The notes below the pieces were generated by a model. The model worked only from the letters and a program-made list of their open reading frames with translations. It had not been told where the DNA came from and searched no databases. Below, one piece after another: positions 1 to 64,000 of a DNA stretch of 64,000 bases. Source of the stretch: an uncultured Parabacteroides sp. (GTDB taxonomy: Bacteria; Bacteroidota; Bacteroidia; Bacteroidales; Tannerellaceae). The DNA lies in NCBI GenBank assembly GCA_944325335.1, contig CALUZR010000001.1, positions 78,835 to 142,834 on the forward strand. The letters are read 5' to 3'. Position 1 is the stretch's first letter; every line of letters starts with the position of its first letter. A program made the position numbers and the translations under genes.

Positions 1-1549
1 TGCGCTTGAAGAGGGTTTCGATGATGGCGGCGCGCGTCGAGGGGCGACCGATACCGTTCTCCTTCAGGGCGTCGCGCAACTCATCGTTGTCTACCAGCTT
101 GCCGGCCGTCTCCATGGCGCGGAGCAGAGTAGCTTCGGTGTAGGGTTTGGGCGGCGTGGTCCAAGTCTCTTTCAAGATGGGTTGGTGCGGACCGCTCTCC
201 CCTTTCGTAAAATCCGGAAGGACGGCATTCTCTTCTTGCGGATTCGCCTCCTCGTCTTTCGCCTCTGCCCCGAAGACAACCCGCCAACCAGGCTTGAGGA
301 TTTGCTTTCCCGTCACCTTAAATTCTACCTTCTCCACCTTGCCCAAGACCGTGGTAGTCGATATCTCGCAATCCGGATAAAAGGCGGCGATGAAGCGACG
401 CGCCACCAGGTCGTACACTTTCATCTCATTATCACTCAATCCGCGGGCAGGGACGCCGGTCGGGATAATGGCGTGGTGGTCGGTCACCTTCGTATTATCG
501 AACACGCGCTTGCTCTTCGGCAGTTTCTTCTCGAGGAGCGGTTGCACCAGCTCCGTATAATTGACCAAACCTTTGAGCGTGGCAGGTACTTTCGGGTAAA
601 TATCTTCGCTCAAGAAAGTAGTATCGACGCGCGGATAGGTCGTCACCTTCTTTTCGTAAAGCGATTGGATGAGCTTTAGCGTATCGTCGGCGGTAAAGGC
701 GTATTTCTTATTGCATTCTACTTGGAGGGAAGTCAAATCGAACAGACGAGGAGCATATTCCTTTCCCTTCTTCTCGGAGATGTCCGTCACGGTAAAGTCC
801 GCCTGCTTCACGCTTTCGAGGAAAGCCTCGCCCTCTTCCTTCTTCGTAAACTTGCCCTTCGTGGCCGAGAAGGTCGTATTCCGGTAGATAGTCTTCAACT
901 CCCAATAGGGTTCGGGCTTGAAGTTATCGATCTCCGCCTGGCGATTGACGATGAGGGCGAGCGTCGGTGTTTGTACGCGTCCGATGGAAAGCACTTGCCG
1001 GTTTTGCCCGTAGCGGAGTGTATAGAGGCGGGTGGCGTTCATGCCGAGGAGCCAATCCCCTATCGCACGGGAAAGTCCCGCCTCGTACAAACGGTTGAAC
1101 TCGGACTGCTCCTTCAACTGGCGGAACCCTTCGCGGATCGCCTCTTCAGTCAGCGAAGAAATCCAAAGGCGGTAGACGGGACATTTCGCCCCAGCCTTTT
1201 GCATCACCCAGCGTTGGATAAGCTCGCCCTCTTGCCCCGCATCTCCGCAATTGATAATCATCTCGGCCTGTTGCATCAGGCTTTCGATGACCTTGAATTG
1301 TTGTTCGTACGTCGGATTACTAATGAGCTTGATACCAAAGCGGGGCGGCACCATAGGAAGCGACGCGAGGCTCCATGCTTTCCAGTTTGGCGTGTAATCG
1401 TGCGGCTCTTTGAGGGTACACAGATGGCCGAAGGTCCACGTCACTTGGTATCCGTTTCCTTCGATATATCCATCCTTCCGCTGGGTCGCTCCCAGCACTT
1501 CCGCAATCTCACGCGCTACGCTTGGCTTTTCCGCTATACATACTTTCAT
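1..1549 (-). CDS. topB: DNA topoisomerase III, type IA (3' part beyond window)
   Basis: Type IA topoisomerase that relaxes and decatenates DNA by single-strand passage. Translation from the ATG at 1549 begins MKVCIAEKPSVAREIAEVLG, the Toprim start typical of TopB. It continues through an acidic Toprim motif (INCGDAGQEGELI) and the catalytic tyrosine motif TTYPRVDTTFL, with Tyr at about residue 305. Near the left edge it reads NGIGRPSTRAAIIETLFKR, a conserved late motif of the family. About 516 codons are present; the C-terminal part lies outside the window, so this is an edge truncation and not a broken gene. The gene is divergent from the small ORF at 1676. Several long antisense frames lie across it and are shadows. 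Identification is confident; TopB rather than TopA rests on the N-terminal sequence. Confidence 0.95.
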   Translation of the reverse strand, partial: MKVCIAEKPSVAREIAEVLGATQRKDGYIEGNGYQVTWTFGHLCTLKEPHDYTPNWKAWSLASLPMVPPRFGIKLISNPTYEQQFKVIESLMQQAEMIINCGDAGQEGELIQRWVMQKAGAKCPVYRLWISSLTEEAIREGFRQLKEQSEFNRLYEAGLSRAIGDWLLGMNATRLYTLRYGQNRQVLSIGRVQTPTLALIVNRQAEIDNFKPEPYWELKTIYRNTTFSATKGKFTKKEEGEAFLESVKQADFTVTDISEKKGKEYAPRLFDLTSLQVECNKKYAFTADDTLKLIQSLYEKKVTTYPRVDTTFLSEDIYPKVPATLKGLVNYTELVQPLLEKKLPKSKRVFDNTKVTDHHAIIPTGVPARGLSDNEMKVYDLVARRFIAAFYPDCEISTTTVLGKVEKVEFKVTGKQILKPGWRVVFGAEAKDEEANPQEENAVLPDFTKGESGPHQPILKETWTTPPKPYTEATLLRAMETAGKLVDNDELRDALKENGIGRPSTRAAIIETLFKR

Positions 1550-1675
1550 CTTCAATCCTTCGTTTTTTCCTGTGCAAAAGTACTTAAAAAATATCTTCTT
1601 CGGAAATAAATCTTCCGAGGATAAAATAAACCTCCGCTTTCCCCGTTCTTTAAAAGAGAAATAAAAAGCAAACGT

Positions 1676-2053
1676 ATGAGAAAGGCAAGTTGGTGGATTT
1701 TGACACTGGTGCTGGTGGTTGGCGGCGTATTCCTTTACCATTATCATAATACAGGCAAGGAGGATGCGGAAAAGCCATTGACGGCTGAAGGATTTCCTAT
1801 CCAAGACGCGCACGACATGCACGAGGAGGGCGAAAACCTCTTCGTCGTAAGCCAAAAGACATTGTACCGCTTCAACCGCGAGGGGGATTTCATTTGCCAA
1901 ATCACCCAGCCGGACGAGATCGAAGTGGCCGGTTATCTGGTGGATGCCGTCAAGGAGCAACTCATCGTCTTGGGCAACGTGAACGACATCTATTATTATA
2001 CGTTCGATGGCCAATTGCTTTTGAAAAAGAAACTCAAACGAATTGACAAGTAA
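1676..2053 (+). CDS. Small membrane-anchored hypothetical protein upstream of trmD
   Basis: 125 residues. An N-terminal hydrophobic segment (about residues 6-22, [18 protein letters not shown]) reads as a signal anchor with no lipobox or clear cleavage site. The remaining ~100 residues are hydrophilic and rich in short beta-strand-like stretches ([20 protein letters not shown]), reminiscent of one or two beta-propeller blades, but too short for a propeller. It ends 5 bp before trmD on the same strand, so the two are probably co-transcribed. I do not recognise a named family. The protein is probably exposed on the periplasmic face of the inner membrane. Confidence 0.75.
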
Positions 2054-2058
2054 AGAAA

Positions 2059-2733
2059 ATGCGCATAGACATACTTACGGTTTTGCCCGAAATGATTGAA
2101 GGAATGATCCATTGTTCGATTCTTAAGCGGGCGCAAGACAAGGGATTAGCAGAAATACACCTACACAACCTACGCGATTACACCACCAATAAATGGCGGC
2201 GCGTGGACGATTACCCGTTTGGAGGCGAGGCGGGCATGGTGATGCAAATCGAACCCATCGACCGGGCTATCACGGCATTGAAAAGCGAACGGACGTATGA
2301 TGAAGTGATCTTTACCTCGCCCGATGGCGAGACGTTCGACCAGCCCATGGCCAATAGCATGTCGCTCTTAAACAACTTAATTATCCTTTGCGGGCATTAC
2401 AAAGGAGTGGATTACCGCATCCGCGAGCATCTGATTACAAAGGAGATATCGATTGGCGATTATGTCCTTACAGGAGGAGAACTGGCGGCTGCGGTCATCT
2501 CGGATGCTATCGTGCGGTTGATACCCGGCGTGATAGGCGATGAACAAAGTGCCCTCTCCGATTCTTTCCAAGACAACCTCCTCGCACCGCCCGTCTACAC
2601 CCGGCCGGCCGACTATAACGGATGGAAAGTCCCCGACGTCCTCCTCTCCGGCCACCAACGAAAGATCGAAGAATGGCGACTCCAGCAAGCGCACGAGCGG
2701 ACCGCCCGCCTCCGCCCCGACCTATTAAAATAA
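2059..2733 (+). CDS. trmD: tRNA (guanine-N1)-methyltransferase
   Basis: Transfers a methyl group from S-adenosylmethionine to N1 of G37 in tRNAs, which prevents +1 frameshifting. The 224-residue protein has the usual length. It shows the TrmD start [12 protein letters not shown], the [15 protein letters not shown] loop, and the SPOUT knot region ([34 protein letters not shown], about residues 108-145), where SAM is bound. The conserved [14 protein letters not shown] segment follows. Its upstream neighbour ends 5 bp earlier. It is convergent with the XRE gene, with a shared inverted repeat between them that may terminate both. Confidence 0.97.
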
Positions 2734-2778
2734 CACCCTCCGTTATCTCCTTTTCCAAACATAACGAGAATCGGAAAA

Positions 2779-2838
2779 GAATATAACTATAATTAAAATG
2801 GAATATAACTATAATCGGAAGGGGTTATAGTTATATTC
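2779..2838. terminator. AT-rich inverted repeat between convergent trmD and XRE genes
   Basis: GAATATAACTATAA occurs twice directly (from 2779 and 2801) and once inverted as TTATAGTTATATTC (2825-2838). The second and third copies can form a 14-bp perfect hairpin with a 10-nt loop. The inverted copy includes the stop codon of the XRE gene (2831-2833). The position suggests a bidirectional terminator, but there is no clean T-run. Confidence 0.55.
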
Positions 2839-3091
2839 GAATCAAATCCTCGCCCAACACGGAAGAGATTTTGGCTAACGTCCGAAGCGTAAAATTATGG
2901 GTACCACCCAACCAACGCGATACTTCGGGTTCCGTCTTTTCCACTTTCCGGGCAAATTCTTTTTGTGTCATGCCGAGTTCTTTCAACCTCGCATCAATTT
3001 TATCGGCAATCCTGAAAGACCAATCCACTTGCTTGGTCACATCCCGTGGGATGGAAGCAAGGGTTTCACGAAACAAATCGGTTGCACTCAT
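2831..3091 (-). CDS. XRE-family helix-turn-helix protein, antitoxin-like
   Basis: 86 residues. The C-terminal ~60 residues form a Cro/C1-type HTH: ADKIDARLKELGMTQKEFARKVEKTEPEVSRWLGGTHNFTLRTLAKISSVLG. The short N-terminal extension (MSATDLFRETLASIPRDVTKQVDWSFRIADKI) is like that of HigA/MqsA-type antitoxins and small phage repressors. No toxin gene of the HigB/RelE type lies on either side. The upstream gap (3092-3242) holds only a promoter-like -7 element and a roughly 8-codon mini-frame, so the gene is an orphan. It is probably a DNA-binding autorepressor. The DNA-binding call is firm; the antitoxin role is an inference. Confidence 0.85.
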   Translation of the reverse strand: MSATDLFRETLASIPRDVTKQVDWSFRIADKIDARLKELGMTQKEFARKVEKTEPEVSRWLGGTHNFTLRTLAKISSVLGEDLIRI

Positions 3092-3151
3092 AGGTCAAAA
3101 AACTTACAATTCATATTTTGCTTTTGCCATATTACTACCTTTTATATGGTG

Positions 3152-3159
3152 CAAAAATA
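3152..3159 (-). promoter_or_regulatory. Candidate -7 element for the XRE gene
   Basis: On the minus strand this reads TATTTTTG, matching the Bacteroidetes -7 consensus TAnnTTTG, about 60 bp upstream of the start codon. No clear TTTG -33 element stands at the right distance. Confidence 0.45.
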
Positions 3160-3242
3160 CGAAAAATATACAGAATGATTACTTTATAAGGTAATATTCA
3201 CCATCTACTTCTCAATTTTTCACGTTAAATTGTAATCTCTGC

Positions 3243-3273
3243 TTTGCAATTTAGGAGAAGATGCGTATCTTTG
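3243..3273 (+). promoter_or_regulatory. Bacteroidetes-type promoter for the AAA ATPase gene
   Basis: TTTG at 3243-3246, a 19-bp spacer and TATCTTTG at 3266-3273 match the primary-sigma consensus TTTG-N19-TAnnTTTG of Bacteroides exactly. The start codon is 36 bp downstream of the -7 element. Transcription may run on into nifJ. Confidence 0.85.
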
Positions 3274-3308
3274 CCCCACATAAGGCAATGATAAAATAGG
3301 AAAGGCAA

Positions 3309-4487
3309 GTGGAATCCTTTTTTCGCACACATAAGTATCTGATTGAGCATCTGCATCCCTTGGTGCGCCGCGAATTGATGGACGAAATCAATTGGGACGA
3401 CCGGTTGATTGGCATCAAAGGGTCGCGCGGAGTGGGAAAGACGACTTTCCTCTTGGATTATGCTCGCGAAGCTTTTGGGGCGGATAACCGGGAATGCTTG
3501 TATGTGAACTTAAACCATTTCTATTTTACGGAGCGTACGTTGATGGATTTTGCCACCGAGTTCAGCGCGAAAGGCGGACGGGTGTTGCTTATCGACCAAG
3601 TTTTCAAATACTCCGGCTGGTCGAAAGAATTGCGTTATTGCTATGAGCAACTGCCCGATTTGCGGATTGTGTTTTCCGGTTCGTCGGTCATGCGATTGAA
3701 AGACGACCCGGACTTGGCGGGAAAAGTAGTGTCGTACAACTTGCGCGGCTTTTCGTTTCGCGAATACTTGAATATGTTGTCGGAAAACCATTTTCCTTCT
3801 TACAAGTTTCAAGACATTATCGAGCGGCACGAAGAGATAGCCAAAGAGATTTGTACGAAGGTACGCCCGTTGGATTATTTCCACAACTATTTGCATCATG
3901 GCTTTTATCCGTTTTTCTTAGAGAAGAGAAACTTTTCCGAGAATTTGCTGAAGACGATGAATATGATGCTCGAAGTCGATGTCTTGTACATCAAACAAAT
4001 CGAGCAAACCTATTTGCCCAAGTTGCGTAGATTGCTTTACCTCCTGGCGATCAGTTCGCCTTGTTCGCCCAATGTAAGCCAGCTAAGCAAAGAGATTGAA
4101 ACTTCGCGGGCAACGGTGATGAATTACATCAAGTATCTGAAAGACGCGCGACTGGTGAATATGCTTTATCCAGCGGGAGAGGATTTTCCGAAGAAGCCGG
4201 CCAAGATATACATGTATAATTCAAACTTGATGTATCCCATCAGCCCAGTCGATAAGGTAGACATAGGCGTAGCATGCGAAACGTTCTTTTTCAATCAAGT
4301 GCAAAAAGACAACATCTTGCACGAGGGGCGGAAGAATGCACACTTTTGGGTGAACGATGCTTATAATTTCCGCATCGAAACGAACCCGAAATTCAAAGGC
4401 TCGGCCGATATGTATTATGCCGTCGACGAACTGGAGTCGGGCGAAGGGCATGTGATTCCGCTTTGGCTATTCGGTTTTTTATATTGA
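3309..4487 (+). CDS. AAA-family ATPase (DUF4143-type architecture)
   Basis: 392 residues starting at GTG. The only nearby upstream ATG runs into a stop after two codons. Walker A is GSRGVGKTT (about residues 38-46). The Walker B strand is RVLLIDQV, with Gln where this family usually has Glu after the Asp. A sensor-like IVFSGSS follows at about residue 118-124. The middle has a winged-helix-like segment (NVSQLSKEIETSRATVMNYIKYLKDARLVNMLYP), and the protein ends DMYYAVDELESGEGHVIPLWLFGFLY as in full-length relatives, so it is complete. Such proteins occur in many copies in Bacteroidales genomes; the cellular role is unknown. The gene has its own promoter and ends 37 bp before nifJ. Confidence 0.85.
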   Translation: MESFFRTHKYLIEHLHPLVRRELMDEINWDDRLIGIKGSRGVGKTTFLLDYAREAFGADNRECLYVNLNHFYFTERTLMDFATEFSAKGGRVLLIDQVFKYSGWSKELRYCYEQLPDLRIVFSGSSVMRLKDDPDLAGKVVSYNLRGFSFREYLNMLSENHFPSYKFQDIIERHEEIAKEICTKVRPLDYFHNYLHHGFYPFFLEKRNFSENLLKTMNMMLEVDVLYIKQIEQTYLPKLRRLLYLLAISSPCSPNVSQLSKEIETSRATVMNYIKYLKDARLVNMLYPAGEDFPKKPAKIYMYNSNLMYPISPVDKVDIGVACETFFFNQVQKDNILHEGRKNAHFWVNDAYNFRIETNPKFKGSADMYYAVDELESGEGHVIPLWLFGFLY

Positions 4488-4524
4488 AAACAAAGTATCA
4501 AACATACTAATAGTTTATAGATCT

Positions 4525-7500
4525 ATGACAAAAGAAAAGAAATTTATCACATGTGATGGTAATGAGGCTGCGGCGCACATATCTTATATGTTTAGCGAAG
4601 TAGCTGCGATTTATCCTATCACACCGTCGTCTACGATGGCTGAACATGTAGACGAATGGGCTGCTGCTGGCCGTAAGAATATCTTCGGCGAGACAGTTAT
4701 GGTACAAGAAATGCAATCAGAAGGTGGTGCGGCTGGTGCCGTTCATGGTTCGTTGCAGGCAGGTGCTCTGACCACGACTTATACGGCATCTCAAGGCTTA
4801 TTGCTGATGATTCCGAATATGTATAAGATTGCGGGCGAATTGCTTCCTTGCGTATTCCATGTATCAGCGCGTACGTTGGCTTCACACGCTTTGTGTATCT
4901 TTGGAGACCATCAGGATGTGATGTCTTGCCGCCAGACAGGTTTCGCCATGTTGTGCGAAGGTTCGGTTCAGGAGGTGATGGATTTGGCAGGGGTAGCTCA
5001 CTTGGCTACATTGAAATCACGCGTGCCGTTCATCAACTTCTTCGACGGATTCCGTACTTCTCACGAAATCCAGAAGATTGAAAAGTTGGATAACGAAGAC
5101 TTGGCTCCGCTCATCGACCAAGAAGCATTGGCAGATTTCCGTGCACGTGCCTTGAATCCGATGAAGCCGGTTGCCCGTGGTATGGCTGAAAACCCGGACC
5201 ACTTCTTCCAGCATCGTGAAGCAGCTAACTCGTTCTACGAGAAAGTTCCGGCTATCGTAGAAGAATATATGAACGAAATCTCGAAGATTACAGGCCGCAA
5301 GTATGGTTTGTTCGATTATTACGGAGCAGAAGATGCTGACCGAGTAATTATCGCCATGGGTTCTGTAACGGAAGCTATCCGCGAGACAATCGACTACTTG
5401 ATGGCAAAGGGCGAAAAGGTAGGTTTGGTGGCTGTCCACTTGTATCGTCCGTTCTCAGCTAAACATTTCTTGGCTGCTGTACCTAAGACGGCTAAACGTA
5501 TTGCCGTATTGGATCGTACGAAAGAACCGGGTGCAAATGGCGAACCGCTTTACTTGGACGTAAAGGATTGCTTCTATGGCGTAGAGGATGCTCCGCTGAT
5601 TGTAGGTGGACGCTATGGTTTAGGTTCGAAGGATACGACTCCGGCACAAATCTTGGCGGTTTACGAAAACTTGTCTCTCCCGATGCCGAAGAACCAGTTC
5701 TCTATCGGTATTGTAGATGATGTTACTTTCACTTCTCTGCCTAAGAAAGAAGAAATCGAATTGGATGCCGATGGTATGTTCGAAGCTAAGTTCTATGGCT
5801 TGGGTGCTGATGGTACAGTAGGTGCTAACAAGAACTCTGTGAAGATTATCGGTGATAATACGAACAAATATTGCCAGGCATACTTCGCATACGACTCGAA
5901 GAAGTCAGGTGGTTTCACTTGCTCACACTTGCGCTTCGGTGATCATCCGATCCGTTCGACTTACTTGGTAAATACACCGAACTTCGTAGCTTGCCACGTT
6001 CAGGCTTACCTGCATATGTATGATGTAACACGTGGTTTGCGTAAGAATGGCACTTTCTTGCTGAATACGATTTGGGAAGGCGAAGAGTTGGCTAAGAACT
6101 TGCCGAACAAGGTAAAGAAATATTTCGCACAAAATAATATTTCCGTTTATTATATCAATGCTACAAAGATTGCTCAGGAGATAGGTTTAGGTAACCGTAC
6201 AAACACAATCCTCCAGTCAGCATTCTTCCGTATCACAGGTGTTATCCCGGTTGATTTGGCCGTAGAACAGATGAAGAAGTTCATCGTGAAGTCTTATGGC
6301 AAGAAGGGTGAAGATGTAGTGAACAAGAACTATGCAGCCGTTGACCGCGGTGGTGAATATCATCAATTAACCGTTGATCCGACATGGGCTAACTTGGAAG
6401 TTGAAGCTCCGGCGGCTAACAATGATCCGGCATTTATCAATGAAGTAGTTCGTCCGATCAATGCACAGGATGGCGACTTGCTTCCGGTATCTGCATTCAA
6501 GGGTATTGAAGATGGTACTTGGTATCAAGGAACTGCTAAATATGAAAAGCGTGGTGTAGCTGCTTTTGTTCCGGTTTGGAATAGTGAGAACTGTATCCAG
6601 TGTAACCAGTGTGCGTATGTATGTCCTCACGCAGCTATCCGCCCGTTCGTATTGGATGAAGAAGAACAAAAGAATGCACCGGCATTTGCTACATTAGCCG
6701 TTAAAGCTCCGGCTGCTATGAAGGGCATGGTCTTCCGTATGCAGGTAGACGTGATGGATTGCTTGGGTTGTGGTAACTGTGCAGATGTATGTCCGGGCTT
6801 CAAGGGCAACAAGGCATTGTCGATGGTTCCGTTGGAAGGTCAGTTAGGCGAAGCTGCTAATTGGGACTTCTGCGTGAACAACGTGAAGAGCAAACAGAAC
6901 TTGGTAGACGTGAAGTCGAACGTGAAGAACTCTCAGTTCGCTACTCCGTTGTTTGAGTTCTCAGGTGCTTGCTCAGGCTGTGGTGAGACTCCGTATGTGA
7001 AGTTGATTTCTCAACTCTTTGGCGATCGTCAGATGGTATCGAATGCAACAGGTTGTTCTTCTATCTATTCAGGTTCTGTACCTTCTACTCCTTATACTAC
7101 AAACGAGAAGGGTCATGGTCCGGCATGGGCAAACTCTTTGTTCGAGGACTTCTGCGAGTTCGGTTTAGGTATGGAATTAGCTAACGAAAAGATGCGTGCT
7201 CGCATCCAGGCTGCTATGGAACAGGCTGTTGCCAACGAAGGTACGCCGGCTGAATACAAAGAAGTATTCCAGGCTTGGATTGAGAACCAGAACGATGCTG
7301 ACAAGACGAAAGAATTGGCTGAACAGATTATCCCGATGGTAGAAGCAGCAAAAGATAAATGTCCGGCTTGCGCTACAATCGCTGGTTTGTCTCAATTCCT
7401 CGTTAAACGTTCACAATGGATTATCGGTGGTGATGGTGCTTCTTACGATATCGGTTACGGTGGTTTGGATCATGTAATCGCATCGGGTAAGAACGTAAAC

Positions 7501-8076
7501 ATCCTTGTACTCGATACAGAGGTTTATTCAAATACAGGTGGTCAGTCCTCAAAGGCTACTCCGCTGGGTGCTATCGCTAAGTTCGCCGCTTCTGGTAAGC
7601 GCGTACGCAAGAAAGACCTTGGTTTGATGGCTACTACTTACGGTTATGTATATGTAGCTCAGATTGCCATGGGTGCCGACCAAGCTCAAACGCTTAAGGC
7701 ATTGCGCGAGGCAGAAGCATACGACGGTCCATCTCTGATCATTGCTTACGCACCTTGTATCAACCACGGTTTGAAGAAAGGTATGGGCAAGAGCCAGGCA
7801 GAAGAGAAGGCAGCTGTAGAATGCGGTTACTGGCACTTGTGGCGTTACAACCCGACACTCGAAGCTGAAGGTAAGAATCCGTTCACGCTCGATAGCAAAG
7901 AACCGGATTGGAGCAAGTTCCAAGATTACTTGAAGGGTGAAGTTCGTTTCGCTTCTGTCATGAAGCAATATCCGACAGAGGCAGCTGAACTCTTTGCGGC
8001 AGCTGAAGAGAACGCTAAATGGCGTCTTAAGAGCTACAAACGCTTAGCTGCTGAAGATTGGGGCGTAGAAGCATAA
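4525..8076 (+). CDS. nifJ: Pyruvate:ferredoxin (flavodoxin) oxidoreductase
   Basis: Single-chain PFOR, 1183 residues, the normal length. It decarboxylates pyruvate to acetyl-CoA and CO2 and passes electrons to ferredoxin or flavodoxin, the central anaerobic step after glycolysis. Visible parts: N-terminal domain (ITCDGNEAAAHISYMFSEVAAIYPITPSSTMAEH), two 4Fe-4S motifs (CIQCNQCAYVCP from Cys690 and CLGCGNCADVCP from Cys746), a further cluster Cys pair in SGACSGCGETPYVK, and the thiamine-pyrophosphate region (GGDGASYDIGYGGLDH ... LDTEVYSNTGGQSSKA). Codon use is biased toward a restricted set, different from its neighbours, as expected for a very highly expressed gene. A strong terminator follows. 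Confidence 0.98.
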   Translation: MTKEKKFITCDGNEAAAHISYMFSEVAAIYPITPSSTMAEHVDEWAAAGRKNIFGETVMVQEMQSEGGAAGAVHGSLQAGALTTTYTASQGLLLMIPNMYKIAGELLPCVFHVSARTLASHALCIFGDHQDVMSCRQTGFAMLCEGSVQEVMDLAGVAHLATLKSRVPFINFFDGFRTSHEIQKIEKLDNEDLAPLIDQEALADFRARALNPMKPVARGMAENPDHFFQHREAANSFYEKVPAIVEEYMNEISKITGRKYGLFDYYGAEDADRVIIAMGSVTEAIRETIDYLMAKGEKVGLVAVHLYRPFSAKHFLAAVPKTAKRIAVLDRTKEPGANGEPLYLDVKDCFYGVEDAPLIVGGRYGLGSKDTTPAQILAVYENLSLPMPKNQFSIGIVDDVTFTSLPKKEEIELDADGMFEAKFYGLGADGTVGANKNSVKIIGDNTNKYCQAYFAYDSKKSGGFTCSHLRFGDHPIRSTYLVNTPNFVACHVQAYLHMYDVTRGLRKNGTFLLNTIWEGEELAKNLPNKVKKYFAQNNISVYYINATKIAQEIGLGNRTNTILQSAFFRITGVIPVDLAVEQMKKFIVKSYGKKGEDVVNKNYAAVDRGGEYHQLTVDPTWANLEVEAPAANNDPAFINEVVRPINAQDGDLLPVSAFKGIEDGTWYQGTAKYEKRGVAAFVPVWNSENCIQCNQCAYVCPHAAIRPFVLDEEEQKNAPAFATLAVKAPAAMKGMVFRMQVDVMDCLGCGNCADVCPGFKGNKALSMVPLEGQLGEAANWDFCVNNVKSKQNLVDVKSNVKNSQFATPLFEFSGACSGCGETPYVKLISQLFGDRQMVSNATGCSSIYSGSVPSTPYTTNEKGHGPAWANSLFEDFCEFGLGMELANEKMRARIQAAMEQAVANEGTPAEYKEVFQAWIENQNDADKTKELAEQIIPMVEAAKDKCPACATIAGLSQFLVKRSQWIIGGDGASYDIGYGGLDHVIASGKNVNILVLDTEVYSNTGGQSSKATPLGAIAKFAASGKRVRKKDLGLMATTYGYVYVAQIAMGADQAQTLKALREAEAYDGPSLIIAYAPCINHGLKKGMGKSQAEEKAAVECGYWHLWRYNPTLEAEGKNPFTLDSKEPDWSKFQDYLKGEVRFASVMKQYPTEAAELFAAAEENAKWRLKSYKRLAAEDWGVEA

Positions 8077-8106
8077 AACGTTTTCATACTAATATGCCAT
8101 ACTCCG

Positions 8107-8141
8107 GGCGGAGGTTTCCTTCGGGAAACCCCGCCTTTTTT
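8107..8141 (+). terminator. Rho-independent terminator after nifJ
   Basis: A GC-rich stem (GGCGG-A-GGTTTCC paired with GGAAACCCCGCC, one bulged A) closes on a TTCG loop and is followed by TTTTT. It also lies just beyond the 3' end of the convergent GH51 gene. Confidence 0.9.
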
Positions 8142-8145
8142 ATGT

Positions 8146-9687
8146 TCATTGGGCATTTATTTCCAATACAATGATGGATTTGGCTGGCATCCGGACTTGC
8201 AGCTTACCCTCTTTCAACTGGAAGTCGTCAAAAGGAATGGGTTTTACGACGTCGGGATGCTCGAAAGTATTGTGTGACTGTATTTCAGGAGCCGTCAAGA
8301 TGCGTCCATTTATAGTCTTTAACCGAAGGTTTGAGACATCTATACAAACCGTTTCGCTTTGTTTCAAATCCACGTTGGCCAAACTGATATGTATTTTCCC
8401 TGCTTCATCGCGCGAGGCAGAGACACTCAGCATGGGAATCTCTCGATTATCACGCACTTCCATCTTATCGCATATCACATCCAAAGGCAAATAGGTTGCA
8501 TTTTGGTGTACTTTATACATTTCGAATACATGATAAGTCGGGGTAAGCAGCATCTTATCGCCGTCGGTCAGCACCATGGCTTGGAGGACGTTGGCAATTT
8601 GGGCAATATTCGTCATCCGCACACGGTCTGTATATTTATGGAACACGTTGAGCGTCAAAGCGGCCACAAAAGCATCCCGCAAGGTGTTCTGCTGATAAAG
8701 ATGCCCTTGAATAGTACCCGGTTCTTCGTCCCACCAAGTGCCCCATTCGTCCACTAAGAGTGCAATTTGCTTTTTAGGGTCGTATTCATCCATAATTTGG
8801 ATATGCTTTCGCATCACGGGCTCGATTTCCAGGCACTTGCCCAACGCCCAATAATAATCTTCATCCGTAAAGTCCGTAGCGGAACCTTTGCTTCCGTCCC
8901 AACCCAACACCGTATAATAATGCAGGGAAAGGCCATGCATCCGGTTTCCAACCTGTTGCATCAACGTTTTTGTCCAATTATAATCGTAATCGCTCGCCCC
9001 GCTGGCCACTTTGAAGAGCTGGTTCCCGTTGTAGTTCCGGCAATACGTGGCATAACGACGGTATAAATCCGCATAGTATTCCGGACGCATGCTTCCGCCG
9101 CATCCCCAGCTTTCGTTGCCCACACCGATGTATTTCACTTTCCAAGGCTTCTCGCGTCCGTTTTCCTGGCGGAGTTTTGCCATAGGGCCGTCCTCAGCGG
9201 TCATGTATTCGACCCATTTCGCCATTTCCTCGACCGTACCGCTTCCCACATTCAAGCTCACGTATGGCTCGCATCCGATGAGTTCGCAGAGGTTCAGGAA
9301 CTCGTGCGTCCCGAAGCTATTGTCTTCCACCGTACCGCCCCAATTGTTATTGACCATGCGCGGACGGTTTTCCTTCGGGCCAATGCCGTCCATCCAATGG
9401 TATTCATCGGCAAAACATCCGCCCGGCCAGCGAAGCACCGGCACTTGTAGCTTCTTCAATGCCTCCAATACATCCGTCCGATAACCTTGCACGTTCGGGA
9501 TGTCGCTCTCCGGCCCGACCCAAAGTCCGCCATAAATACACGAACCGAGATGCTCGGCAAATTGTCCGTAAATGTTCTTATCTATCACCTGCTTTCCCTG
9601 CTCCGGATAAATGCGCACCGAAGCTTCCCTTTGCGCCTGGGCAGAAAGCGTAAATGCCGCGGCGAGGATTACTAACATGCTTTTCAT
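8146..9687 (-). CDS. Secreted GH51 alpha-L-arabinofuranosidase
   Basis: 513 residues with an N-terminal signal peptide ([19 protein letters not shown]). It removes terminal alpha-L-arabinofuranosyl groups from plant arabinans, arabinoxylans or arabinogalactans. The TIM-barrel core has the acid/base motif [10 protein letters not shown] (about residue 190) and the nucleophile motif [16 protein letters not shown] (about residue 310), both typical of GH51. The C-terminal beta-domain ([19 protein letters not shown] ... [10 protein letters not shown]) is present, so the gene looks complete. It stands apart from the SusCD pairs and sits next to maf, perhaps in a small two-gene unit. Substrate is inferred from the family. 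Confidence 0.93.
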
Positions 9688-9713
9688 CGTATAGCTATTT
9701 ATTTAAAGAATAA

Positions 9714-10289
9714 TTAAAACGTCTTTAATTCCTGATATAAGCGTTGCACCGGAAGCCCCATCACGTTGTAAAAGCTCCCTTCGATGCGCTCGACGCCCAC
9801 GTAACCAATCCATTCCTGAATGCCATACGCACCTGCTTTGTCGAATGGTTTATAATGGTCTACGTAATAAACAATCTCTTCGTCGGAGAGCGGGGCGAAA
9901 TGGACGGTCGAGGTGACCGCAAACGACTTTTGCCTTTCCCGTGTCGTAAGGCATACACCCGTGATGACCTCGTGCGCATGTCCGCGCAACGATTGGAGCA
10001 TCCGGATCGCCTCTCCCCTATCTTTCGGTTTCCCAATCACTTCACCTTGGTTCCACACGATGGTATCGGCCGTAATCAAAAGCGTCCGTTCGTGCATTAA
10101 CTTCGTATAAGCCTCCGCCTTTTGCTTGGCGAGGAAAACCGGAATCTCCTCGGCCGGGAGCGACGACGGATAATGTTCTTCCAACCCAGGGATAACCCAC
10201 ACTTCAAACTCCACATCCAAACCCGCAAGCAACTCCCGCCGACGGGGCGAATTGGATGCCAATATAATATGATAATCCTTTACCTTCAT
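9714..10289 (-). CDS. maf: Maf-like nucleoside triphosphate pyrophosphatase
   Basis: 191 residues. Maf/YhdE proteins hydrolyse non-canonical or surplus nucleotides (dTTP/UTP or modified forms) to the monophosphate, a house-cleaning role, and have been linked to septum arrest. The signature ILASNSPRRRELLAGL is at residues 9-24, followed by the conserved LLITADTIVWNQGEVIGKP and the C-terminal AGAYGIQEWIGYVGVERIEGSFYNVMGLPV block. The length is normal. It is read from the minus strand and ends 26 bp before the GH51 start. Exact nucleotide specificity cannot be told from the sequence. Confidence 0.95.
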   Translation of the reverse strand: MKVKDYHIILASNSPRRRELLAGLDVEFEVWVIPGLEEHYPSSLPAEEIPVFLAKQKAEAYTKLMHERTLLITADTIVWNQGEVIGKPKDRGEAIRMLQSLRGHAHEVITGVCLTTRERQKSFAVTSTVHFAPLSDEEIVYYVDHYKPFDKAGAYGIQEWIGYVGVERIEGSFYNVMGLPVQRLYQELKTF

Positions 10290-10389
10290 TTCTGTTTAAT
10301 TTGGGTTCAAATTTACAAAAAAACGGCGAGAGTCCGGACGATACAAGCCGGAATACTTGAATACTTCTGAAGTAAAGTTCGAAATGCCC

Positions 10390-10566
10390 GGTGAAAACTT
10401 TCCATCCTGCCTATCCTTTCTTCACGTATCGTCGATATTTCTTTATCTTTAGCCTAAAGATACACAAATACCGACGATATTTATGTAAACATCGACGATA
10501 CGTGTAGATTTCCCCGTTATCTACTGAACTTTTCCCGGCGTGCCCGGAAGTTTTCCTCCCGTGTTT
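10390..10566. repeat. Nested inverted-repeat intergenic element, copy A
   Basis: About 175 bp. Inner palindrome ATCTTTAGCCTAAAGAT (10445-10461). An outer pair CACGTATCGTCGAT (10423-10436) and ATCGACGATACGTG (10491-10504) is perfectly complementary. The borders are GAAAACTTTCC near 10392 and GGAAGTTTTC near 10557. The same plan recurs at 20926-21068 and 61437-61590. It fills most of the 440-bp gap between divergent maf and the TolC operon. No coding potential was seen. Confidence 0.8.
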
Positions 10567-10590
10567 TTATCTTTCCTTCGGGAGGAAAAG

Positions 10591-10629
10591 TGTCAAAAAA
10601 TTGGACAGTGGTGTCAAAAAATTTGACAC
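10591..10629. promoter_or_regulatory. Two dyad sites, candidate enhancer (UAS) for sigma-54 activator
   Basis: TGTCAAAAAATTGGACA (10591-10607) and GTGTCAAAAAATTTGACAC (10611-10629) are near-identical dyads whose centres are 21 bp apart, that is two helical turns. They stand about 55-95 bp upstream of a -24/-12 promoter, where NtrC-type activators usually bind. Confidence 0.75.
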
Positions 10630-10683
10630 TTTTCTAAAAGTTAAGGAGTGTTATACTTCTACATAACAACACATTAACCTGTT

Positions 10684-10699
10684 TGGCACGATATTTGCA
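10684..10699 (+). promoter_or_regulatory. Sigma-54 (-24/-12) promoter of the TolC-HlyD-permease operon
   Basis: TGGCACG-ATAT-TTGCA matches the sigma-54 consensus TGGCACG-N4-TTGCA. The GG (10685-10686) and GC (10697-10698) pairs are exactly 12 bp apart. The start codon of the TolC gene is 31 bp downstream, leaving room for a start near 10710. No good TTTG/TAnnTTTG pair competes with it here. Confidence 0.85.
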
Positions 10700-10729
10700 T
10701 GTTTTTTAGTAGAAAAAAATAATTGGAAT

Positions 10730-12067
10730 ATGAAACATATCATTCTAACAACAGTATTTTCGGTCGGCCTGCTTGCCTCTGCCGGGGCGCGGGCACAAGA
10801 GGAAAAGGTTTGGACACTCGACGATTGTATGCGTTATGCCGTCGAGAACGCACCTTCGGTAAAGAAGCAAATCCATACGGCGAATACGTATAAGGCGGAG
10901 CGGGACGCGGCCATTGCCTCCTTCTTCCCGTCGGTAGGCACGAGCATCGGCACGTCGAATAGCTACGGACGTTCGATCGACCCGGCCACGAATACCTATA
11001 ATAACGTATCGACATTTAATAATGACTACGGGATTTCGTTCAGCATTCCGGTCTTCACGGGCGGACAATTAATCAACCAATGGCTGATGGCGAAATCGAA
11101 CCGCCGCATGGGCTTGAACGACGTGCAGAAGGCGAAAGACGACTTGGCCATGAAAACCATGGAGTATTATATGAATACGGTCTATTACTTAGGGACGATC
11201 CGCATGGCCGAAGAGAAATTGGCCGAAAGCCAGTTGACGCTTCGCCAAACCCAGCGTCAAGCGGAATTAGGACTAAAGAGCCAGGCGGACGTGGCCGAGT
11301 TTGAAGCACAAGTGGCTACGGATGATTATAACTTGACGCACCAGCAAAATCTCTACAACACCGCGATGGTGCAGCTCAAAGAGTCGATGAACTATCCGGC
11401 GGATAGCGTGCTGCAGGTCGATACCGTCGTACCCGACCTCCAGATCCTCCCCGAAGCGGAAAGCGTATCCGAGATATTCGATTACGCCAGTGCGAACAAC
11501 CCGACCGCCCTCCAAGCGGATTTCCAGTTGAAGGAGGCGAAATACCAATACCGCATCTATAAGGGTGCGTTGCTTCCGTCGATTTCCTTCTCGGCAGGCG
11601 TGACGACCAATTATTATAAGTCCTTAACGGGCGATGCCGAGGCGCTTCCTTTTGGCGAACAATTCCGAAACAACCGGAGCGAATACTTCCAATTCTCACT
11701 CAGTTTCCCGTTGTTTAATGGGTTAAGCAAGATTACCAATCTCCGCCGGAGCCGCAACAACCTGCGGATTGCCCAGGAGACGAAGACGGAAGTACTCCGC
11801 CAGCTCCGCACTGCCGTCGAGCAATCGGTGTTAGACAGACGAGGTTATGCCAAAGAGACGATTCAAATGCAGAAGAAGGTAAAGTCCGATGCACTGGCTT
11901 ACCAAGTCACCAGCCGGAAATACGAAGAAGGATTGATGAGTCCGATAGACGTGCGCACCAGTTCGGCGACGTTGCTCACTTCCCGCGCGGACTTGCTCCA
12001 GAAGAAGCTGATGTATATTATCAAATGCAAGCTGGTGGATTATTATAAAGGGAAGCCGCTTTATTGA
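10730..12067 (+). CDS. TolC-family outer-membrane efflux protein
   Basis: 445 residues with a signal peptide (MKHIILTTVFSVGLLASAGARAQ). The mature start WTLDDCMRYAVENAPSVKKQ is the usual opening of OEP/TolC repeats. Two long alpha-helical stretches rich in Ala, Gln, Leu and Glu (about residues 140-220 and 330-430) correspond to the periplasmic tunnel, with beta-barrel segments such as YGISFSIPVFTGGQLINQW and YFQFSLSFPLFNGLSKI. It would form the outer-membrane exit channel for the adaptor and permeases that follow. First gene after the sigma-54 promoter; 56 bp separate it from the HlyD-type gene. Confidence 0.93.
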   Translation: MKHIILTTVFSVGLLASAGARAQEEKVWTLDDCMRYAVENAPSVKKQIHTANTYKAERDAAIASFFPSVGTSIGTSNSYGRSIDPATNTYNNVSTFNNDYGISFSIPVFTGGQLINQWLMAKSNRRMGLNDVQKAKDDLAMKTMEYYMNTVYYLGTIRMAEEKLAESQLTLRQTQRQAELGLKSQADVAEFEAQVATDDYNLTHQQNLYNTAMVQLKESMNYPADSVLQVDTVVPDLQILPEAESVSEIFDYASANNPTALQADFQLKEAKYQYRIYKGALLPSISFSAGVTTNYYKSLTGDAEALPFGEQFRNNRSEYFQFSLSFPLFNGLSKITNLRRSRNNLRIAQETKTEVLRQLRTAVEQSVLDRRGYAKETIQMQKKVKSDALAYQVTSRKYEEGLMSPIDVRTSSATLLTSRADLLQKKLMYIIKCKLVDYYKGKPLY

Positions 12068-12123
12068 ATTAATAATTAAAAATGAATAAGTAAAAACTCG
12101 TAAACTCATAAACTCAAAATATT

Positions 12124-13374
12124 ATGGATATTCAGTTAGAAAAGAAGAAAGGCATTCAGAAGAAACATATTCCGTATATCATTGGTGGCGCGTTGTTTCT
12201 CGTGATTTTAATCAGTGTAATCTTTGGCAATCATGCATCGACCTTGAAGGTGGAAGAAAGGGGATTGAGCATTGGCGACGTGAAGAAAGAGATGTTCAAC
12301 GACTTTGTCCGCGTCGACGGGCAGGTACAACCCATTACCGTAGTCCAGCTTAGTCCGGAAGAGGGCGGCATCGTCCAGGAGAAAGTCGTCGAAGAGGGCG
12401 CGCAGGTAAAGAAAGGCGACGTGATTGTCCGCCTCTCAAACTCGAACCTCGACCTCGAAATCCTGAACGCCGAAGCCGAATTGGCCGAGAAGCAGAACCT
12501 CCTCCGCAATACGCAGGTGACGATGGAGCAAGATAAGCTCAACAACGAGACGGAGCGGGCGCAATACGCCATGGACATGTCGCGCGCCAAACGTAAATAC
12601 GAGCAATACAAGCAACTCTACGAGGAAGAACTTGTCGCCAAAGAGGAATACCTCCAGGCCAAAGAGGACTACGAACTGGCGGCCCGCAAGTATGACCTGG
12701 TTGTGCAACGCCTCTACCAGGATTCCCTCTCGCGCGGCATCCAGATGGAAGAGATGGAGTTCAGCTTGGCGAACATGCGTAAGAATATCCAGCTCATCCA
12801 CCAACGGAAAGAGAACCTCAACGTCCGTTCGAAGATAGACGGCGAGCTGGGTCTGTTGGATGTCGTCTTGGGGCAGAATATCATGGCTGGTTCGATGATT
12901 GGACAGGTGAACGACCTCTCGGACTATAAGATTGAAGCCATGATCGACGAGCACTACATCGACCGCGTAAAGCCGGGACTTTCCGCCTCGTTCGACCGCC
13001 AAGGGCAACAATTCGCCCTGACCGTCCGCAAGGTTTATCCCGAAGTGCGCGAGGGCAAGTTCCGCACCGACTTTGTCTTTACGGGCGAACGTCCGGACAA
13101 CATCCGCACCGGCCAGACTTATTACATCAACTTGGAACTGGGACAACCGACCGAGAGCCTCATCATCCCGAAAGGCACCTTCTTCCAAAGCACGGGCGGC
13201 AACTGGGTATTCGTCCTCGACCCGGATGGCAAGAAAGCCTATCGCCGGCAAATCAAGATCGGACGGCAGAATCCGCAATACTACGAGATACTTGAAGGCT
13301 TGGAGCCGGGCGAGCGGGTCATCGTCTCCAGCTACGAAGCCTATAAGGACAATGAAGTGTTGGTATTAGAATAG
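12124..13374 (+). CDS. HlyD/MacA-type periplasmic adaptor
   Basis: 416 residues. One N-terminal membrane segment (about residues 19-37, IPYIIGGALFLVILISVIFG) anchors it in the inner membrane. A biotinyl-lipoyl-like half motif (VQLSPEEGGIVQEKVVEEGAQVKKGDVIVRL) precedes a long coiled coil (about residues 110-230). The second half motif (KIDGELGLLDVVLGQNIMAGSMIGQV), the beta-barrel and the membrane-proximal domain (ILEGLEPGERVIVSSYEAYKDNEVLVLE) follow. It should bridge TolC and the FtsX-type permeases. The sequence is closer to the MacA class used with ABC permeases than to RND adaptors; this is an inference from the neighbours. Confidence 0.92.
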   Translation: MDIQLEKKKGIQKKHIPYIIGGALFLVILISVIFGNHASTLKVEERGLSIGDVKKEMFNDFVRVDGQVQPITVVQLSPEEGGIVQEKVVEEGAQVKKGDVIVRLSNSNLDLEILNAEAELAEKQNLLRNTQVTMEQDKLNNETERAQYAMDMSRAKRKYEQYKQLYEEELVAKEEYLQAKEDYELAARKYDLVVQRLYQDSLSRGIQMEEMEFSLANMRKNIQLIHQRKENLNVRSKIDGELGLLDVVLGQNIMAGSMIGQVNDLSDYKIEAMIDEHYIDRVKPGLSASFDRQGQQFALTVRKVYPEVREGKFRTDFVFTGERPDNIRTGQTYYINLELGQPTESLIIPKGTFFQSTGGNWVFVLDPDGKKAYRRQIKIGRQNPQYYEILEGLEPGERVIVSSYEAYKDNEVLVLE

Positions 13375-13382
13375 TAGGTCGT

Positions 13383-13494
13383 AGGAGTTAAGGAGTTATA
13401 GAAGTTATAGGAGTTAAAGCCAAATGTATTGAGTTCATAACCTAAAGGTATCGGCTTTAACTCCTCTAACTCCCCCTAACTTCTCTAACTCCTT
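13383..13494. repeat. GGAGTTA-rich imperfect hairpin between adaptor and permease genes
   Basis: The left arm (about 13383-13421) is made of degenerate GGAGTTA/AAGTTATA units ending in GTTAAAGCC. The right arm (about 13453-13494) begins GGCTTTAACTCC and is its imperfect reverse complement. The two ~40-nt arms could form a long stem with a ~30-nt loop in the operon mRNA, 20 bp before the next start codon. It may attenuate or stabilise the transcript. Confidence 0.7.
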
Positions 13495-13514
13495 CCCATA
13501 AAATACAAAATAAT

Positions 13515-15923
13515 ATGGCAAACAATATACAAATGGCGGTGCGTTCGCTCGGGCAGAAGGGCCGCCACAACGTAATGAAGATTGCGTCCCTCGCGATCGG
13601 ACTGGCCGTCGGGCTGGTTCTGATCGCCAAGGCGTGCTTCGAGCAGTCGTTCGACGACTTTTATCCCGAAGGCGACCGGGTGTACCGCATCTACGAGAAG
13701 TTCCTGATGAACGGGCAACTGAAACCTTATCCGCATGTAGCGGGCGGCGTCACGGTCTATATGAAAGAGATGATGCCCGAAATCGAAGCCGCTACCCGTT
13801 TTACGGCATTGGGTGCGGATGCGACCTTCACGCTGACGGAAAGCCAGAAGAAGCTGAAAGCCGCTTATGTCGCCTTGACAGATAGCAACCTGTTCGACGT
13901 CCTCCCGCGCCCCATCTTGCAGGGCGATGCCAAGGAGGCATTGAGCCGTCCGATGTACGTGATGGTTTCAGATGAGCTGGCGGAGAGGATGGGCGGCGAC
14001 GTCGTGGGGCGGACCTTCTCGTTCGATGGAAACGAGAAGGCGGTCCTGACCATCGGCGGCGTTTACGAGCGGTATCCGGAGAATAGTTCGTATAAATATG
14101 ATATCTACATCTCGATGCCCTCTATCAAGCATTTCACGTGGGACGGTTCGATGAACCTCGTCGGCAACGACCGTTACGTCGGTTTGGTGAAGCTCCACGA
14201 AGGCGTATCCATTGCGCAGCTGGAAGCACAAATTCCCCAATTCATCGAAACGTATCTCCCGACGGAGGAACTGCAGGAGGCGGGCGTAGAACTGAGCTAT
14301 GAATTCCAGACGATGCAGGGCGAGCACGAACGGAACGAGAACGTGCAGAGCATGATCCTGATGCTTTCGCTCATCGCCTTCGCCCTGATATTCGTGGCGG
14401 TGATGAACTACATCCTTATTACGGTGTCGTCCGTCGTCGGGCGGAGCAAGGAGGTAGCGGTGCGTAAGTGCTATGGCGCGTCGGTGGGGAACATCCATGG
14501 GCTGGTTTTTGCCGAGGCATTCGTGCATGTCGTGATTGCCTTGTTCATTGCCTTCTGCCTGCTGGTGACGTTCCAGGATTTCATTTCGCACCTGCTGGGC
14601 GTGCCGATCGGGGCGTTGCTTTTCAGCCGGAGCATGCTTATCCTCTTGGCGGTCTGCCTGGGCGTGTTGCTGCTGACGGGGTTGCTTCCCGGCTCGCTTT
14701 ATGCCCGCATTCCGGTCGCGGCGGCGTTTCGAAGCTACCGCGAATCGCGCCGCATCTGGAAGTTGGCGTTGCTCTTCATCCAGTTTACGGCGGCCACGTT
14801 CCTCGTCATCCTCTTATTCATTATTAATAAGCAATACCACCGCATGACGAACGACGACCCGGGCTACGTGTACGAGAACTTAGCCTACATCCCATTGGAG
14901 GCTCTGTCCAGCGACACGACGGCGCGGCAAATCCTGATGCCGGAACTGGAGCGGCTGGCCGAGGTGGCGCAAGTCACCTTTGCCACGGATTTGCCCATGC
15001 GGGGCTCGTCGGGCGACAACGTGATGCTGCCCGGTTCGGACCGTGAGCTCTTCAACTGCGCCGACCAGTTTTACGTCGGTCCCGGTTTCTTCGACCTCAT
15101 GGAGATTCCCATCGTCGAGGGCCGCGCCTTCAACCCGGAGTTGGGGCCGGACGAGGAGATCATGGTGAGCCGCCGCTTCGTGGAATACATGGAGCGCACC
15201 GCCGGTTGGACGGGCAGCCCCATCGGCCGACAAGTCTGCGTCACTTCGCACAACGGCTACAATAACCGGGCGCAAACCATCTGCGGCGTCTTCGAGGATT
15301 ACCGCATCGGCAGCATCGCCGAGGCGGACGACCGCCCCATCGCCCTCTTCTTCGCCCCGACCACGTTCTACAATGCGGCAGGTAACATCTGGGGGCAACT
15401 CTTGATAAAGTATCACCGCCTCACGCCCGAAGCGATGCAGAAGACGAACGACCTCCTCGCCCGCCTGCTCCCGACGAAAGACGTGCACGTCTACTCCTAC
15501 AAGAGCGACATGCAGGCGATGTATGAAGACACGCGCAACTTCCGCGACGCTGTGCTGGTGGGCGGATTCGTGACACTTGCGATCGTGGTCATCGGCCTGA
15601 TGGGCTATACGACGGACGAGGTAAACCGTCGCCGCAAGGAGATAGCCATCCGCCGCATCCACGGCGCGCTAATGACCGACGTGCAATGCCTTTTCCTTCG
15701 CGACGTCGTGCGGATGGCGCTCCCCGCTTCCCTCTTGGGCATCGCGATTGCCTGGAAGGTGGCCGAAGCATGGCAGCTCCAGTTCTCCGAGAAAGTACCG
15801 CTGTCGTGGTATATTTTCATAGGCGGCATGCTGCTTGTTCACGCCGTCATTCTCGCGGTTTCCAGTTATAATGTACACCGAATAGCGTATGAAAATCCAT
15901 CGAACAGCTTGAAGACGGAATGA
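13515..15923 (+). CDS. MacB/FtsX-type ABC transporter permease
   Basis: 802 residues. Layout: N-terminal membrane helix (about 20-40), MacB-like periplasmic domain (to ~270), three helices (about 275-395), a short link, another helix (about 415-435), a second periplasmic domain, and three C-terminal FtsX helices (about 675-790). The conserved FtsX block reads GRSKEVAVRKCYGAS in the first half and NRRRKEIAIRRIHGAL in the second. This two-half form without an ATPase domain is common in Bacteroidetes. The gene lies in the sigma-54 operon. It is more GC-rich than and clearly diverged from the two permeases that follow. The exported substrate is unknown (antimicrobial, lipid or signal peptide are possible). 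Confidence 0.9.
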   Translation: MANNIQMAVRSLGQKGRHNVMKIASLAIGLAVGLVLIAKACFEQSFDDFYPEGDRVYRIYEKFLMNGQLKPYPHVAGGVTVYMKEMMPEIEAATRFTALGADATFTLTESQKKLKAAYVALTDSNLFDVLPRPILQGDAKEALSRPMYVMVSDELAERMGGDVVGRTFSFDGNEKAVLTIGGVYERYPENSSYKYDIYISMPSIKHFTWDGSMNLVGNDRYVGLVKLHEGVSIAQLEAQIPQFIETYLPTEELQEAGVELSYEFQTMQGEHERNENVQSMILMLSLIAFALIFVAVMNYILITVSSVVGRSKEVAVRKCYGASVGNIHGLVFAEAFVHVVIALFIAFCLLVTFQDFISHLLGVPIGALLFSRSMLILLAVCLGVLLLTGLLPGSLYARIPVAAAFRSYRESRRIWKLALLFIQFTAATFLVILLFIINKQYHRMTNDDPGYVYENLAYIPLEALSSDTTARQILMPELERLAEVAQVTFATDLPMRGSSGDNVMLPGSDRELFNCADQFYVGPGFFDLMEIPIVEGRAFNPELGPDEEIMVSRRFVEYMERTAGWTGSPIGRQVCVTSHNGYNNRAQTICGVFEDYRIGSIAEADDRPIALFFAPTTFYNAAGNIWGQLLIKYHRLTPEAMQKTNDLLARLLPTKDVHVYSYKSDMQAMYEDTRNFRDAVLVGGFVTLAIVVIGLMGYTTDEVNRRRKEIAIRRIHGALMTDVQCLFLRDVVRMALPASLLGIAIAWKVAEAWQLQFSEKVPLSWYIFIGGMLLVHAVILAVSSYNVHRIAYENPSNSLKTE

Positions 15924-15929
15924 GAACAG

Positions 15930-16160
15930 CGCAGATGTATTCCCCAGGCAGGGCTGAACAAACGGAGGACAGCCCTGTTCTCTTCAGACAACAGCGCTGT
16001 TCTATTTCCACAACCGAGCTGACCTGCTCCGGGAACAGCGGCTGATAAGGAAATAGGACAGCTGCTGATGTCGAAGAAGGACAGCTGCTGACGAGGAAAC
16101 AGGACAGCCGCTGTCCAAGAAACCCATCACCCGCTGTCCATCGAAAGGACCGCGCTGGGA
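15930..16160. repeat. Degenerate ACAGCnGCTG repeat cluster
   Basis: The 292-bp gap between two permease genes holds about eight variants of a palindromic core (for example ACAGCGCTGT, ACAGCTGCTG, ACAGCCGCTG) at uneven spacing. No coding frame or promoter consensus was recognised. It may be a decayed tandem repeat or a set of small hairpins in the mRNA. Confidence 0.5.
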
Positions 16161-16215
16161 AGGGAAAAGAACAAACGTAAATAAGAAACAAGTCATATAC
16201 TAAAAAGAAGAAACA

Positions 16216-18570
16216 ATGAACGTAATATCGAATTGGAAGACATATATGAAGTTCCTTAGCCGGAACAAAGGTTATACAGCGATCGACCTGTTTGGACTCT
16301 CGGTCTCGCTGATGTTTGTGTTATTTATTGCCGTCTATACCTGGCAAGAGTTGTCTACGGATAAATTCCAAGAGAAGAAAGACAGGATTTATTTGGTCGG
16401 CCAAGAAATGCAACCTGTAATGGGTGCCGCCATTCCCTACATGATGAAGGAGCGTTATCCGGAGATTGAAAAGGTATGCCCGATGGTGATTGGGCAATGG
16501 ACGGGCATGCCGGTCGAATCGGATGGGACAAACCTGAACGCAGACGTAATGTTTGCCGACTCTACATTCTTCGATGTATTCTCTTTCCGCCTTTTGCAGG
16601 GCGACCCAAAGAACGCGCTGGTACCTACGTCGAGCGCAGTCGTGTCTGAATCGTTTGCCCGCAAGATGTATGGAACAGACGACGTCTTGGGGCGTAATTT
16701 CGCGATTGATACGCTGCACTTCACCGTCAGTGGCGTGGTCGAAGATTTCAAACACACGGCCTTTCCGGAAACCGATATCATCCTTACGTGGCGTATGATC
16801 AAACCGTTCAATCCCTCCTTGGCGCCAGACCAAATGGGGAATGCTGGCGGAACGACCTGCGCCGTCCTGGTACACGAAGGCGCAGACTTCAAGCAGCGGG
16901 CCAATGATATCAAGGAATGGTTTTCGACCTTCTTCTGGCCATACGAACGCGGTATCTGGAAAGAGGTGCACATGGAGACGCTGGAAGATTACTATTTCTC
17001 GGGTTGGGGAGCTAACTGGCCATTGCAGAATGGCGACCGCCGCTTTGTAATGGTGCTGATGTCGGTCGGTATCCTGATTCTTATATTCGCAGTGCTGAAC
17101 TATATTAATCTGACCGTCGCCCAAGCCGGATTCCGTGCCAAAGAAATGGCAACACGACGATTGCTCGGTTCAACCCGCGCAGAACTGTTCTGGCGATTAA
17201 TGTCCGAATCGGTTATGATGTGTCTCTTGGCTTGGGGCATTGCGATGATGTTCGCCTTCTTGTTAGAACCCTTCGCCAACGACTTATTAGAAACCCGGTT
17301 GGACTTGTCGATACTTTTCTCGCCCCTTTGGCTGGGAGCGGTGTTGCTGTTTGTCTTTATCGTAGGCGGTATTTCCGGTTGGTTGCCGGCCACGGTCATT
17401 TCAAATGCCAAACCGATCGAAGTGGTGCGCGGGACGTTAAGAGTAAAGACAAAGATGGTGTTTAGTAAAGTCTTCATTACGTTCCAGAACTTCATTACCA
17501 TCGTCATGTTAGCTTGTTCACTAGTCATGGTATTACAAATTACACACATGATTCATGCACCGGTCGGATACGAGACAAAAGGACGTTATTACATTTATCT
17601 TCACGCCTTGTCAACATCCCAGCAACAAACCTTTAAAGACAAGCTGCTTTCGCTGAGTGGAGTCCGTGCAGTCGGCCGTTCGCAAGGATTACCCTTGCTG
17701 GGAAGCAATAACCAAACGACCTATTACGACGATGGTGGCATTAAACGCAATATCAGTTTCCAGCAATACCCAATGGACCCAACGTGCTTCGAACTGTTAG
17801 GATTGCAAATGATACGGGACAACCACCTCGCCAATCCGGAATGGTATCTCAACGAAGAAGCCTTGCGACAAATGAACCTTCCGCCCGACGCAATGGAATT
17901 TACAGTAGAAAGACGAAACGTAGGCATGCTTTCCTTCACCATCGCAGGCGTCATCTCAGATTTCCGTGAAGGCAATATCACCGCTCGCATTGCTCCTGTG
18001 ATGTTCCGTTTCCTCAAACCGGATGAAGAAGCCTGGATGTTCTTGGTCGATATTCAGGGCGACGCTTATGAGACGGTCGACCAAATCAAGAAAGTGTATA
18101 GTGACCTGACTGGCGGCTTGGAGTTAATGGGTAATTTCTACGACCAAGAGCTACAGAATAGCTTCCAATCCCAAATCCGCCTCGCGAAGATCGTCGGCGT
18201 CTTTACCTTCGTCGCCGTACTGATCTCTCTGCTCGGCCTCTTGGCGATGTCCACTTACTTCATCCAGCAACGCTCGTTAGAAGTGGCCGTAAGGAAGGTG
18301 TTTGGGTCGGACAATCGGCAAATCCTTACCCAGTTGGTGAAGACATTCCTGATGTATGTCGTCTTCGCCTTCTTCTTGGCAGTGCCCGTCGCTTACTATT
18401 TCATGAGCGATTGGCTGGCGGATTATAGCTACCGCATCGCGTTGAATCCGTTCATTTTCATAGGGGCAGGCCTGTTCTGCCTCCTTATCTCGTTTCTCAC
18501 CGTCTTTTACCAGAGCTGGAAGGCGGCGAATGCGAACCCCATTGAAAGTTTCCGAAATAAGAACCAGTAA
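16216..18570 (+). CDS. MacB/FtsX-type ABC transporter permease (tandem paralogue 1)
   Basis: 784 residues with the same two-half FtsX plan as the preceding permease: N-terminal helix (about 22-40), MacB-like periplasmic domain, helices around 277-400, second periplasmic domain, and C-terminal helices around 665-775. The FtsX block RAKEMATRRLLGSTRAELFWRL and its second-half version QRSLEVAVRKVFGSDNRQI are clear. It is a close paralogue of the next gene: both ends are almost identical, the two periplasmic domains are not. It ends 12 bp before that gene. No ATP-binding subunit is encoded in the operon. Confidence 0.9.
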   Translation: MNVISNWKTYMKFLSRNKGYTAIDLFGLSVSLMFVLFIAVYTWQELSTDKFQEKKDRIYLVGQEMQPVMGAAIPYMMKERYPEIEKVCPMVIGQWTGMPVESDGTNLNADVMFADSTFFDVFSFRLLQGDPKNALVPTSSAVVSESFARKMYGTDDVLGRNFAIDTLHFTVSGVVEDFKHTAFPETDIILTWRMIKPFNPSLAPDQMGNAGGTTCAVLVHEGADFKQRANDIKEWFSTFFWPYERGIWKEVHMETLEDYYFSGWGANWPLQNGDRRFVMVLMSVGILILIFAVLNYINLTVAQAGFRAKEMATRRLLGSTRAELFWRLMSESVMMCLLAWGIAMMFAFLLEPFANDLLETRLDLSILFSPLWLGAVLLFVFIVGGISGWLPATVISNAKPIEVVRGTLRVKTKMVFSKVFITFQNFITIVMLACSLVMVLQITHMIHAPVGYETKGRYYIYLHALSTSQQQTFKDKLLSLSGVRAVGRSQGLPLLGSNNQTTYYDDGGIKRNISFQQYPMDPTCFELLGLQMIRDNHLANPEWYLNEEALRQMNLPPDAMEFTVERRNVGMLSFTIAGVISDFREGNITARIAPVMFRFLKPDEEAWMFLVDIQGDAYETVDQIKKVYSDLTGGLELMGNFYDQELQNSFQSQIRLAKIVGVFTFVAVLISLLGLLAMSTYFIQQRSLEVAVRKVFGSDNRQILTQLVKTFLMYVVFAFFLAVPVAYYFMSDWLADYSYRIALNPFIFIGAGLFCLLISFLTVFYQSWKAANANPIESFRNKNQ

Positions 18571-18582
18571 AATCATCACGTC

Positions 18583-20922
18583 ATGAATATAATTAGTAAT
18601 TGGAAGACTTACCTCAAGTTCCTCAGCCGGAACAAAGGTTATACGGCGATCGACCTCTTTGGACTCTCCGTATCACTTATGTTTGTATTATTAATCGGTG
18701 TCTATACTTGGCAGGAGTTCTCTACGGACCGATTCCATGAGAATAAAGACCGGATTTATATTGTAGGGACCAACTCGGTAGAGAACGGGTATAGCATGGC
18801 ACCACGTCTGGAGGCACGTTACCCAGAAATCGAGAAGACGTGCCGCATCGTCGACGTAGGATATGGTTCTCAACTGGGCGTAAAGGGAGATAACCGCAGT
18901 GTGAATGCCAACCTATTGTGTGCAGACTCCACCTTCTTCGATTTCTTCTCGTTCCGTTTGCTGCAAGGAGACCCGAAGCAAGTATTGGTTGCATCGTCGA
19001 ACGCGGTGGTGAGCCAAAGCTTCGCCCGCAAACTGTATGGGACGGAAGATGTGGTCGGGCGTTCGTTGGCAGTAGATACATTCCGTTACGTGATTAGCGG
19101 CGTGATGGAAAACCTCCACACGACCAGCCTCCCGAAAGCTGACGTCATCCTTTCTATCAAAGAAGCGCCTAACTACAATTGGAGCTTATCGTTTGGAAAT
19201 GGATTAGCAAATATGGCAGGAGCGGTCACGTTCGTCTTAACACATAAAGAGACCGACTTCCGCCAACGCGCCGACGATGTGTTGGCTTGGTATAAGACCT
19301 TCTTCTGGCCCTACGAACAGGGAACTGCCAAAGACATGCGCATCGAGAAGCTGACTGACTTCTACTTCTCCGGATGGAACAGCTACATGCTCCATGGCGG
19401 CGACAAACGCTTCGTACTTATTTTAATGTCAGTCGGCATCGTGATATTGCTCTTTGCCATGCTTAATTACATCAACCTAACCGTAGCACAAGCGGGATTT
19501 CGAGCGAAAGAGATGGCAACACGGCGTTTGTTGGGCTCAAGCCGCTCTGAACTCTTTTGGCGGTTGATGTCTGAATCTGTCTTAATGTGTACGATGGCGA
19601 TGTTGTTGGCTATCTTCTTTTCCTTCTACTTCGCACCCCTTGCCAATGATTTGCTTCGGACGCAATTAGACCTTTCGGTCTTGGCTTCACCTATCACTAT
19701 CGGAGCTATTATACTCTTTATTGTACTTTTGGGGTGTATTTCAGGTTGGCTTCCAGCTTCTGTTATTTCGAAAGTGCAACCCATTGATGTCGTACGCGGC
19801 ACATTTCGCACCAAAACAAAGATGACCTATAGCAAAGTCTTCATCACGTTCCAGAACTTTATTACCATCGTGATGCTAACCTGTTCGTTGGTCATGATTC
19901 TTCAAATCAACCATCTAATAAAAGCACCATTAGGATATAACACGAAGAGCCTCTACGTAGCCGAACTGAGATTGTCGAACCAAAGCAACGCACAGGCATT
20001 TGTCAACCAAGTGAGCGCATTAGGTGGCGTTTCGCGAGTAGGAAAGGCGATGCAAGTCCCCTTCTATAGTAATTACAACAACACAACAGTGTATGAAGAT
20101 GGTGGCGTCCAGCACAACATCAGTTTCCAAATGTACCACATGGACCGCACTACCTTCGATATATTAGGACTCCACATGAAGCAGGACAACCACTTGGCCG
20201 ACCCGAAATACTACCTGAACGAAGCAGCCATGCGCGAGATGAACCTCCCGATAAATGCTCCCAGTGCGAATATCGGAGGAGAAAACATCTCCATCGCCGG
20301 CGTTATCTCCGATTTCCACGAAGGGAATGTCTTGTCGAAAGTCTCTCCCGTCATGCTCCATTTCATGAAACCGGAAGATTACGTCGGTGTGGCTTTGGTG
20401 GAAATCCAGGGAAATCCGTATGAGACAGTAAAAGAAATCGAACAGATATATAGCAACCTGACCGGCGGCCTACTTCTGCAAGGTAAATTCCTGGACGATA
20501 CGGTAGAGCAGAGCTTCCAATCCCAAATCCGCCTCGCGAAGATCGTCGGTGTCTTTACATTCGTAGCCATACTGATCTCCCTGCTCGGTCTCTTGGCGAT
20601 GTCGACCTATTTCATCCAGCAACGCTCGTTGGAAGTGGCCGTGAGGAAGGTGTTCGGGTCGGACAATCGGCAAATCCTTACCCAGTTGGTGAAGACATTC
20701 CTGATGTATGTCGTCTTCGCCTTCTTCCTCGCGGTGCCCGTCGCCTACTATTTTATGAGTGATTGGCTGGCGGATTATAGCTACCGCATCGCGTTGAACC
20801 CGTTCATTTTCATAGGAGCTGGCGCGGTTTGCTTGCTGATTTCCTTCCTGACGGTCTTTTATCAAAGCTGGCACGCGGCGAATGCAAATCCGATTGATAG
20901 CTTCCGAAAAGCCAACCAATAG
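18583..20922 (+). CDS. MacB/FtsX-type ABC transporter permease (tandem paralogue 2)
   Basis: 779 residues and the last gene of the operon. The first ~45 residues and the last ~150 are nearly the same as in the gene before it, also at the DNA level (for example 20519-20790 against 18167-18440). The periplasmic domains, which probably contact substrate or adaptor, differ in many places. The FtsX blocks RAKEMATRRLLGSSRSELFWRL and QRSLEVAVRKVFGSDNRQI are conserved. The pattern points to tandem duplication with gene conversion at the ends and divergence in the middle. It is followed by a nested inverted-repeat element. Confidence 0.9.
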   Translation: MNIISNWKTYLKFLSRNKGYTAIDLFGLSVSLMFVLLIGVYTWQEFSTDRFHENKDRIYIVGTNSVENGYSMAPRLEARYPEIEKTCRIVDVGYGSQLGVKGDNRSVNANLLCADSTFFDFFSFRLLQGDPKQVLVASSNAVVSQSFARKLYGTEDVVGRSLAVDTFRYVISGVMENLHTTSLPKADVILSIKEAPNYNWSLSFGNGLANMAGAVTFVLTHKETDFRQRADDVLAWYKTFFWPYEQGTAKDMRIEKLTDFYFSGWNSYMLHGGDKRFVLILMSVGIVILLFAMLNYINLTVAQAGFRAKEMATRRLLGSSRSELFWRLMSESVLMCTMAMLLAIFFSFYFAPLANDLLRTQLDLSVLASPITIGAIILFIVLLGCISGWLPASVISKVQPIDVVRGTFRTKTKMTYSKVFITFQNFITIVMLTCSLVMILQINHLIKAPLGYNTKSLYVAELRLSNQSNAQAFVNQVSALGGVSRVGKAMQVPFYSNYNNTTVYEDGGVQHNISFQMYHMDRTTFDILGLHMKQDNHLADPKYYLNEAAMREMNLPINAPSANIGGENISIAGVISDFHEGNVLSKVSPVMLHFMKPEDYVGVALVEIQGNPYETVKEIEQIYSNLTGGLLLQGKFLDDTVEQSFQSQIRLAKIVGVFTFVAILISLLGLLAMSTYFIQQRSLEVAVRKVFGSDNRQILTQLVKTFLMYVVFAFFLAVPVAYYFMSDWLADYSYRIALNPFIFIGAGAVCLLISFLTVFYQSWHAANANPIDSFRKANQ

Positions 20923-20925
20923 GGA

Positions 20926-21068
20926 GGAAAACTTTTGTTTCCCGTTATCCTTTCCGCACGTATCGTCGATGTTTGTACAAATATCGACGATATTTGTTTA
21001 TCTTTAGACTAAAGATATAGAAATATCGACGATGCGTGTAGAAAAGATAACGAAGAAAGGAAGTTTTC
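20926..21068. repeat. Nested inverted-repeat intergenic element, copy B
   Basis: About 143 bp. Borders GGAAAACTT (20926-20934) and AAGTTTTC (21061-21068). Next come CGTTATC (20943-) and GATAACG (ending 21052), then ATCGTCGAT with ATCGACGATGCGTG (21025-21038), around the core ATCTTTAGACTAAAGAT (21000-21016). The organisation is the same as copies A and C. It separates the permease operon from bamD and may act as a terminator or REP-like element. Confidence 0.8.
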
Positions 21069-21145
21069 ACGCCGTCGAAAAGAAGAATCAGAGGCGTATT
21101 TCAGACTTTTTTAGGCGAAACCTTTTTTACTCTAAGAATTATTCC

Positions 21146-21153
21146 TAAATTTG
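21146..21153 (+). promoter_or_regulatory. -7 element for the bamD operon
   Basis: TAAATTTG matches TAnnTTTG, 26 bp before the bamD start. A T-run at about 21123-21128 stands at the -33 position but lacks the G of TTTG. Confidence 0.65.
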
Positions 21154-21178
21154 CACGCTAAACGTACAAGTTGATTGG

Positions 21179-21997
21179 ATGAAAAAGATTGTATTATTTT
21201 GGATGATGAGTGCGGCTGTCTTGTTTTCCCTCTCTTCTTGTGGAGAATATAACAAGATATTGAAAAGCACAGACTATGAATTGAAGTATTCCTACGCGAA
21301 GAAGTATTTCAACGCAAAGCAATACTCCAAGTCGGCGACGTTGTTGGATGAATTGGTTCCAATCTTTAAAGGTACGGCCTACGCGGAAGAATCCCTTTAT
21401 TTGCTTGCCCAAAGTTACTATGGACAAGAGGATTACCAAACGGCCTCCCAGTATTTCGAGAATTACTACAAAACGTATCCGAAGGGGGAATACACAGAGC
21501 TTTCCCGCTACTATTCGGGTTATGGCCTTTATCTGGATTCGCCTGATCCTAAGCTGGATCAGTCGCAAACCTACAAGGCCATCGAGCAGTTACAGCTTTA
21601 CCTCGATTATTACCCGCAGAGCGAACGGGCGCCCGAAGCGCAACGCATCCTTTTCGAATTGCAGGAAAAGCTGGCATTGAAGGAATTGCTCGCCACGAAG
21701 CTCTACTTCAACCTCGGCACGTATATGGGAAACAATTACCTCTCGGCCGTGATTACGGCAGAGAATGCGCTGAAGAATTATCCCTATTCCAAATACCGCG
21801 AAGAGTTCATGATCATTATGCTCCGTTCGAGATACGAATTGGCGCGGGTGAGTGTGGACGAGAAATTGCAAGGGCGTTATCGCGACGTGGTAGACGAGTA
21901 TTACAACTACACGAACGAATATCCCGAAGGCCAATACCTGAAGGAAGCCCAAAAGTATTTCGAATATGCGAACAAACGAATCACAAATACGTATTAA
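21179..21997 (+). CDS. bamD: Outer-membrane assembly lipoprotein BamD
   Basis: 272 residues. The lipoprotein signal ends FSLSSC with lipid-modified Cys at residue 21, then GEYNKILKSTD. TPR-like helices follow (YAKKYFNAKQYSKSATLLDELVPIFKGTAYAEESLYLLAQSYYGQEDYQTASQYFENY), as in BamD/YfiO, the periplasmic lipoprotein that works with BamA to insert outer-membrane beta-barrels. That includes the SusC and TolC proteins of this window. Length and repeat order are normal. It starts an operon-like row with rpoZ, a DUF4293 gene and holB, a common arrangement in Bacteroidales. Confidence 0.93.
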   Translation: MKKIVLFWMMSAAVLFSLSSCGEYNKILKSTDYELKYSYAKKYFNAKQYSKSATLLDELVPIFKGTAYAEESLYLLAQSYYGQEDYQTASQYFENYYKTYPKGEYTELSRYYSGYGLYLDSPDPKLDQSQTYKAIEQLQLYLDYYPQSERAPEAQRILFELQEKLALKELLATKLYFNLGTYMGNNYLSAVITAENALKNYPYSKYREEFMIIMLRSRYELARVSVDEKLQGRYRDVVDEYYNYTNEYPEGQYLKEAQKYFEYANKRITNTY

Positions 21998-22024
21998 ATC
22001 GAATTAATAAATAATAAAGAAAGT

Positions 22025-22363
22025 ATGGATTACAGAAAGACAAACGCGCCGTCCAACACGGTCACACGCGATTTGATGAAACTCTGCGCCGATACGGGCA
22101 ATATCTACGAAACGGTAGCTATTATCGCCAAACGTGCGAACCAGATCAGCGTCGAGATGAAGCAAGACCTGGAAAAGAAATTGCAGGAGTTCGCTTCGTA
22201 TAACGATAACTTGGAAGAAGTGTTCGAGAACCGCGAACAGATTGAGATCTCTCGCTACTATGAAAAGTTGCCGAAGCCAACCCTCATCGCGGCGAAAGAA
22301 TACGAAGATGGGAAGGTTTACTTCCGCAATCCGGCCAAGGAGAAGAATAACTTCAACAATTAA
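22025..22363 (+). CDS. rpoZ: RNA polymerase omega-like subunit (Rpb6 family)
   Basis: 112 residues, the usual size of the Bacteroidetes omega subunit. It begins MDYRKTNAPSNTVTRDLMKLCADTGNIYETVAIIAKRANQI, which carries the family's helical segment (YETVAIIAKRANQI). A charged C-terminal part includes KPTLIAAKEYEDGKVYF. Omega aids assembly and stability of the core RNA polymerase. It lies 27 bp after bamD in the same direction. The assignment rests on sequence resemblance and on the conserved neighbour order. Confidence 0.85.
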   Translation: MDYRKTNAPSNTVTRDLMKLCADTGNIYETVAIIAKRANQISVEMKQDLEKKLQEFASYNDNLEEVFENREQIEISRYYEKLPKPTLIAAKEYEDGKVYFRNPAKEKNNFNN

Positions 22364-22379
22364 ATAAGTTTTTTGACAT

Positions 22380-22438
22380 AGCGGAGGCACGGAGACATAG
22401 CGTTTTAGGCTTCTTGTCTTTGTGCCTTCTCTTTTTTA
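22380..22438 (+). terminator. Imperfect hairpin with T-run after rpoZ
   Basis: AGGCACGGAGACA pairs imperfectly with TGTCTTTGTGCCT, followed by TTTTTTATA. It belongs to the same CACGGAG-type repeat seen at 25263-25345. It may reduce read-through from rpoZ into the DUF4293 gene. Confidence 0.5.
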
Positions 22439-22458
22439 TATAATACATTGATTGCGAT

Positions 22459-22923
22459 ATGATACAAAGAGTACAGACATTATACTTATTGGCTATTGTC
22501 ATCTTAATGGTTATCACCCTATTCTCTCCCTTGGCTACGCTGATGATCGGAGAACAAGTCTGCACGTTTGATGCTACCGGCATCTCGACTACCTTGACCG
22601 AAAAGCCGGAATTGCTCTTCCCTACGTGGGGATTGTTTGTCCTTTCGGCGGTGATCGCCTTGATTGCCATGGTGACGATCTTCCTCTATCGGAAACGTAT
22701 CCTGCAAATCCGGCTGAGTGTCTTCAACGGGTTGCTGATGATAGGCTTCTATGGCCTGTTCATTTATTATATGAGTACGATTGGCGCAGGAGACGAGGAG
22801 ATGAACTATTCACTCAAGATCGCACTCGGGCTTCCGCTCGTCTGCTTGATATTGGACTATTTGGCCATCCGCAATATCGGGGCGGATGAAGTATTGGTAC
22901 GCTCGTTGGACCGCTTGCGTTAA
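22459..22923 (+). CDS. DUF4293 four-helix membrane protein
   Basis: 154 residues with four hydrophobic segments at about residues 7-30 (LYLLAIVILMVITLFSPLATLMI), 54-75 (LFVLSAVIALIAMVTIFLY), 86-108 and 122-140. The start MIQRVQTLYLLA and the membrane pattern fit DUF4293, found in Bacteroidetes beside rpoZ and holB. The function is not known. It ends 15 bp before holB, so the two are probably co-transcribed. Confidence 0.8.
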   Translation: MIQRVQTLYLLAIVILMVITLFSPLATLMIGEQVCTFDATGISTTLTEKPELLFPTWGLFVLSAVIALIAMVTIFLYRKRILQIRLSVFNGLLMIGFYGLFIYYMSTIGAGDEEMNYSLKIALGLPLVCLILDYLAIRNIGADEVLVRSLDRLR

Positions 22924-22938
22924 AAGACGGGAAGAAGG

Positions 22939-24063
22939 ATGTATTTCAGGGACATTATTGGCCAGGAAGCCATCAAACGGCATTTGATTGAGTCCGCCCG
23001 TTCAGGAGTTGTGCCCCATGCGCAACTCTTCACCGAGCGGGGCGGAACGGGTTCGTTTGCCTTGGCACTGGCTTATGCCCAATACCTGAATTGCACCGAA
23101 CGAAGCGAGACGGATGCGTGCGGGCATTGTCCTTCGTGCCTGAAATACGATGCCTTGGCGCATCCCGACCTCCACTTTGTCTTTCCCATCGTCGCCAAGA
23201 AGGAGCGGAAGAAGGAGATTTGTGATGATTACCTTCCCGAATGGCGTGCGTTCCTGCAAGAACATACCTATTTCGGATTGGATGAATGGCTCGACGCCAT
23301 GGAGGCCGGTAATTCGCAAGCCCTAATCTACTCGAAGGAGAGCGACGAGATTGTGCATAAGCTCAGCCTCAAGATATACGAAGCGGAATACCGCGTCTTG
23401 CTGGTCTGGATGCCGGAGAAGCTCCACCCGACGTGCGCCAACAAACTCCTCAAAGTCATCGAAGAGCCGCCCGCCAAGACCGTCATCCTCATGGTATCGG
23501 AAACGCCGGATATGGTATTGGGGACGATCCAATCGCGCGCCCAGCGGCTCAACATCCCCGCCATTCTGCCCGAAGACATGGCACATGCGCTGGAAACCCG
23601 CTTCGGCCTCGTGCCTGAAGACGCGAAATATGTAGCGCATCTGGCGAATGGGAATTTCCTAAAGGCAGTCGAAGCCATCAGTGTAAACGAGGAAACGCAG
23701 TTCTTCCTCGAGCAATTCAAACAGATTATGCGCAATTCGTGGGCAAGGAACGTGAAGGCGATGAAGGAACAAGCCGACCTGCTCGCCTCTATCGGACGGG
23801 AAAAGCAGAAGAACTTCCTCGCCTATTGCCAGCGCCTCGTCCGCGAGAACTTCGTCTATCGTTTCCAAGCGCCCGAACTCAACTACATGAACCGCGACGA
23901 AGCCACGTTTGCCATCCGCTTCTCCCCTTTCGTCAACGAGCGCAACGTCTTCGACCTGATGGAAGAGCTGGACAAGGCCGAGCAGCACATCACCCAAAAC
24001 GTCAACCCGAAAATGGTATTCTTCGACTTAGCCCTGAAGATAACCGTCCTCATCAAACGCTAA
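22939..24063 (+). CDS. holB: DNA polymerase III delta' subunit
   Basis: 374 residues. It is part of the clamp loader that places the beta clamp on primed DNA. The start FRDIIGQEAIKRHLIESARSGVVPHAQLF is typical. The P-loop is degenerate (ERGGTGSFALA), as expected for delta'. A zinc-binding set follows (CTERSETDACGHCPSC, about residues 52-67). The SRC-like motif is seen as IQSRAQRLNIP, with KLLKVIEEPPAKTVILMVSETPD before it. Last gene of the bamD row. Its stop overlaps the start of a 23-bp tandem array. Confidence 0.93.
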   Translation: MYFRDIIGQEAIKRHLIESARSGVVPHAQLFTERGGTGSFALALAYAQYLNCTERSETDACGHCPSCLKYDALAHPDLHFVFPIVAKKERKKEICDDYLPEWRAFLQEHTYFGLDEWLDAMEAGNSQALIYSKESDEIVHKLSLKIYEAEYRVLLVWMPEKLHPTCANKLLKVIEEPPAKTVILMVSETPDMVLGTIQSRAQRLNIPAILPEDMAHALETRFGLVPEDAKYVAHLANGNFLKAVEAISVNEETQFFLEQFKQIMRNSWARNVKAMKEQADLLASIGREKQKNFLAYCQRLVRENFVYRFQAPELNYMNRDEATFAIRFSPFVNERNVFDLMEELDKAEQHITQNVNPKMVFFDLALKITVLIKR

Positions 24064-24205
24064 GCTACCAGCCACGCGGTAGAAGGTCTGCCCCGAGCGC
24101 GGTAGAGATGCTACCACGTACGCGGTAGAGATGCTACCACGTACGCGGTAGAAGGTCTGCCCCGAGCGCGGTAGAGGTGCTACCACGTACGCGGTAGAGG
24201 TCGTG
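24064..24205. repeat. 23-bp tandem array after holB
   Basis: The core CGCGGTAG starts at 24075, 24098, 24121, 24144, 24167 and 24190, exactly 23 bp apart. Two unit types are mixed: GCTACCACGTACGCGGTAG (itself a near-palindrome) and AGGTCTGCCCCGAGCGCGGTAG. It fills the gap between the convergent holB and Gfo/Idh/MocA genes. It may act in termination or is a minisatellite. Confidence 0.85.
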
Positions 24206-24213
24206 CCGAACGA

Positions 24214-25236
24214 CTAACGCGACGCATCCGCCGGATAGACGACCCCCAACTGGCGGCGCACCTCGTCGATGATTTCCATCGTAATCAAGGAATTCGCATG
24301 GCTATTGATGGCCGATTCGCGCTTGCCTGCCGCGATCAAATCGAGGAACTCGGCTACTTCATAATAATATTCATCGTGCGGAGTGGGCACGGTGAGGTCG
24401 ACAACCTCAGTCGCTGGTCCTTTTCCCGAAGCTGCTGCGGGGCGCGGATGCCACGTCACCCGGTTGATTTGGTTGATGCGGTCCGCCATCAGATTCCCAC
24501 TTTCCCCCTCTATTTCCGTAGGAAGCGAAGAGTTTGCAATCTTTGAATAAAGGATGGTAGCGTTCATGCCTTCGTATGCGAAGTTCACGGCGCCTTGCCC
24601 GTCCACACCGCTATGCAGGACAAAGCCCGATGCCTGTATCGCACGTGGACGGCCAAAGAGCACGACCATCGGGTAAATCGTATAGATGCCAATGTCCATC
24701 ATCGCCCCGTTCGAATAGGCCGGGTTAAAGGCATTCAAGACAATGCCTTCCTTAAATTTGTCTTAGCGCGAAGAGTATTGGCAATAGGCCGAGAAATAAC
24801 GCCGCACCGTGCCGACCTTCGGCAACGCCTCCCGCAAGGCGAGGAAATTGGGCGTCAACGTAGGCTTCATCGCCTCCATCAAGGTTACGCCATATTGCTT
24901 CGACGCCTCGACCATCTCCCGTGCTTCCCGCGCATTCGAGGCCAAAGGCTTTTCGCACAAGACATGCTTCCCGTGCTTCATGCAAAGGATGCTCTGCGAG
25001 GCGTGCAGGAAATTGGGCGAAGCGATATACACCGCATCGATAAGCGGACTCTTCGCCATCTCTTCCAACGAAGTAAACGTATGGGGAATCTGGTATTTCG
25101 CCGCAAACTCATCCGCCCGCTCTTGGGTGCGGGAATAGACGGCCGCCAATTCGAAGCGTTCGTCTTCGCGCGCCCCGGCGATGACCCAATCGGTAATGAA
25201 ATTCGTACCGACGATGCCAAACCTTATCTTTTCCAT
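24214..25236 (-). pseudogene. Gfo/Idh/MocA-family oxidoreductase with internal stop
   Basis: NAD(P)-dependent sugar or inositol dehydrogenase family. The frame reads from MEKIRFGIVGTNFITDWVIAGA (Rossmann start) through ASPNFLHASQSILCMKHGKHVLCEKPLASNA (family Lys-Pro motif) to YCQYSSR. It is then stopped by TAA at 24765-24763 and resumes in the same frame as DKFKEGIVLNAFNPAYSNGAMMDIGIYTI down to 24214. In related proteins a Tyr is usual between SSR and DKFKEG, so one base change (TAC/TAT to TAA) explains the stop. Together the parts give ~340 codons, the normal length. The downstream half could start at an internal Met but would lack the NAD domain. Either a recent null mutation or a sequencing error. 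Confidence 0.85.
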
Positions 25237-25262
25237 ATACCTTTATATAATGTAATCATAGA

Positions 25263-25345
25263 AAAACACGGAGACACAGAGACACGGAGCTTTTAATTGT
25301 TCATTGTTAATTATTAATTGCTCTGCGTCGCTGTGCCTCCGTGTG
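25263..25345. repeat. CACGGAG-type long hairpin between gcvT and the Gfo gene
   Basis: ACACGGAGACACAGAGAC (left) and CTCTGCGTCGCTGTGCCTCC (right) pair imperfectly around an AT-rich loop with ATTGTTAATTATTAATTG. The same type of sequence occurs after rpoZ. It probably terminates the pepT-gcvT transcript. Confidence 0.6.
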
Positions 25346-25351
25346 TAAATC

Positions 25352-26437
25352 TTATTTACGGAATGGAGCCTTTACGACTTGCGCCTTCAGGTTCCGGTTG
25401 CGCACTTGGATGTAAATCTCGGTGCCAACTTTCCAAAGCGGCGTTTGGACATAGCCCATGCCAATGCCTTTCTTCAAGACGGGAGACATCGTACCCGACG
25501 TCACCACACCGATTTGCTTTCCTTCCGCGTCTACAATCGGATAACCATGGCGTGGAATTCCTTTATCGACCATCTCGAACGCGCACAATTTGCGGCTCAC
25601 GCCCTCTTTCTTCTGGCGTTCCAATTCCGCGCGGTTGGTAAAGTTCTTGCCATCGACGAACTTCGTAATCCAGCCCAGGCCGGCTTCGATGGGCGACGTC
25701 GTATCGTCGAGGTCGTTTCCATACAGGCAGAAGCCCATTTCGAGGCGGAGCGTATCGCGCGCACCCAATCCGATCGGCTTGATGCCTTCCGGCTTTCCTG
25801 CTTCGAAGATCGCATTCCAAATGGTCATCGCATCGCTCGGATAGAAGTAAAGTTCGAAGCCGCCCGCACCTGTATAGCCAGTATTCGAGATGATGACATT
25901 TTTGCATCCCGCAAACTCGCCTGTAGTAAAGGCATAATAAGGAATAGAAGCGAGGTCGACCGGCGTGAGCTTCTGCAATACCTCTTGCGCTTTCGGCCCT
26001 TGAATGGCGAGCTGGGCGATGTTGTCAGACGCATTCTCCAACTCGGCGCCCATCGGGTTATGGCTCACGCACCAATTCCAGTCCTTTTCGATGTTCGCGG
26101 CATTCACCACGAGCATGTATTTCTCCGGCTCGTAATGATAGACGATCAAGTCATCCACGATACCGCCCTGTTCGTTCGGGAAACACGTATATTGCGCCTT
26201 GCCGAGCGGAAGGATGGAAGCGTCGTTGGAAGTAATGGCCTGGATGAAATCCAATGCCTTCGGTCCTTTTACCCAGAACTCGCCCATGTGCGAGACATCG
26301 AACACGCCCACGCCGTTCACTACGGTCATGTGCTCGTCGATGATTCCGGAATATTCAATCGGCATATTATAGCCGGCAAATTCGTGCATCTTAGCGCCTA
26401 AGGCGATGTGCACGTCGGTAAATGGAGTTGTTTTCAT
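25352..26437 (-). CDS. gcvT: Glycine cleavage system aminomethyltransferase (T protein)
   Basis: 361 residues. It transfers the aminomethyl methylene to tetrahydrofolate and releases ammonia from the H-protein-bound intermediate. Family marks: [32 protein letters not shown] at the start, [30 protein letters not shown] (about 195-206), and the folate-site stretch [34 protein letters not shown] (about 220-255). Length is normal. No gcvP, gcvH or glycine riboswitch is nearby. It lies 42 bp after pepT on the same strand, so the two may be co-transcribed. Confidence 0.96.
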
Positions 26438-26479
26438 TCTTTCACGATTTAGATTGCTATATTATATAATGTATATGTC

Positions 26480-27697
26480 TCATGCTTTAGCCGCCAGTTC
26501 GGCAATCTTGGCCACGGTCTGCATCGCCTTTTCGAGCGAAGGGACGGGAATGTATTCATACCGTCCGTGGAAATTATGTCCGCCCGTGAAGAGGTTCGGG
26601 CAAGGAAGTCCCATGAACGAAAGCCGCGCGCCGTCCGTTCCGCCTCGGATGGGTTGGATCTTCGGCGCTACGCCTATCTCCTTCATGGCTTGCGATGCCA
26701 GATCCACGATGTGTTGCTTCGGTTCTACTATCTCGCGCATGTTGTAATATTGGTCGCGTACGATGAGGGTCGTACTATTCGGATGTGCTTCGTTCATACG
26801 AGCCACCAAATCGGCCAACAACGCTTTCTTCTCTTCAAACAATGTGCGCGAATGGTCCCGGATAATATAACCCAGCGAAGCCTCTTCGACCGAACCGCCC
26901 ATATCCACCAGATGGAAGAAACCTTCATACCCATCCGTATGCTCCGGACGAGCTTCGGCGGGAAGCCATGAAGCGAACTCTACGGCCAGCAGCGCGGCGT
27001 TCACCATCTTGTCTTTTGCCGTACCTGGATGCACGTTCAGCCCCTTGAAAAGCACTTGTGCCGAGGCGGCATTGAAGTTTTCGTATTCCAATTCGCCGAT
27101 AGCACCTCCATCGACCGTATAAGCCCATTCGCATCCGAACTTGGCCACGTCGAAATGGTCCGCGCCCTGGCCGATTTCCTCGTCTGGTGTGAACCCGATG
27201 CGAATCTTTCCATGCTTGATTTCCGGATGCGCCTTCAGGTATTCCATGGCCGAAACAATCGCTGCCACGCCGGCTTTATCGTCTGCACCGAGGAGCGTGG
27301 TACCATCCGTCACGACCAACTCCTGCCCTACGTAGTCTGCCATTTCGGGGAACATGGCCGGAGAGAGGCGGATATCATTTGCCTCGTTCAATACAATATC
27401 GCCGCCCTCATAGCGCACGATGCGCGCCTTCACGCCTTCGCCTTTCATGTCGGGCGATGTATCCAAGTGCGAAATAAAACCGATAGTCGGCACCTTCTCG
27501 TCCGTATTGGCGGGAAGCGTAGCCATCACATACGCATGTTCGTCGATGGAAATTTCCTCCAATCCCAGCGTTTCCAATTCTTTTACCAACGCTTCGGCAA
27601 ACACTTGTTGCCCAGGCGTGCTGGGCGTCATGCCCGACGTTTCGCTCGATTGCGTAGCGAACGTCACGTATCCTAAAAATCGTTCTAATACTGTCAT
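26480..27697 (-). CDS. pepT: Peptidase T (tripeptide aminopeptidase)
   Basis: 405 residues, M20 metallopeptidase family. It releases N-terminal residues from tripeptides in the cytoplasm. Metal-binding motifs are visible: [11 protein letters not shown] (His and Asp, about residue 75-83), [13 protein letters not shown] (bridging Asp, about 135-147), [14 protein letters not shown] (catalytic Glu pair, about 172-176), [17 protein letters not shown], and a late His in [16 protein letters not shown]. No signal peptide. It probably forms a two-gene unit with gcvT. Confidence 0.96.
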
Positions 27698-27842
27698 ATT
27701 GTTAGATTTATAATTTATACCCTATCTAAGGAGCGATAAAATTAGACAAAGGAAACGAGATATACAAATCACTTTGGAAAAATATAGTTATAAAACTTCG
27801 AAACATACGAGAAAAAGTCTGCGACGTGCCGTTTGATTCTCT

Positions 27843-27947
27843 ATCTTTAGCCTAAAGATATATATCTGCAACCTAAAGATACATATCTGCAGCCTAAAGA
27901 TACATATCTGCAGCCTAAAGATACATATCTTTAACCTAAAGATAGAC
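27843..27947. repeat. 21-bp tandem array, five units
   Basis: Units of the type ATCTGCAGCCTAAAGATACAT, five in a row. The first and last units carry ATCTTTA(G/A)CCTAAAGAT. The same palindrome is the core of the nested elements at 10.4, 20.9 and 61.4 kb, so this array may have arisen by amplification of that core. It lies in the 528-bp gap between divergent pepT and susC. The rest of that gap holds only the susC promoter and AT-rich DNA. Confidence 0.85.
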
Positions 27948-28117
27948 TTTTATCCGTAGCATCTCTGTTTTTTCCCTGCCGGGTTTCCCGTTTTTCGCCC
28001 CAGCTATCCACCATTTTCCCCTACCCGTTTTTAACCCGAACCCACGCTAAATAAGACGGGAAAGCATATCGAATGCCCCAAAAGGGAAATTGCCTCAAAA
28101 TTGTTTAATAAATTTTC

Positions 28118-28148
28118 TTTGTACATCAAATAATTCTTCATACATTTG
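28118..28148 (+). promoter_or_regulatory. Bacteroidetes-type promoter for the first susC/susD pair
   Basis: TTTG (28118-28121), a 19-bp spacer and TACATTTG (28141-28148) give an exact match to TTTG-N19-TAnnTTTG. The start codon lies 77 bp downstream, leaving a moderate leader. Confidence 0.85.
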
Positions 28149-28225
28149 CACCTCGGTTGGTAAAAGAAGACTAACCCTACTGAATGAAATACTAATTTTA
28201 TTATCCAAATTTATAACAACGCGAT

Positions 28226-31200
28226 ATGGTAAACACAGTAAAACCTATTGGCCTGTTACTCCTTCTGTCGGGGCTTCCCTTAGGGCTTGCCTCTGCAGCT
28301 CCCGAGTTAACATTAGTTAAAATGGGGGGGGTAAATGCCACTCAACAAGATTCCGCTTGTAAGGGTATCGTTAAAGATGAATTGGGCGATCCCATTATCG
28401 GCGCTTCGATTCAAGTGAAAGGGACAACCAATGGTACAATTACCGACATGGATGGTAATTATGTCATCACCGATGTAGAAAAGGGTGAGACGTTGGTAAT
28501 CTCTTACATCGGCTATCAAACGCAAGAAGTCGTTTGGAATGGCAAAGACTTAATCATTACCTTAAAGGAAGATTCCAAGCAATTGGAAGAAGTCGTCGTA
28601 GTCGGATACGGCGTGCAGAAGAAGGCGAACTTGACCGGTTCGGTCGTTTCGGTAGATTCAGAGAAATTGGAAACACGCCCCGTGTCGAGCATCTCGGCCG
28701 CCATTGCCGGGCAATTGCCGGGTGTGACCGCCATCCAGAACTCAGGTGCGCCGGGTAGCCAGTCCGGCTCGATCACGATCCGTGGTAAAAACTCCATCAA
28801 TGCCGCCGACCCGCTGGTGATTGTCGACGGAATCCCCGGTTCGATGAGTACCATGAATGCCATCGACCCATCAGACATTGAATCGTTTACCGTATTGAAG
28901 GATGCCGCTTCGGCTGCTATCTACGGTGTGCAAGCCGCCAATGGTGTCATCTTGATTACGACGAAACAGGGCAAAAAGGGAGACAAGGCGACAGTAAGCT
29001 ATTCCGGAACGGTATCTTGGTCATCTCCCGTGGCAAAGCGTGATTACGTCAATGCGTATGAATTTGCTACCTTATTTAATGAGGCGACCTATAATGAGAA
29101 TCCAAATTCGCCGATGCCATTTAGCGAGGCCGATATCGAAGCGTATCGGACAGGCGCGCTTCCCAGCACAGATTGGTATGACGCCGCATTCAAAAAGACG
29201 GGCCTTGAGCAAATCCACAACCTCTCCATCCGGGGTGGCTCAGAAAAGACTGCTTACAGCGCCTCTATCGGTTATACAAATCAAGATGGTCTGACCGACG
29301 ATATTAACTACAAGCGTTACAATGCCCGCATGAATGTCAATGCAGACATCAACAAATACATAAGCCTCGGATTGAATGCTTCTGGATATCGTGGCGTACA
29401 AAAGGACAGCTGGGTAGGATATACAACCATCTTCCAAGGAGTAACCCGTAATTTCCCGACCGACCCGATTTATAACGAAGATGGAAGTTTCAATTACGAA
29501 GGAAAAGACAACCCAGTTGCTGTCCAAGCGAATAACACAGGTTTTAAACGTACTACAGACCAAGAAATCAACTTGACGGGTTATTTAACCGTAAACATCC
29601 TGCCAGAATTGAGTATCAAGGGAGTTTATTCTATCCGTAACTACCAACGTAACCAAGACGGATTCAAAACACATTATACTTACGGTTCGGGAGATAACGT
29701 ATATGATTCCGGCTTACGCGAAGGTTATGAGAAGTACTACAACCATAACTATTATACCGGACAAATCTTGATTAATTACAACAAGACGTTCGGCAAGCAT
29801 ACGATTGGCGGTTTGTTAGGTCTTGAATCCTACGAACATACTTACAAATATACAGAAGCTGAGCGCAAAGGCGGCGGTAATGACGAATTGCAAGAATCAT
29901 TGAATACGTTGGATGCCTCTTCCCAGACGAACTTAGACGGAGGATACGAAATGGCTCGTATGTCTTTCTTCGGACGTATCCAATACGATTATGCCAGCAA
30001 GTACCTCTTCGAGTTCAACCTCCGAAGCGATGCCTCTTCCCGCTTCCCGAAAGATAACCGTTGGGGTGTATTCCCTGCCTTGTCTGCAGGTTGGCGTTTG
30101 TCGGAAGAAGCCTTTATCAAAGACAATGCCGATTGGTTGAGCAACTTGAAGATCCGCTTCGGTTGGGGACGTACGGGTAACGAAGAGTTGAAAGACGATG
30201 ATATTTATCCCGCTATTGCTACGTATGCGTATAGTGATGAAGACCATTTGTTAATGTTCAACAATTCGCTTTACACGACAGCTTACGAAAGCCGCTATGT
30301 CAATAACAACTTGCAATGGGCTACGGTAACGAACTACGAAGTGGGCGTGGAAGCCGGATTCTTGAACAATATGCTCGGATTCGAATTGGCGGCTTATAAG
30401 AAGAAGACCAACGACATGTTGCTCTACTTGCCCATCCAAGGCGTTATCGGTATGGAAGCACCAGCCCAGAACGCAGGTAGCGTAGAGAACAAAGGTTTCG
30501 ACTTGAATATCTTCCACAATAACCGCATCAATAGCGATTGGAGCTATTCACTCGGTTTGAACGTAAGCTACGTAAAGAACCAAATCACCAACATGAGCGG
30601 TACGGAAGGTGCTAATCCAGATAACGACAAGATGTGGAACTTGGAAGGTTATCCAATCAATGCGTACTACGGACTCGTAGCCGATGGATTCTTCGATACG
30701 GAAGAAGAATTGGCCAATAGCCCGAAGCGTTTAGGTACGGAAAAGTTGGGCGACATCAAATACAAGGATTTGAATGGCGATGGCAAGATTACGTTGGATG
30801 GAGACCGTGCGGTCATTGGTAAGAACTTCCCAAGCTGGACAGGCGGTTTCAACTTCAGCGTAACGTATAAGGACTTCGACTTGTCTGGTTTGTTCCAAGG
30901 CGCATTCGATGTAGATGGGTACTATGTGGCAGAAGCCGCGTATGCATTCTACAACGGAGCTACGGCCTTGAAGCGCCACTTAGACCGCTGGACGCCGGAT
31001 AACCACGATGCGACTTATCCGCGTATTACCCGAACTGACCAGACAAACTTCGTGACTTCTTCTTTCTGGGTACAAGATGCGTCTTACGTCCGCTTGAAGA
31101 ACTTGACGTTAGGTTATTCGATTCCGCAAACACTTCTGAGCAAGATCAACATTGCGTCGGCGAAAGTATTCTTGACAGGTGAGAACTTACTTACATTCAC

Positions 31201-31300
31201 AGGTTTGGACGGAGGTTTGGATCCTGAAGAAGGTAACGAACGTGGATGGTCTTACGGAAACGTGAAGAAAGTATCTATCGGATTAAAAGTTTCATTCTAA
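28226..31300 (+). CDS. SusC/RagA-family TonB-dependent transporter
   Basis: 1024 residues. Outer-membrane importer that works with the SusD lipoprotein encoded next. A signal peptide (MVNTVKPIGLLLLLSGLPLGLASAA) is followed by a short link with a poly-G tract (KMGGVNATQQ), then a carboxypeptidase-like domain (GIVKDELGDPIIGASIQVKGTTNGTITDMDGNYVI). The TonB-box region is EEVVVVGYGVQKKANLTGSV. The plug (GVTAIQNSGAPGSQSGSITIRGKNSINAADPLVIVDGIPG) and a ~750-residue barrel ending KVSIGLKVSF follow. No STN domain, so regulation through FecR is not expected. The substrate cannot be read from the sequence. No glycosidase gene follows in the same operon. Confidence 0.95.
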   Translation: MVNTVKPIGLLLLLSGLPLGLASAAPELTLVKMGGVNATQQDSACKGIVKDELGDPIIGASIQVKGTTNGTITDMDGNYVITDVEKGETLVISYIGYQTQEVVWNGKDLIITLKEDSKQLEEVVVVGYGVQKKANLTGSVVSVDSEKLETRPVSSISAAIAGQLPGVTAIQNSGAPGSQSGSITIRGKNSINAADPLVIVDGIPGSMSTMNAIDPSDIESFTVLKDAASAAIYGVQAANGVILITTKQGKKGDKATVSYSGTVSWSSPVAKRDYVNAYEFATLFNEATYNENPNSPMPFSEADIEAYRTGALPSTDWYDAAFKKTGLEQIHNLSIRGGSEKTAYSASIGYTNQDGLTDDINYKRYNARMNVNADINKYISLGLNASGYRGVQKDSWVGYTTIFQGVTRNFPTDPIYNEDGSFNYEGKDNPVAVQANNTGFKRTTDQEINLTGYLTVNILPELSIKGVYSIRNYQRNQDGFKTHYTYGSGDNVYDSGLREGYEKYYNHNYYTGQILINYNKTFGKHTIGGLLGLESYEHTYKYTEAERKGGGNDELQESLNTLDASSQTNLDGGYEMARMSFFGRIQYDYASKYLFEFNLRSDASSRFPKDNRWGVFPALSAGWRLSEEAFIKDNADWLSNLKIRFGWGRTGNEELKDDDIYPAIATYAYSDEDHLLMFNNSLYTTAYESRYVNNNLQWATVTNYEVGVEAGFLNNMLGFELAAYKKKTNDMLLYLPIQGVIGMEAPAQNAGSVENKGFDLNIFHNNRINSDWSYSLGLNVSYVKNQITNMSGTEGANPDNDKMWNLEGYPINAYYGLVADGFFDTEEELANSPKRLGTEKLGDIKYKDLNGDGKITLDGDRAVIGKNFPSWTGGFNFSVTYKDFDLSGLFQGAFDVDGYYVAEAAYAFYNGATALKRHLDRWTPDNHDATYPRITRTDQTNFVTSSFWVQDASYVRLKNLTLGYSIPQTLLSKINIASAKVFLTGENLLTFTGLDGGLDPEEGNERGWSYGNVKKVSIGLKVSF
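28324..28331 (+). repeat. Poly-G tract G8 in susC, in-frame state
   Basis: The run ATG-GGG-GGG-GTA-AAT encodes M-G-G-V-N. Loss of one G would read GGG-GGG-TAA and end translation straight after the signal peptide. The matching tract in the second SusC (59742-59748) has seven Gs and is in exactly that stopped state. Confidence 0.9.
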
Positions 31301-31329
31301 TCACACAACAACTATTATTATAACAAGTC

Positions 31330-32961
31330 ATGAAAAAGAATTTCATCTATATTGTTTCTATCCTGTTGCTCGGAGCCTTCTCTTCGTGTAGCGATTTCTT
31401 AGACCGCTATCCGCAAGACGAGCTTTCAGACGGCAGTTTCTGGAAAACCCAGACCGACGCGGAAATGGCCGTATCCTACCTTTACGAATGCCTCCCGACG
31501 TGGGATACCGACGAAGACATCAATTCGGATAATGCCGTGCACGGTATCAAATGGGCGGCCGGCAACCAATCGAAAGGTATCTACGACCCGGCCGATTATA
31601 GTTGGTCAAGCGAATATAGCTACATCCGCCAAGCCAACTTGGTTTTGGAAAAAATCCAAGAAATGGAATTGAGTGAAGAAGCCTATAAGCAGATCGAAGG
31701 ACAAGCGCGTTTCTTCCGTGCGTATATTTACTTCACATTGATTCGTCAATTTGGTGCGGTTCCTTACATCGACAAGCCGTTGGAATTAACGGATGTCGAC
31801 AACATCACCCGTATGCCGCGTGAAGAGGTTTATGCAAAAGTCATGGAGGACTTCGACGTAGCGATTTCCTACCTGCCCGAAGAATGGGATGCCGACAATG
31901 CAGCCCGCGTGACGAAAGGCGCAGCCATGGCCATGAAAGCCAGAGCCGCCCTCTATTATAACGATTGGGAAGTAGCCATGACGGAGGCAAAGAATGTCAT
32001 GGATATGAACCGGTATGAACTCTACGATAAAGAAAACACCGGAAAATATAAGGAGCTGTTCTGGGAAGTGGCCGATGGCTGCGATGAGTTCATCCTATAC
32101 GTACAATACAATGCGCCGAACAAGACACACTACCTCATCGGTTGGGAATGTTTCCCGACATTGGGCTGGGGAGGCTTGAATCCGACGCAAAGTCTGGTGG
32201 ACGCATTCGAGGATATCGAGGGCGCACCGATCAGCGAGTCTAAAATCTACGATCCGAAGAACCCGTTCGCCAACCGCGACCCGCGTTGCGAAGTCAACAT
32301 CCTGCATGATGGTGAGGAGATGTATGGCGTAACGATCAAGGTCGCTCCGTTGAAATCGAGTGGCAATACTGGTATCGCCCAGCATGGTGACGCTACCGCT
32401 ACAGGTTACTACCAGCAAAAATGGTTGGATCCGAGCATCGACCCTGTTTCTACAGGCTGGGAAATGGGTAAGGACTGGGTGACGATCCGTTACGCGGAAG
32501 TCCTCTTGACCTATGCCGAGGCCAAGAACGAGCTCTCTCCACTGGATCCCTCCGCTTTCGACGCCGTGAACCAAGTGCGCCGCCGCGTAGGTATGCCGGA
32601 CTTGCAAAACACTGATGCGAGCAAGCCGACTTATTGTCCGACGCAAGACGCGCTCCGTCAGCGTATCCGCAACGAATGGCGTGTGGAATTTGCCCTCGAG
32701 GGTGGCAAGCGTCCGTGGGATATTCGTCGTTGGGGCATCGCGAAAGAAGTGCTGAATGCTCCTTTTGAAGGTCTGCGCTACAAGATCGTCGACGACCCGA
32801 ATGCACCGGCTGAAGATGGTGGCAAACGCTGCATTTTATACGAGGGTGATCCTATCAAGCTCACAGGAAGCCGTTACGAAGACCATAACTACCTGCTTCC
32901 TGTTCCTCAAACGGAATTGGATTTGAATCCAGGTTTGGGTCAGAATCCAGGATATAATTAA
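31330..32961 (+). CDS. SusD/RagB-family outer-membrane nutrient-binding lipoprotein
   Basis: 543 residues. The lipoprotein signal ends GAFSSC with Cys20, then SDFLDRYPQDELSDGSFWKTQTDAEMAVSYLYECLPT, the usual SusD opening. TPR-like helices follow (EGQARFFRAYIYFTLIRQFGAVPYIDKPL), then the RagB C-terminal part with RYAEVLLTYAEAKNELSPLDPSAFDAVNQVRRRVGMPDL and RIRNEWRVEFALEGGKRPWDIRRWGIAKEVL. The protein forms the lid of the SusC transporter and binds the ligand on the cell surface. It lies 29 bp after susC, in one operon. A terminator-like hairpin follows. Confidence 0.95.
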   Translation: MKKNFIYIVSILLLGAFSSCSDFLDRYPQDELSDGSFWKTQTDAEMAVSYLYECLPTWDTDEDINSDNAVHGIKWAAGNQSKGIYDPADYSWSSEYSYIRQANLVLEKIQEMELSEEAYKQIEGQARFFRAYIYFTLIRQFGAVPYIDKPLELTDVDNITRMPREEVYAKVMEDFDVAISYLPEEWDADNAARVTKGAAMAMKARAALYYNDWEVAMTEAKNVMDMNRYELYDKENTGKYKELFWEVADGCDEFILYVQYNAPNKTHYLIGWECFPTLGWGGLNPTQSLVDAFEDIEGAPISESKIYDPKNPFANRDPRCEVNILHDGEEMYGVTIKVAPLKSSGNTGIAQHGDATATGYYQQKWLDPSIDPVSTGWEMGKDWVTIRYAEVLLTYAEAKNELSPLDPSAFDAVNQVRRRVGMPDLQNTDASKPTYCPTQDALRQRIRNEWRVEFALEGGKRPWDIRRWGIAKEVLNAPFEGLRYKIVDDPNAPAEDGGKRCILYEGDPIKLTGSRYEDHNYLLPVPQTELDLNPGLGQNPGYN

Positions 32962-32988
32962 TAAACGTTGTTACACTATCTATTTGTT

Positions 32989-33027
32989 CCGTGTCCCTGG
33001 CGTTCGTCTGGGGGCACGGATTCTTTT
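32989..33027 (+). terminator. Hairpin terminator after susD
   Basis: CCGTGTCCC pairs with GGGGGCACGG (stem about 32989-33019) around a TTCG-containing loop, followed by ATTCTTTT. It separates the SusCD pair from the next two genes, though partial read-through is possible because they start only 14 bp later. Confidence 0.7.
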
Positions 33028-33040
33028 AAACCTCGCACAC

Positions 33041-34519
33041 ATGAAGCGTAAACTGCCTTTCTTCTTAACGCTCCTCCTTTTTCTCATTTACACAAGCCTC
33101 TACGCAGACGTTCTGTCGCACATCATTTTCTACCACGAGCAGCATCATCTTTTCCTTTTCTCTTCGCAATATTTCCAGCATCAGATAGAAACTGCTGGCT
33201 GGATGAGCTATTTTACCGATTTTGTCATCCAGTTCTTCTATTATCCTTGGGCGGGATGTGCACTCTTGGGGGGAATGTTGGCTTCGATTTACGGGCTTTG
33301 TTACCTGAACATCCGGATGGTCACGGGGCGGGACGATCTCTTGCAACTCTCACTGATTCCGTCCTTGTACCTCTTTTTACAGACCCTCTCGGCGGATTAT
33401 AGTCTGGTGCCGGTCGTTTCTTGCTTCATCGGGTTGCTCGCGCTGGCTTTCGCGAATTTTTGGATGCGTCTGCTTTGGCGGCGTCTTCATGTCCGCTTTC
33501 CGTCGGGGAGCATTTCGCCGCGGATTCATCGTATCCTCACGCCCGCTGTCTTGACGGTGTATGCCGCTGCGGCTTTCTACCTCTTTGTCCACTCCTATAA
33601 CATGGCCGAGCACCGTATGCTGAAAGCGGAACAAGCGGTGAAGGAAAAGAACTGGGAAGAGGCCCTCGCGCAAACCAGCCAATACCTGGACCGCCGCCCG
33701 AACAATGCGCTCATCTTCTATTTTCGTCATCTGGCGCTTTATCACGAGGGGAAATTGCTCGACCATCTCTTCGACTACCCGCAGCGCTTGGGCGTCAAGG
33801 GCCTCTATTTCCCGTGGAATAGCGATAGCCGCGAGAGCGAGTACGGTCATTTCCTCTACGAAGATCTCGGCTATATCAACGAGGCGCAGCGGTGGGAATT
33901 TGAGGCGATGGTGGTCTGGGGAGAGACGGCCCCGCATCTCCTGAACCTCGCGCGATACAATATCGTCAACCACAGGCCGCAAGTGGCCCTCAAATTTATC
34001 AGGCTCCTGCAACAGTCGCTCTTTTACCGCGAAGAGGCGGATAAGCTCGAAGCAGCGTTGTACACGGGCGAGGTCGAGGGGCTCCAGAATGCGCTTTCGG
34101 GTGTCGAGACGGTGCCCGCGCGTTTCGCGAATGTGATGAATATCGGTCCGGAGCTGCTCTTTCTCTGCGAGCAGGATCCGCAAAACCGCATGGCGTTTGA
34201 GTATCTGATGTGTGACCTTCTTTTGAGCAACCAAGTGGTCCGTTTCGTCGAGCATCTTCCGCTGATGGAGCGCTTCGACTACCCCGCGATGCCCGCGATC
34301 TTCGAAGAGGCGCTGCTGATGTACAAGCTCGGCGTCGGCGAGGAGCAGTTTGCCGCCACGGGCTTTGCGGTCAGTCCGCAGACTGAGCAGCGTTTTGCCC
34401 GTTACTATGAGCTTTTCCAGCAAAAAGACAACTACCGGCTCCGCCAAGAGTTCGGGAAAACATATTGGTACTATTTAAACTTCATAAGTCCTTATGGCAA
34501 TAAAATTATTACGAATTAG
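33041..34519 (+). CDS. Multi-pass membrane protein with TPR-like C-terminal part (DUF6057-like)
   Basis: 492 residues from the ATG at 33041 (MKRKLPFFLTLLLFLIYTSLYADVLSHIIFYHEQ). An upstream in-frame ATG at 32984 lies inside the terminator hairpin and is less likely. About six hydrophobic helices occur in the first ~190 residues (for example LLGGMLASIYGLCYL, LSLIPSLYLFLQTLSADYSLVPVVSCFIGLLALAFANFW and TPAVLTVYAAAAFYLFV). A ~300-residue soluble part of helical repeats follows (KAEQAVKEKNWEEALAQTSQYLDRRPNNALIFYFRHLALYHEGKL). The sequence resembles Bacteroidales DUF6057 proteins, as I recall them. It overlaps the next gene by 26 bp, so the two are translationally coupled. Function unknown. Confidence 0.75.
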   Translation: MKRKLPFFLTLLLFLIYTSLYADVLSHIIFYHEQHHLFLFSSQYFQHQIETAGWMSYFTDFVIQFFYYPWAGCALLGGMLASIYGLCYLNIRMVTGRDDLLQLSLIPSLYLFLQTLSADYSLVPVVSCFIGLLALAFANFWMRLLWRRLHVRFPSGSISPRIHRILTPAVLTVYAAAAFYLFVHSYNMAEHRMLKAEQAVKEKNWEEALAQTSQYLDRRPNNALIFYFRHLALYHEGKLLDHLFDYPQRLGVKGLYFPWNSDSRESEYGHFLYEDLGYINEAQRWEFEAMVVWGETAPHLLNLARYNIVNHRPQVALKFIRLLQQSLFYREEADKLEAALYTGEVEGLQNALSGVETVPARFANVMNIGPELLFLCEQDPQNRMAFEYLMCDLLLSNQVVRFVEHLPLMERFDYPAMPAIFEEALLMYKLGVGEEQFAATGFAVSPQTEQRFARYYELFQQKDNYRLRQEFGKTYWYYLNFISPYGNKIITN

Positions 34520-35990
34520 CGCGTTGGCCTCCCTGTGCGTGGCAGGATGGCTGGGGATGGCCGGTTGTCATCCGCGCGAAATCCACGCAGACCATACTTC
34601 TCCGCAGATTCCCCGTATTTTCCCTGATTATACGAACGTTACCTTCCCCGTCAACATCGCGCCGGCCAATTTTTATATCCAGGAGCCGGGCGCGTCGTTC
34701 CGCACGGAAATCGGGGTGGACGACGAGGTCCTTTTCTCTCTTTCTGATAGTCGTCCGGAGGTCGTGGTGCCCGAACGCCGGTGGCGCGCCCTGCTCCAAC
34801 AGGCCGAGGGGAAAAACTTTTTCATCCGCATATTTGTTAAACAAGAAAATGGCTGGACGCAATATGCCGACATCCAAAATCACGTCAGTCCGGACAGCGT
34901 GGATGCATTTCTGGCCTATCGCCTGCTGTATCCGGGCTACGAGCTCTGGAACGAGATGGGCATCTACCAGCGCGACCTCAGCAGCTTCCGCGTGGAGCCG
35001 ATTTTGGAGAACCGGCGCATCGGCAAGCAATGCCTGAACTGTCACACGGTAGCGCGGCAAAATCCGGAGAATTTCATGCTGCACGTCCGTGGAAAAGATA
35101 ATGGGACGCTCATCCGCCGGGGGGGAAAGGTGGAGAAAGTGGCGTCGTTGGCCCGGGGCGCGGCGCACGGGAATACCTACGCGGCGTGGGATCCGAGCGG
35201 ACGGTTTATTGCCTTCTCGATGAACGAGATACAGCAGTTTTTCCACGCGACGGGACAAAAGCCGATCGAGGTGTCGGATCTTGCGGCGGACTTGGGCGTC
35301 TATGATACCGAGACTCACGTGCTCCACACAGATTCGGCCCTCTTCGGCGCGGACGGGATGGAAACCTTCCCCGCCTGGTCGCCCGACGGCCGCACGCTCT
35401 TCTATTGCCGCGGGAATGCGTACACGCGCGCTACACCGCTCGATAGCCTCCGGTACGACCTCTGCGCCATCCCGTTTGATGCGTCCGACCTCCGCGCGCC
35501 CTTTGGTGAGCCGCGTTGTCTCTATGCCGCCTCGCGCGAGGGGAAGAGCGTCTCGTTTCCGCGCGTTTCGCCGGATGGGAACTGGCTGCTGTTCACGCTG
35601 TCGGACTACGGGAATTTCTCGATTTGGCACCCGGAGAGCGATCTTTATCTGATGGATTTGCGGACGGGTCAGTTCCGCGCCGCGCAGGAGCTGAACAGTC
35701 CGGACGTGGAGAGCTTCCACACCTGGTCGTCGTCGGGCAACTGGCTCGTCCTCAGCAGCAAGCGTATGGATGGTCTCTGGGCGCGTCCTTTCATCGCTCA
35801 TTTCGATACGGCGGCAGGGCAATTCGCGAAGCCTTTCCTGCTTCCGCAAAAGGACCCTCATTTTTATGAGACGTTTACGCGGACCTTCAATCTGCCGGAA
35901 TTTCTGACCGCTCCGGTGACGTTCCAGCGCGAATTGCTGGAGGCCGTCCCTCGGCAGGCATCGGATATCTTCCTACAGGTCCAGAAATAG
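34494..35990 (+). CDS. Beta-propeller (TolB/PD40-like) lipoprotein with a CXXCH heme-type motif
   Basis: 498 residues. The signal peptide ends GMAGC (Cys25), so it is probably a lipoprotein. An N-terminal beta-domain is followed by RIGKQCLNCHTVARQNPENFMLHVRGKDNG with CXXCH at residues 180-184, a c-type heme attachment site. Residues ~220-480 carry PD40-like propeller repeats (AAWDPSGRFIAFSMNEI, FPAWSPDGRTLFYCRGN, FPRVSPDGNWLLFTLSDYG, FHTWSSSGNWLVLSSKRMDG). Met in the LHVRGK neighbourhood could be a sixth ligand. The start overlaps the preceding membrane-protein gene by 26 bp. The composition is GC-rich (CGC/GCG codons) compared with the SusCD genes. Electron transfer or redox sensing at the envelope is possible; the function is unknown. 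Confidence 0.85.
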   Translation: MAIKLLRISALASLCVAGWLGMAGCHPREIHADHTSPQIPRIFPDYTNVTFPVNIAPANFYIQEPGASFRTEIGVDDEVLFSLSDSRPEVVVPERRWRALLQQAEGKNFFIRIFVKQENGWTQYADIQNHVSPDSVDAFLAYRLLYPGYELWNEMGIYQRDLSSFRVEPILENRRIGKQCLNCHTVARQNPENFMLHVRGKDNGTLIRRGGKVEKVASLARGAAHGNTYAAWDPSGRFIAFSMNEIQQFFHATGQKPIEVSDLAADLGVYDTETHVLHTDSALFGADGMETFPAWSPDGRTLFYCRGNAYTRATPLDSLRYDLCAIPFDASDLRAPFGEPRCLYAASREGKSVSFPRVSPDGNWLLFTLSDYGNFSIWHPESDLYLMDLRTGQFRAAQELNSPDVESFHTWSSSGNWLVLSSKRMDGLWARPFIAHFDTAAGQFAKPFLLPQKDPHFYETFTRTFNLPEFLTAPVTFQRELLEAVPRQASDIFLQVQK

Positions 35991-36000
35991 CCGGCGCGGC

Positions 36001-36777
36001 CTATCCGTTGGCCGTTGTATCGGTTTCCTCGTCCTCTTTCCCGCCGCGCAGGTTCAAACGGATAGTACGGCGGAACGCGAGGAGAATCCTATTGACATTC
36101 TTAATGATTCGCAGAAGCGCTATGCGCGCCTCTGCGTTTTTTGTTTGTAGCTCGTTGGTCAGGTAGACGGCGTTAATGCTCTGCGCCAGAATGTCGAATG
36201 CGCGGTCTACTCGGGGGCGCTCCTCCTTCATGCTCGAGGCGATATAGCGCGAATGCGCCTGCGCTGTCCGGTTCGTGACGAGCGAGAGATAGGTTTGGTT
36301 GGCAGAATTCAGTTCCTTGGAGGCTTTTTCCAGGCCGAGCAGCTGCAGGGCGGAGGCGTAGGGTTCTTTCTGAAGGTCGCGCGCTAAGGCACTGAAGACT
36401 GCACTTTTACTCATATCATCCAGCCGGGTGGCCCATCCCGTGTCCTGAAATAGGAAGTACACCTTCTTCGCGGCCTCTTTTTTTTCCGCGTCCGTACCAT
36501 AATCGCGGTAAACTTTCGTTATTTTTTTATAGAAGAGATACACCGTGTTGCGATGTTTGTCCGCCTTCAGCATGTCGTCTGTTTGGATAAATCGGCGTTG
36601 CCGGTTGAAACAGGCTTTCTCTTGTTGGAAAAAATGTGCTAACTTCGCACGTGGTTCGTTGAATCCAAGTTTCACCGCCCAGTATTCGGGGACCGCGCCC
36701 AGGATTTCTTCCATGAAATAGACATGCTGCGCATTACGCGCGTTGTGCCGAGTAAATTTATAATCAATATGTTCCAT
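36001..36777 (-). CDS. DUF6261-like helical protein
   Basis: 258 residues, no signal peptide, predicted largely alpha-helical with many charged residues (AADKHRNTVYLFYKKITKVYRDYG-like pattern; ends RLNLRGGKEDEETDTTANG). The start MEHIDYKFTRHNARNAQHVYFMEEILGAVPEYWAVKLGF and the size resemble Bacteroidales DUF6261 proteins. No catalytic motif was recognised. It is divergent from the gene at 37182 across a 404-bp gap that contains a 40-bp-periodic dyad array, and convergent with the beta-propeller gene (10 bp apart). Confidence 0.7.
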   Translation of the reverse strand: MEHIDYKFTRHNARNAQHVYFMEEILGAVPEYWAVKLGFNEPRAKLAHFFQQEKACFNRQRRFIQTDDMLKADKHRNTVYLFYKKITKVYRDYGTDAEKKEAAKKVYFLFQDTGWATRLDDMSKSAVFSALARDLQKEPYASALQLLGLEKASKELNSANQTYLSLVTNRTAQAHSRYIASSMKEERPRVDRAFDILAQSINAVYLTNELQTKNAEARIALLRIIKNVNRILLAFRRTIRLNLRGGKEDEETDTTANG

Positions 36778-36803
36778 ATTCTTCTTTTACTTTTTGGGTT
36801 TGA

Positions 36804-37017
36804 TTCCAATTTCCTGGCTGGAAAAAGGTAGCGCAAGGTACGAATTTATTTCCATTTCCTGGAATAGGCTAAGCATAAAAATTATTAATTCCCCAAATTT
36901 TGGAAAATAGAAAGCATATTGCAGAGCCATTTCCATCGGCTGGAATTTATTTTGCACCATGCAAAGCCTATTCCAGCTACTGGAAACCATGCTGCACTGT
37001 GCTTTTTCTTTTCCAGC
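36804..37017. repeat. Dyad array with 40-bp period (TTCCA-N5-TGGAA)
   Basis: Dyads are centred near 36817, 36857, 36897, 36938 and 36978, with a half site near 37013, so the period is 40-41 bp. Three are exact TTCCA-N5-TGGAA (36850-36864, 36931-36945, 36971-36985); the first and third are variants. The DNA between dyads is AT-rich and less conserved. The 40-bp step is not a multiple of three, so this is not a coding repeat. It lies between divergent genes. Confidence 0.85.
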
Positions 37018-37137
37018 CTTATGTAGAAGGAACTTTGTAGATAAATAGGATAAGAAGGAAAAAATTTCATGCCTAAGAAAAGAAAAAAATAGCAGAAAAA
37101 AAAGCGGTTATTTCTTTTTTATGTAAGAAAAAGTAAC

Positions 37138-37145
37138 TACCTTTG
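37138..37145 (+). promoter_or_regulatory. -7 element for the DUF1186-like gene
   Basis: TACCTTTG matches TAnnTTTG, 37 bp before the start codon. A T-run stands at the -33 position without a clear TTTG. Confidence 0.6.
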
Positions 37146-37181
37146 CGAATAAAAGAATCATGAATTAAATAGAAGAGGAAT

Positions 37182-38678
37182 ATGGCACAAAAGAAAAAAC
37201 AAACAAAAGCGGGGAAGCCCCTCTCCCCTGAACAGTATATTAGACAGAAGGCGAGGAACCTGCCTATCGTGAAATGCCTGGTTAATAAGAATTGGCCTTC
37301 GGCGGGCTATGCTATCGTGCTGGTCGTCAGGCAACATGCAGGGGGGAATTATACGTTCGGATTCTATAGCGTGGATACATTTTGCTGTGGCGTAACGCGC
37401 GCGCATGTCTTTTATAGTCTGGGGCCTACGGATTATGAGCAACAGATCCAGAAATATACCGAGCAGTTCTCGCTCGAGGAAATCTCGTATGAAGAGGCGC
37501 ACAATATTATCTTCGGCGCTATCGCTTTTGCGGAAGAGGCGGGATTTATCCCTTGCGCGGACTTCGCCCTGGCGCGCTACGTGCTCGAGGAGGATACGGA
37601 GGATATTCCTCTAATAGAGTATGAGTTCGGACGGGAGGGCAAGCATTTCTTGGTAGAAGAGGATGAAACTGTTGGAAAAATCAAACTTTCTATCATGGAA
37701 AAGTACCTCGATCCAGATGAATATGATTACGATATCGGTACGGCGGACGCAGATGGGGAGGAACCGGATGCGGAGGCAGAAAACGCGGACCCAGAGGAGA
37801 TAAAAAATTACCTGCAAGGGATGAAAACCCTCTGGAAGAGCCGGGAACTGCCCGAGGAGGCCTATACGTACCAGCATTCGCCCTATCCGCAGGAATTGTA
37901 TCTGGCAAATCGCGAAATCGAGGAGCTGTTTTACAGCGCGGACCATGCAGCTAGCTTCCCCAAGGAGGTAATCCAGCAGATTCTTTCGCTCCCGCACGAC
38001 GAGTTGCGCGAGGACATGGAGCGCATCGTCCTCTACGAACTGGGACGTTCGGCCGATGGCATCGCGCCCGAGCGGTACGACGAACCACTCACCAATCCGC
38101 TGATGCATGCCCTCTTTTTCCTCGGAGCGCTGAAAGATCCGGAGAGTCTGCCGATCCTCCTGGAAGTGGCGAAGCAAAATTACAACTTTTATGAATACTA
38201 TTTCGGAGATTTGGCAAAAGAAATTTTAGAACCTACGCTTTACCTCGTCGGCAACCACCAACTCGACGCGCTGATGGAATATATGCTGACACCGGGGCTA
38301 TACAACTATTTCCGCTGCCATGTGATGCGGATTGTAGCCCGGACGGCGTTCGAAGAGCCGGCGCGCCGCAAAGAAGTGATCGATTGGTTTGCGAAGCTGT
38401 TGGCCTTCTATGAGCCGAACCTGCCGAAATGCTACTGCTGCGATGGGGTGCTGATTGGCATGATTACGTATGAATTGCTCGACCTGAAAGCGCGTGAGCT
38501 CCTGCCGCAAATCAGTCGGCTCTACGCCACGGGGTTGGTGGACGAGATGCTCTGCGGAAACTTCCAGAAAGTAGAAGAGGAGATGATGAGCGATGAGGAA
38601 TCGTATAGTGCGAATCAGCATTACGTCCTCGATATCTATGCGCGCTATGAACAGATGGAAGCATTCCTAAACCGGTAA
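37182..38678 (+). CDS. Hypothetical protein with DUF1186-like C-terminal half
   Basis: 498 residues, cytoplasmic, very acidic in the middle (about residues 185-205, GTADADGEEPDAEAENADPEE). The N-terminal ~170 residues (SPEQYIRQKARNLPIVKCLVNKNWPSAGYAIVLVVRQ) form a distinct part. From about residue 235 the pattern is HEAT-like (FPKEVIQQILSLPHDELREDMERIVLYEL ... MHALFFLGALKDPESLPILLEVAKQ). It ends with LPQISRLYATGLVDEMLCGNFQKVEEEM, resembling the end of DUF1186 proteins. This could be a scaffold or binding protein; no enzymatic motif was seen. It has its own promoter and stands alone. The family call is tentative. Confidence 0.75.
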   Translation: MAQKKKQTKAGKPLSPEQYIRQKARNLPIVKCLVNKNWPSAGYAIVLVVRQHAGGNYTFGFYSVDTFCCGVTRAHVFYSLGPTDYEQQIQKYTEQFSLEEISYEEAHNIIFGAIAFAEEAGFIPCADFALARYVLEEDTEDIPLIEYEFGREGKHFLVEEDETVGKIKLSIMEKYLDPDEYDYDIGTADADGEEPDAEAENADPEEIKNYLQGMKTLWKSRELPEEAYTYQHSPYPQELYLANREIEELFYSADHAASFPKEVIQQILSLPHDELREDMERIVLYELGRSADGIAPERYDEPLTNPLMHALFFLGALKDPESLPILLEVAKQNYNFYEYYFGDLAKEILEPTLYLVGNHQLDALMEYMLTPGLYNYFRCHVMRIVARTAFEEPARRKEVIDWFAKLLAFYEPNLPKCYCCDGVLIGMITYELLDLKARELLPQISRLYATGLVDEMLCGNFQKVEEEMMSDEESYSANQHYVLDIYARYEQMEAFLNR

Positions 38679-38720
38679 AATATCTGTAATTTGGGTACAA
38701 AGTTAGCGATAAAATCGTTA

Positions 38721-38728
38721 TATCTTTG
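38721..38728 (+). promoter_or_regulatory. -7 element for the acetyltransferase gene
   Basis: TATCTTTG matches TAnnTTTG, 29 bp before the start codon. The only upstream TTTG (38690-38693) is 27 bp away, longer than the usual 19-21. Confidence 0.6.
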
Positions 38729-38757
38729 TCGCATGAATTAAAAAACGGAAGAAGAAT

Positions 38758-39324
38758 ATGACATTAGAGGAATTTTTAGGCTATGCTAAGATGGGATTCC
38801 CGCTCTCGACGGATGAAATCCACCAATTCATGGACGAAATGGCCGAGGAGGCACGCCGCATCACGTTTGAGTTGAATAGCAGCTACCATACGCCCAACGT
38901 AAACCGCCGGTTACTCTCGCGCCTGTTCGGACGGGATGTCCCCAAGACACTGCGCGTCTTCCCGCCTTTTTATACCGATTTTGGGAAGAACATTCATCTG
39001 GGCGAAAATGTTTTTATCAATGCTTGTTGCCATTTTCAGGACCACGGGGGCGTTTTTATCGGTGATGGGACGCAAATCGGTCATGGCGTGGTGTTCGCGA
39101 CCTTGAACCATGGCATCGCGCCGAAAGACCGCGTGCATACTTATCCAAAACCGATACAGGTGGGCAAGAACGTGTGGATCGGGTCGAACTCCACGATTCT
39201 GCCCGGCGTCACGATAGGCGACAATGCCATTGTAGCGGCGGGTGCTGTGGTCACGAAGGATGTGCCGGCCAATACGATCGTCGGCGGCGTTCCAGCCAAA
39301 GTGATTCGGGAAATCAGCGAATAA
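38758..39324 (+). CDS. Hexapeptide-repeat acetyltransferase (maltose/galactoside O-acetyltransferase type)
   Basis: 188 residues. The left-handed beta-helix is visible as hexapeptide repeats ([41 protein letters not shown] ... [47 protein letters not shown]). The catalytic His is probably in LNHGI (about residue 119-123). The N-terminal helical part ([41 protein letters not shown]) is that of LacA/Maa proteins, which transfer acetyl from acetyl-CoA to sugars. The exact sugar is unknown. It ends at a strong bidirectional terminator. Confidence 0.92.
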
Positions 39325-39347
39325 ACGCTGAAAAAAGGACAAAAAAA

Positions 39348-39399
39348 AGGGACAATCAGCCGGAAACTGTTCGTAGTTTCCAAGCCGATTGCCCTTTTT
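39348..39399. terminator. Bidirectional terminator between convergent genes
   Basis: AGGGACAATCAGCCGGAAAC pairs with GTTTCCAAGCCGATTGCCCT around GTTCGT, with an A-run before and TTTTT after. It serves the acetyltransferase gene on the plus strand and the HEAT/hydrolase gene on the minus strand. Confidence 0.9.
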
Positions 39400-39416
39400 A
39401 GTTAGTTAATGGACTG

Positions 39417-42400
39417 TTATTTTAATTCAAGGATACGGATGTTCCGGAATTTGATGGGCGAACCATGGCCGAGGAAGCCAATGTGGCCCTTACGGTTGAA
39501 GAGCCCCGGGTGCTCCTGCCCGTCGGGCGTTCCGTGTTGCGTCGCTTCCCGCAGATTGCCCTCCACGATGACGACCCCATTCAGCGTGACCTTCACATAG
39601 TCCCCTTTGCAGACAATCTCCTCATAATTCCACTCGCCGACGGGTTTCATCGCCTCGGTGTGCTTCTCGTTGGCCGGGAGGATACCGTAGATGGAACCAT
39701 GGTGCTGGAGCGGCGTGATATTGCTATAGATCGGGTGCTCGCAATCCAGAATCTGGCTCTCCATGCCCACATAGGCCGCATCCCCTTCGAGCGGGGCCCG
39801 CAACCCGACGCCGTTGTTCGCGCCCGGTGTCAGCTGGAATTCAAAACGGTACACAAAGTCGGTAAATTCCGCTTTCGTGTAAAGATTTCCCCCGAAGCTA
39901 CGGCTCGGCACCATGGAAATGCAGCCGTCTTCAAGGATATAGTCGCCCGTGTTGCCGCACCAAGCGTGCATGTTCGTGCCATCAAACAAGACCTGGAATC
40001 CGGCGCGTTTCTCCTCGTCCGACAGCTGGAACGGCTCCTTCCGAGGCAGCTCCTTGATGTACAGGTTGCGGAACGAACAGCGACTGCCATGCGCCTGGAG
40101 CTCGATCTGCTCGGTGGGGAAAATGGGCTGCGCGCGGTCCCAATAATTTTCGAGGATGACGTTGTCCACGACGCGAACGCCATTCAGATCGACCGTGACG
40201 CGGTCTCCCACCATGCGGATGAAGAAGGTATTCCATTCGCCGAGCTTGTTATCGGCGACCTGCGACGGCTTACTGGGATTCTGCTGGTTGTTGTACAAGC
40301 CCCCGGAACCCACCTGTGCGCCGACGTTGACGCGCGCCGTGTCCCAGATCTGGACTTGCGGTGTCCCACGGAGGTAAATCCCCGCATCGGCATCCGGACC
40401 GGCCGGGTCGAGCATCCACTCGACGTACAGCTCGAAGTCACCGTATTGCTTGTCCGTGCAGAGGTTGTTGAAACCTGTACCTTCGTACACAATGCAGCCA
40501 TCCTCGACCTGCCAATCCTTGTGCATCTGCTCATCCGCCCGTTTCTGGGCTTGCGCGAGCTGCGCCGGCTTCATTTTTGCCCGGAGAATGGGATTTTCGA
40601 CCAGCCCTTTCCAGCCCGAGAGGTCTTTCCCGTTAAACAAGGGGACGAATCCGACCTCGTCTGGCATCTCCGCCAAGTGTTTCTTGATGGCTTCCCGCTG
40701 ATAGGAGGCATCCGGGTTGTTCAAGACCTCGGCCGTCCGCTCCAGCAGTGCTCGCACGTTCTGCCCCGTGTACGCGGGATGGGCCAGTGCGATGTTCATG
40801 ACCGCCTGGGCGGCCGCTTGCTGCACCGGTACTGATTCCAAAAACTCCCCGGCGTACAGGAGGGCGAGGAACGTACCTGTCTGCTGCACTTCCTGGAGCA
40901 CTAAATTACGGACTGCATCCGTCGTGGCAATATCCATCGCCTTGCGGAGGCGAAGCAGTTTATTCTCATTTGTCATCTCGGCAGATGAGACCAATTCCAC
41001 ATATCGCTGCAATGATTTTTCCGCGTCTGCGCCGCCCGCTTGCGCCATCGCATAGAGGAAATCGGCCGCCCGCATGTCCGGCCAAGCCAGCAATGCCTGC
41101 ACAGCCGCCTCTCGGGACGCGCCCGTCCCTTCGCAGCCCTCTTGAATCAAATCCAGCGCGCGCTGCTGCCCGGTCGAAGCGAGCACGGGGTAGTAGAGGT
41201 GTTTCTTGGCCTCTCCCGCCTGGTACATGCGCCGTACGACGGTCTCCACCTGTTCCGCTTCCGGCATCGAGCGCACGGAGCCGATGACTGCTTCCTGCAT
41301 GTGAGGCACTTCCCCCTCGGGTTCCGACTCGAGGATTCCGCACATCTCGACGAAATCGCGCGCCGTCACGACGTCCTGGAGCGCCTTATACACGGCCGCC
41401 CGCACCGCCGGCGAGGGATTCTCCCGCTGCGCAAGGATGGTATTCACCTTCGAGTCCGCCATGCGGCATGCGAGGAGTTCGATGCCCGCGATTTTGCCCG
41501 CATCGCTCGAAGCCCTACCGATAGCCTTCGCTACCTCATCGTCGATATTGCCGGGGAAGGCCAAGAGCGCGTCCTGTGCCAGGAGCACGGTCTGCTTGTC
41601 GTCGTCGGTCAGCAAATTGGCCAACGTCGGGATGAAACCTTTGTCGCCGAGCTTCACCATGGTCCAAACGGCAGCCTGGCGGACGGCAAAATCCTCCGTA
41701 TTCAGCTCGTCGCGGAGGACGCTGGCAAACGGGAGGTCGAAGCGGATCATCAATCCCTTCAGAATAGGATGTTTTTGCTTGTCTTTGGCCTCTCTGCCCA
41801 GCCAGTTGAGGATATCCACCTTCACCTCGGGCTTGGATTTCATCATGGCCTTGGCGATTTCGATGTAAGCAGCCTCATCGGCGAATGCGGACGCGTAATC
41901 GAGCGCGGCGTTCCGGTAATTTCTATCCTTATCTTTGAGCGCGGAGAGCAACAGTTTCGTAGCCTCCTTCGGTTCGGAGAGCGATAAGAGGATTTCCAAT
42001 GCTGCCTCGCGAGACTGGAGGGCACCGGCCTTGGTAGCTTGCTTTTGCAGATTCTTCGCGGCCTTCGCTACGGTCTCAGTCCGGCCGTCCGCAGCCAGTT
42101 TCTTCAGCAGTTGGATGTACGCTTCATTCGCCCCGGAAGGTTCCATCGTGAAATGGGCGGCCTCTGCTGCATCCGCCAAGGTCTCCAAAGAGGACTCGCT
42201 CCCGACATGGCCCAGCGCATAGAGCGCCGCCATCCGCAACCCGGGCTCTGTCCCCTCCGCGACAAAAGTGAGGAGCAAAGGTTCCGCACCTACCACCTGC
42301 GCGGGTTGCATTTCGCCTATCGCGTTGATGGCATCCCGTTGCGTCTTCGGCGTTCCCATGCGACGCTTGAGCGAACTCACCAGCGCAGCGCCCGCTTGCT

Positions 42401-42884
42401 TCGTGCCGATGCTCGACAAAGCCCGCGCGGCCGGACCGCTCAGCGATTCATCGCCCAGGAAGCCAGCCAAAGTCTCCACAGCCTCGTCTCCACCCATGAT
42501 TTCCAGTTGGCGGATCAGAAAAGCCTTCGTCTCACGCTCCGTGACGCGCTCCAAGGCCTGGCAATAGGCATTCGAGACGGTGAGACGCGCCTGCTCCCTT
42601 CCCGCAGACATCACATAGTGCGAAAGACCACTGAGCGCATAATCCACTTGCGCGTTGCTACCCTTCCCGGGTGCATTGATCATCCCGATGAGCGTCTGGA
42701 CCGCCCCATCGCCCGCTCCGCAGAGCTGTCCGATTAAATCCTCGTAAGCCTGTTGCTCTTGCGCCGGCATCTGCGCCAACACGTCAGCCGCGATGGTTTT
42801 CGCCGTCCGGTTTGCCGGAGCTTGTGCCATTGCCATGCTGGCGCAAAGCAGGAAGGCACCAATTGTCATATATATTTTCTTCAT
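39417..42884 (-). CDS. Secreted HEAT-repeat protein with two 3-keto-disaccharide hydrolase (DUF1080) domains
   Basis: 1155 residues from MKKIYMTIGAFLLCASMAMAQ, a clear signal peptide. An ATG 48 bp upstream would overlap the previous gene and spoil the signal. Residues ~35-730 are HEAT/armadillo-like repeats (for example LAQDALLAFPGNIDDEVAKAI, VRQAAVWTMVKLGDKGFIPTLANLL). Two DUF1080 lectin-like domains follow: the first from about residue 745 (GFVPLFNGKDLSGWKGL ... YVEWMLDPAGPDADAGIYLRG), the second from about 960 (GFQVLFDGTNMHAWCGN ... FEFQLTPGANNGVGLRAPLEGDAAY). DUF1080 proteins act on 3-keto-glycosides. Neighbours (Gfo/Idh/MocA oxidoreductase and isomerase) fit an oxidise-cleave-reduce route. 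Substrate unknown. Confidence 0.9.
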   Translation of the reverse strand: MKKIYMTIGAFLLCASMAMAQAPANRTAKTIAADVLAQMPAQEQQAYEDLIGQLCGAGDGAVQTLIGMINAPGKGSNAQVDYALSGLSHYVMSAGREQARLTVSNAYCQALERVTERETKAFLIRQLEIMGGDEAVETLAGFLGDESLSGPAARALSSIGTKQAGAALVSSLKRRMGTPKTQRDAINAIGEMQPAQVVGAEPLLLTFVAEGTEPGLRMAALYALGHVGSESSLETLADAAEAAHFTMEPSGANEAYIQLLKKLAADGRTETVAKAAKNLQKQATKAGALQSREAALEILLSLSEPKEATKLLLSALKDKDRNYRNAALDYASAFADEAAYIEIAKAMMKSKPEVKVDILNWLGREAKDKQKHPILKGLMIRFDLPFASVLRDELNTEDFAVRQAAVWTMVKLGDKGFIPTLANLLTDDDKQTVLLAQDALLAFPGNIDDEVAKAIGRASSDAGKIAGIELLACRMADSKVNTILAQRENPSPAVRAAVYKALQDVVTARDFVEMCGILESEPEGEVPHMQEAVIGSVRSMPEAEQVETVVRRMYQAGEAKKHLYYPVLASTGQQRALDLIQEGCEGTGASREAAVQALLAWPDMRAADFLYAMAQAGGADAEKSLQRYVELVSSAEMTNENKLLRLRKAMDIATTDAVRNLVLQEVQQTGTFLALLYAGEFLESVPVQQAAAQAVMNIALAHPAYTGQNVRALLERTAEVLNNPDASYQREAIKKHLAEMPDEVGFVPLFNGKDLSGWKGLVENPILRAKMKPAQLAQAQKRADEQMHKDWQVEDGCIVYEGTGFNNLCTDKQYGDFELYVEWMLDPAGPDADAGIYLRGTPQVQIWDTARVNVGAQVGSGGLYNNQQNPSKPSQVADNKLGEWNTFFIRMVGDRVTVDLNGVRVVDNVILENYWDRAQPIFPTEQIELQAHGSRCSFRNLYIKELPRKEPFQLSDEEKRAGFQVLFDGTNMHAWCGNTGDYILEDGCISMVPSRSFGGNLYTKAEFTDFVYRFEFQLTPGANNGVGLRAPLEGDAAYVGMESQILDCEHPIYSNITPLQHHGSIYGILPANEKHTEAMKPVGEWNYEEIVCKGDYVKVTLNGVVIVEGNLREATQHGTPDGQEHPGLFNRKGHIGFLGHGSPIKFRNIRILELK

Positions 42885-42919
42885 AAAAGATGATTTTCTA
42901 TAAGTTTTTAATGAGGGGT

Positions 42920-44176
42920 TCAGATATTCCAAGACGCACGCATCGGCTGGTCCAACAAACGGTTCGCGGCTTCATCGCCTACGAATTCCAGCTTCACGGG
43001 ATCGAAATGCAACGTGCGATTCAAGCGTAGGGCTACGCCACCCAGGTTGACGATTGTGGCCGAGCGGAAACCATTGCGTTCGTTGAGGGTGAATGGTTGG
43101 CGCGTCCGGACGCATTGGATAAAGTCCGTCTCTTGCGGTTCCGGATCCGGAAAATCGGAGAGTTTCTTTTCCCAATCCGGAATATCACACACGAAATTCT
43201 TATAGACGTTCCCTTTAGGCCCTGCGATGTAAGGAGTATTCGGATCACCATAGTCTCCGCCCCAAAGGATGATTTGACAACCATCCTCGTAGGTGTAGGT
43301 TATGGAGCGCCACGTCCCCACGGCGTCAGGATGTTGTTGCGGCGCATCAACTTCCACCTTTACGGGGCTGGTGTTATCTTTATCGAGGATATATTGCACC
43401 GGGTCGATGTAATGCTGCCCCATATCGCCCAATCCGCCGGCATCATAATCCCAATACCCGCGGAAAGTTTGATGCACACGGTGTGCATTATAGGGTTTGT
43501 AAGGCGCCGGGCCCAACCAAAGGTCGTAATCCAGTTCGGAAGGTATCGCCTCTGGTTCCAAATACTCTTTCCCGACCCAATAGAATTTCCAGTCGAATCC
43601 GGTGTGCTTGCTGATCGTCACCTTCAAAGGCCAACCCAAAAGACCGCTCTGTACCAATTTCTTCAAAGGTTTTACGGGCGTGCCCAAGCCATAGAACTGG
43701 TCCGTAAAGCGGAACCAAGTATTCAGGCGGAAGATACGTCCGTATTGCTTCATCGCTTCCATCACGCGCTTGCCTTCGCCAATCGTACGGGTCATCGGCT
43801 TCTCGCACCATACGTCTTTTCCCGCTTTGGCGGCTTCTACCGACATGATACCATGCCAATGGGGAGGCGTGGCGATGTGCACAATGTCTACGTTCGGGTC
43901 GAGAATCAAATCCCGGAAATCGTGATACGCCGCGATCTTCTCTTTTACCAATTGCTTTCCTAATTCTAAATGCTTCTTGTCGACATCGCAAATAGCCACG
44001 AGGCGCGTACCTCCATAGTTCACATGGCCGCGTCCCATGCCTCCTACGCCGATGATTCCTTTCGTCAACTGGTCGCTGGGAGCAATATAGCCTTTCCCAA
44101 GCACATGGCGCGGGACAATCGTAAAGAGAGCGACGCCACCCAATGTCTTTAAGAAATTTCTTCGATTCATTTCCAT
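42920..44176 (-). CDS. Tat-exported Gfo/Idh/MocA-family oxidoreductase
   Basis: 418 residues. The twin-arginine signal MNRRNFLKTLGGVALFTIVP predicts export of the folded, cofactor-bound enzyme to the periplasm. The Rossmann part reads LTKGIIGVGGMGRGHVNYGGTRLVAICDVD, with the family motif DVWCEKPMTRTIGEGKRVMEAMKQYG (about residue 125-150). The C-terminal domain includes GGLGDMGQHYIDPVQYIL. Such secreted members oxidise sugars or glycosides, often at C3. It lies 36 bp before the HEAT/3-keto-hydrolase start and 28 bp after the isomerase gene, so the three are likely one operon. Substrate specificity is unknown. Confidence 0.92.
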   Translation of the reverse strand: MEMNRRNFLKTLGGVALFTIVPRHVLGKGYIAPSDQLTKGIIGVGGMGRGHVNYGGTRLVAICDVDKKHLELGKQLVKEKIAAYHDFRDLILDPNVDIVHIATPPHWHGIMSVEAAKAGKDVWCEKPMTRTIGEGKRVMEAMKQYGRIFRLNTWFRFTDQFYGLGTPVKPLKKLVQSGLLGWPLKVTISKHTGFDWKFYWVGKEYLEPEAIPSELDYDLWLGPAPYKPYNAHRVHQTFRGYWDYDAGGLGDMGQHYIDPVQYILDKDNTSPVKVEVDAPQQHPDAVGTWRSITYTYEDGCQIILWGGDYGDPNTPYIAGPKGNVYKNFVCDIPDWEKKLSDFPDPEPQETDFIQCVRTRQPFTLNERNGFRSATIVNLGGVALRLNRTLHFDPVKLEFVGDEAANRLLDQPMRASWNI

Positions 44177-44204
44177 GGTTCAAAATGCTTTTTTGATTAA
44201 TATC

Positions 44205-45101
44205 TTATTCTTTATCTAATAACTCTTGCAAATACTTCCGCGTCTCTACGACATAGTCATGACGCGCGCCGTTCAGCTCGCATTCAATCGTAATGGCACC
44301 TTCGTATCCTTGCCGTTTCAATTCCTGGATTACGGCGGGGAAATTCACATCGCCGGTAGGTATCGGCACCTCCGCACCTAATTCGTAAGGATTGTTCGGG
44401 TCGGGATACTTGCCATCCTTCGCATGAAACTCTTTGATGAGCGGACCGAAGAGCTTGACGGCATCCAGCGAATTGGCCTTCCCATACATTAATAAATTCG
44501 CGAGGTCGCAATTCACGAAGACATTCCCCGTGCCAATATCTTTAATGGCGCGAATCAGCGTGATGGGTGTCTCCTGCCCGGTTTCGAAATAAATCATCAC
44601 GCCCCGCTCTTTGGCATAATTGGCCAAGTCCTGCATCACGCGGATGAAGTCTTTGTATTGCGTCGAAGCGCAATCTTCCGGGATAAAGCCAAAGTGGGAA
44701 TGCATCGCCGGGATACCTGCCCACGCGCAAAAATCAATCATCTCATGATATTTTTGGATCTTCTCCGCCCGACCCTCTTCGGGGACCAGGCCAATGGTCG
44801 AAGGTCCTTTCGTAAAATTCCACGTATTATTTTTTCCAGGCACGCCTACCAGCGTCGTCACTTTGATATTATATTTTTGGGAAGCGGCTTTCACCTCCTC
44901 GGCAAAGGCTTTCGTCAGTTTGTTGGCACCATAATTGATTTCGCAAGAGCCGAAACCTTGGTTGCGCAAGTCTTGAAAGCTTTTGTCTATATCGCTCAAA
45001 TCGTATTGAATCACTCCGATCGTGATGTTATTCTCCGCCTCGACGCAAGGGGAAAAAGAGAGCAGGCACGAAGCCGCCAATAATGCTAAAGTCGTTTTCA
45101 T
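44205..45101 (-). CDS. Secreted sugar isomerase/epimerase (xylose-isomerase-like TIM barrel)
   Basis: 298 residues with a signal peptide (MKTTLALLAASCLLSFSPCVEA). The TIM-barrel pattern of AP-endonuclease-2/xylose-isomerase-like proteins is clear: IGVIQYDLSDIDKSFQDLRNQGFGSCEINYG, ... WAGIPAMHSHFGFIPEDC, ... VMIYFETGQETPITLIRAIKDIG, ... VNCDLANLLMYGK, ... KEFHAKDGKYPDP, ... YEGAITIECELNG. Metal ligands are probably the Glu, Asp, His and Glu in these strands. First gene of the three-gene set with the Tat oxidoreductase and the DUF1080 protein. It may isomerise or cleave keto-sugars; the exact reaction is an inference. Confidence 0.88.
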   Translation of the reverse strand: MKTTLALLAASCLLSFSPCVEAENNITIGVIQYDLSDIDKSFQDLRNQGFGSCEINYGANKLTKAFAEEVKAASQKYNIKVTTLVGVPGKNNTWNFTKGPSTIGLVPEEGRAEKIQKYHEMIDFCAWAGIPAMHSHFGFIPEDCASTQYKDFIRVMQDLANYAKERGVMIYFETGQETPITLIRAIKDIGTGNVFVNCDLANLLMYGKANSLDAVKLFGPLIKEFHAKDGKYPDPNNPYELGAEVPIPTGDVNFPAVIQELKRQGYEGAITIECELNGARHDYVVETRKYLQELLDKE

Positions 45102-45186
45102 TGTATTATTTATTTGATATTAGAATGGTACAAATGTATAGCAAAAAGGGGAATAAGCAAGACAATGGAGGATTAATATATGTAAA

Positions 45187-45272
45187 AGAAAAGACGCCTA
45201 TGTTTCCGTCCGTTTCTCGTTATATTCGTCAGCGATTATAACGAAAAACGGACGGAAACATAGGCATCTTTT
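45187..45272. terminator. Very long near-perfect terminator hairpin
   Basis: The left arm (about 45187-45222) and right arm (about 45235-45272) pair over more than 30 bp, including CCTATGTTTCCGTCCGTTT with AAACGGACGGAAACATAGG, with T-runs on both sides. It lies downstream of the large gene at 45288 on the minus strand and separates it from the isomerase gene. Confidence 0.92.
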
Positions 45273-45287
45273 CCCAGGGATGTCCTT

Positions 45288-47972
45288 TTATTCGATGAGA
45301 AGGATGATTCCGTCCCGTCCCATCAGTTCGCACGTCGTGAAATCGCGTAGCGTCTTGCCCCATTGCAAGTCCTCTATTTGTGGCAAGGTATATTTCGTGG
45401 GGCGGAAACCTAATGCTTGCTCGTCGATGGTAATCCGGGCACGTTGCGGAAGGTCCGTCCAATTGGCCAAGACGACCAACGCCCGTTTTCCATTCGTATA
45501 AACGGTAGCAGGGATGTCCGGATTATTGGTTTTCACCGGGCATTGCGGATCCCAATAGCCGTGCATCTCAGCATCCTTCATGCCAAACGTATCCCACACC
45601 TCCCAGAGCGGCACAGGGTTTCCACTCCAAGGCAAACGGGGAAGCATGCCATAAATCATACCCCGGAAACGATTTTTGGCATCGAGCGTCTCGCTGAGCA
45701 AGCCAAAGGGAATCCCCGACATCTCGACCAGCCAGAAATCCATCGTATTATCTTCGCGAAAACCCTCACCTATCCACGTGCGGTCGACGTAGGGCAAAAG
45801 TTCGGTATAGATATGGAGTGAGTTGGCATAGCCGGCGTGCTGATTCATGTGGTTCCACGAGTGGATATCGATCGTGCGCCGTTTTCCGTCTTTGTCCAGG
45901 ATGCGGCGGGCACGTTGGAGCGTTTGTCTGTCAAGCGCGCTATCGTCAATATAAATGCCGTCGATTCCCAAGTTCTTCACCATCCAGTGCAATCCCTCCA
46001 AGTAATAATTATTCCAACGCGAATCGGGCGTGGTAATGACCGAAATATCCATATCACCTGCATATTTACCCTCGCGGAAGGCATTGTACCAGGCGGGGAT
46101 GAAGTGCGTAGTGAGATTCTGGTTCAACCATTCGTTCGGCCCGTTCGGATGAATCAAGGTACGGGTATCTTTTCCGGGTCCCTCATGAATCACCTCCGTG
46201 CCTAAGCTCCGCAATGCCCAAAGCTCTGGAACCTTCACCGTGAGTTCGCGTGTCGTATAATAAAGACGTACCCCTATGCCCTTGGCATGCGCCTGCTCGA
46301 TGAAACGCTTCAAGTCTGGCGTCGATTCATCGTAATACGGGTAGTTGATGAAGGGATAAATGTCTTTCTTATGGTGCACGTTGATGAGATTGGCCCCCGC
46401 CTTTTCGGCTTCCGGGATATACGAAGCGCTGAGGTCGCTATTCGAATGGTAGAAACGTTCCGTGGCCTGTTTTTCCAAGTCCAGCGGCTTAACGGGCGTG
46501 ATTTGCATATCGAAAAGGTAATGCAATATGTCGCCCTTCTTCATCTCCCGCTCGCCGCTATAAGCCACCAGCCGGGTTGATTCTTTCGCAGGAAAGATAT
46601 CAATGCCCCCCTTCCCGTCGTTCCCCCAAGAAACGGGTAAATTCAACCTTCCCAATGCGTAATAGATATTCACCAGCGGGCGGACGAAATGTTCATCCAT
46701 GAAACGAAGGTTCATCCCCGCATTCACGTTCCCCATCCAAATCTTGTCCTGGTGTTTCTCTACATTCCAGGTCCACTTTATGACGGAATCTGGGCGAAAA
46801 CCTCCCTTATGCCCCAGTCCCATCATGTATTTAGAGGCAAAAGCGGTGTAAGGGACTTCCAGCCGGATGTCTTTCACCTGTTTATCGCGGCGCGCCTTTA
46901 CCTCCAGTTCCAGATTCGTAATGCCATCAAATCCAAAGTTTCCCGTACACTCGACTTCAAAGTTCGCGCTTTTTTGACGGGCTGTCCAGACGATGTGCGC
47001 ATCCGTTTTTTTCTCGATATGGATAGACGCCTTGCCGAGCGGTTCGATTCCTTCCGGGGTTTCGATGACGAAGCGCATCGCGTCGGCCAAAATGGGATTG
47101 GAAAGGGTATCGCACAGCGCATTATTAGCTGTATATTTCGTAGTGATTTGCGAAGGAAGCCCGTTCGCCCCCAAATCTATATTTCCGCCCAACCACGAGA
47201 AGCGGTATCCCTTTTTCCGTTCAATTTGGACAGGCACATAGGGCCGGGTAGGCGTTTCTGCATTGCCGATGGAAGAGTTCAACCAGCGGAGACGGCTCTT
47301 CCGCCATCCTTCGTCGTCTCCATGGTTCGCGATAGGCGTTCCCTCGACCGAAAGGGCCACCTCTATCTCCGTCTCTTTCCCTTTTTCATCGGAAATGGTC
47401 ACTACACCCTTGTAGACACCCTGGGCCGAGGCGGGAATGTCCATCCCCATCCAAAGCGCCTGCACCTTTCCTTTTTCCACCTTTACCTGCTTCTGAAAGG
47501 CTTCCCCTTTCGTATTTATACCCGATAAATTGAAGCATTGGAAGGCCGAAGACGGGATTTTATCTCCTGCCCCGTTCCGTAAATCTGAAATCGTGGCAGT
47601 TATATTATTTAATGTATGGAAGGGAGCAAACACCCCTATTTGCCAGACATAAAATTCGCCCGGTGCGCAGGCTGCTTCCAGTTTTTGCCACTCAGCCAAC
47701 GGGCGCGTAGTCCATCGCGCGGGAATATTCTCGGTCAAACGAATGTCGTGCAAACGGTCTTCGGCAAAACAGAAGTAGCCCGCCGCAGGGGGATTGCCCA
47801 TTAATTTAGCTAAAGCCTCCTCCGAAGCCGGTTGGCGCATCTCGGATTGCTGTTCGTTCACCGTCCCGGTACGTTTCAGGTCGTCGAACGCATTAGTTAC
47901 ATGCTCTTGTGCCGTCAGCGAAGCTTGCCAAGTAAAAAACATCGCCAGCGCAGGTATCCATATCTTCTTCAT
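45288..47972 (-). CDS. Large secreted putative glycoside hydrolase (DUF6067-like)
   Basis: 894 residues with a signal peptide (MKKIWIPALAMFFTWQASLTAQ). N-terminal beta-rich domains (FYVWQIGVFAPFHTLNNITATISDLRN; GVYKGVVTISDEKGKETEIEVALSVEGTP) are followed by a lyase/glycosidase-type beta-supersandwich. A TIM-barrel-like part from ~ residue 500 has ANLINVHHKKDIYPFINYPYYDE, KGIGVRLYYTTRELTV, LGIDGIYIDDSALDRQTLQRARRILDKDGKRRTIDIHSWN and VDRTWIGEGF. Possible catalytic acids are the Asp pair in YIDDSAL and the Glu in GEGF. The whole resembles DUF6067 proteins of polysaccharide loci. It has its own terminator. Substrate unknown; the GH89 gene lies upstream on the same strand. Confidence 0.8.
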   Translation of the reverse strand: MKKIWIPALAMFFTWQASLTAQEHVTNAFDDLKRTGTVNEQQSEMRQPASEEALAKLMGNPPAAGYFCFAEDRLHDIRLTENIPARWTTRPLAEWQKLEAACAPGEFYVWQIGVFAPFHTLNNITATISDLRNGAGDKIPSSAFQCFNLSGINTKGEAFQKQVKVEKGKVQALWMGMDIPASAQGVYKGVVTISDEKGKETEIEVALSVEGTPIANHGDDEGWRKSRLRWLNSSIGNAETPTRPYVPVQIERKKGYRFSWLGGNIDLGANGLPSQITTKYTANNALCDTLSNPILADAMRFVIETPEGIEPLGKASIHIEKKTDAHIVWTARQKSANFEVECTGNFGFDGITNLELEVKARRDKQVKDIRLEVPYTAFASKYMMGLGHKGGFRPDSVIKWTWNVEKHQDKIWMGNVNAGMNLRFMDEHFVRPLVNIYYALGRLNLPVSWGNDGKGGIDIFPAKESTRLVAYSGEREMKKGDILHYLFDMQITPVKPLDLEKQATERFYHSNSDLSASYIPEAEKAGANLINVHHKKDIYPFINYPYYDESTPDLKRFIEQAHAKGIGVRLYYTTRELTVKVPELWALRSLGTEVIHEGPGKDTRTLIHPNGPNEWLNQNLTTHFIPAWYNAFREGKYAGDMDISVITTPDSRWNNYYLEGLHWMVKNLGIDGIYIDDSALDRQTLQRARRILDKDGKRRTIDIHSWNHMNQHAGYANSLHIYTELLPYVDRTWIGEGFREDNTMDFWLVEMSGIPFGLLSETLDAKNRFRGMIYGMLPRLPWSGNPVPLWEVWDTFGMKDAEMHGYWDPQCPVKTNNPDIPATVYTNGKRALVVLANWTDLPQRARITIDEQALGFRPTKYTLPQIEDLQWGKTLRDFTTCELMGRDGIILLIE

Positions 47973-48045
47973 TTCATTTTTGCTATTAAATAGGTATATA
48001 AATAATATCTCGCTCTCATTTTAACCTTTAATTTTTTTAAGAAAC

Positions 48046-48070
48046 AAGCTTCCGCAAGTTGCGGAAGCTT
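48046..48070. repeat. Perfect 25-bp palindrome beside the 42-bp array
   Basis: The 12 bases AAGCTTCCGCAA, a central G and their exact reverse complement can fold into a 12-bp hairpin. It lies between the GH89 gene and the large putative glycosidase and could end or process the GH89 transcript. Confidence 0.75.
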
Positions 48071-48080
48071 CAAAACGTTC

Positions 48081-48243
48081 GAAAAGTAACCTTCGCCAGT
48101 TCGCGAAACCTACTTTTCGCATGAAAAGTGACCTTCGCCAGTTCGCGAAACCTACTTTTTGCATGAAAAGTAACCTTCGCCAGTTCGCGAAACCTACTTT
48201 TTGCATAAAAAGTATCCTTCACCAGTTCGCGAAACTTACTTTT
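48081..48243. repeat. 42-bp tandem array of hairpin units
   Basis: The core TTCGCGAAAC recurs with TCGCGAAA starts at 48101, 48143, 48185 and 48227, exactly 42 bp apart. Each unit can fold: AAAAGTA with TACTTTT outside and TTCGC with GCGAA inside. The first unit in the direction of transcription includes the GH89 stop codon. A 61-residue frame with a 14-residue repeat crosses it but only because 42 is a multiple of three. Confidence 0.88.
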
Positions 48244-50479
48244 CACCTAAATTCTCATGGATATTGCCTTCCTGGATCTTGTCCGCGCCCGTAGAATCAC
48301 CATAATATTCCTGCGCAAGCGTGGCGTACTTCTGGTACAAGCGTCCGGCCATCTCCAGTTCATCGCCTACTGTAATCGGCGTCCGCGCTTTATTCGGAGT
48401 GGCTACGAATTGGAGTTCCCAATCAGCCAAACTGTTGTAAAAATCGTTTGCCCGGAATGATTCGCGGCCATAAATCTGCGGAAGTCCCTTCTCGACGTAG
48501 GGCGTGCCCTCCTCTAAATGCAGCAGGAGCATGTCGTAGAACTTCGTCCAGCGCTGGAGATAATATCCTTCAATCAGCCCGGTCCATTCGCGCCAAGAAT
48601 AATCGAAAATATGCGGGTCACCGTCTGCACCCCAAATCGTGACGAGCGCCGTAGCGTCCTTTTCGAGCAAATTCTTTTCCTCTTCGGTGTCGCCCCACGA
48701 GCGGGCAGCCGTCAGCCAAGCATCGAAATTAAATTCCGGACGGGTCCGGAGCAAGGCATCCACATCGCGCAACATTTCGAGGAAGCGACCGCTGTGGAGG
48801 AGGAACGCCTCTTTGTTTTTTTGCTTGAACGCTTCTACCGCTTGCTTATGAATGGCCTGCCCGAGGTTGGACATGAGCTGGCGCTGCACGTCGACGATAT
48901 CAAAACGATAGGGCACGGAGTTTTTCATCTTCGCCGAATCGGCAAGCAAAAGCCCCTCGGCCTCGATAAGCAATTGCGGATCGTAAGGAATGCCCAGCCC
49001 CGCGTTGGGGCCCGATTTCTTCACATCGACAGCCGGACGCGCCGCGATGATAGAGCTTCGTTCCGTCCCGTTTGTACCCGGACGGTACGGGCCTTCCAAG
49101 AGACACATCCATGCCTTCGTCCCGTTCTGCGAAGCTACTCCGTAACGACGCGCGGCATAGTCGGCCAGCCACGTTTCCACGTCGATGGAGTCCCGATACA
49201 GAGGCATCTCGAACGCCAAATCATAATAAACCGGATTTTGCACGATCGACTCCATAAAAAGGCCCGACCCACAAATGTTCGGATTCTTCTTTTTGGCCTT
49301 CGCATACTGATTGGAAGCCAACAGACGCAAGTCTCCATGCAAATTGATACGCCCGCCGAAGTTATGCAGGTTGCCCGCTACCACGGAATAGCCCCAAGCC
49401 GCACTGTCGCGTTGGCTCAGGCCCCCGTTGAGGTCCAAAATAATCAAATCCTCCTTGGGCACGGCCTTGACGATCGGCTCGCGGAGGCTCCAGCCCTGCA
49501 TCGCCCACCGGGCATTCGGGTCAAAATCTTTAAAGAGCTTGTAGATAGAGTTGCCCACGGCACTTAAATATTCGGGCGTATCCACCGGAGGCGCGCTTTC
49601 ATGAAAAGGATCGGCAGCATAGACGCCATGCGCCCCGAATAGTTTCTTCTCCTCTTCCAAGAAATCCCGCCCCAAGACAAGGAACAACGAATCGGTCGGG
49701 TCGAGTTGCGCCGCACCAGTGAATCCGCACCACGAGGGTTGGAGCTGTATTTTCGCTTCCGGATATTTATCCTTCAATTCACGAGGCACATACCCAGAGA
49801 AACCTTGCTGGATCGGCTGCATACCGAGTTCCAACTGGCGGTCCATAATCTGCTTTCCCAGCGTAATGTGCTTGTCGATCCACGATTTGGGAAGCGGGCC
49901 GCCGTAGCTTTGCAAGTTCTGCATCCATTGCCAAGCAAAATGAGCCGGACCCGCCAGGAAGCGGCGTGCCTCCTCGTCCGTAAACTTATGTTTCAACAGG
50001 GTATTATACCAGACCGCCTCCAATCCCACGACCGAAAGGGGCATGTTGATGGAGTTCATGGCCATAAAATCCAACTCGCGCTCCCAACGCTTCCAATCCC
50101 ACCAAGCCGCGGTATAACTGACCGTGCAATAGTTCATATACACGCGATATTTGCCATTAATAGTGTTCTTCACCGGCGCGGCGGGCAAAGGAAGTTTCTC
50201 CGGAAGATCCAACTGATCTCCAAACCAAGACACATGCGCCTGGCAGGTATATTTCAGATACTGGTTGAAAGCCGTGGCAAGCGACACGGTATTGTTTCCC
50301 CGCAAGACGACCTTCCCGCCTTCCGAATCGATCTCGTACGCATCCTGTCCGTCGACCGGTTCAATCAATTCTAACTTAAATTGGTCCCCATACCCCGGCG
50401 TGACGCGCTCAATCAAATCATACGCCGCCTCGATACGTGGATCCAGCTCCTGCTGGCAACTGGCCAGGAAGAGGAACAT
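48236..50479 (-). CDS. GH89 alpha-N-acetylglucosaminidase (signal peptide frame disturbed)
   Basis: 747 residues from the ATG at 50479. It releases terminal alpha-linked GlcNAc, as on gastric-type mucin glycans. The family order is clear: an N-terminal domain (LDPRIEAAYDLIERVTPGYGDQFKLELI), then the NAGLU barrel (KYRVYMNYCTVSYTAAWWDWKRWERELDFMAMNSINMPL, AHFAWQWMQNLQSYGGPLPKSWI, DPFHESAPPVDTPEYLSAV, MQGWSLREPIVKAVPKEDLIILDLNGG, GNLHNFGGRINLHGDL) and the helical C-terminus. The start as read, MFLFLASCQQ, is too short for a lipoprotein signal. One more T in the T7 run just upstream would join it to MNKLTYFFLC from the ATG at 50508 and give a normal lipobox. The gene ends inside the 42-bp array. 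Confidence 0.9.
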   Translation of the reverse strand: MFLFLASCQQELDPRIEAAYDLIERVTPGYGDQFKLELIEPVDGQDAYEIDSEGGKVVLRGNNTVSLATAFNQYLKYTCQAHVSWFGDQLDLPEKLPLPAAPVKNTINGKYRVYMNYCTVSYTAAWWDWKRWERELDFMAMNSINMPLSVVGLEAVWYNTLLKHKFTDEEARRFLAGPAHFAWQWMQNLQSYGGPLPKSWIDKHITLGKQIMDRQLELGMQPIQQGFSGYVPRELKDKYPEAKIQLQPSWCGFTGAAQLDPTDSLFLVLGRDFLEEEKKLFGAHGVYAADPFHESAPPVDTPEYLSAVGNSIYKLFKDFDPNARWAMQGWSLREPIVKAVPKEDLIILDLNGGLSQRDSAAWGYSVVAGNLHNFGGRINLHGDLRLLASNQYAKAKKKNPNICGSGLFMESIVQNPVYYDLAFEMPLYRDSIDVETWLADYAARRYGVASQNGTKAWMCLLEGPYRPGTNGTERSSIIAARPAVDVKKSGPNAGLGIPYDPQLLIEAEGLLLADSAKMKNSVPYRFDIVDVQRQLMSNLGQAIHKQAVEAFKQKNKEAFLLHSGRFLEMLRDVDALLRTRPEFNFDAWLTAARSWGDTEEEKNLLEKDATALVTIWGADGDPHIFDYSWREWTGLIEGYYLQRWTKFYDMLLLHLEEGTPYVEKGLPQIYGRESFRANDFYNSLADWELQFVATPNKARTPITVGDELEMAGRLYQKYATLAQEYYGDSTGADKIQEGNIHENLGEK

Positions 50480-50483
50480 ACAT

Positions 50484-50490
50484 AAAAAAA
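50484..50490 (-). other. A7/T7 homopolymer splitting the GH89 signal peptide frame
   Basis: On the coding strand this is T7 after ACTTAC. With T8 the frame would read MNKLTYFFLCMFLFLASC from 50508, a proper lipoprotein signal. With T7 that ATG leads out of frame. It may be a slippage site, a mutation or a sequencing error. Confidence 0.7.
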
Positions 50491-50530
50491 GTAAGTGAGT
50501 TTGTTCATTTGTTTTTGTCTGTTTTTGTTT

Positions 50531-51976
50531 TTATCTCAATTTATTATTTATAATAATCCAAGACCCCGTTCGTGAAGAACCTTTGCGCTTTATAATGCCT
50601 TCCTCTTTAAGAATTGCTATCACTCGCTCACAATTTCGTTTACTAATACCTATCTTATCAGCCATTTGTTGAATTGTAATTGAATTAAAATGCGCAATCA
50701 AATTAAGAATTTCATTCTTTAGCTCTTGATCCTTCACATTAGCAAGATTACCGCCATTACCGCCAAGATTACCGCCATTACCGCCAAGATTACCGCCATT
50801 ACCGCCAATTTCACCGACATAATACTTTTGGATAAACTGGACTTGAAAAGACAAGCCAACTTCCCTCCATCTGAATTCGACATGAGGATAACGCTTCATT
50901 TCTGTAGCGACCAACTTTAACCCGTTTCCCCATTGATCGATGATACCCAATCGCTTAAATACAGGAGCTATCACCTTATTCCTGGCGTCCGACTGACGAC
51001 TTTCCATATCCGTATAATCGATAGATGGCGGTAATAATCCAGGACTGGTAATTTCCACCATATCGTCATAGATAGCGACTTTTATATCTTTACCCGTCAA
51101 TGAATACTGACGATGCACCACAGCATTCCGAATAATTTCCCTAATAGCTTTTATGGGGTATTCCCAATGCGACACTGTATAAACACCTTCTACCTTTGCC
51201 CCTTTATTTATATGGCGAAGTACAAAATTGTAAGCCTCTTCTGCTTGCATTGCAATGGAACCCATTATGCTTTTTTGGTCAATAAACTCTTCCGAGTCTA
51301 CACCTTTAAAACGAGCACATTCGACTTTTGCATTCGGAAACATCTCAAACCGTAATGCATCATCCGAAAGCAAAATCAATGCATTAGTTGGGTATTCATT
51401 CCCTTGTTCCGTTTTTACCAACTCTAATTTTCGTAAAACCTGCGCATTTAACGGCTCTTCCGTTTTTTCTTCATACAATTCGCTAAACGTATGGATATCT
51501 AATTCATCTACTGTCTTATCCAATACAATTTCACTATCAAATGACACATTCCTCCGACGGCGTTCCAATTCCGCTACAATACTCTCATTAGCCACCCGAT
51601 TATTCGAACCTACCCGAATGTAAGTACCTTTGATCTTTCCTTCGCTCTTCAAATAATAAGGAGGCATACTACCACGATAAATCCGAATACGAATCAGGTG
51701 CTTATCCTCGATAGTAAGAAACGAGATTTCCGGCAAAATGGTAGGATAACACCTATCATAAACCATATTGCTGATTTGCTCTTCTATCCGAGGCAAATCA
51801 TCCTCAGGAAGACCTACAACCGTCCGGTCATCATCAACCCCAAGATAAATATCACCTCCCGCATCGTTGGCAAAAGCTACAATCGTTTTCGCCAAATCTG
51901 AATTGGCTGGCAATTCACCCTTAAATTCAAGGCGACGACCTTCTTGCTTTTCTATTATTTGAGAAATATGATCCAT
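50531..51976 (-). CDS. AlbA_2 (Schlafen-like) / HATPase_c_4 transcriptional-regulator-type protein
   Basis: 481 residues, cytoplasmic. The N-terminal AlbA_2 domain (EFKGELPANSDLAKTIVAFANDAGGDIYLGVDDDRTVVGL, about residues 17-57) is followed by the RecG-like ATP-binding part (AIREIIRNAVVHRQYSLTGKDIKVAIYDDMVEITSPG, about residues 282-318; N-box Asn in IIRNAVVHR). A Gly-Asn linker, GGNGGNL three times (about residues 390-412), leads to a winged-helix end (LIAHFNSITIQQMADKIGISKRNCERVIAILKEEGIIKRKG). Bacteroidales carry many such genes. The role is unknown, with transcription control or defence suggested for relatives. The composition is more AT-rich than the genes on its left. Confidence 0.88.
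   Translation of the reverse strand: MDHISQIIEKQEGRRLEFKGELPANSDLAKTIVAFANDAGGDIYLGVDDDRTVVGLPEDDLPRIEEQISNMVYDRCYPTILPEISFLTIEDKHLIRIRIYRGSMPPYYLKSEGKIKGTYIRVGSNNRVANESIVAELERRRRNVSFDSEIVLDKTVDELDIHTFSELYEEKTEEPLNAQVLRKLELVKTEQGNEYPTNALILLSDDALRFEMFPNAKVECARFKGVDSEEFIDQKSIMGSIAMQAEEAYNFVLRHINKGAKVEGVYTVSHWEYPIKAIREIIRNAVVHRQYSLTGKDIKVAIYDDMVEITSPGLLPPSIDYTDMESRQSDARNKVIAPVFKRLGIIDQWGNGLKLVATEMKRYPHVEFRWREVGLSFQVQFIQKYYVGEIGGNGGNLGGNGGNLGGNGGNLANVKDQELKNEILNLIAHFNSITIQQMADKIGISKRNCERVIAILKEEGIIKRKGSSRTGSWIIINNKLR
50745..50807. repeat. 21-bp coding repeat, three units (Gly-Gly-Asn linker)
   Basis: AAGATTACCGCCATTACCGCC is repeated three times head to tail and encodes G-G-N-G-G-N-L on the minus strand. 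The unit is a multiple of three, so copy changes alter linker length without a frameshift. Confidence 0.92.
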
Positions 51977-52075
51977 ATTATTACCTATCTATTGAAAGAA
52001 AATTACCTGCAAAAATAACCATTTTATCACAAAACAGGTACAAGTTATGATAATAATCCAGATCTATTTCAAGTA

Positions 52076-52110
52076 ACATCCAGATGTCTAAACAAATAGC
52101 ATCTGGATGT
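52076..52110. terminator. Hairpin after the AT-rich locus
   Basis: ACATCCAGATG (52076-52086) and CATCTGGATGT (52100-52110) are perfect complements around a 13-nt loop, just beyond the 3' end of the gene at 52121. There is no clean T-run, so termination is uncertain. The rest of the 144-bp gap is AT-rich. Confidence 0.5.
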
Positions 52111-52120
52111 CAAAAACAGT

Positions 52121-54976
52121 TTATTCAAACATTTTTACGTCCTTATATTCCTCATCCTCTGATTGATATAAGCAATCAAATATAATATTTGCATCTGGGA
52201 ATGCTTCTACAAATTGCTGAATCATATCTATCTGTTTGGATTTAAATACAGGTGCATTCAAATTCCATAATTGCTGATGAATATCTTTTTCTGGAATTGA
52301 AAGGAATAAATAATGTATATCCTCATTTTGAAGTAAATCTATGTTTTCTTTCCAATTATCAGAATCAACTAATAATAAAGCAAGTGAAGGTGCAAAACAA
52401 AAATTATTTCGATCAACTTTCTTACACAAATCCAAAAGTCCTTTTATTGAATCCGGAGTTCTACCTTTTGACTGCTTTAGTATCAACGTAATATTTTTAT
52501 CTTTCGCGTAATCTGCCAATAACTGATATGTTTCTTGTAAAGACTGATAGAATTGCTCCATGGTATAATTGTTTTCTATTGTACGTTGAGTTGTAATAAA
52601 TAATTCATCCGCACCTAAAATGGCCATTTTATCTATTACTTCTTTAATTACCTCAATACTTTTCTGATAATAAAGTGAATCATTATTTACTATACGAAGA
52701 TCAGGATATAGGTTAATACCAGAAGATAAATCTACTGACATTTTTAATTGTTGCCGTTTAAACCATCCAGTTTCTTGTTTCAATACTTCTTTATCTCTAT
52801 TATACAAATATCGCCAATCTATAACCACCCGATCATAATGTTGAAAAAATGTCGGACGAGAGAGAATTTCTTCTTTTAAATTCAAAACATCATGCAACAC
52901 TAATGCTCTTCTTTGTATTCTTTTAGAAGGTTGAACTTCTGGAAGTATTTCTACATCTGCATCCTGCAAACAAATTTGGAAAATACGAACATCTCCTCCA
53001 GCTATTGTTTCCGCTGTATTCTTTCCTAATTTTTGATTTTTCATAACCTTAGGTGTATATCCAACTGCTTTTATTTCTGAACAATCAATTGGCAATTCTT
53101 TTATTGAACTTATTCTTCCACTTTTCGACTGAATCTGAAACGGCATTTCCTTCCATTGATTATTTGAAACCAAAACTGTATATTCATTACTTGAACGAGA
53201 ACAAGTAATTAAACTTAACTCCGGATTGGTATCAAACAGTTCTACTGAAGAAAAAATATCACCTAACAAAGCTGAAACATGTTTCAATAATGGATAAGGT
53301 TTACTCAATTCTTTTTCTTCTTCTACTTTAACAGGTAAAGTACATTGAGGCGTTTCCATTACACCAAAAGGTGAAGTAATAATAGTAACTTGTCCTTTAC
53401 CATAAGTTCTTTCTAAAGCAAGTATTTGTTCTCCTGACTTTTGTAGAATTACAGCATCTGAAGGATAATTCAATTGTAATACCGAAAATTCATTAGATTC
53501 CTGAATGTATTTATCTTTATATTGAATCTTGCTTGTACACTTGCTTATACCAGGAGCTATCGTAATTCCAGCAATACCATCTGGCATATTTCGTAAAGAA
53601 CCTGCTGTTATAACCAAGTGTCCACCATTCTGAATATAATTATTCAAATTGTCATTAATCTCTTGTCCTTTCCGAAGTTCATCTGCTATAACCAACACTG
53701 GATATTGTTTCAATACCCACAATGGTGCATCACTCATTATACAATCAGCAATATCTCCATAAGGCGTAGGGGTTATAAATCCTCTTTCATCTTTATAATA
53801 TGATGCATCTTGATAACCAGGATATAAAACATTCAATACACCATCCGTCAAATAATCAGACAATTCATAAGGCAAATTTCCCCATATCTTATATGCTTGT
53901 GAGGAATAAAGATGACGCGGGAAAGACCAACCCGAAAAGAAATCAACCATTAAAGCTACAGGTGTATACATAATTCCCGGATCTCCATACTTATCAATCC
54001 AACGTACAGCATTTTGTTGAATCTTCCCAATTGGACTCAATTTATTTCCAATACGCATAGAGCCTTCAAAACCAACTGCAACACAATCATACATCAAATG
54101 ATTATACATTAATCGCTTCAATAAACTTAAAGATGTTCCTTTCCAAGGTCCCCCACTATTATAATCGTCATCTATATTAGTCGCATCACTATCATATGTT
54201 TTATATCCCCAACGATTCCAAACAGAAGCATTTCCAAACCAATTAACACCATATTGCTTTCCTGCCCCCCGAATAAAAGAATAATAAATTTGAGAATTAG
54301 GTAAACCTTGTGCAGTTTCAGCACCAATCAGTGTATACAAACCTTCCTTCAAGAAATAATGTCCAAAATTTAGAGAAACCAATGTAGCCATCTTATTTCC
54401 TAATTGGTTCCCCATCTCTTCAAAATGACGTTGAAAATTGAAATATTGATGTAACCGATCTGCCCCTAAAGGATACATACGCGGAGCAAAACTACCTACA
54501 TAACGTCCATCTTGTTCTCCATTATCCATACCAAGCCAATGATCACCCAATTCTGTTTCAAATAAACTTAATACGCCATCAGGTATTTGAAATTGAGTCC
54601 AATACCCACCAGGACCAGAGCCAGGTATATATCCCCATAAATCAAATAAATACAAATTTCTCCGTTTAATTTCTGAAACTATTTCTTTCAAATTATCTTG
54701 ATAAATTAAAGGATAAGAAACCCACAATATATTACCTAAATGATCTTTATCTACCCACAAATCCAGTTTTTCTTTATAATCTCCAGACAAATCGCGTAAC
54801 CCTATAAACTGGATTTTATTATCAAACAACGAAAAATCTGGAGATTTCACATAATAGCGAGAATAATCTGGATGTTTAGATGGATTCATTTGATATGGAT
54901 ATAAACGAATTTGATTTTGAGCAGAAAGAAAACTCCCTGTAAAAATCAATACAAAAAGCGACAAAGCATATTTCAT
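52121..54976 (-). CDS. Large secreted protein: glycosidase-like barrel plus C-terminal isomerase-like barrel
   Basis: 951 residues from MKYALSLFVLIFTGSFLSAQ. Upstream in-frame ATGs at 54985, 54997 and 55060 are possible starts but give a worse signal. Residues ~20-400 look like an (alpha/beta) barrel (LYLFDLWGYIPGSGPGGYWTQF ... YDCVAVGFEGSMRI ... IMYTPVALMVDFFSGW). The middle (PVLVIADELRKGQEINDNLNNYIQNGGHLVITAGS) is like a glutamine-amidotransferase-type domain of beta-galactosidases. The last ~230 residues (DLRIVNNDSLYYQKSIEVIKEVIDKMAILGADELFIT ... YAKDKNITLILKQ) resemble a sugar isomerase barrel. Third gene of the FecR-SusCD operon. No clear family; the substrate is unknown. Strongly AT-rich. 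Confidence 0.72.
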   Translation of the reverse strand: MKYALSLFVLIFTGSFLSAQNQIRLYPYQMNPSKHPDYSRYYVKSPDFSLFDNKIQFIGLRDLSGDYKEKLDLWVDKDHLGNILWVSYPLIYQDNLKEIVSEIKRRNLYLFDLWGYIPGSGPGGYWTQFQIPDGVLSLFETELGDHWLGMDNGEQDGRYVGSFAPRMYPLGADRLHQYFNFQRHFEEMGNQLGNKMATLVSLNFGHYFLKEGLYTLIGAETAQGLPNSQIYYSFIRGAGKQYGVNWFGNASVWNRWGYKTYDSDATNIDDDYNSGGPWKGTSLSLLKRLMYNHLMYDCVAVGFEGSMRIGNKLSPIGKIQQNAVRWIDKYGDPGIMYTPVALMVDFFSGWSFPRHLYSSQAYKIWGNLPYELSDYLTDGVLNVLYPGYQDASYYKDERGFITPTPYGDIADCIMSDAPLWVLKQYPVLVIADELRKGQEINDNLNNYIQNGGHLVITAGSLRNMPDGIAGITIAPGISKCTSKIQYKDKYIQESNEFSVLQLNYPSDAVILQKSGEQILALERTYGKGQVTIITSPFGVMETPQCTLPVKVEEEKELSKPYPLLKHVSALLGDIFSSVELFDTNPELSLITCSRSSNEYTVLVSNNQWKEMPFQIQSKSGRISSIKELPIDCSEIKAVGYTPKVMKNQKLGKNTAETIAGGDVRIFQICLQDADVEILPEVQPSKRIQRRALVLHDVLNLKEEILSRPTFFQHYDRVVIDWRYLYNRDKEVLKQETGWFKRQQLKMSVDLSSGINLYPDLRIVNNDSLYYQKSIEVIKEVIDKMAILGADELFITTQRTIENNYTMEQFYQSLQETYQLLADYAKDKNITLILKQSKGRTPDSIKGLLDLCKKVDRNNFCFAPSLALLLVDSDNWKENIDLLQNEDIHYLFLSIPEKDIHQQLWNLNAPVFKSKQIDMIQQFVEAFPDANIIFDCLYQSEDEEYKDVKMFE

Positions 54977-55030
54977 TTTAATCATGGTCTTAATCATTAA
55001 AGTTACATAAATTAGATAACGATTGTATTC

Positions 55031-55068
55031 AATCGACAGCACTTCCACAAAAAGAAGCACTGTCGATT
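55031..55068 (-). promoter_or_regulatory. Intercistronic hairpin between susD and the next gene
   Basis: TCGACAG (55033-55039) and CTGTCGA (55060-55066) form the outer stem, with CTTC/GAAG inside and an A-rich loop. No T-run follows on the minus strand. It may be an RNA processing or stability element in the operon. Confidence 0.5.
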
Positions 55069-55086
55069 TAAAATATTGATTACGCC

Positions 55087-56706
55087 TTACGCATAATTAG
55101 GATCTTGCTCTAAAATACCACCTGCTTTATCTATTTCCGATTGCGGTATCGGCCAATAATAGAATGCAGGTTTAAATACTTTAATATAAGCAGGTAATGC
55201 AGGATCCACAGCTCCATTCACTAATTTTTCCATTAATTTCCAACGCTTCAATTGAAAATAACGCTGCCCTTCAAATGCCAATTCAACACGATATTCATGA
55301 CGAATACGTTCACGCATTTCTTCCTGTGATAAATCTTCTGGTAAAGAAGGCATTTCAGAACGAGCACGAACTGCATTTATTGCATCATAGACTTTCTGAG
55401 TTGGACCATTTGCTTCATTTTCCGCTTCTGCTATCATCAACAAAACTTCTGCATAACGAAGAATAACGACATCCGCATCCGAAATAGTTGAATAGCTTGG
55501 CATCACAGTCGTTGGTTGAAGTAATTTCATCATACCAAAACCTGTTTGTTGCTGGTCTGTCATTTTTATACGTCCATTTTCTTCATATCCTTCATCAGGA
55601 AATGTTGCATATCCACTATGGGTTACAGTCTCTCTTAAACGAGGATCACGATTCTGAAATAATTTTTCTCGTTCGTTATAATTCTCCTCTTCTATAGCAT
55701 TCGTATTTAACAATGATTCATCTACAGAAACTGTCAATGGAGATTCTCCCCATTTTAGTCCATCTGTACATTCAAATTCATCTACTAAATCTCGAGTTAC
55801 ACCACAAGTTGTCCATGCCCCATAATATAAATCCATACTATGTGTTATATTAGGAGCTAAATAACGAACAGAAAACATAATTTCGGGAGATGAAAGTTGT
55901 TTATCTGACAAGAAATTATCGCGCATTCTATCTGCTAAAGAATATCCCTGAATGCTTTCCAACAAAGGAACAATTTCTGCCATCTTTGTTGGATCTGCCT
56001 TTCCATTTTCATCGTAAGCTTCTGCCAACATCAAACGAGCTTTTAATGCTTTTAATGCTCCTGGAGTAAAATATCCACTCATTTGTGAATCTGAATAAAG
56101 TTTATCCGGTAGAGCAGCAATTGCTTCGTCAAAATCTTGCATTATTTGAGCATAAATTTCTGCACGTGTAGCCTTCGGCTGATACATGTTATCTAAATCC
56201 AAAGAACTCGTCACTAGAGGAACTTCGCGATAGCATTGATAAAGCCAAGAATAAAAATACCCCCGTAATGCTTTACATTGTGCTAAGATAAAGCTACGAT
56301 CTTCATCTGACATATCAGATCCATGATAATTCGCCAAATTTTCTATTACTAAATGAATACGAGCTATTCCCATATAACAATGCGTATACATATATGAAAC
56401 AAAACCTGTCGTATTCGGATCTAAATCACCTAATGCTATTGTCTGAGAACGCCCATATGTATCTTCATTATGCTGGCAAATCGAATTATCTGTCAAATTA
56501 TCAAAGCAAGCAATAATCTGAGACATTTCTCCTGGCCATTCATACACAACAGAAAAACAACCAGCCAGAGCCGAATCAAAATCACTCTTCCGTTGCCAGA
56601 AAATATCTTGAGAAGGTGATGCCGGTGGATCTTTTTGCAAAAAATCGCTACAAGATACAGTTGCACCTAACAACAATATAGATACTAAATATTTTAGCTT
56701 TTTCAT
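55087..56706 (-). CDS. SusD/RagB-family outer-membrane nutrient-binding lipoprotein
   Basis: 539 residues. The lipoprotein signal ends ATVSC (Cys19), then SDFLQKDPPASPSQDIFWQRKSDFDSALAGCFSVVYEWPG. TPR-like helices (AQCKALRGYFYSWLYQCYREVPLVTSSLDL) and the RagB C-terminal part (RYAEVLLMIAEAENEANGPTQKVYDAINAVRARSEMPSL ... RIRHEYRVELAFEGQRYFQLKRWKLMEKL) are complete. It lies 12 bp after susC in the same operon and is the surface partner of that transporter. AT-rich, like its neighbours, and intact despite the frameshift in susC upstream. Confidence 0.95.
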   Translation of the reverse strand: MKKLKYLVSILLLGATVSCSDFLQKDPPASPSQDIFWQRKSDFDSALAGCFSVVYEWPGEMSQIIACFDNLTDNSICQHNEDTYGRSQTIALGDLDPNTTGFVSYMYTHCYMGIARIHLVIENLANYHGSDMSDEDRSFILAQCKALRGYFYSWLYQCYREVPLVTSSLDLDNMYQPKATRAEIYAQIMQDFDEAIAALPDKLYSDSQMSGYFTPGALKALKARLMLAEAYDENGKADPTKMAEIVPLLESIQGYSLADRMRDNFLSDKQLSSPEIMFSVRYLAPNITHSMDLYYGAWTTCGVTRDLVDEFECTDGLKWGESPLTVSVDESLLNTNAIEEENYNEREKLFQNRDPRLRETVTHSGYATFPDEGYEENGRIKMTDQQQTGFGMMKLLQPTTVMPSYSTISDADVVILRYAEVLLMIAEAENEANGPTQKVYDAINAVRARSEMPSLPEDLSQEEMRERIRHEYRVELAFEGQRYFQLKRWKLMEKLVNGAVDPALPAYIKVFKPAFYYWPIPQSEIDKAGGILEQDPNYA

Positions 56707-56718
56707 TTTACTACTTTT

Positions 56719-59667
56719 TTAAAATTCAACATTTACACCAAAAGAACATATTTTGTTTTGAGGATATTGAGCTGCTCTTCCATCTGTTTCACGTTCAGGA
56801 TCCAACCCATAAAACTTAGTAAACGTAACCAAATTATCTCCTGAGAAGTAAATACGAACGCGAGACATTTTAACTTTGTCAGTCCATTGTTTAGGAAGTG
56901 TATAACCAAATGTCAAGTTTTTCAAACGAAAATAAGATGCATTCTGTAAGAAATAACTATTGGGACGTGTATTTTTATTTCCTCCAAAATCATCAAAATA
57001 TAAACGCGGGAACTTCGCATTATATGGATTTTCTTCAGTCCACATACCTTCTACATATTCTTTCGTTGGTGCAGAACCTTGACGGAAAGGATACATACCC
57101 CATTCATTCGTATAGAATTTTTTACCATCTACTCCTTGCCCTGTTAATGACAAATCAAAACCTTTCCAACTGGCACCCAAATTGACTGAATATTCAAAAT
57201 CTGGGAAACGTCCTCCCATTGGGATACGGTCATTGTTATCAATTACATTATCCCCATTTTGATCCTTATATTTCAAATCACCTGGTAATGTATTATCATT
57301 AAATTGTTTTGGAGAATTAGCAATTTCTTCTTCAGTTGCAAATATACCTATACATTCAAGCATATAATACTCATTATAAGGTAAACCTTCTCTTCTCAAA
57401 TAGTAATTATCAATTTCTTCTGCACCAAATTGAGTCAATTTATTTCTGGAACGATCAAAATAGAATCCAGCATTATATTGCAATCCTTCAAAAATGCCGC
57501 TTTGAATCATATTACTATAATTGAAAGCAACTTCAATACCGGTATTCTGTACTTCGCCATTATTCACAGTTGGTGCAGTCATACCTAATAAAGCAGAAAC
57601 TTGAGAACTTCTCAATATGTCAGAAGTAACTTTTTTATACCAATCAAATGTTACATTTAAACCGTCAAAAACTTGCATATCCACACCTACATCCGTGATT
57701 GTCGTAGTTTCCCATTTAATATCACGATTTGCATAAGCTTTTTGCTGATAAGCTACTGTTTCATTCGTTTTATCAAAAGGATAGTTATTTACGCTTTCAA
57801 TCATGGCTTGGTAGGGATACAAACCTATATTTTGATTACCTAATTGTCCCCAAGAAGCTCTTACCTTAAAATTATTCAACCATGACCAATTCAGATTCTT
57901 AACAAAATCCTCTTCCGTCAAACGCCAACCAATCGAAAATGAAGGGAAAATACCCCAACGATTTTCCGAAGAAATACGAGATGTTCCATCATAACGCATA
58001 TTGGCCTCAAACAAATAACGTTCTTTATAATTATAATTAAAACGACCAAATACAGACATGATAGCCCATTCTTCTTCTGCACCTTCATTTGACCAGTTTG
58101 CTTGTGAACCCGCATTGATTACAGGTAAATCAAATGCATAATCTTTTCGATAAGCTTTTACCGTTTCATACTTCTCCGACTCTTGGTTATAACCAGCCAT
58201 AATACTAAAATTATGATTCTGGTCAGCCGTTGAAACATCATATTTCAAATAGGTATACAAATTAGTATAAAAACGGCGTGTATCTTCTACCGTAAAGCCA
58301 TTGCTTCCTCTATCCAAATATCCAGCTTGTTCTCCTGTATGATAATTGTAAACAGGAACATCCGAACCACCCCATTCTTTTGTCTTTCCAGATTGCAAAC
58401 GGGCTGCACCTTTTGTATGCCATGTCAAGCCTTTTGCTAAATTAACTTCTAACCAAAGTTGGGCATTAATATCAAAGTCTTGAAAAGTTTTTTTCGTATC
58501 AGTTCCAATAATGGCTGGCATATTTTTATTATGGGACTCGAAAGAATAAGCAGAAGATGTCCATTTTGTTTCTCCTGTTCCATCATCCGGTAACCATGGC
58601 ATATAAGTAGGAGCTTGTGACAAGGTAGATAATAATACATCTTCTTGACCTTGTCGTGGCTGTTCTCTGTCTCCATACATTAAACTTGTATAAGTACCAA
58701 TCTTGATAAAGTCTGTAATCTGAGAGGTCAAATTTACTGTTGCATTGTATTTCTGATAATCAAATCCTCTCAACGTTCCGGGCTGATTTACAAAATTCAA
58801 GGACACATTATAAGTTGTTTTTCCTGCATTACCAGCGATAGATAAATTATGATTTTGTACGACAGCCGTATTAAGCATGTAATCCAGCCAATCGAAATTC
58901 GGATATTCTGCGCTTCCGTTTCCATTTCGATAAGCATCAATCATTTCTTGTGTATAGGCATTTCCCAATCCGGAATTCTTTTGTGCCAAATTATACAATT
59001 CCATATATTCAGCTGAATTGGTCACTAAATCATACATGCGAGTCGGTGTATAAAGGCCTACATTACCATGATATGCAATATGAGCTTTCCCATCTCTCAC
59101 ATCCGCACCTTCTTTTGTCGTAACCAAAATAACGCCATTAGCAGCACGCGCACCATAAATAGCAGCTGAAGCTGCATCTTTCAAAACTGAAACACTTTCA
59201 ATCACACTCGGATCCAAATGGGAAATATCACCTGGAACACCATTCACCAATACCAACGGGTCAGAACCTGCATCTGAAAAAGTTCCCTGACCACGAATAC
59301 GAAATGTAGTTGATTCATCACCAGGAGTACCGGTTGCCGAATTTACACGTAAACCTGGAACTTGTCCTTGCAACATGGTTGCTGTATTTACAACTGGTCG
59401 TCTTGTCATCTCTTCTCCAGAGACAGCTGTCACGGCTCCTGTTAAATTTAGTTTCTTTTGAGTTCCGAAGCCTACCACCACCAATTCATCCAATGCCTGC
59501 GAATCTTCCTTCAGGGTAATGGCATAGTCGCTCTTCGAGGTTACGGAGACGATTTGGTCTTTATAACCAATGTAGGAGATGCGGAGCTGGGCGCCTTCGG
59601 CCACGTCCTCGATCATGAACTTTCCGTCCATGTCGGTGATGGAGCCGTTCGTCGTGCCTTCTACCAA
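56719..59667 (-). CDS. SusC/RagA TonB-dependent transporter body, out of frame with its STN domain
   Basis: The frame is open from about 59750 (VNQEGKKITGTIVDAQGIPVIGANVLVEGTTNGSITDMDGKF); the first ATG is at 59667, which leaves a protein without a signal peptide. It holds the rest of the carboxypeptidase-like domain, the TonB-box region LDELVVVGFGTQKKLNLTGAV, the plug (LRVNSATGTPGDESTTFRIRGQGTFSDAGSDPLVLVNGVPG) and a barrel ending CSFGVNVEF. Adding one G to the G7 run at 59742-59748 joins it to the STN frame (59739-60104) and gives a normal ~1130-residue STN-type SusC. As read, the transporter is off. After about 59.46 kb the sequence becomes AT-rich, so the gene is also a mosaic. Confidence 0.9.
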   Translation of the reverse strand: MVEGTTNGSITDMDGKFMIEDVAEGAQLRISYIGYKDQIVSVTSKSDYAITLKEDSQALDELVVVGFGTQKKLNLTGAVTAVSGEEMTRRPVVNTATMLQGQVPGLRVNSATGTPGDESTTFRIRGQGTFSDAGSDPLVLVNGVPGDISHLDPSVIESVSVLKDAASAAIYGARAANGVILVTTKEGADVRDGKAHIAYHGNVGLYTPTRMYDLVTNSAEYMELYNLAQKNSGLGNAYTQEMIDAYRNGNGSAEYPNFDWLDYMLNTAVVQNHNLSIAGNAGKTTYNVSLNFVNQPGTLRGFDYQKYNATVNLTSQITDFIKIGTYTSLMYGDREQPRQGQEDVLLSTLSQAPTYMPWLPDDGTGETKWTSSAYSFESHNKNMPAIIGTDTKKTFQDFDINAQLWLEVNLAKGLTWHTKGAARLQSGKTKEWGGSDVPVYNYHTGEQAGYLDRGSNGFTVEDTRRFYTNLYTYLKYDVSTADQNHNFSIMAGYNQESEKYETVKAYRKDYAFDLPVINAGSQANWSNEGAEEEWAIMSVFGRFNYNYKERYLFEANMRYDGTSRISSENRWGIFPSFSIGWRLTEEDFVKNLNWSWLNNFKVRASWGQLGNQNIGLYPYQAMIESVNNYPFDKTNETVAYQQKAYANRDIKWETTTITDVGVDMQVFDGLNVTFDWYKKVTSDILRSSQVSALLGMTAPTVNNGEVQNTGIEVAFNYSNMIQSGIFEGLQYNAGFYFDRSRNKLTQFGAEEIDNYYLRREGLPYNEYYMLECIGIFATEEEIANSPKQFNDNTLPGDLKYKDQNGDNVIDNNDRIPMGGRFPDFEYSVNLGASWKGFDLSLTGQGVDGKKFYTNEWGMYPFRQGSAPTKEYVEGMWTEENPYNAKFPRLYFDDFGGNKNTRPNSYFLQNASYFRLKNLTFGYTLPKQWTDKVKMSRVRIYFSGDNLVTFTKFYGLDPERETDGRAAQYPQNKICSFGVNVEF

Positions 59668-59738
59668 TACATTCGCACCGATGACGGGAATACCTTGGGC
59701 ATCAACAATCGTTCCGGTGATTTTCTTACCTTCCTGAT

Positions 59739-60104
59739 TTACCCCCCCGATTTAGTTTTTATTAACTCATTATTACTGTTATTATCCTTTAAGAAGATGC
59801 GATTGCCTACGATTTTGTAGGTAATGCCGGTTCCATCGAATACTTCTTTCAGGACATTTTCGATGCGTTCGTTCTGGACGTTCAGCGTAACGCCAGACAA
59901 TTCCCTGCTCAGTAACGCATCGTCATAAGAGAACTCGTAGCCCGTTTGTTGCGCGAGGTGCCGAATCACTTCGCCTACCGTCGTCCGGTTTACGCTTATC
60001 TCCACATTGACCAACTGGGGCGATGCCAATGGCACGGCCATCATCGTCGGAGACATTGCCGCTAATAGCAATGCCACGCTTGTACAAATCGGTTTCTTTT
60101 TCAT
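59739..60104 (-). CDS. Signal peptide and STN domain of the SusC transporter (frame stops at G7)
   Basis: 121 residues. A signal peptide (MKKKPICTSVALLLAAMSPTMMA) is followed by the STN (secretin/TonB short N-terminal) domain: VNVEISVNRTTVGEVIRHLAQQTGYEFSYDDALLSRELSGVTLNVQNERIENVLKEVFDGTGITYKIVGNRIFLKD. It ends IKTKSGG-stop, where the stop TAA is created by the length of the poly-G run. In STN-type transporters this domain contacts the FecR anti-sigma protein to report substrate binding; fecR lies just upstream. If expressed alone, the fragment would be a free periplasmic STN domain that might still bind FecR. Confidence 0.88.
   Translation of the reverse strand: MKKKPICTSVALLLAAMSPTMMAVPLASPQLVNVEISVNRTTVGEVIRHLAQQTGYEFSYDDALLSRELSGVTLNVQNERIENVLKEVFDGTGITYKIVGNRIFLKDNNSNNELIKTKSGG
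59742..59748 (-). repeat. Poly-G tract G7 in STN-susC, stopped state
   Basis: The coding strand reads AAA-TCG-GGG-GGG-TAA-AT. Seven Gs give an immediate stop. Eight would give GGG-GGG-GTA-AAT and continue into the transporter. The other SusC of the window has the eight-G version at the same point of the protein. Confidence 0.92.
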
Positions 60105-60148
60105 GATACAATCATTTTGATTAAGTTTAATGATTTATTATACTGTTT

Positions 60149-61144
60149 TTATTTGTTTCGATAACTCACGAATATCTCGTTGCCCTCGATGCGGCAAGAG
60201 ATGGGTGCGATAAACTCGAGGTGCGAACAAATCTCTTCGATCGGTTCGTCTTTCGCATAGACAAAGCGATATTTGCGGGCGAGGAGGCGGGCGTCGGCAA
60301 AGTTGAAATGGACGCCATGCGTCTTGGCAATCTCTTCGGCTATCTGCCCTAAGGTCGCCTCTTCCAACTGCTTTTGTTGCAAATGCCAAACGCCCTCCAC
60401 GTTCACATCCACCTGTTTCACGCTCACTTCATTTTTATCCATATTATAGGTCACCTGCTCGCCAGGTTGCATATCCAATATCGTCTCTTGGTCTTTGTCT
60501 TGGAGGACGACATGCCCCGAAAGGAGGGTCGTCTCCAGCGTATGCCCCGCTTCGTCCGTCCGCACGTTGAACTCCGTTCCTAATACCTTAATATAAGCAT
60601 CGTTCGCCTCGACCAAGAAGGGTGACAACGAATCCTTCCGCACCGAGAAAAAGGCTTCTCCCTCCATCGATACCGAACGGTTCCGCGCCGAAAACGCCTT
60701 CGGGATGCGGAGCATCGCTCCGCCCTTCAGCCAAACCTCCGAACTATCGCGGAGCAGGATGCGCTTCACGCTCTCGCCCTCGGCCACCCGGATGCTTAAA
60801 TAGTCCTCTGAAGCGGAACGGAACATCCAATAGCCCAGCGCGCTCCCGACGATGAATGCCACCATCGCCGCATACCGGAGCGCACGCCGAAGGGGCATCC
60901 AGACGCGTTTCCGATCGATACGCGCTTCGACCTGTTGCAACGCCCGTTCGATAGCCGCCTCCGTATTGTGCCGGTCGAAAGCATCCTTCATCCGAAGCTC
61001 GACGACCTCCTGCCAGATGCGTCCGTTCTTTTCCGAACTTTTCGCCCAAGCAAGGAGGACCGCCAGCTCTTCCGCCGATGTTTTCCCGGCCAAATACTTT
61101 GCCAATATGCTATATTCAAATTCCATTTTCGTTTGCTTTTTCAT
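60149..61144 (-). CDS. FecR-family anti-sigma / sigma regulator
   Basis: 331 residues. The N-terminal cytoplasmic part (KYLAGKTSAEELAVLLAWAKSSEKNGRIWQEVVELR) has the FecR N-terminal feature. One membrane helix lies at about 88-108 (ALRYAAMVAFIVGSALGYWMF). The periplasmic FecR domain follows (LSIRVAEGESVKRILLRDSSEVWLKGGAMLRIP ... EAFFSVRKDSLSPFLVEANDAYIKVLGTEFNVR), with a C-terminal domain similar to STN (LEEATLGQIAEEIAKTHGVHFNFADARLLARKYRF). It should sense the STN domain of the SusC encoded next. No ECF sigma (FecI) gene lies nearby: upstream is a 600-bp gap and divergent mdh. Confidence 0.93.
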   Translation of the reverse strand: MKKQTKMEFEYSILAKYLAGKTSAEELAVLLAWAKSSEKNGRIWQEVVELRMKDAFDRHNTEAAIERALQQVEARIDRKRVWMPLRRALRYAAMVAFIVGSALGYWMFRSASEDYLSIRVAEGESVKRILLRDSSEVWLKGGAMLRIPKAFSARNRSVSMEGEAFFSVRKDSLSPFLVEANDAYIKVLGTEFNVRTDEAGHTLETTLLSGHVVLQDKDQETILDMQPGEQVTYNMDKNEVSVKQVDVNVEGVWHLQQKQLEEATLGQIAEEIAKTHGVHFNFADARLLARKYRFVYAKDEPIEEICSHLEFIAPISCRIEGNEIFVSYRNK

Positions 61145-61164
61145 ATATAATACGGATTACGCCG

Positions 61165-61172
61165 CAAAAGTA
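61165..61172 (-). promoter_or_regulatory. Candidate -7 element for the fecR-susC operon
   Basis: On the minus strand TACTTTTG matches TAnnTTTG, 21 bp before the fecR start. A TTTG lies 23 bp further upstream, slightly longer than the usual spacer. Confidence 0.6.
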
Positions 61173-61260
61173 CGGAGCAAAAATCCAATTTTTTTCAAAA
61201 AAATTTTTCCATACCACCTTTTGTATGCTTGGCATGGTACCTATAATTAGGTGTGTTAGA

Positions 61261-61390
61261 GCACGCAGATGCCGCAGACTAAAGCGCAGATTTACGCGGA
61301 TTTTTTATTAAAGCTAACGCGATTACCTTTTATCCTATTAAAAAAGAAAATCTGCGGTCATCTGCGCTTTAGTCTGCGGCATCTGCGTGC
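61261..61390. repeat. 130-bp inverted repeat with 31-bp perfect arms
   Basis: Positions 61261-61291 (starting GCACGCAGATGCCGCAG) are the exact reverse complement of 61360-61390. The arms continue imperfectly inward through CGGATTTTTT and AAAAAAGAAAATC. No coding content. It could be a large terminator or a miniature repeat. It lies between divergent fecR and mdh. Confidence 0.88.
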
Positions 61391-61436
61391 CCTATTACAT
61401 AAAAATAATTTGCCCCCGGTAAAAACTTGCACGGAC

Positions 61437-61590
61437 GCCTATGGAAACTTCGAAAAGCAATTATCTTTTCTATAAATATCGACGATATTTGCACAAGTAT
61501 CGACGATATTTGTATATCTTTAGCCTAAAGATACAGAAATATCGACGATACGCGAAGAAAAGACAAGCAGCACGCCAAGTTTCCATAGGC
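61437..61590. repeat. Nested inverted-repeat intergenic element, copy C
   Basis: Borders GCCTATGGAAACTT (61437-61450) and AAGTTTCCATAGGC (61577-61590) are perfect complements. Inside are TATCGACGATATTTG-type units (twice direct, once inverted) and the core ATCTTTAGCCTAAAGAT (61516-61532). Same plan as the copies at 10.4 and 20.9 kb, but the border bases differ. Confidence 0.85.
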
Positions 61591-61673
61591 AGGAAAGGAA
61601 GTTTTCCCCGGCACATTCGCATCTTTTTATAGTATCTTAATAGTTCGGATGCAGAAAGAGCGAATATATTTTG

Positions 61674-61681
61674 TACTTTTG
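61674..61681 (+). promoter_or_regulatory. -7 element for mdh
   Basis: TACTTTTG matches TAnnTTTG, 73 bp before the start codon. No exact TTTG at -33 was found. Confidence 0.6.
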
Positions 61682-61753
61682 CAACCAGATAAACAAAGGG
61701 AAAGGCAACTTGCCCTACCCCATCAAAAAGAAACATTTAAAAATTATAGATTT

Positions 61754-62755
61754 ATGAACGTGCTTACAAATGAAAAGCTGACTATCGTCGGCGCAGCAGG
61801 TATGATTGGCTCGAACATGGCCCAGACGGCTATCATGATGGGCTTGACTTCTAACATTTGTTTATACGATCCGTATGCTCCGGGTCTGGAAGGCGTAGCT
61901 GAAGAACTGTTCCATTGCGGTTTCGAAGGCGTAAACATCACGTTTACTTCAGACATCAAGGAAGCGTTGACAGGTGCTAAATACATTGTAAACTCTGGTG
62001 GCGCTGCGCGTAAGGCAGGTATGACGCGTGAAGATTTGCTGAAAGGCAATGCCGCTATCGCAGAAGAGTTCGGTAAGAACGTAAAACAATATTGCCCGGA
62101 TGTAAAACATATCGTGATTATCTTCAACCCGGCTGATATTACTGGTTTGATTACCTTATTATATTCTGGTTTGAAACCGGGCCAGGTGACGACGTTGGCT
62201 GGTTTGGATTCAACTCGTCTGCGCAGCGAATTGGCAAAGCACTTCCACGTATCTCCGGATGCTGTTGAGAATTGCCGTACATACGGTGGTCATGGCGAAC
62301 AAATGGCCGTATTCGCTTCTACGGCAAAAGTAAATGGCAAGCCGTTGACGGATATCATCGGAACAGATGCATTGACTACTGAACAATGGGCAGAAATCCA
62401 ACAGAAGGTAACTAAGGGCGGTGCAAATATCATCGCATTGCGTGGCCGTTCTTCATTCCAAAGCCCGTCATACGTTTCTATCGAAATGATTGGTGCTGCT
62501 ATGGGTGGTAAGGCATTCCGTTGGCCGGCTGGTACATACGTTTCTAACGACAAGTATGACCACATCATGATGGCTTGGGAAACTTCGATCGATAAGGATG
62601 GTTGCCACTGCGCGGCTTTGAACGGAACTCCGGAAGAACAAGCTGCTTTGGATAAGAGCTACGCTCACCTCTGCGAATTGCGTGACGAAGTGATTGCAAT
62701 GGGTGTTCTTCCTCCCGTATCAGAATGGAACAAGTTGAACCCGAACATCAAATAA
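61754..62755 (+). CDS. mdh: Malate dehydrogenase (NAD-dependent, lactate/malate dehydrogenase family)
   Basis: 333 residues from MNVLTNEKLTIVGAAGMIGSNM. An upstream in-frame ATG at 61649 would add 35 residues that precede the Rossmann fold and overlap the promoter, so it is rejected. The NAD-binding GAAGMIGS (about residues 13-20), IVNSGGAARKAGMTREDLLKGNAAI, the NPADI motif and the catalytic His region YGGHGEQMAVFAS (about 177-189) are present. It interconverts malate and oxaloacetate; in Bacteroidales this is part of the route from oxaloacetate to fumarate and succinate. Codon choice suggests high expression. Single gene, with a terminator after it. Confidence 0.93.
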   Translation: MNVLTNEKLTIVGAAGMIGSNMAQTAIMMGLTSNICLYDPYAPGLEGVAEELFHCGFEGVNITFTSDIKEALTGAKYIVNSGGAARKAGMTREDLLKGNAAIAEEFGKNVKQYCPDVKHIVIIFNPADITGLITLLYSGLKPGQVTTLAGLDSTRLRSELAKHFHVSPDAVENCRTYGGHGEQMAVFASTAKVNGKPLTDIIGTDALTTEQWAEIQQKVTKGGANIIALRGRSSFQSPSYVSIEMIGAAMGGKAFRWPAGTYVSNDKYDHIMMAWETSIDKDGCHCAALNGTPEEQAALDKSYAHLCELRDEVIAMGVLPPVSEWNKLNPNIK

Positions 62756-62811
62756 TTGAAGGAACTTTCAATTTGATTCATATACTTTATTATTTAAATT
62801 ACAGGTGAAAA

Positions 62812-62840
62812 GCAGTCCGTAGTTGATACGGGCTGTTTTT
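62812..62840 (+). terminator. Rho-independent terminator after mdh
   Basis: CAGTCCGTA pairs with TACGGGCTG (one G-T pair) around GTTGA, followed by TTTTTT. Confidence 0.88.
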
Positions 62841-62883
62841 TCTTGTTTACTCCTATTCATCACAAACGATTAACAACAAAAGC

Positions 62884-63522
62884 ATGACGCTAAAAGCCGC
62901 ATTATTCGACTTCGACGGTGTCTTGGTGGATACCGAAAAGCTCTACGACGTGTTCTGGGACGAGATGGGCGAACGTTACCATACGGGCATCCCGCATTTC
63001 GCCTCGCATATAAAAGGCACAACGATCCATGGCCTCATCGAGAAATACTTCGCCGACCGGCCGGAAGAGGAAAAGCAACAGATTATCGCCGAATCCAACC
63101 ATTTCGATTGGAATATGCCGATGCCGCCGATGCCCGGTTCGTTCGAGTTTGTCCGTATGCTCAAAGCACATGGCGTGCAGATTGGGTTAGTGACCAGTTC
63201 AGACGACAAGAAACTGGCGCACGCATTCCATGAGTTGCCTTTTATGGAGGGATTGTTTGATACCATCGTCTCGGCCAACCGCATTACGCGAGGGAAACCC
63301 GACCCGATGTGTTACCGCCTCGCCGCCCAAGACTTCAAGCGGAAACCGGAAGATTGCCTCGTGTTTGAAGATTCGTTTGCAGGCATCCAGGCAGGAAAAG
63401 GGGCCGGTATGCGCGTCATTGCCTTGAGCACGACGAATCCCGCCGCGCAATTAGAAGGGAAAGCCGACTACGTGATCCCGGACTTGGCAGGCCGGACGTT
63501 CGAGGATTTCTTGGCGTGGTAA
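62884..63522 (+). CDS. HAD-superfamily phosphatase / beta-phosphoglucomutase-like
   Basis: 212 residues. Motif I is LFDFDGVLVDTEKLYD (Asp9 nucleophile, Asp11), motif II LVTSSDDKK (about residue 101-109), motif III KPDPMCYRLAAQDF (about 139-152) and motif IV LVFEDSFAGIQAGKGAGM (about 159-176). The four-helix cap (residues ~16-80) puts it in the class of beta-phosphoglucomutases and sugar-phosphate phosphatases. The second acidic residue (DFD) allows either activity. It follows mdh by 128 bp after a terminator, so it probably has its own promoter. Substrate unknown. Confidence 0.9.
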   Translation: MTLKAALFDFDGVLVDTEKLYDVFWDEMGERYHTGIPHFASHIKGTTIHGLIEKYFADRPEEEKQQIIAESNHFDWNMPMPPMPGSFEFVRMLKAHGVQIGLVTSSDDKKLAHAFHELPFMEGLFDTIVSANRITRGKPDPMCYRLAAQDFKRKPEDCLVFEDSFAGIQAGKGAGMRVIALSTTNPAAQLEGKADYVIPDLAGRTFEDFLAW

Positions 63523-63523
63523 G

Positions 63524-64000
63524 TCACGCCTCGTCCTGAAACAGGAATGTCCAATCCGAACCAGCGGGGCAACAATAGGTGTGGATGCCGATCGACTCCG
63601 CCGCTTTGCAATTAGTAGGCGAGTCATCGATAAAGAAAGTCTCGCCCGCGGCAATCATGGAATCGCCCAATACATACTTGAAAATTTCGATATCAGGCTT
63701 CTGCATGTGCACTTCATAGGAGAGGTAAATGCGGTCGAAGAAGTCTTCCACCTTATGTCCCTGGTAAGAAAACAGATGGCGCTCCGCCCATTGCCAATGG
63801 ATACTATTGGTATTGCTCAACAATAAAACGTGGTATTCCCCGCGCAGATGGAGCAACCAGTCCAGCTTGTACGACGGGATATCCGCCAGCATAGCAGTCC
63901 AAGCTTGGTCGATCTGGGCGTCGGTCAGCGTCTGGTCGGACAGGCGGCGCATGCTTGCCCGGAATCCGGCGGCCGAGATATTGCCTGATTCGAATTGCAT
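63524..64000 (-). CDS. HAD-superfamily hydrolase (N-terminal part beyond window)
   Basis: The visible 158 residues hold the cap remainder (FESGNISAAGFRASMRRLSDQTLTDAQIDQAWTAML), motif II LLLSNTNSIHW, motif III KPDIEIFKYVL and motif IV FFIDDSPTNCKAAESIG. Motif I (the nucleophile Asp) is missing because the gene starts to the right of position 64000; the ATG at the very edge is an internal Met. It resembles the HAD-IA group with haloacid-dehalogenase-like or sugar-phosphatase members. It ends one base from the convergent HAD gene. Confidence 0.88.
   Translation of the reverse strand: MQFESGNISAAGFRASMRRLSDQTLTDAQIDQAWTAMLADIPSYKLDWLLHLRGEYHVLLLSNTNSIHWQWAERHLFSYQGHKVEDFFDRIYLSYEVHMQKPDIEIFKYVLGDSMIAAGETFFIDDSPTNCKAAESIGIHTYCCPAGSDWTFLFQDEA

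Follow-up and report, generated by a model that had tools for sequence, protein, structure and literature searches.

Analysis of the window, a stretch of 64,000 nucleotides from an uncultured Parabacteroides sp., revealed a SusC-type gene on the minus strand whose reading frame is divided by a short homopolymer (Table 1). The tract appears as seven C on the plus strand and is read as GGGGGGG on the coding strand. Translation from the ATG at 60104 yields 121 residues that end in ...LIKTKSGG followed by TAA, and the downstream half of the gene, which extends to 56719, is open in a different frame from this first piece. Pfam assigns an STN domain to the upstream piece and CarboxypepD-reg-like, Plug and beta-barrel domains to the downstream piece; these three domains and the adjacent SusD gene are those of a SusC/RagA TonB-dependent receptor. 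The length of a homopolymer within the coding frame decides here between a full and a cut product. The premature end of the minus-strand frame directly after the STN domain is as originally predicted, and the sequence on either side is indeed intact, with an open downstream frame and no other lesion. The genome contains nine STN matches, of which two lie in one gene (C21) and one in the G7 gene; the seven other genes are all intact, with open frames of 1111-1176 aa.

Table 1. Positions of the tracts and genes discussed in the text
Feature	Position in the window	Strand	Basis or remark
G7 tract, proposed switch	59742..59748	-	same G7 in An277 (L040), G11 in G033 (L012)
Leader and STN domain, stopped-state product (121 aa and TAA)	59739..60104	-	reading frame, Pfam, AlphaFold
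Remaining SusC frame: CarboxypepD-reg-like, Plug, beta-barrel (1007 codons)	56719..59742	-	Pfam, dN/dS
SusD-family lipoprotein gene, 12 bases past the SusC stop	55087..56706	-	Pfam
FecR-type anti-sigma gene, directly upstream of the STN-SusC	60149..61144	-	Pfam; same neighbour in G016 and G033
Second tract of the window, G8, in frame, at the leader/CarboxypepD junction of another SusC	28324..28331	+	in frame also in An277
STN-less SusC with G8 tract, reads through, 1024 aa	28226..31300	+	frame reading

The 121-aa piece was modelled with AlphaFold on an alignment of 14 proteins, with a mean pLDDT of 74.9 and a pTM of 0.62. Residues 31-110 are confidently predicted, and the chain is disordered from residue 111 on, including the glycines. 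The stop therefore lies in a flexible linker, beyond an STN domain that remains whole. The best fold matches of the piece are FpvA, the N0 domain of PilQ and the signalling domain of FecA (E-values from 1e-4 to 8e-4), with PupR and PupB ranking close behind. At this locus (59739-60104), STN comes before CarboxypepD; the available text of PMC7782687 states that CarboxypepD precedes STN in all cases.

An STN-SusC gene with an adjacent FecR gene, the arrangement of STN-FecR signalling, was found in three genomes: that of the window (G000), Parabacteroides sp. An277 (G016) and a more distant species (G033). In the neighbouring stretches of these genomes, no sigma-factor-like gene was observed among the open reading frames beside FecR. 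Within 58500-61700, where we looked for the bounds of an invertible 5' segment, seven inverted pairs were present, all imperfect. Upstream of the FecR gene, an inverted repeat of 58 bases with 84% complementarity and a 32-base spacer occupies 61252-61399.

Tract length and reading frame among related genes

Using 805 bases around the tract, we searched 38 genomes of the same genus. Among the matches listed, only those in An277 (85% identity) and G033 (66%) span the tract outside the genome of the window. An277 shares both the G7 and the stop with the genome of the window and keeps its downstream frame intact, and the tract of G033 is in frame, so that the tract lengths across the three species are G7, G7 and G11. 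Both G7 assemblies are in the stopped state, and the joined state has no example at the DNA level in those two species, which counts against a switch. Of 19 loci with a related barrel, 17 (L040-L056) were checked for runs of G or C, two of which (L050 and L052) start inside the gene and are uninformative. Besides An277, one checked locus has a run of at least 7 at the front of the gene: L046, from Porphyromonadaceae bacterium FC4, with an in-frame G8 within the leader of an STN-less SusC. Among the STN loci L062-L101, which are 29-56% similar to the one in the window, no run of at least five G was found before the CarboxypepD motif, except for a G5 in L076.

Comparison of the downstream half with its counterpart in An277 gave a dS of 0.93 and a dN of 0.025, hence a dN/dS of 0.027 over 1007 codons, with both assemblies stopped; the corresponding ratio for the STN piece is 0.076. 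The sequence past the stop has been kept, and the severed downstream half is, as read from the substitution ratio, under strong purifying selection. GGG accounts for 15.6% of the glycine codons in the long open reading frames of the window, and the G run has nonetheless been kept at a dS near 1. The original prediction had named fixation of all relatives at G7 with decay of the downstream frame as evidence against a switch, and the compared genes do not show such a pattern.

At the protein level, near-identical genes fall into three classes: joined proteins of 1128 aa, proteins with the stop seen in the window, and proteins with a stop in the third frame. On and off states thus both occur among close relatives. 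The 121-aa query retrieved 15 STN-only proteins of similar length, 13 of which end in or just past the glycine run, in differing frames. The GG-stop of the window is found in P0002, P0009 and P0015; in P0001 (19 members), P0003, P0004, P0007 and P0011-P0014 the stop comes a few residues later, in another frame; and P0008 and P0010 stop after four glycines. The two exceptions that do not end at the glycine run are P0005 and P0006.

Joined or partly joined proteins, retrieved by querying with the downstream piece or the STN portion of P0016, number 13 on 33 contigs that are possibly not independent, and their STN is 98-100% like that of the window. Ten of them are 1128 aa long, close to the roughly 1130 residues predicted for the joined product, and the others have 1121, 1095 and 754 aa; the linker KTKSGGVNQEG is common to all 13. 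This count excludes P0019 (STN 93%) as well as P0036, P0137 and other groups with an STN at or below 90%. In addition, seven downstream-only proteins on 33 contigs (again possibly not independent) fit the stopped state and could partly reflect gene calling; P0035 (another N terminus), P0038 (86%) and P0039 (842 aa) were excluded from this number.

The same pairing of stopped and joined forms recurs in other groups, as in P0009 (ITKWGG-stop) versus P0138 (ITKWGGVNQQ) and P0011 versus P0161, and P0150 and P0165 are both joined with linkers one glycine apart. A GG(G)V linker is present in 40 of 61 proteins examined and absent from 12, and in the other 9 the script detected no STN linker; nine of the 12 resemble interrupted or shortened tracts and three are distant. 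The residue preceding the run is variable (S, R, W, C or L), and the run persists. In some joined forms the run is interrupted (LGEV, WWGV, CREV and others); these forms, among them P0137 (32 members) and part of P0151-P0170, may be locked in the joined state. In P0035, an almost identical barrel follows an N terminus that differs and lacks STN, which suggests swapping of N-terminal modules.

G tracts across the genome and the genus

Compared to the approximately 266 runs of G7 or longer expected from a first-order model of the window scaled to genome size, only 31 distinct runs are observed in the genome of the window, and long G runs are therefore scarce in it. A run alone is insufficient as evidence; what carries the case is where the tract lies, its conservation and its length classes.

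In the genome of the window, five of the seven runs of G8 or longer are found no more than 1 kb ahead of a TonB Plug domain (P = 8e-9, a binomial value that assumes uniform placement, with 45 Plug matches and run-Plug distances taken from listed coordinates). These five runs belong to the STN-less SusC of the window, where the tract is in frame, and to genes on contigs C6, C49, C14 and C47. The SusC on C6 has an in-frame G8 within its leader. The tract on C49 (L132, a C9 run) and that on contig C19 of An277 (L185, a C7 run) lie near codon 6 of the same SusC, both out of frame. On C14 and C47 (L249 and L250), two SusC genes have G8/C8 runs before their start codons, a position from which transcription, and not the frame, might be affected. 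The sixth run, on C53, stands at the beginning of a gene for a CarboxypepD-domain protein; this tract is ambiguous, one of two start codons being in frame, and the seventh (C80) is in the middle of a gene.

In An277, four of nine runs of G8 or longer fall in the Plug zone (P = 2e-6). Tracts are found there at genes matching those of contigs C1 (both), C6, C49 and C53, and two further SusC genes of An277 carry tracts, in frame on its contig C25 and out of frame on C91. Among the matches listed, which together cover 150 of 199 Plug places in the next two species, two of four such runs lie in the Plug zone in P. faecalis (G008) and none of eight lies ahead of a Plug in P. gordonii (G009). The association between tracts and Plug domains is therefore confined to part of the genus. 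Within the same genus, G022 gave 624 matches to G8, compared to at most 64 in each of the other 37 genomes.

Tracts out of frame near the start are also seen in lipoprotein-like genes, namely L122 and L123 on contigs C16 and C20 of the genome of the window (both C7 runs) and L171 on contig C1 of An277 (a C8 run). One of the first two has a DUF6562 match and the other an Mfa2 match below the cut-off, and the gene of An277 has no Pfam match. The tract of L118, a TPR protein, is in frame, and we do not claim it as a switch.

We also considered G7 followed by TAAA as a mark of coding switches. Against a reversed control in 393 Bacteroidales genomes, this motif is in excess in some genera (22/2 in G481, 10/1 in G433 and 8/0 in G496). 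Reading of 18 regions from one genus (G433, G496 and G263) placed most of the runs in intergenic positions before a start codon. The motif alone is thus no evidence for coding switches, and it was rejected as such a mark. In these regions (L231-L248), runs of 7-14 G followed by TAAA recur between genes and look like part of a promoter-like element.

Probable slipped-strand switching and its alternatives

At G7, translation halts after the STN domain with the barrel half open in another frame, and near-identical genes exist, as proteins, in the joined and in both stopped classes; therefore, slipped-strand copying of the tract very probably switches the transporter on and off. The changes in length would arise from replication slips in living populations and would be reversible. 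In the stopped state, the barrel half would lack a leader, and thus no transporter would be expected in the outer membrane; the STN piece retains its leader and would be exported. A mixed population could then evade transporter-directed phages or antibodies, or hedge its nutrient use. Slipped-strand phase variation accounts for the length classes, for the selection on the downstream half, and for the fact that tracts sit within leaders or linkers, which tolerate extra glycines with little harm. The STN-SusC is one of several tract-bearing genes for surface proteins in this genome. Counting against such a switch, seven G are short for fast switching. The comparison establishes the frame logic and the coexistence of length classes across genes, mostly observed in proteins that stand in for DNA lengths; the slips themselves, their rate and any effects on uptake, phages and immunity are what we infer. 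Overall, the stop/go switch governed by tract length that had been proposed for this gene is strongly supported by the three length classes, by purifying selection, and by the presence of a tract at the corresponding position in two further species.

The original prediction treated a homopolymer error as its main alternative: the true tract of the strain would be in frame and the assembled G7 an artefact. Near-identical joined genes do exist, and the STN sequence of P0016 is identical to that of the window, as such an error would have it. However, we consider this very unlikely, given the shared G7 of An277 and the third frame found in other data, where P0001 and others stop in it and P0002 has the same stop as the window. 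That the STN-SusC is permanently broken and decaying, as the stopped state of both available G7 assemblies might indicate, is extremely improbable: joined copies are present in public data, the dN/dS of the downstream half is very low at a dS near 1, and no other lesion is found. Constraint this strong would not be expected to persist in a permanently broken gene. Programmed slippage of the ribosome or of RNA polymerase would make both the STN alone and the joined product from G7, with the DNA unchanged. Slippage could occur at the run, which a stop follows directly, and G7 is common to two diverged genomes. Nevertheless, the structure that would stimulate a programmed frameshift is absent, since the RNA downstream has a poorer fold than shuffled versions of it (z = +1.35, with 187 of 200 shuffles folding at least as well). 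In addition, the gene itself already occurs in joined classes, and slippage would leave the third-frame class unserved. Slippage, proposed earlier as a possible source of full-length product, is thus highly improbable as a designed feature; it is not needed to explain the classes, and the folding gives it no support.

A further reading concerns the stopped product. Here the stopped state would be functional in itself, a free periplasmic STN acting on the adjacent FecR with the transporter off. A complete STN fold precedes the stop and the leader is kept, FecR adjoins the gene in three genomes, and the available text of PMC7782687 reports SusC STN domains in anti-sigma signalling. On the other hand, similar tracts occur in STN-less SusC genes, whose stopped product is a leader peptide only, and the stretches read beside FecR hold no sigma-factor-like gene; we regard this function as unlikely. 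The tracts of STN-less SusC genes suggest instead that silencing is the common purpose. The broadest version, in which a lineage of gut Bacteroidales has a poly-G phasome on SusC receptors and surface lipoproteins, and a slip in the STN-type gene replaces a glycan transporter with a free periplasmic STN able to reset the FecR circuit next to it, is distinctly unlikely as a whole.

Comparison with known switches

Among the closest parallels to the proposed slipped-strand switching of this SusC are HmbR and HpuAB of Neisseria meningitidis, TonB-dependent receptors that are switched by poly-G repeats within the reading frame according to the available text of PMC3786947. The likeness lies in the receptor type and in the in-frame tract; the Neisseria genes serve iron uptake in a pathogen, whereas the tracts described here are in SusC-type receptors of gut Bacteroidales, between the leader or STN and the CarboxypepD domain. 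Phase variation of SusC/SusD by a site-specific invertase is known in Bacteroides fragilis, as stated by a title cited in PMC11868660. That system switches the same kind of outer-membrane proteins in the same order, but by DNA inversion, unlike the tract length and frame proposed here, where the inverted pairs near the gene are imperfect. As in the poly-G/C contingency genes of Campylobacter and Helicobacter (PMC8355987 and PMC2823697, in their available text), several G/C tracts occur per genome, with the difference that the longest ones here concentrate on SusC-type receptors. The STN beside a FecR-type gene and the fold match resemble the transducers FecA, FpvA and PupB, although no sigma-factor-like gene is adjacent here. 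To our knowledge, FecA, FpvA and PupB are not switched by a G run.

For Bacteroides, the available text of a 2025 phase-variation review (PMC11868660) mentions inversion but no switch based on G runs, and we found no report of poly-G switching of SusC in the literature searched, which mostly lies outside subscription journals. Switching of SusC by inversion and of Neisseria TonB receptors by poly-G is thus already known, and their combination is without a report in that search. If the proposed mechanism is true, genome pipelines would score such switches as broken genes or assembly errors, and glycan uptake, phage reception and surface antigens would differ between sister cells. DNA flipping is a well-known means by which gut Bacteroidales switch surface genes; slips in a G run would then be a second, simpler way.
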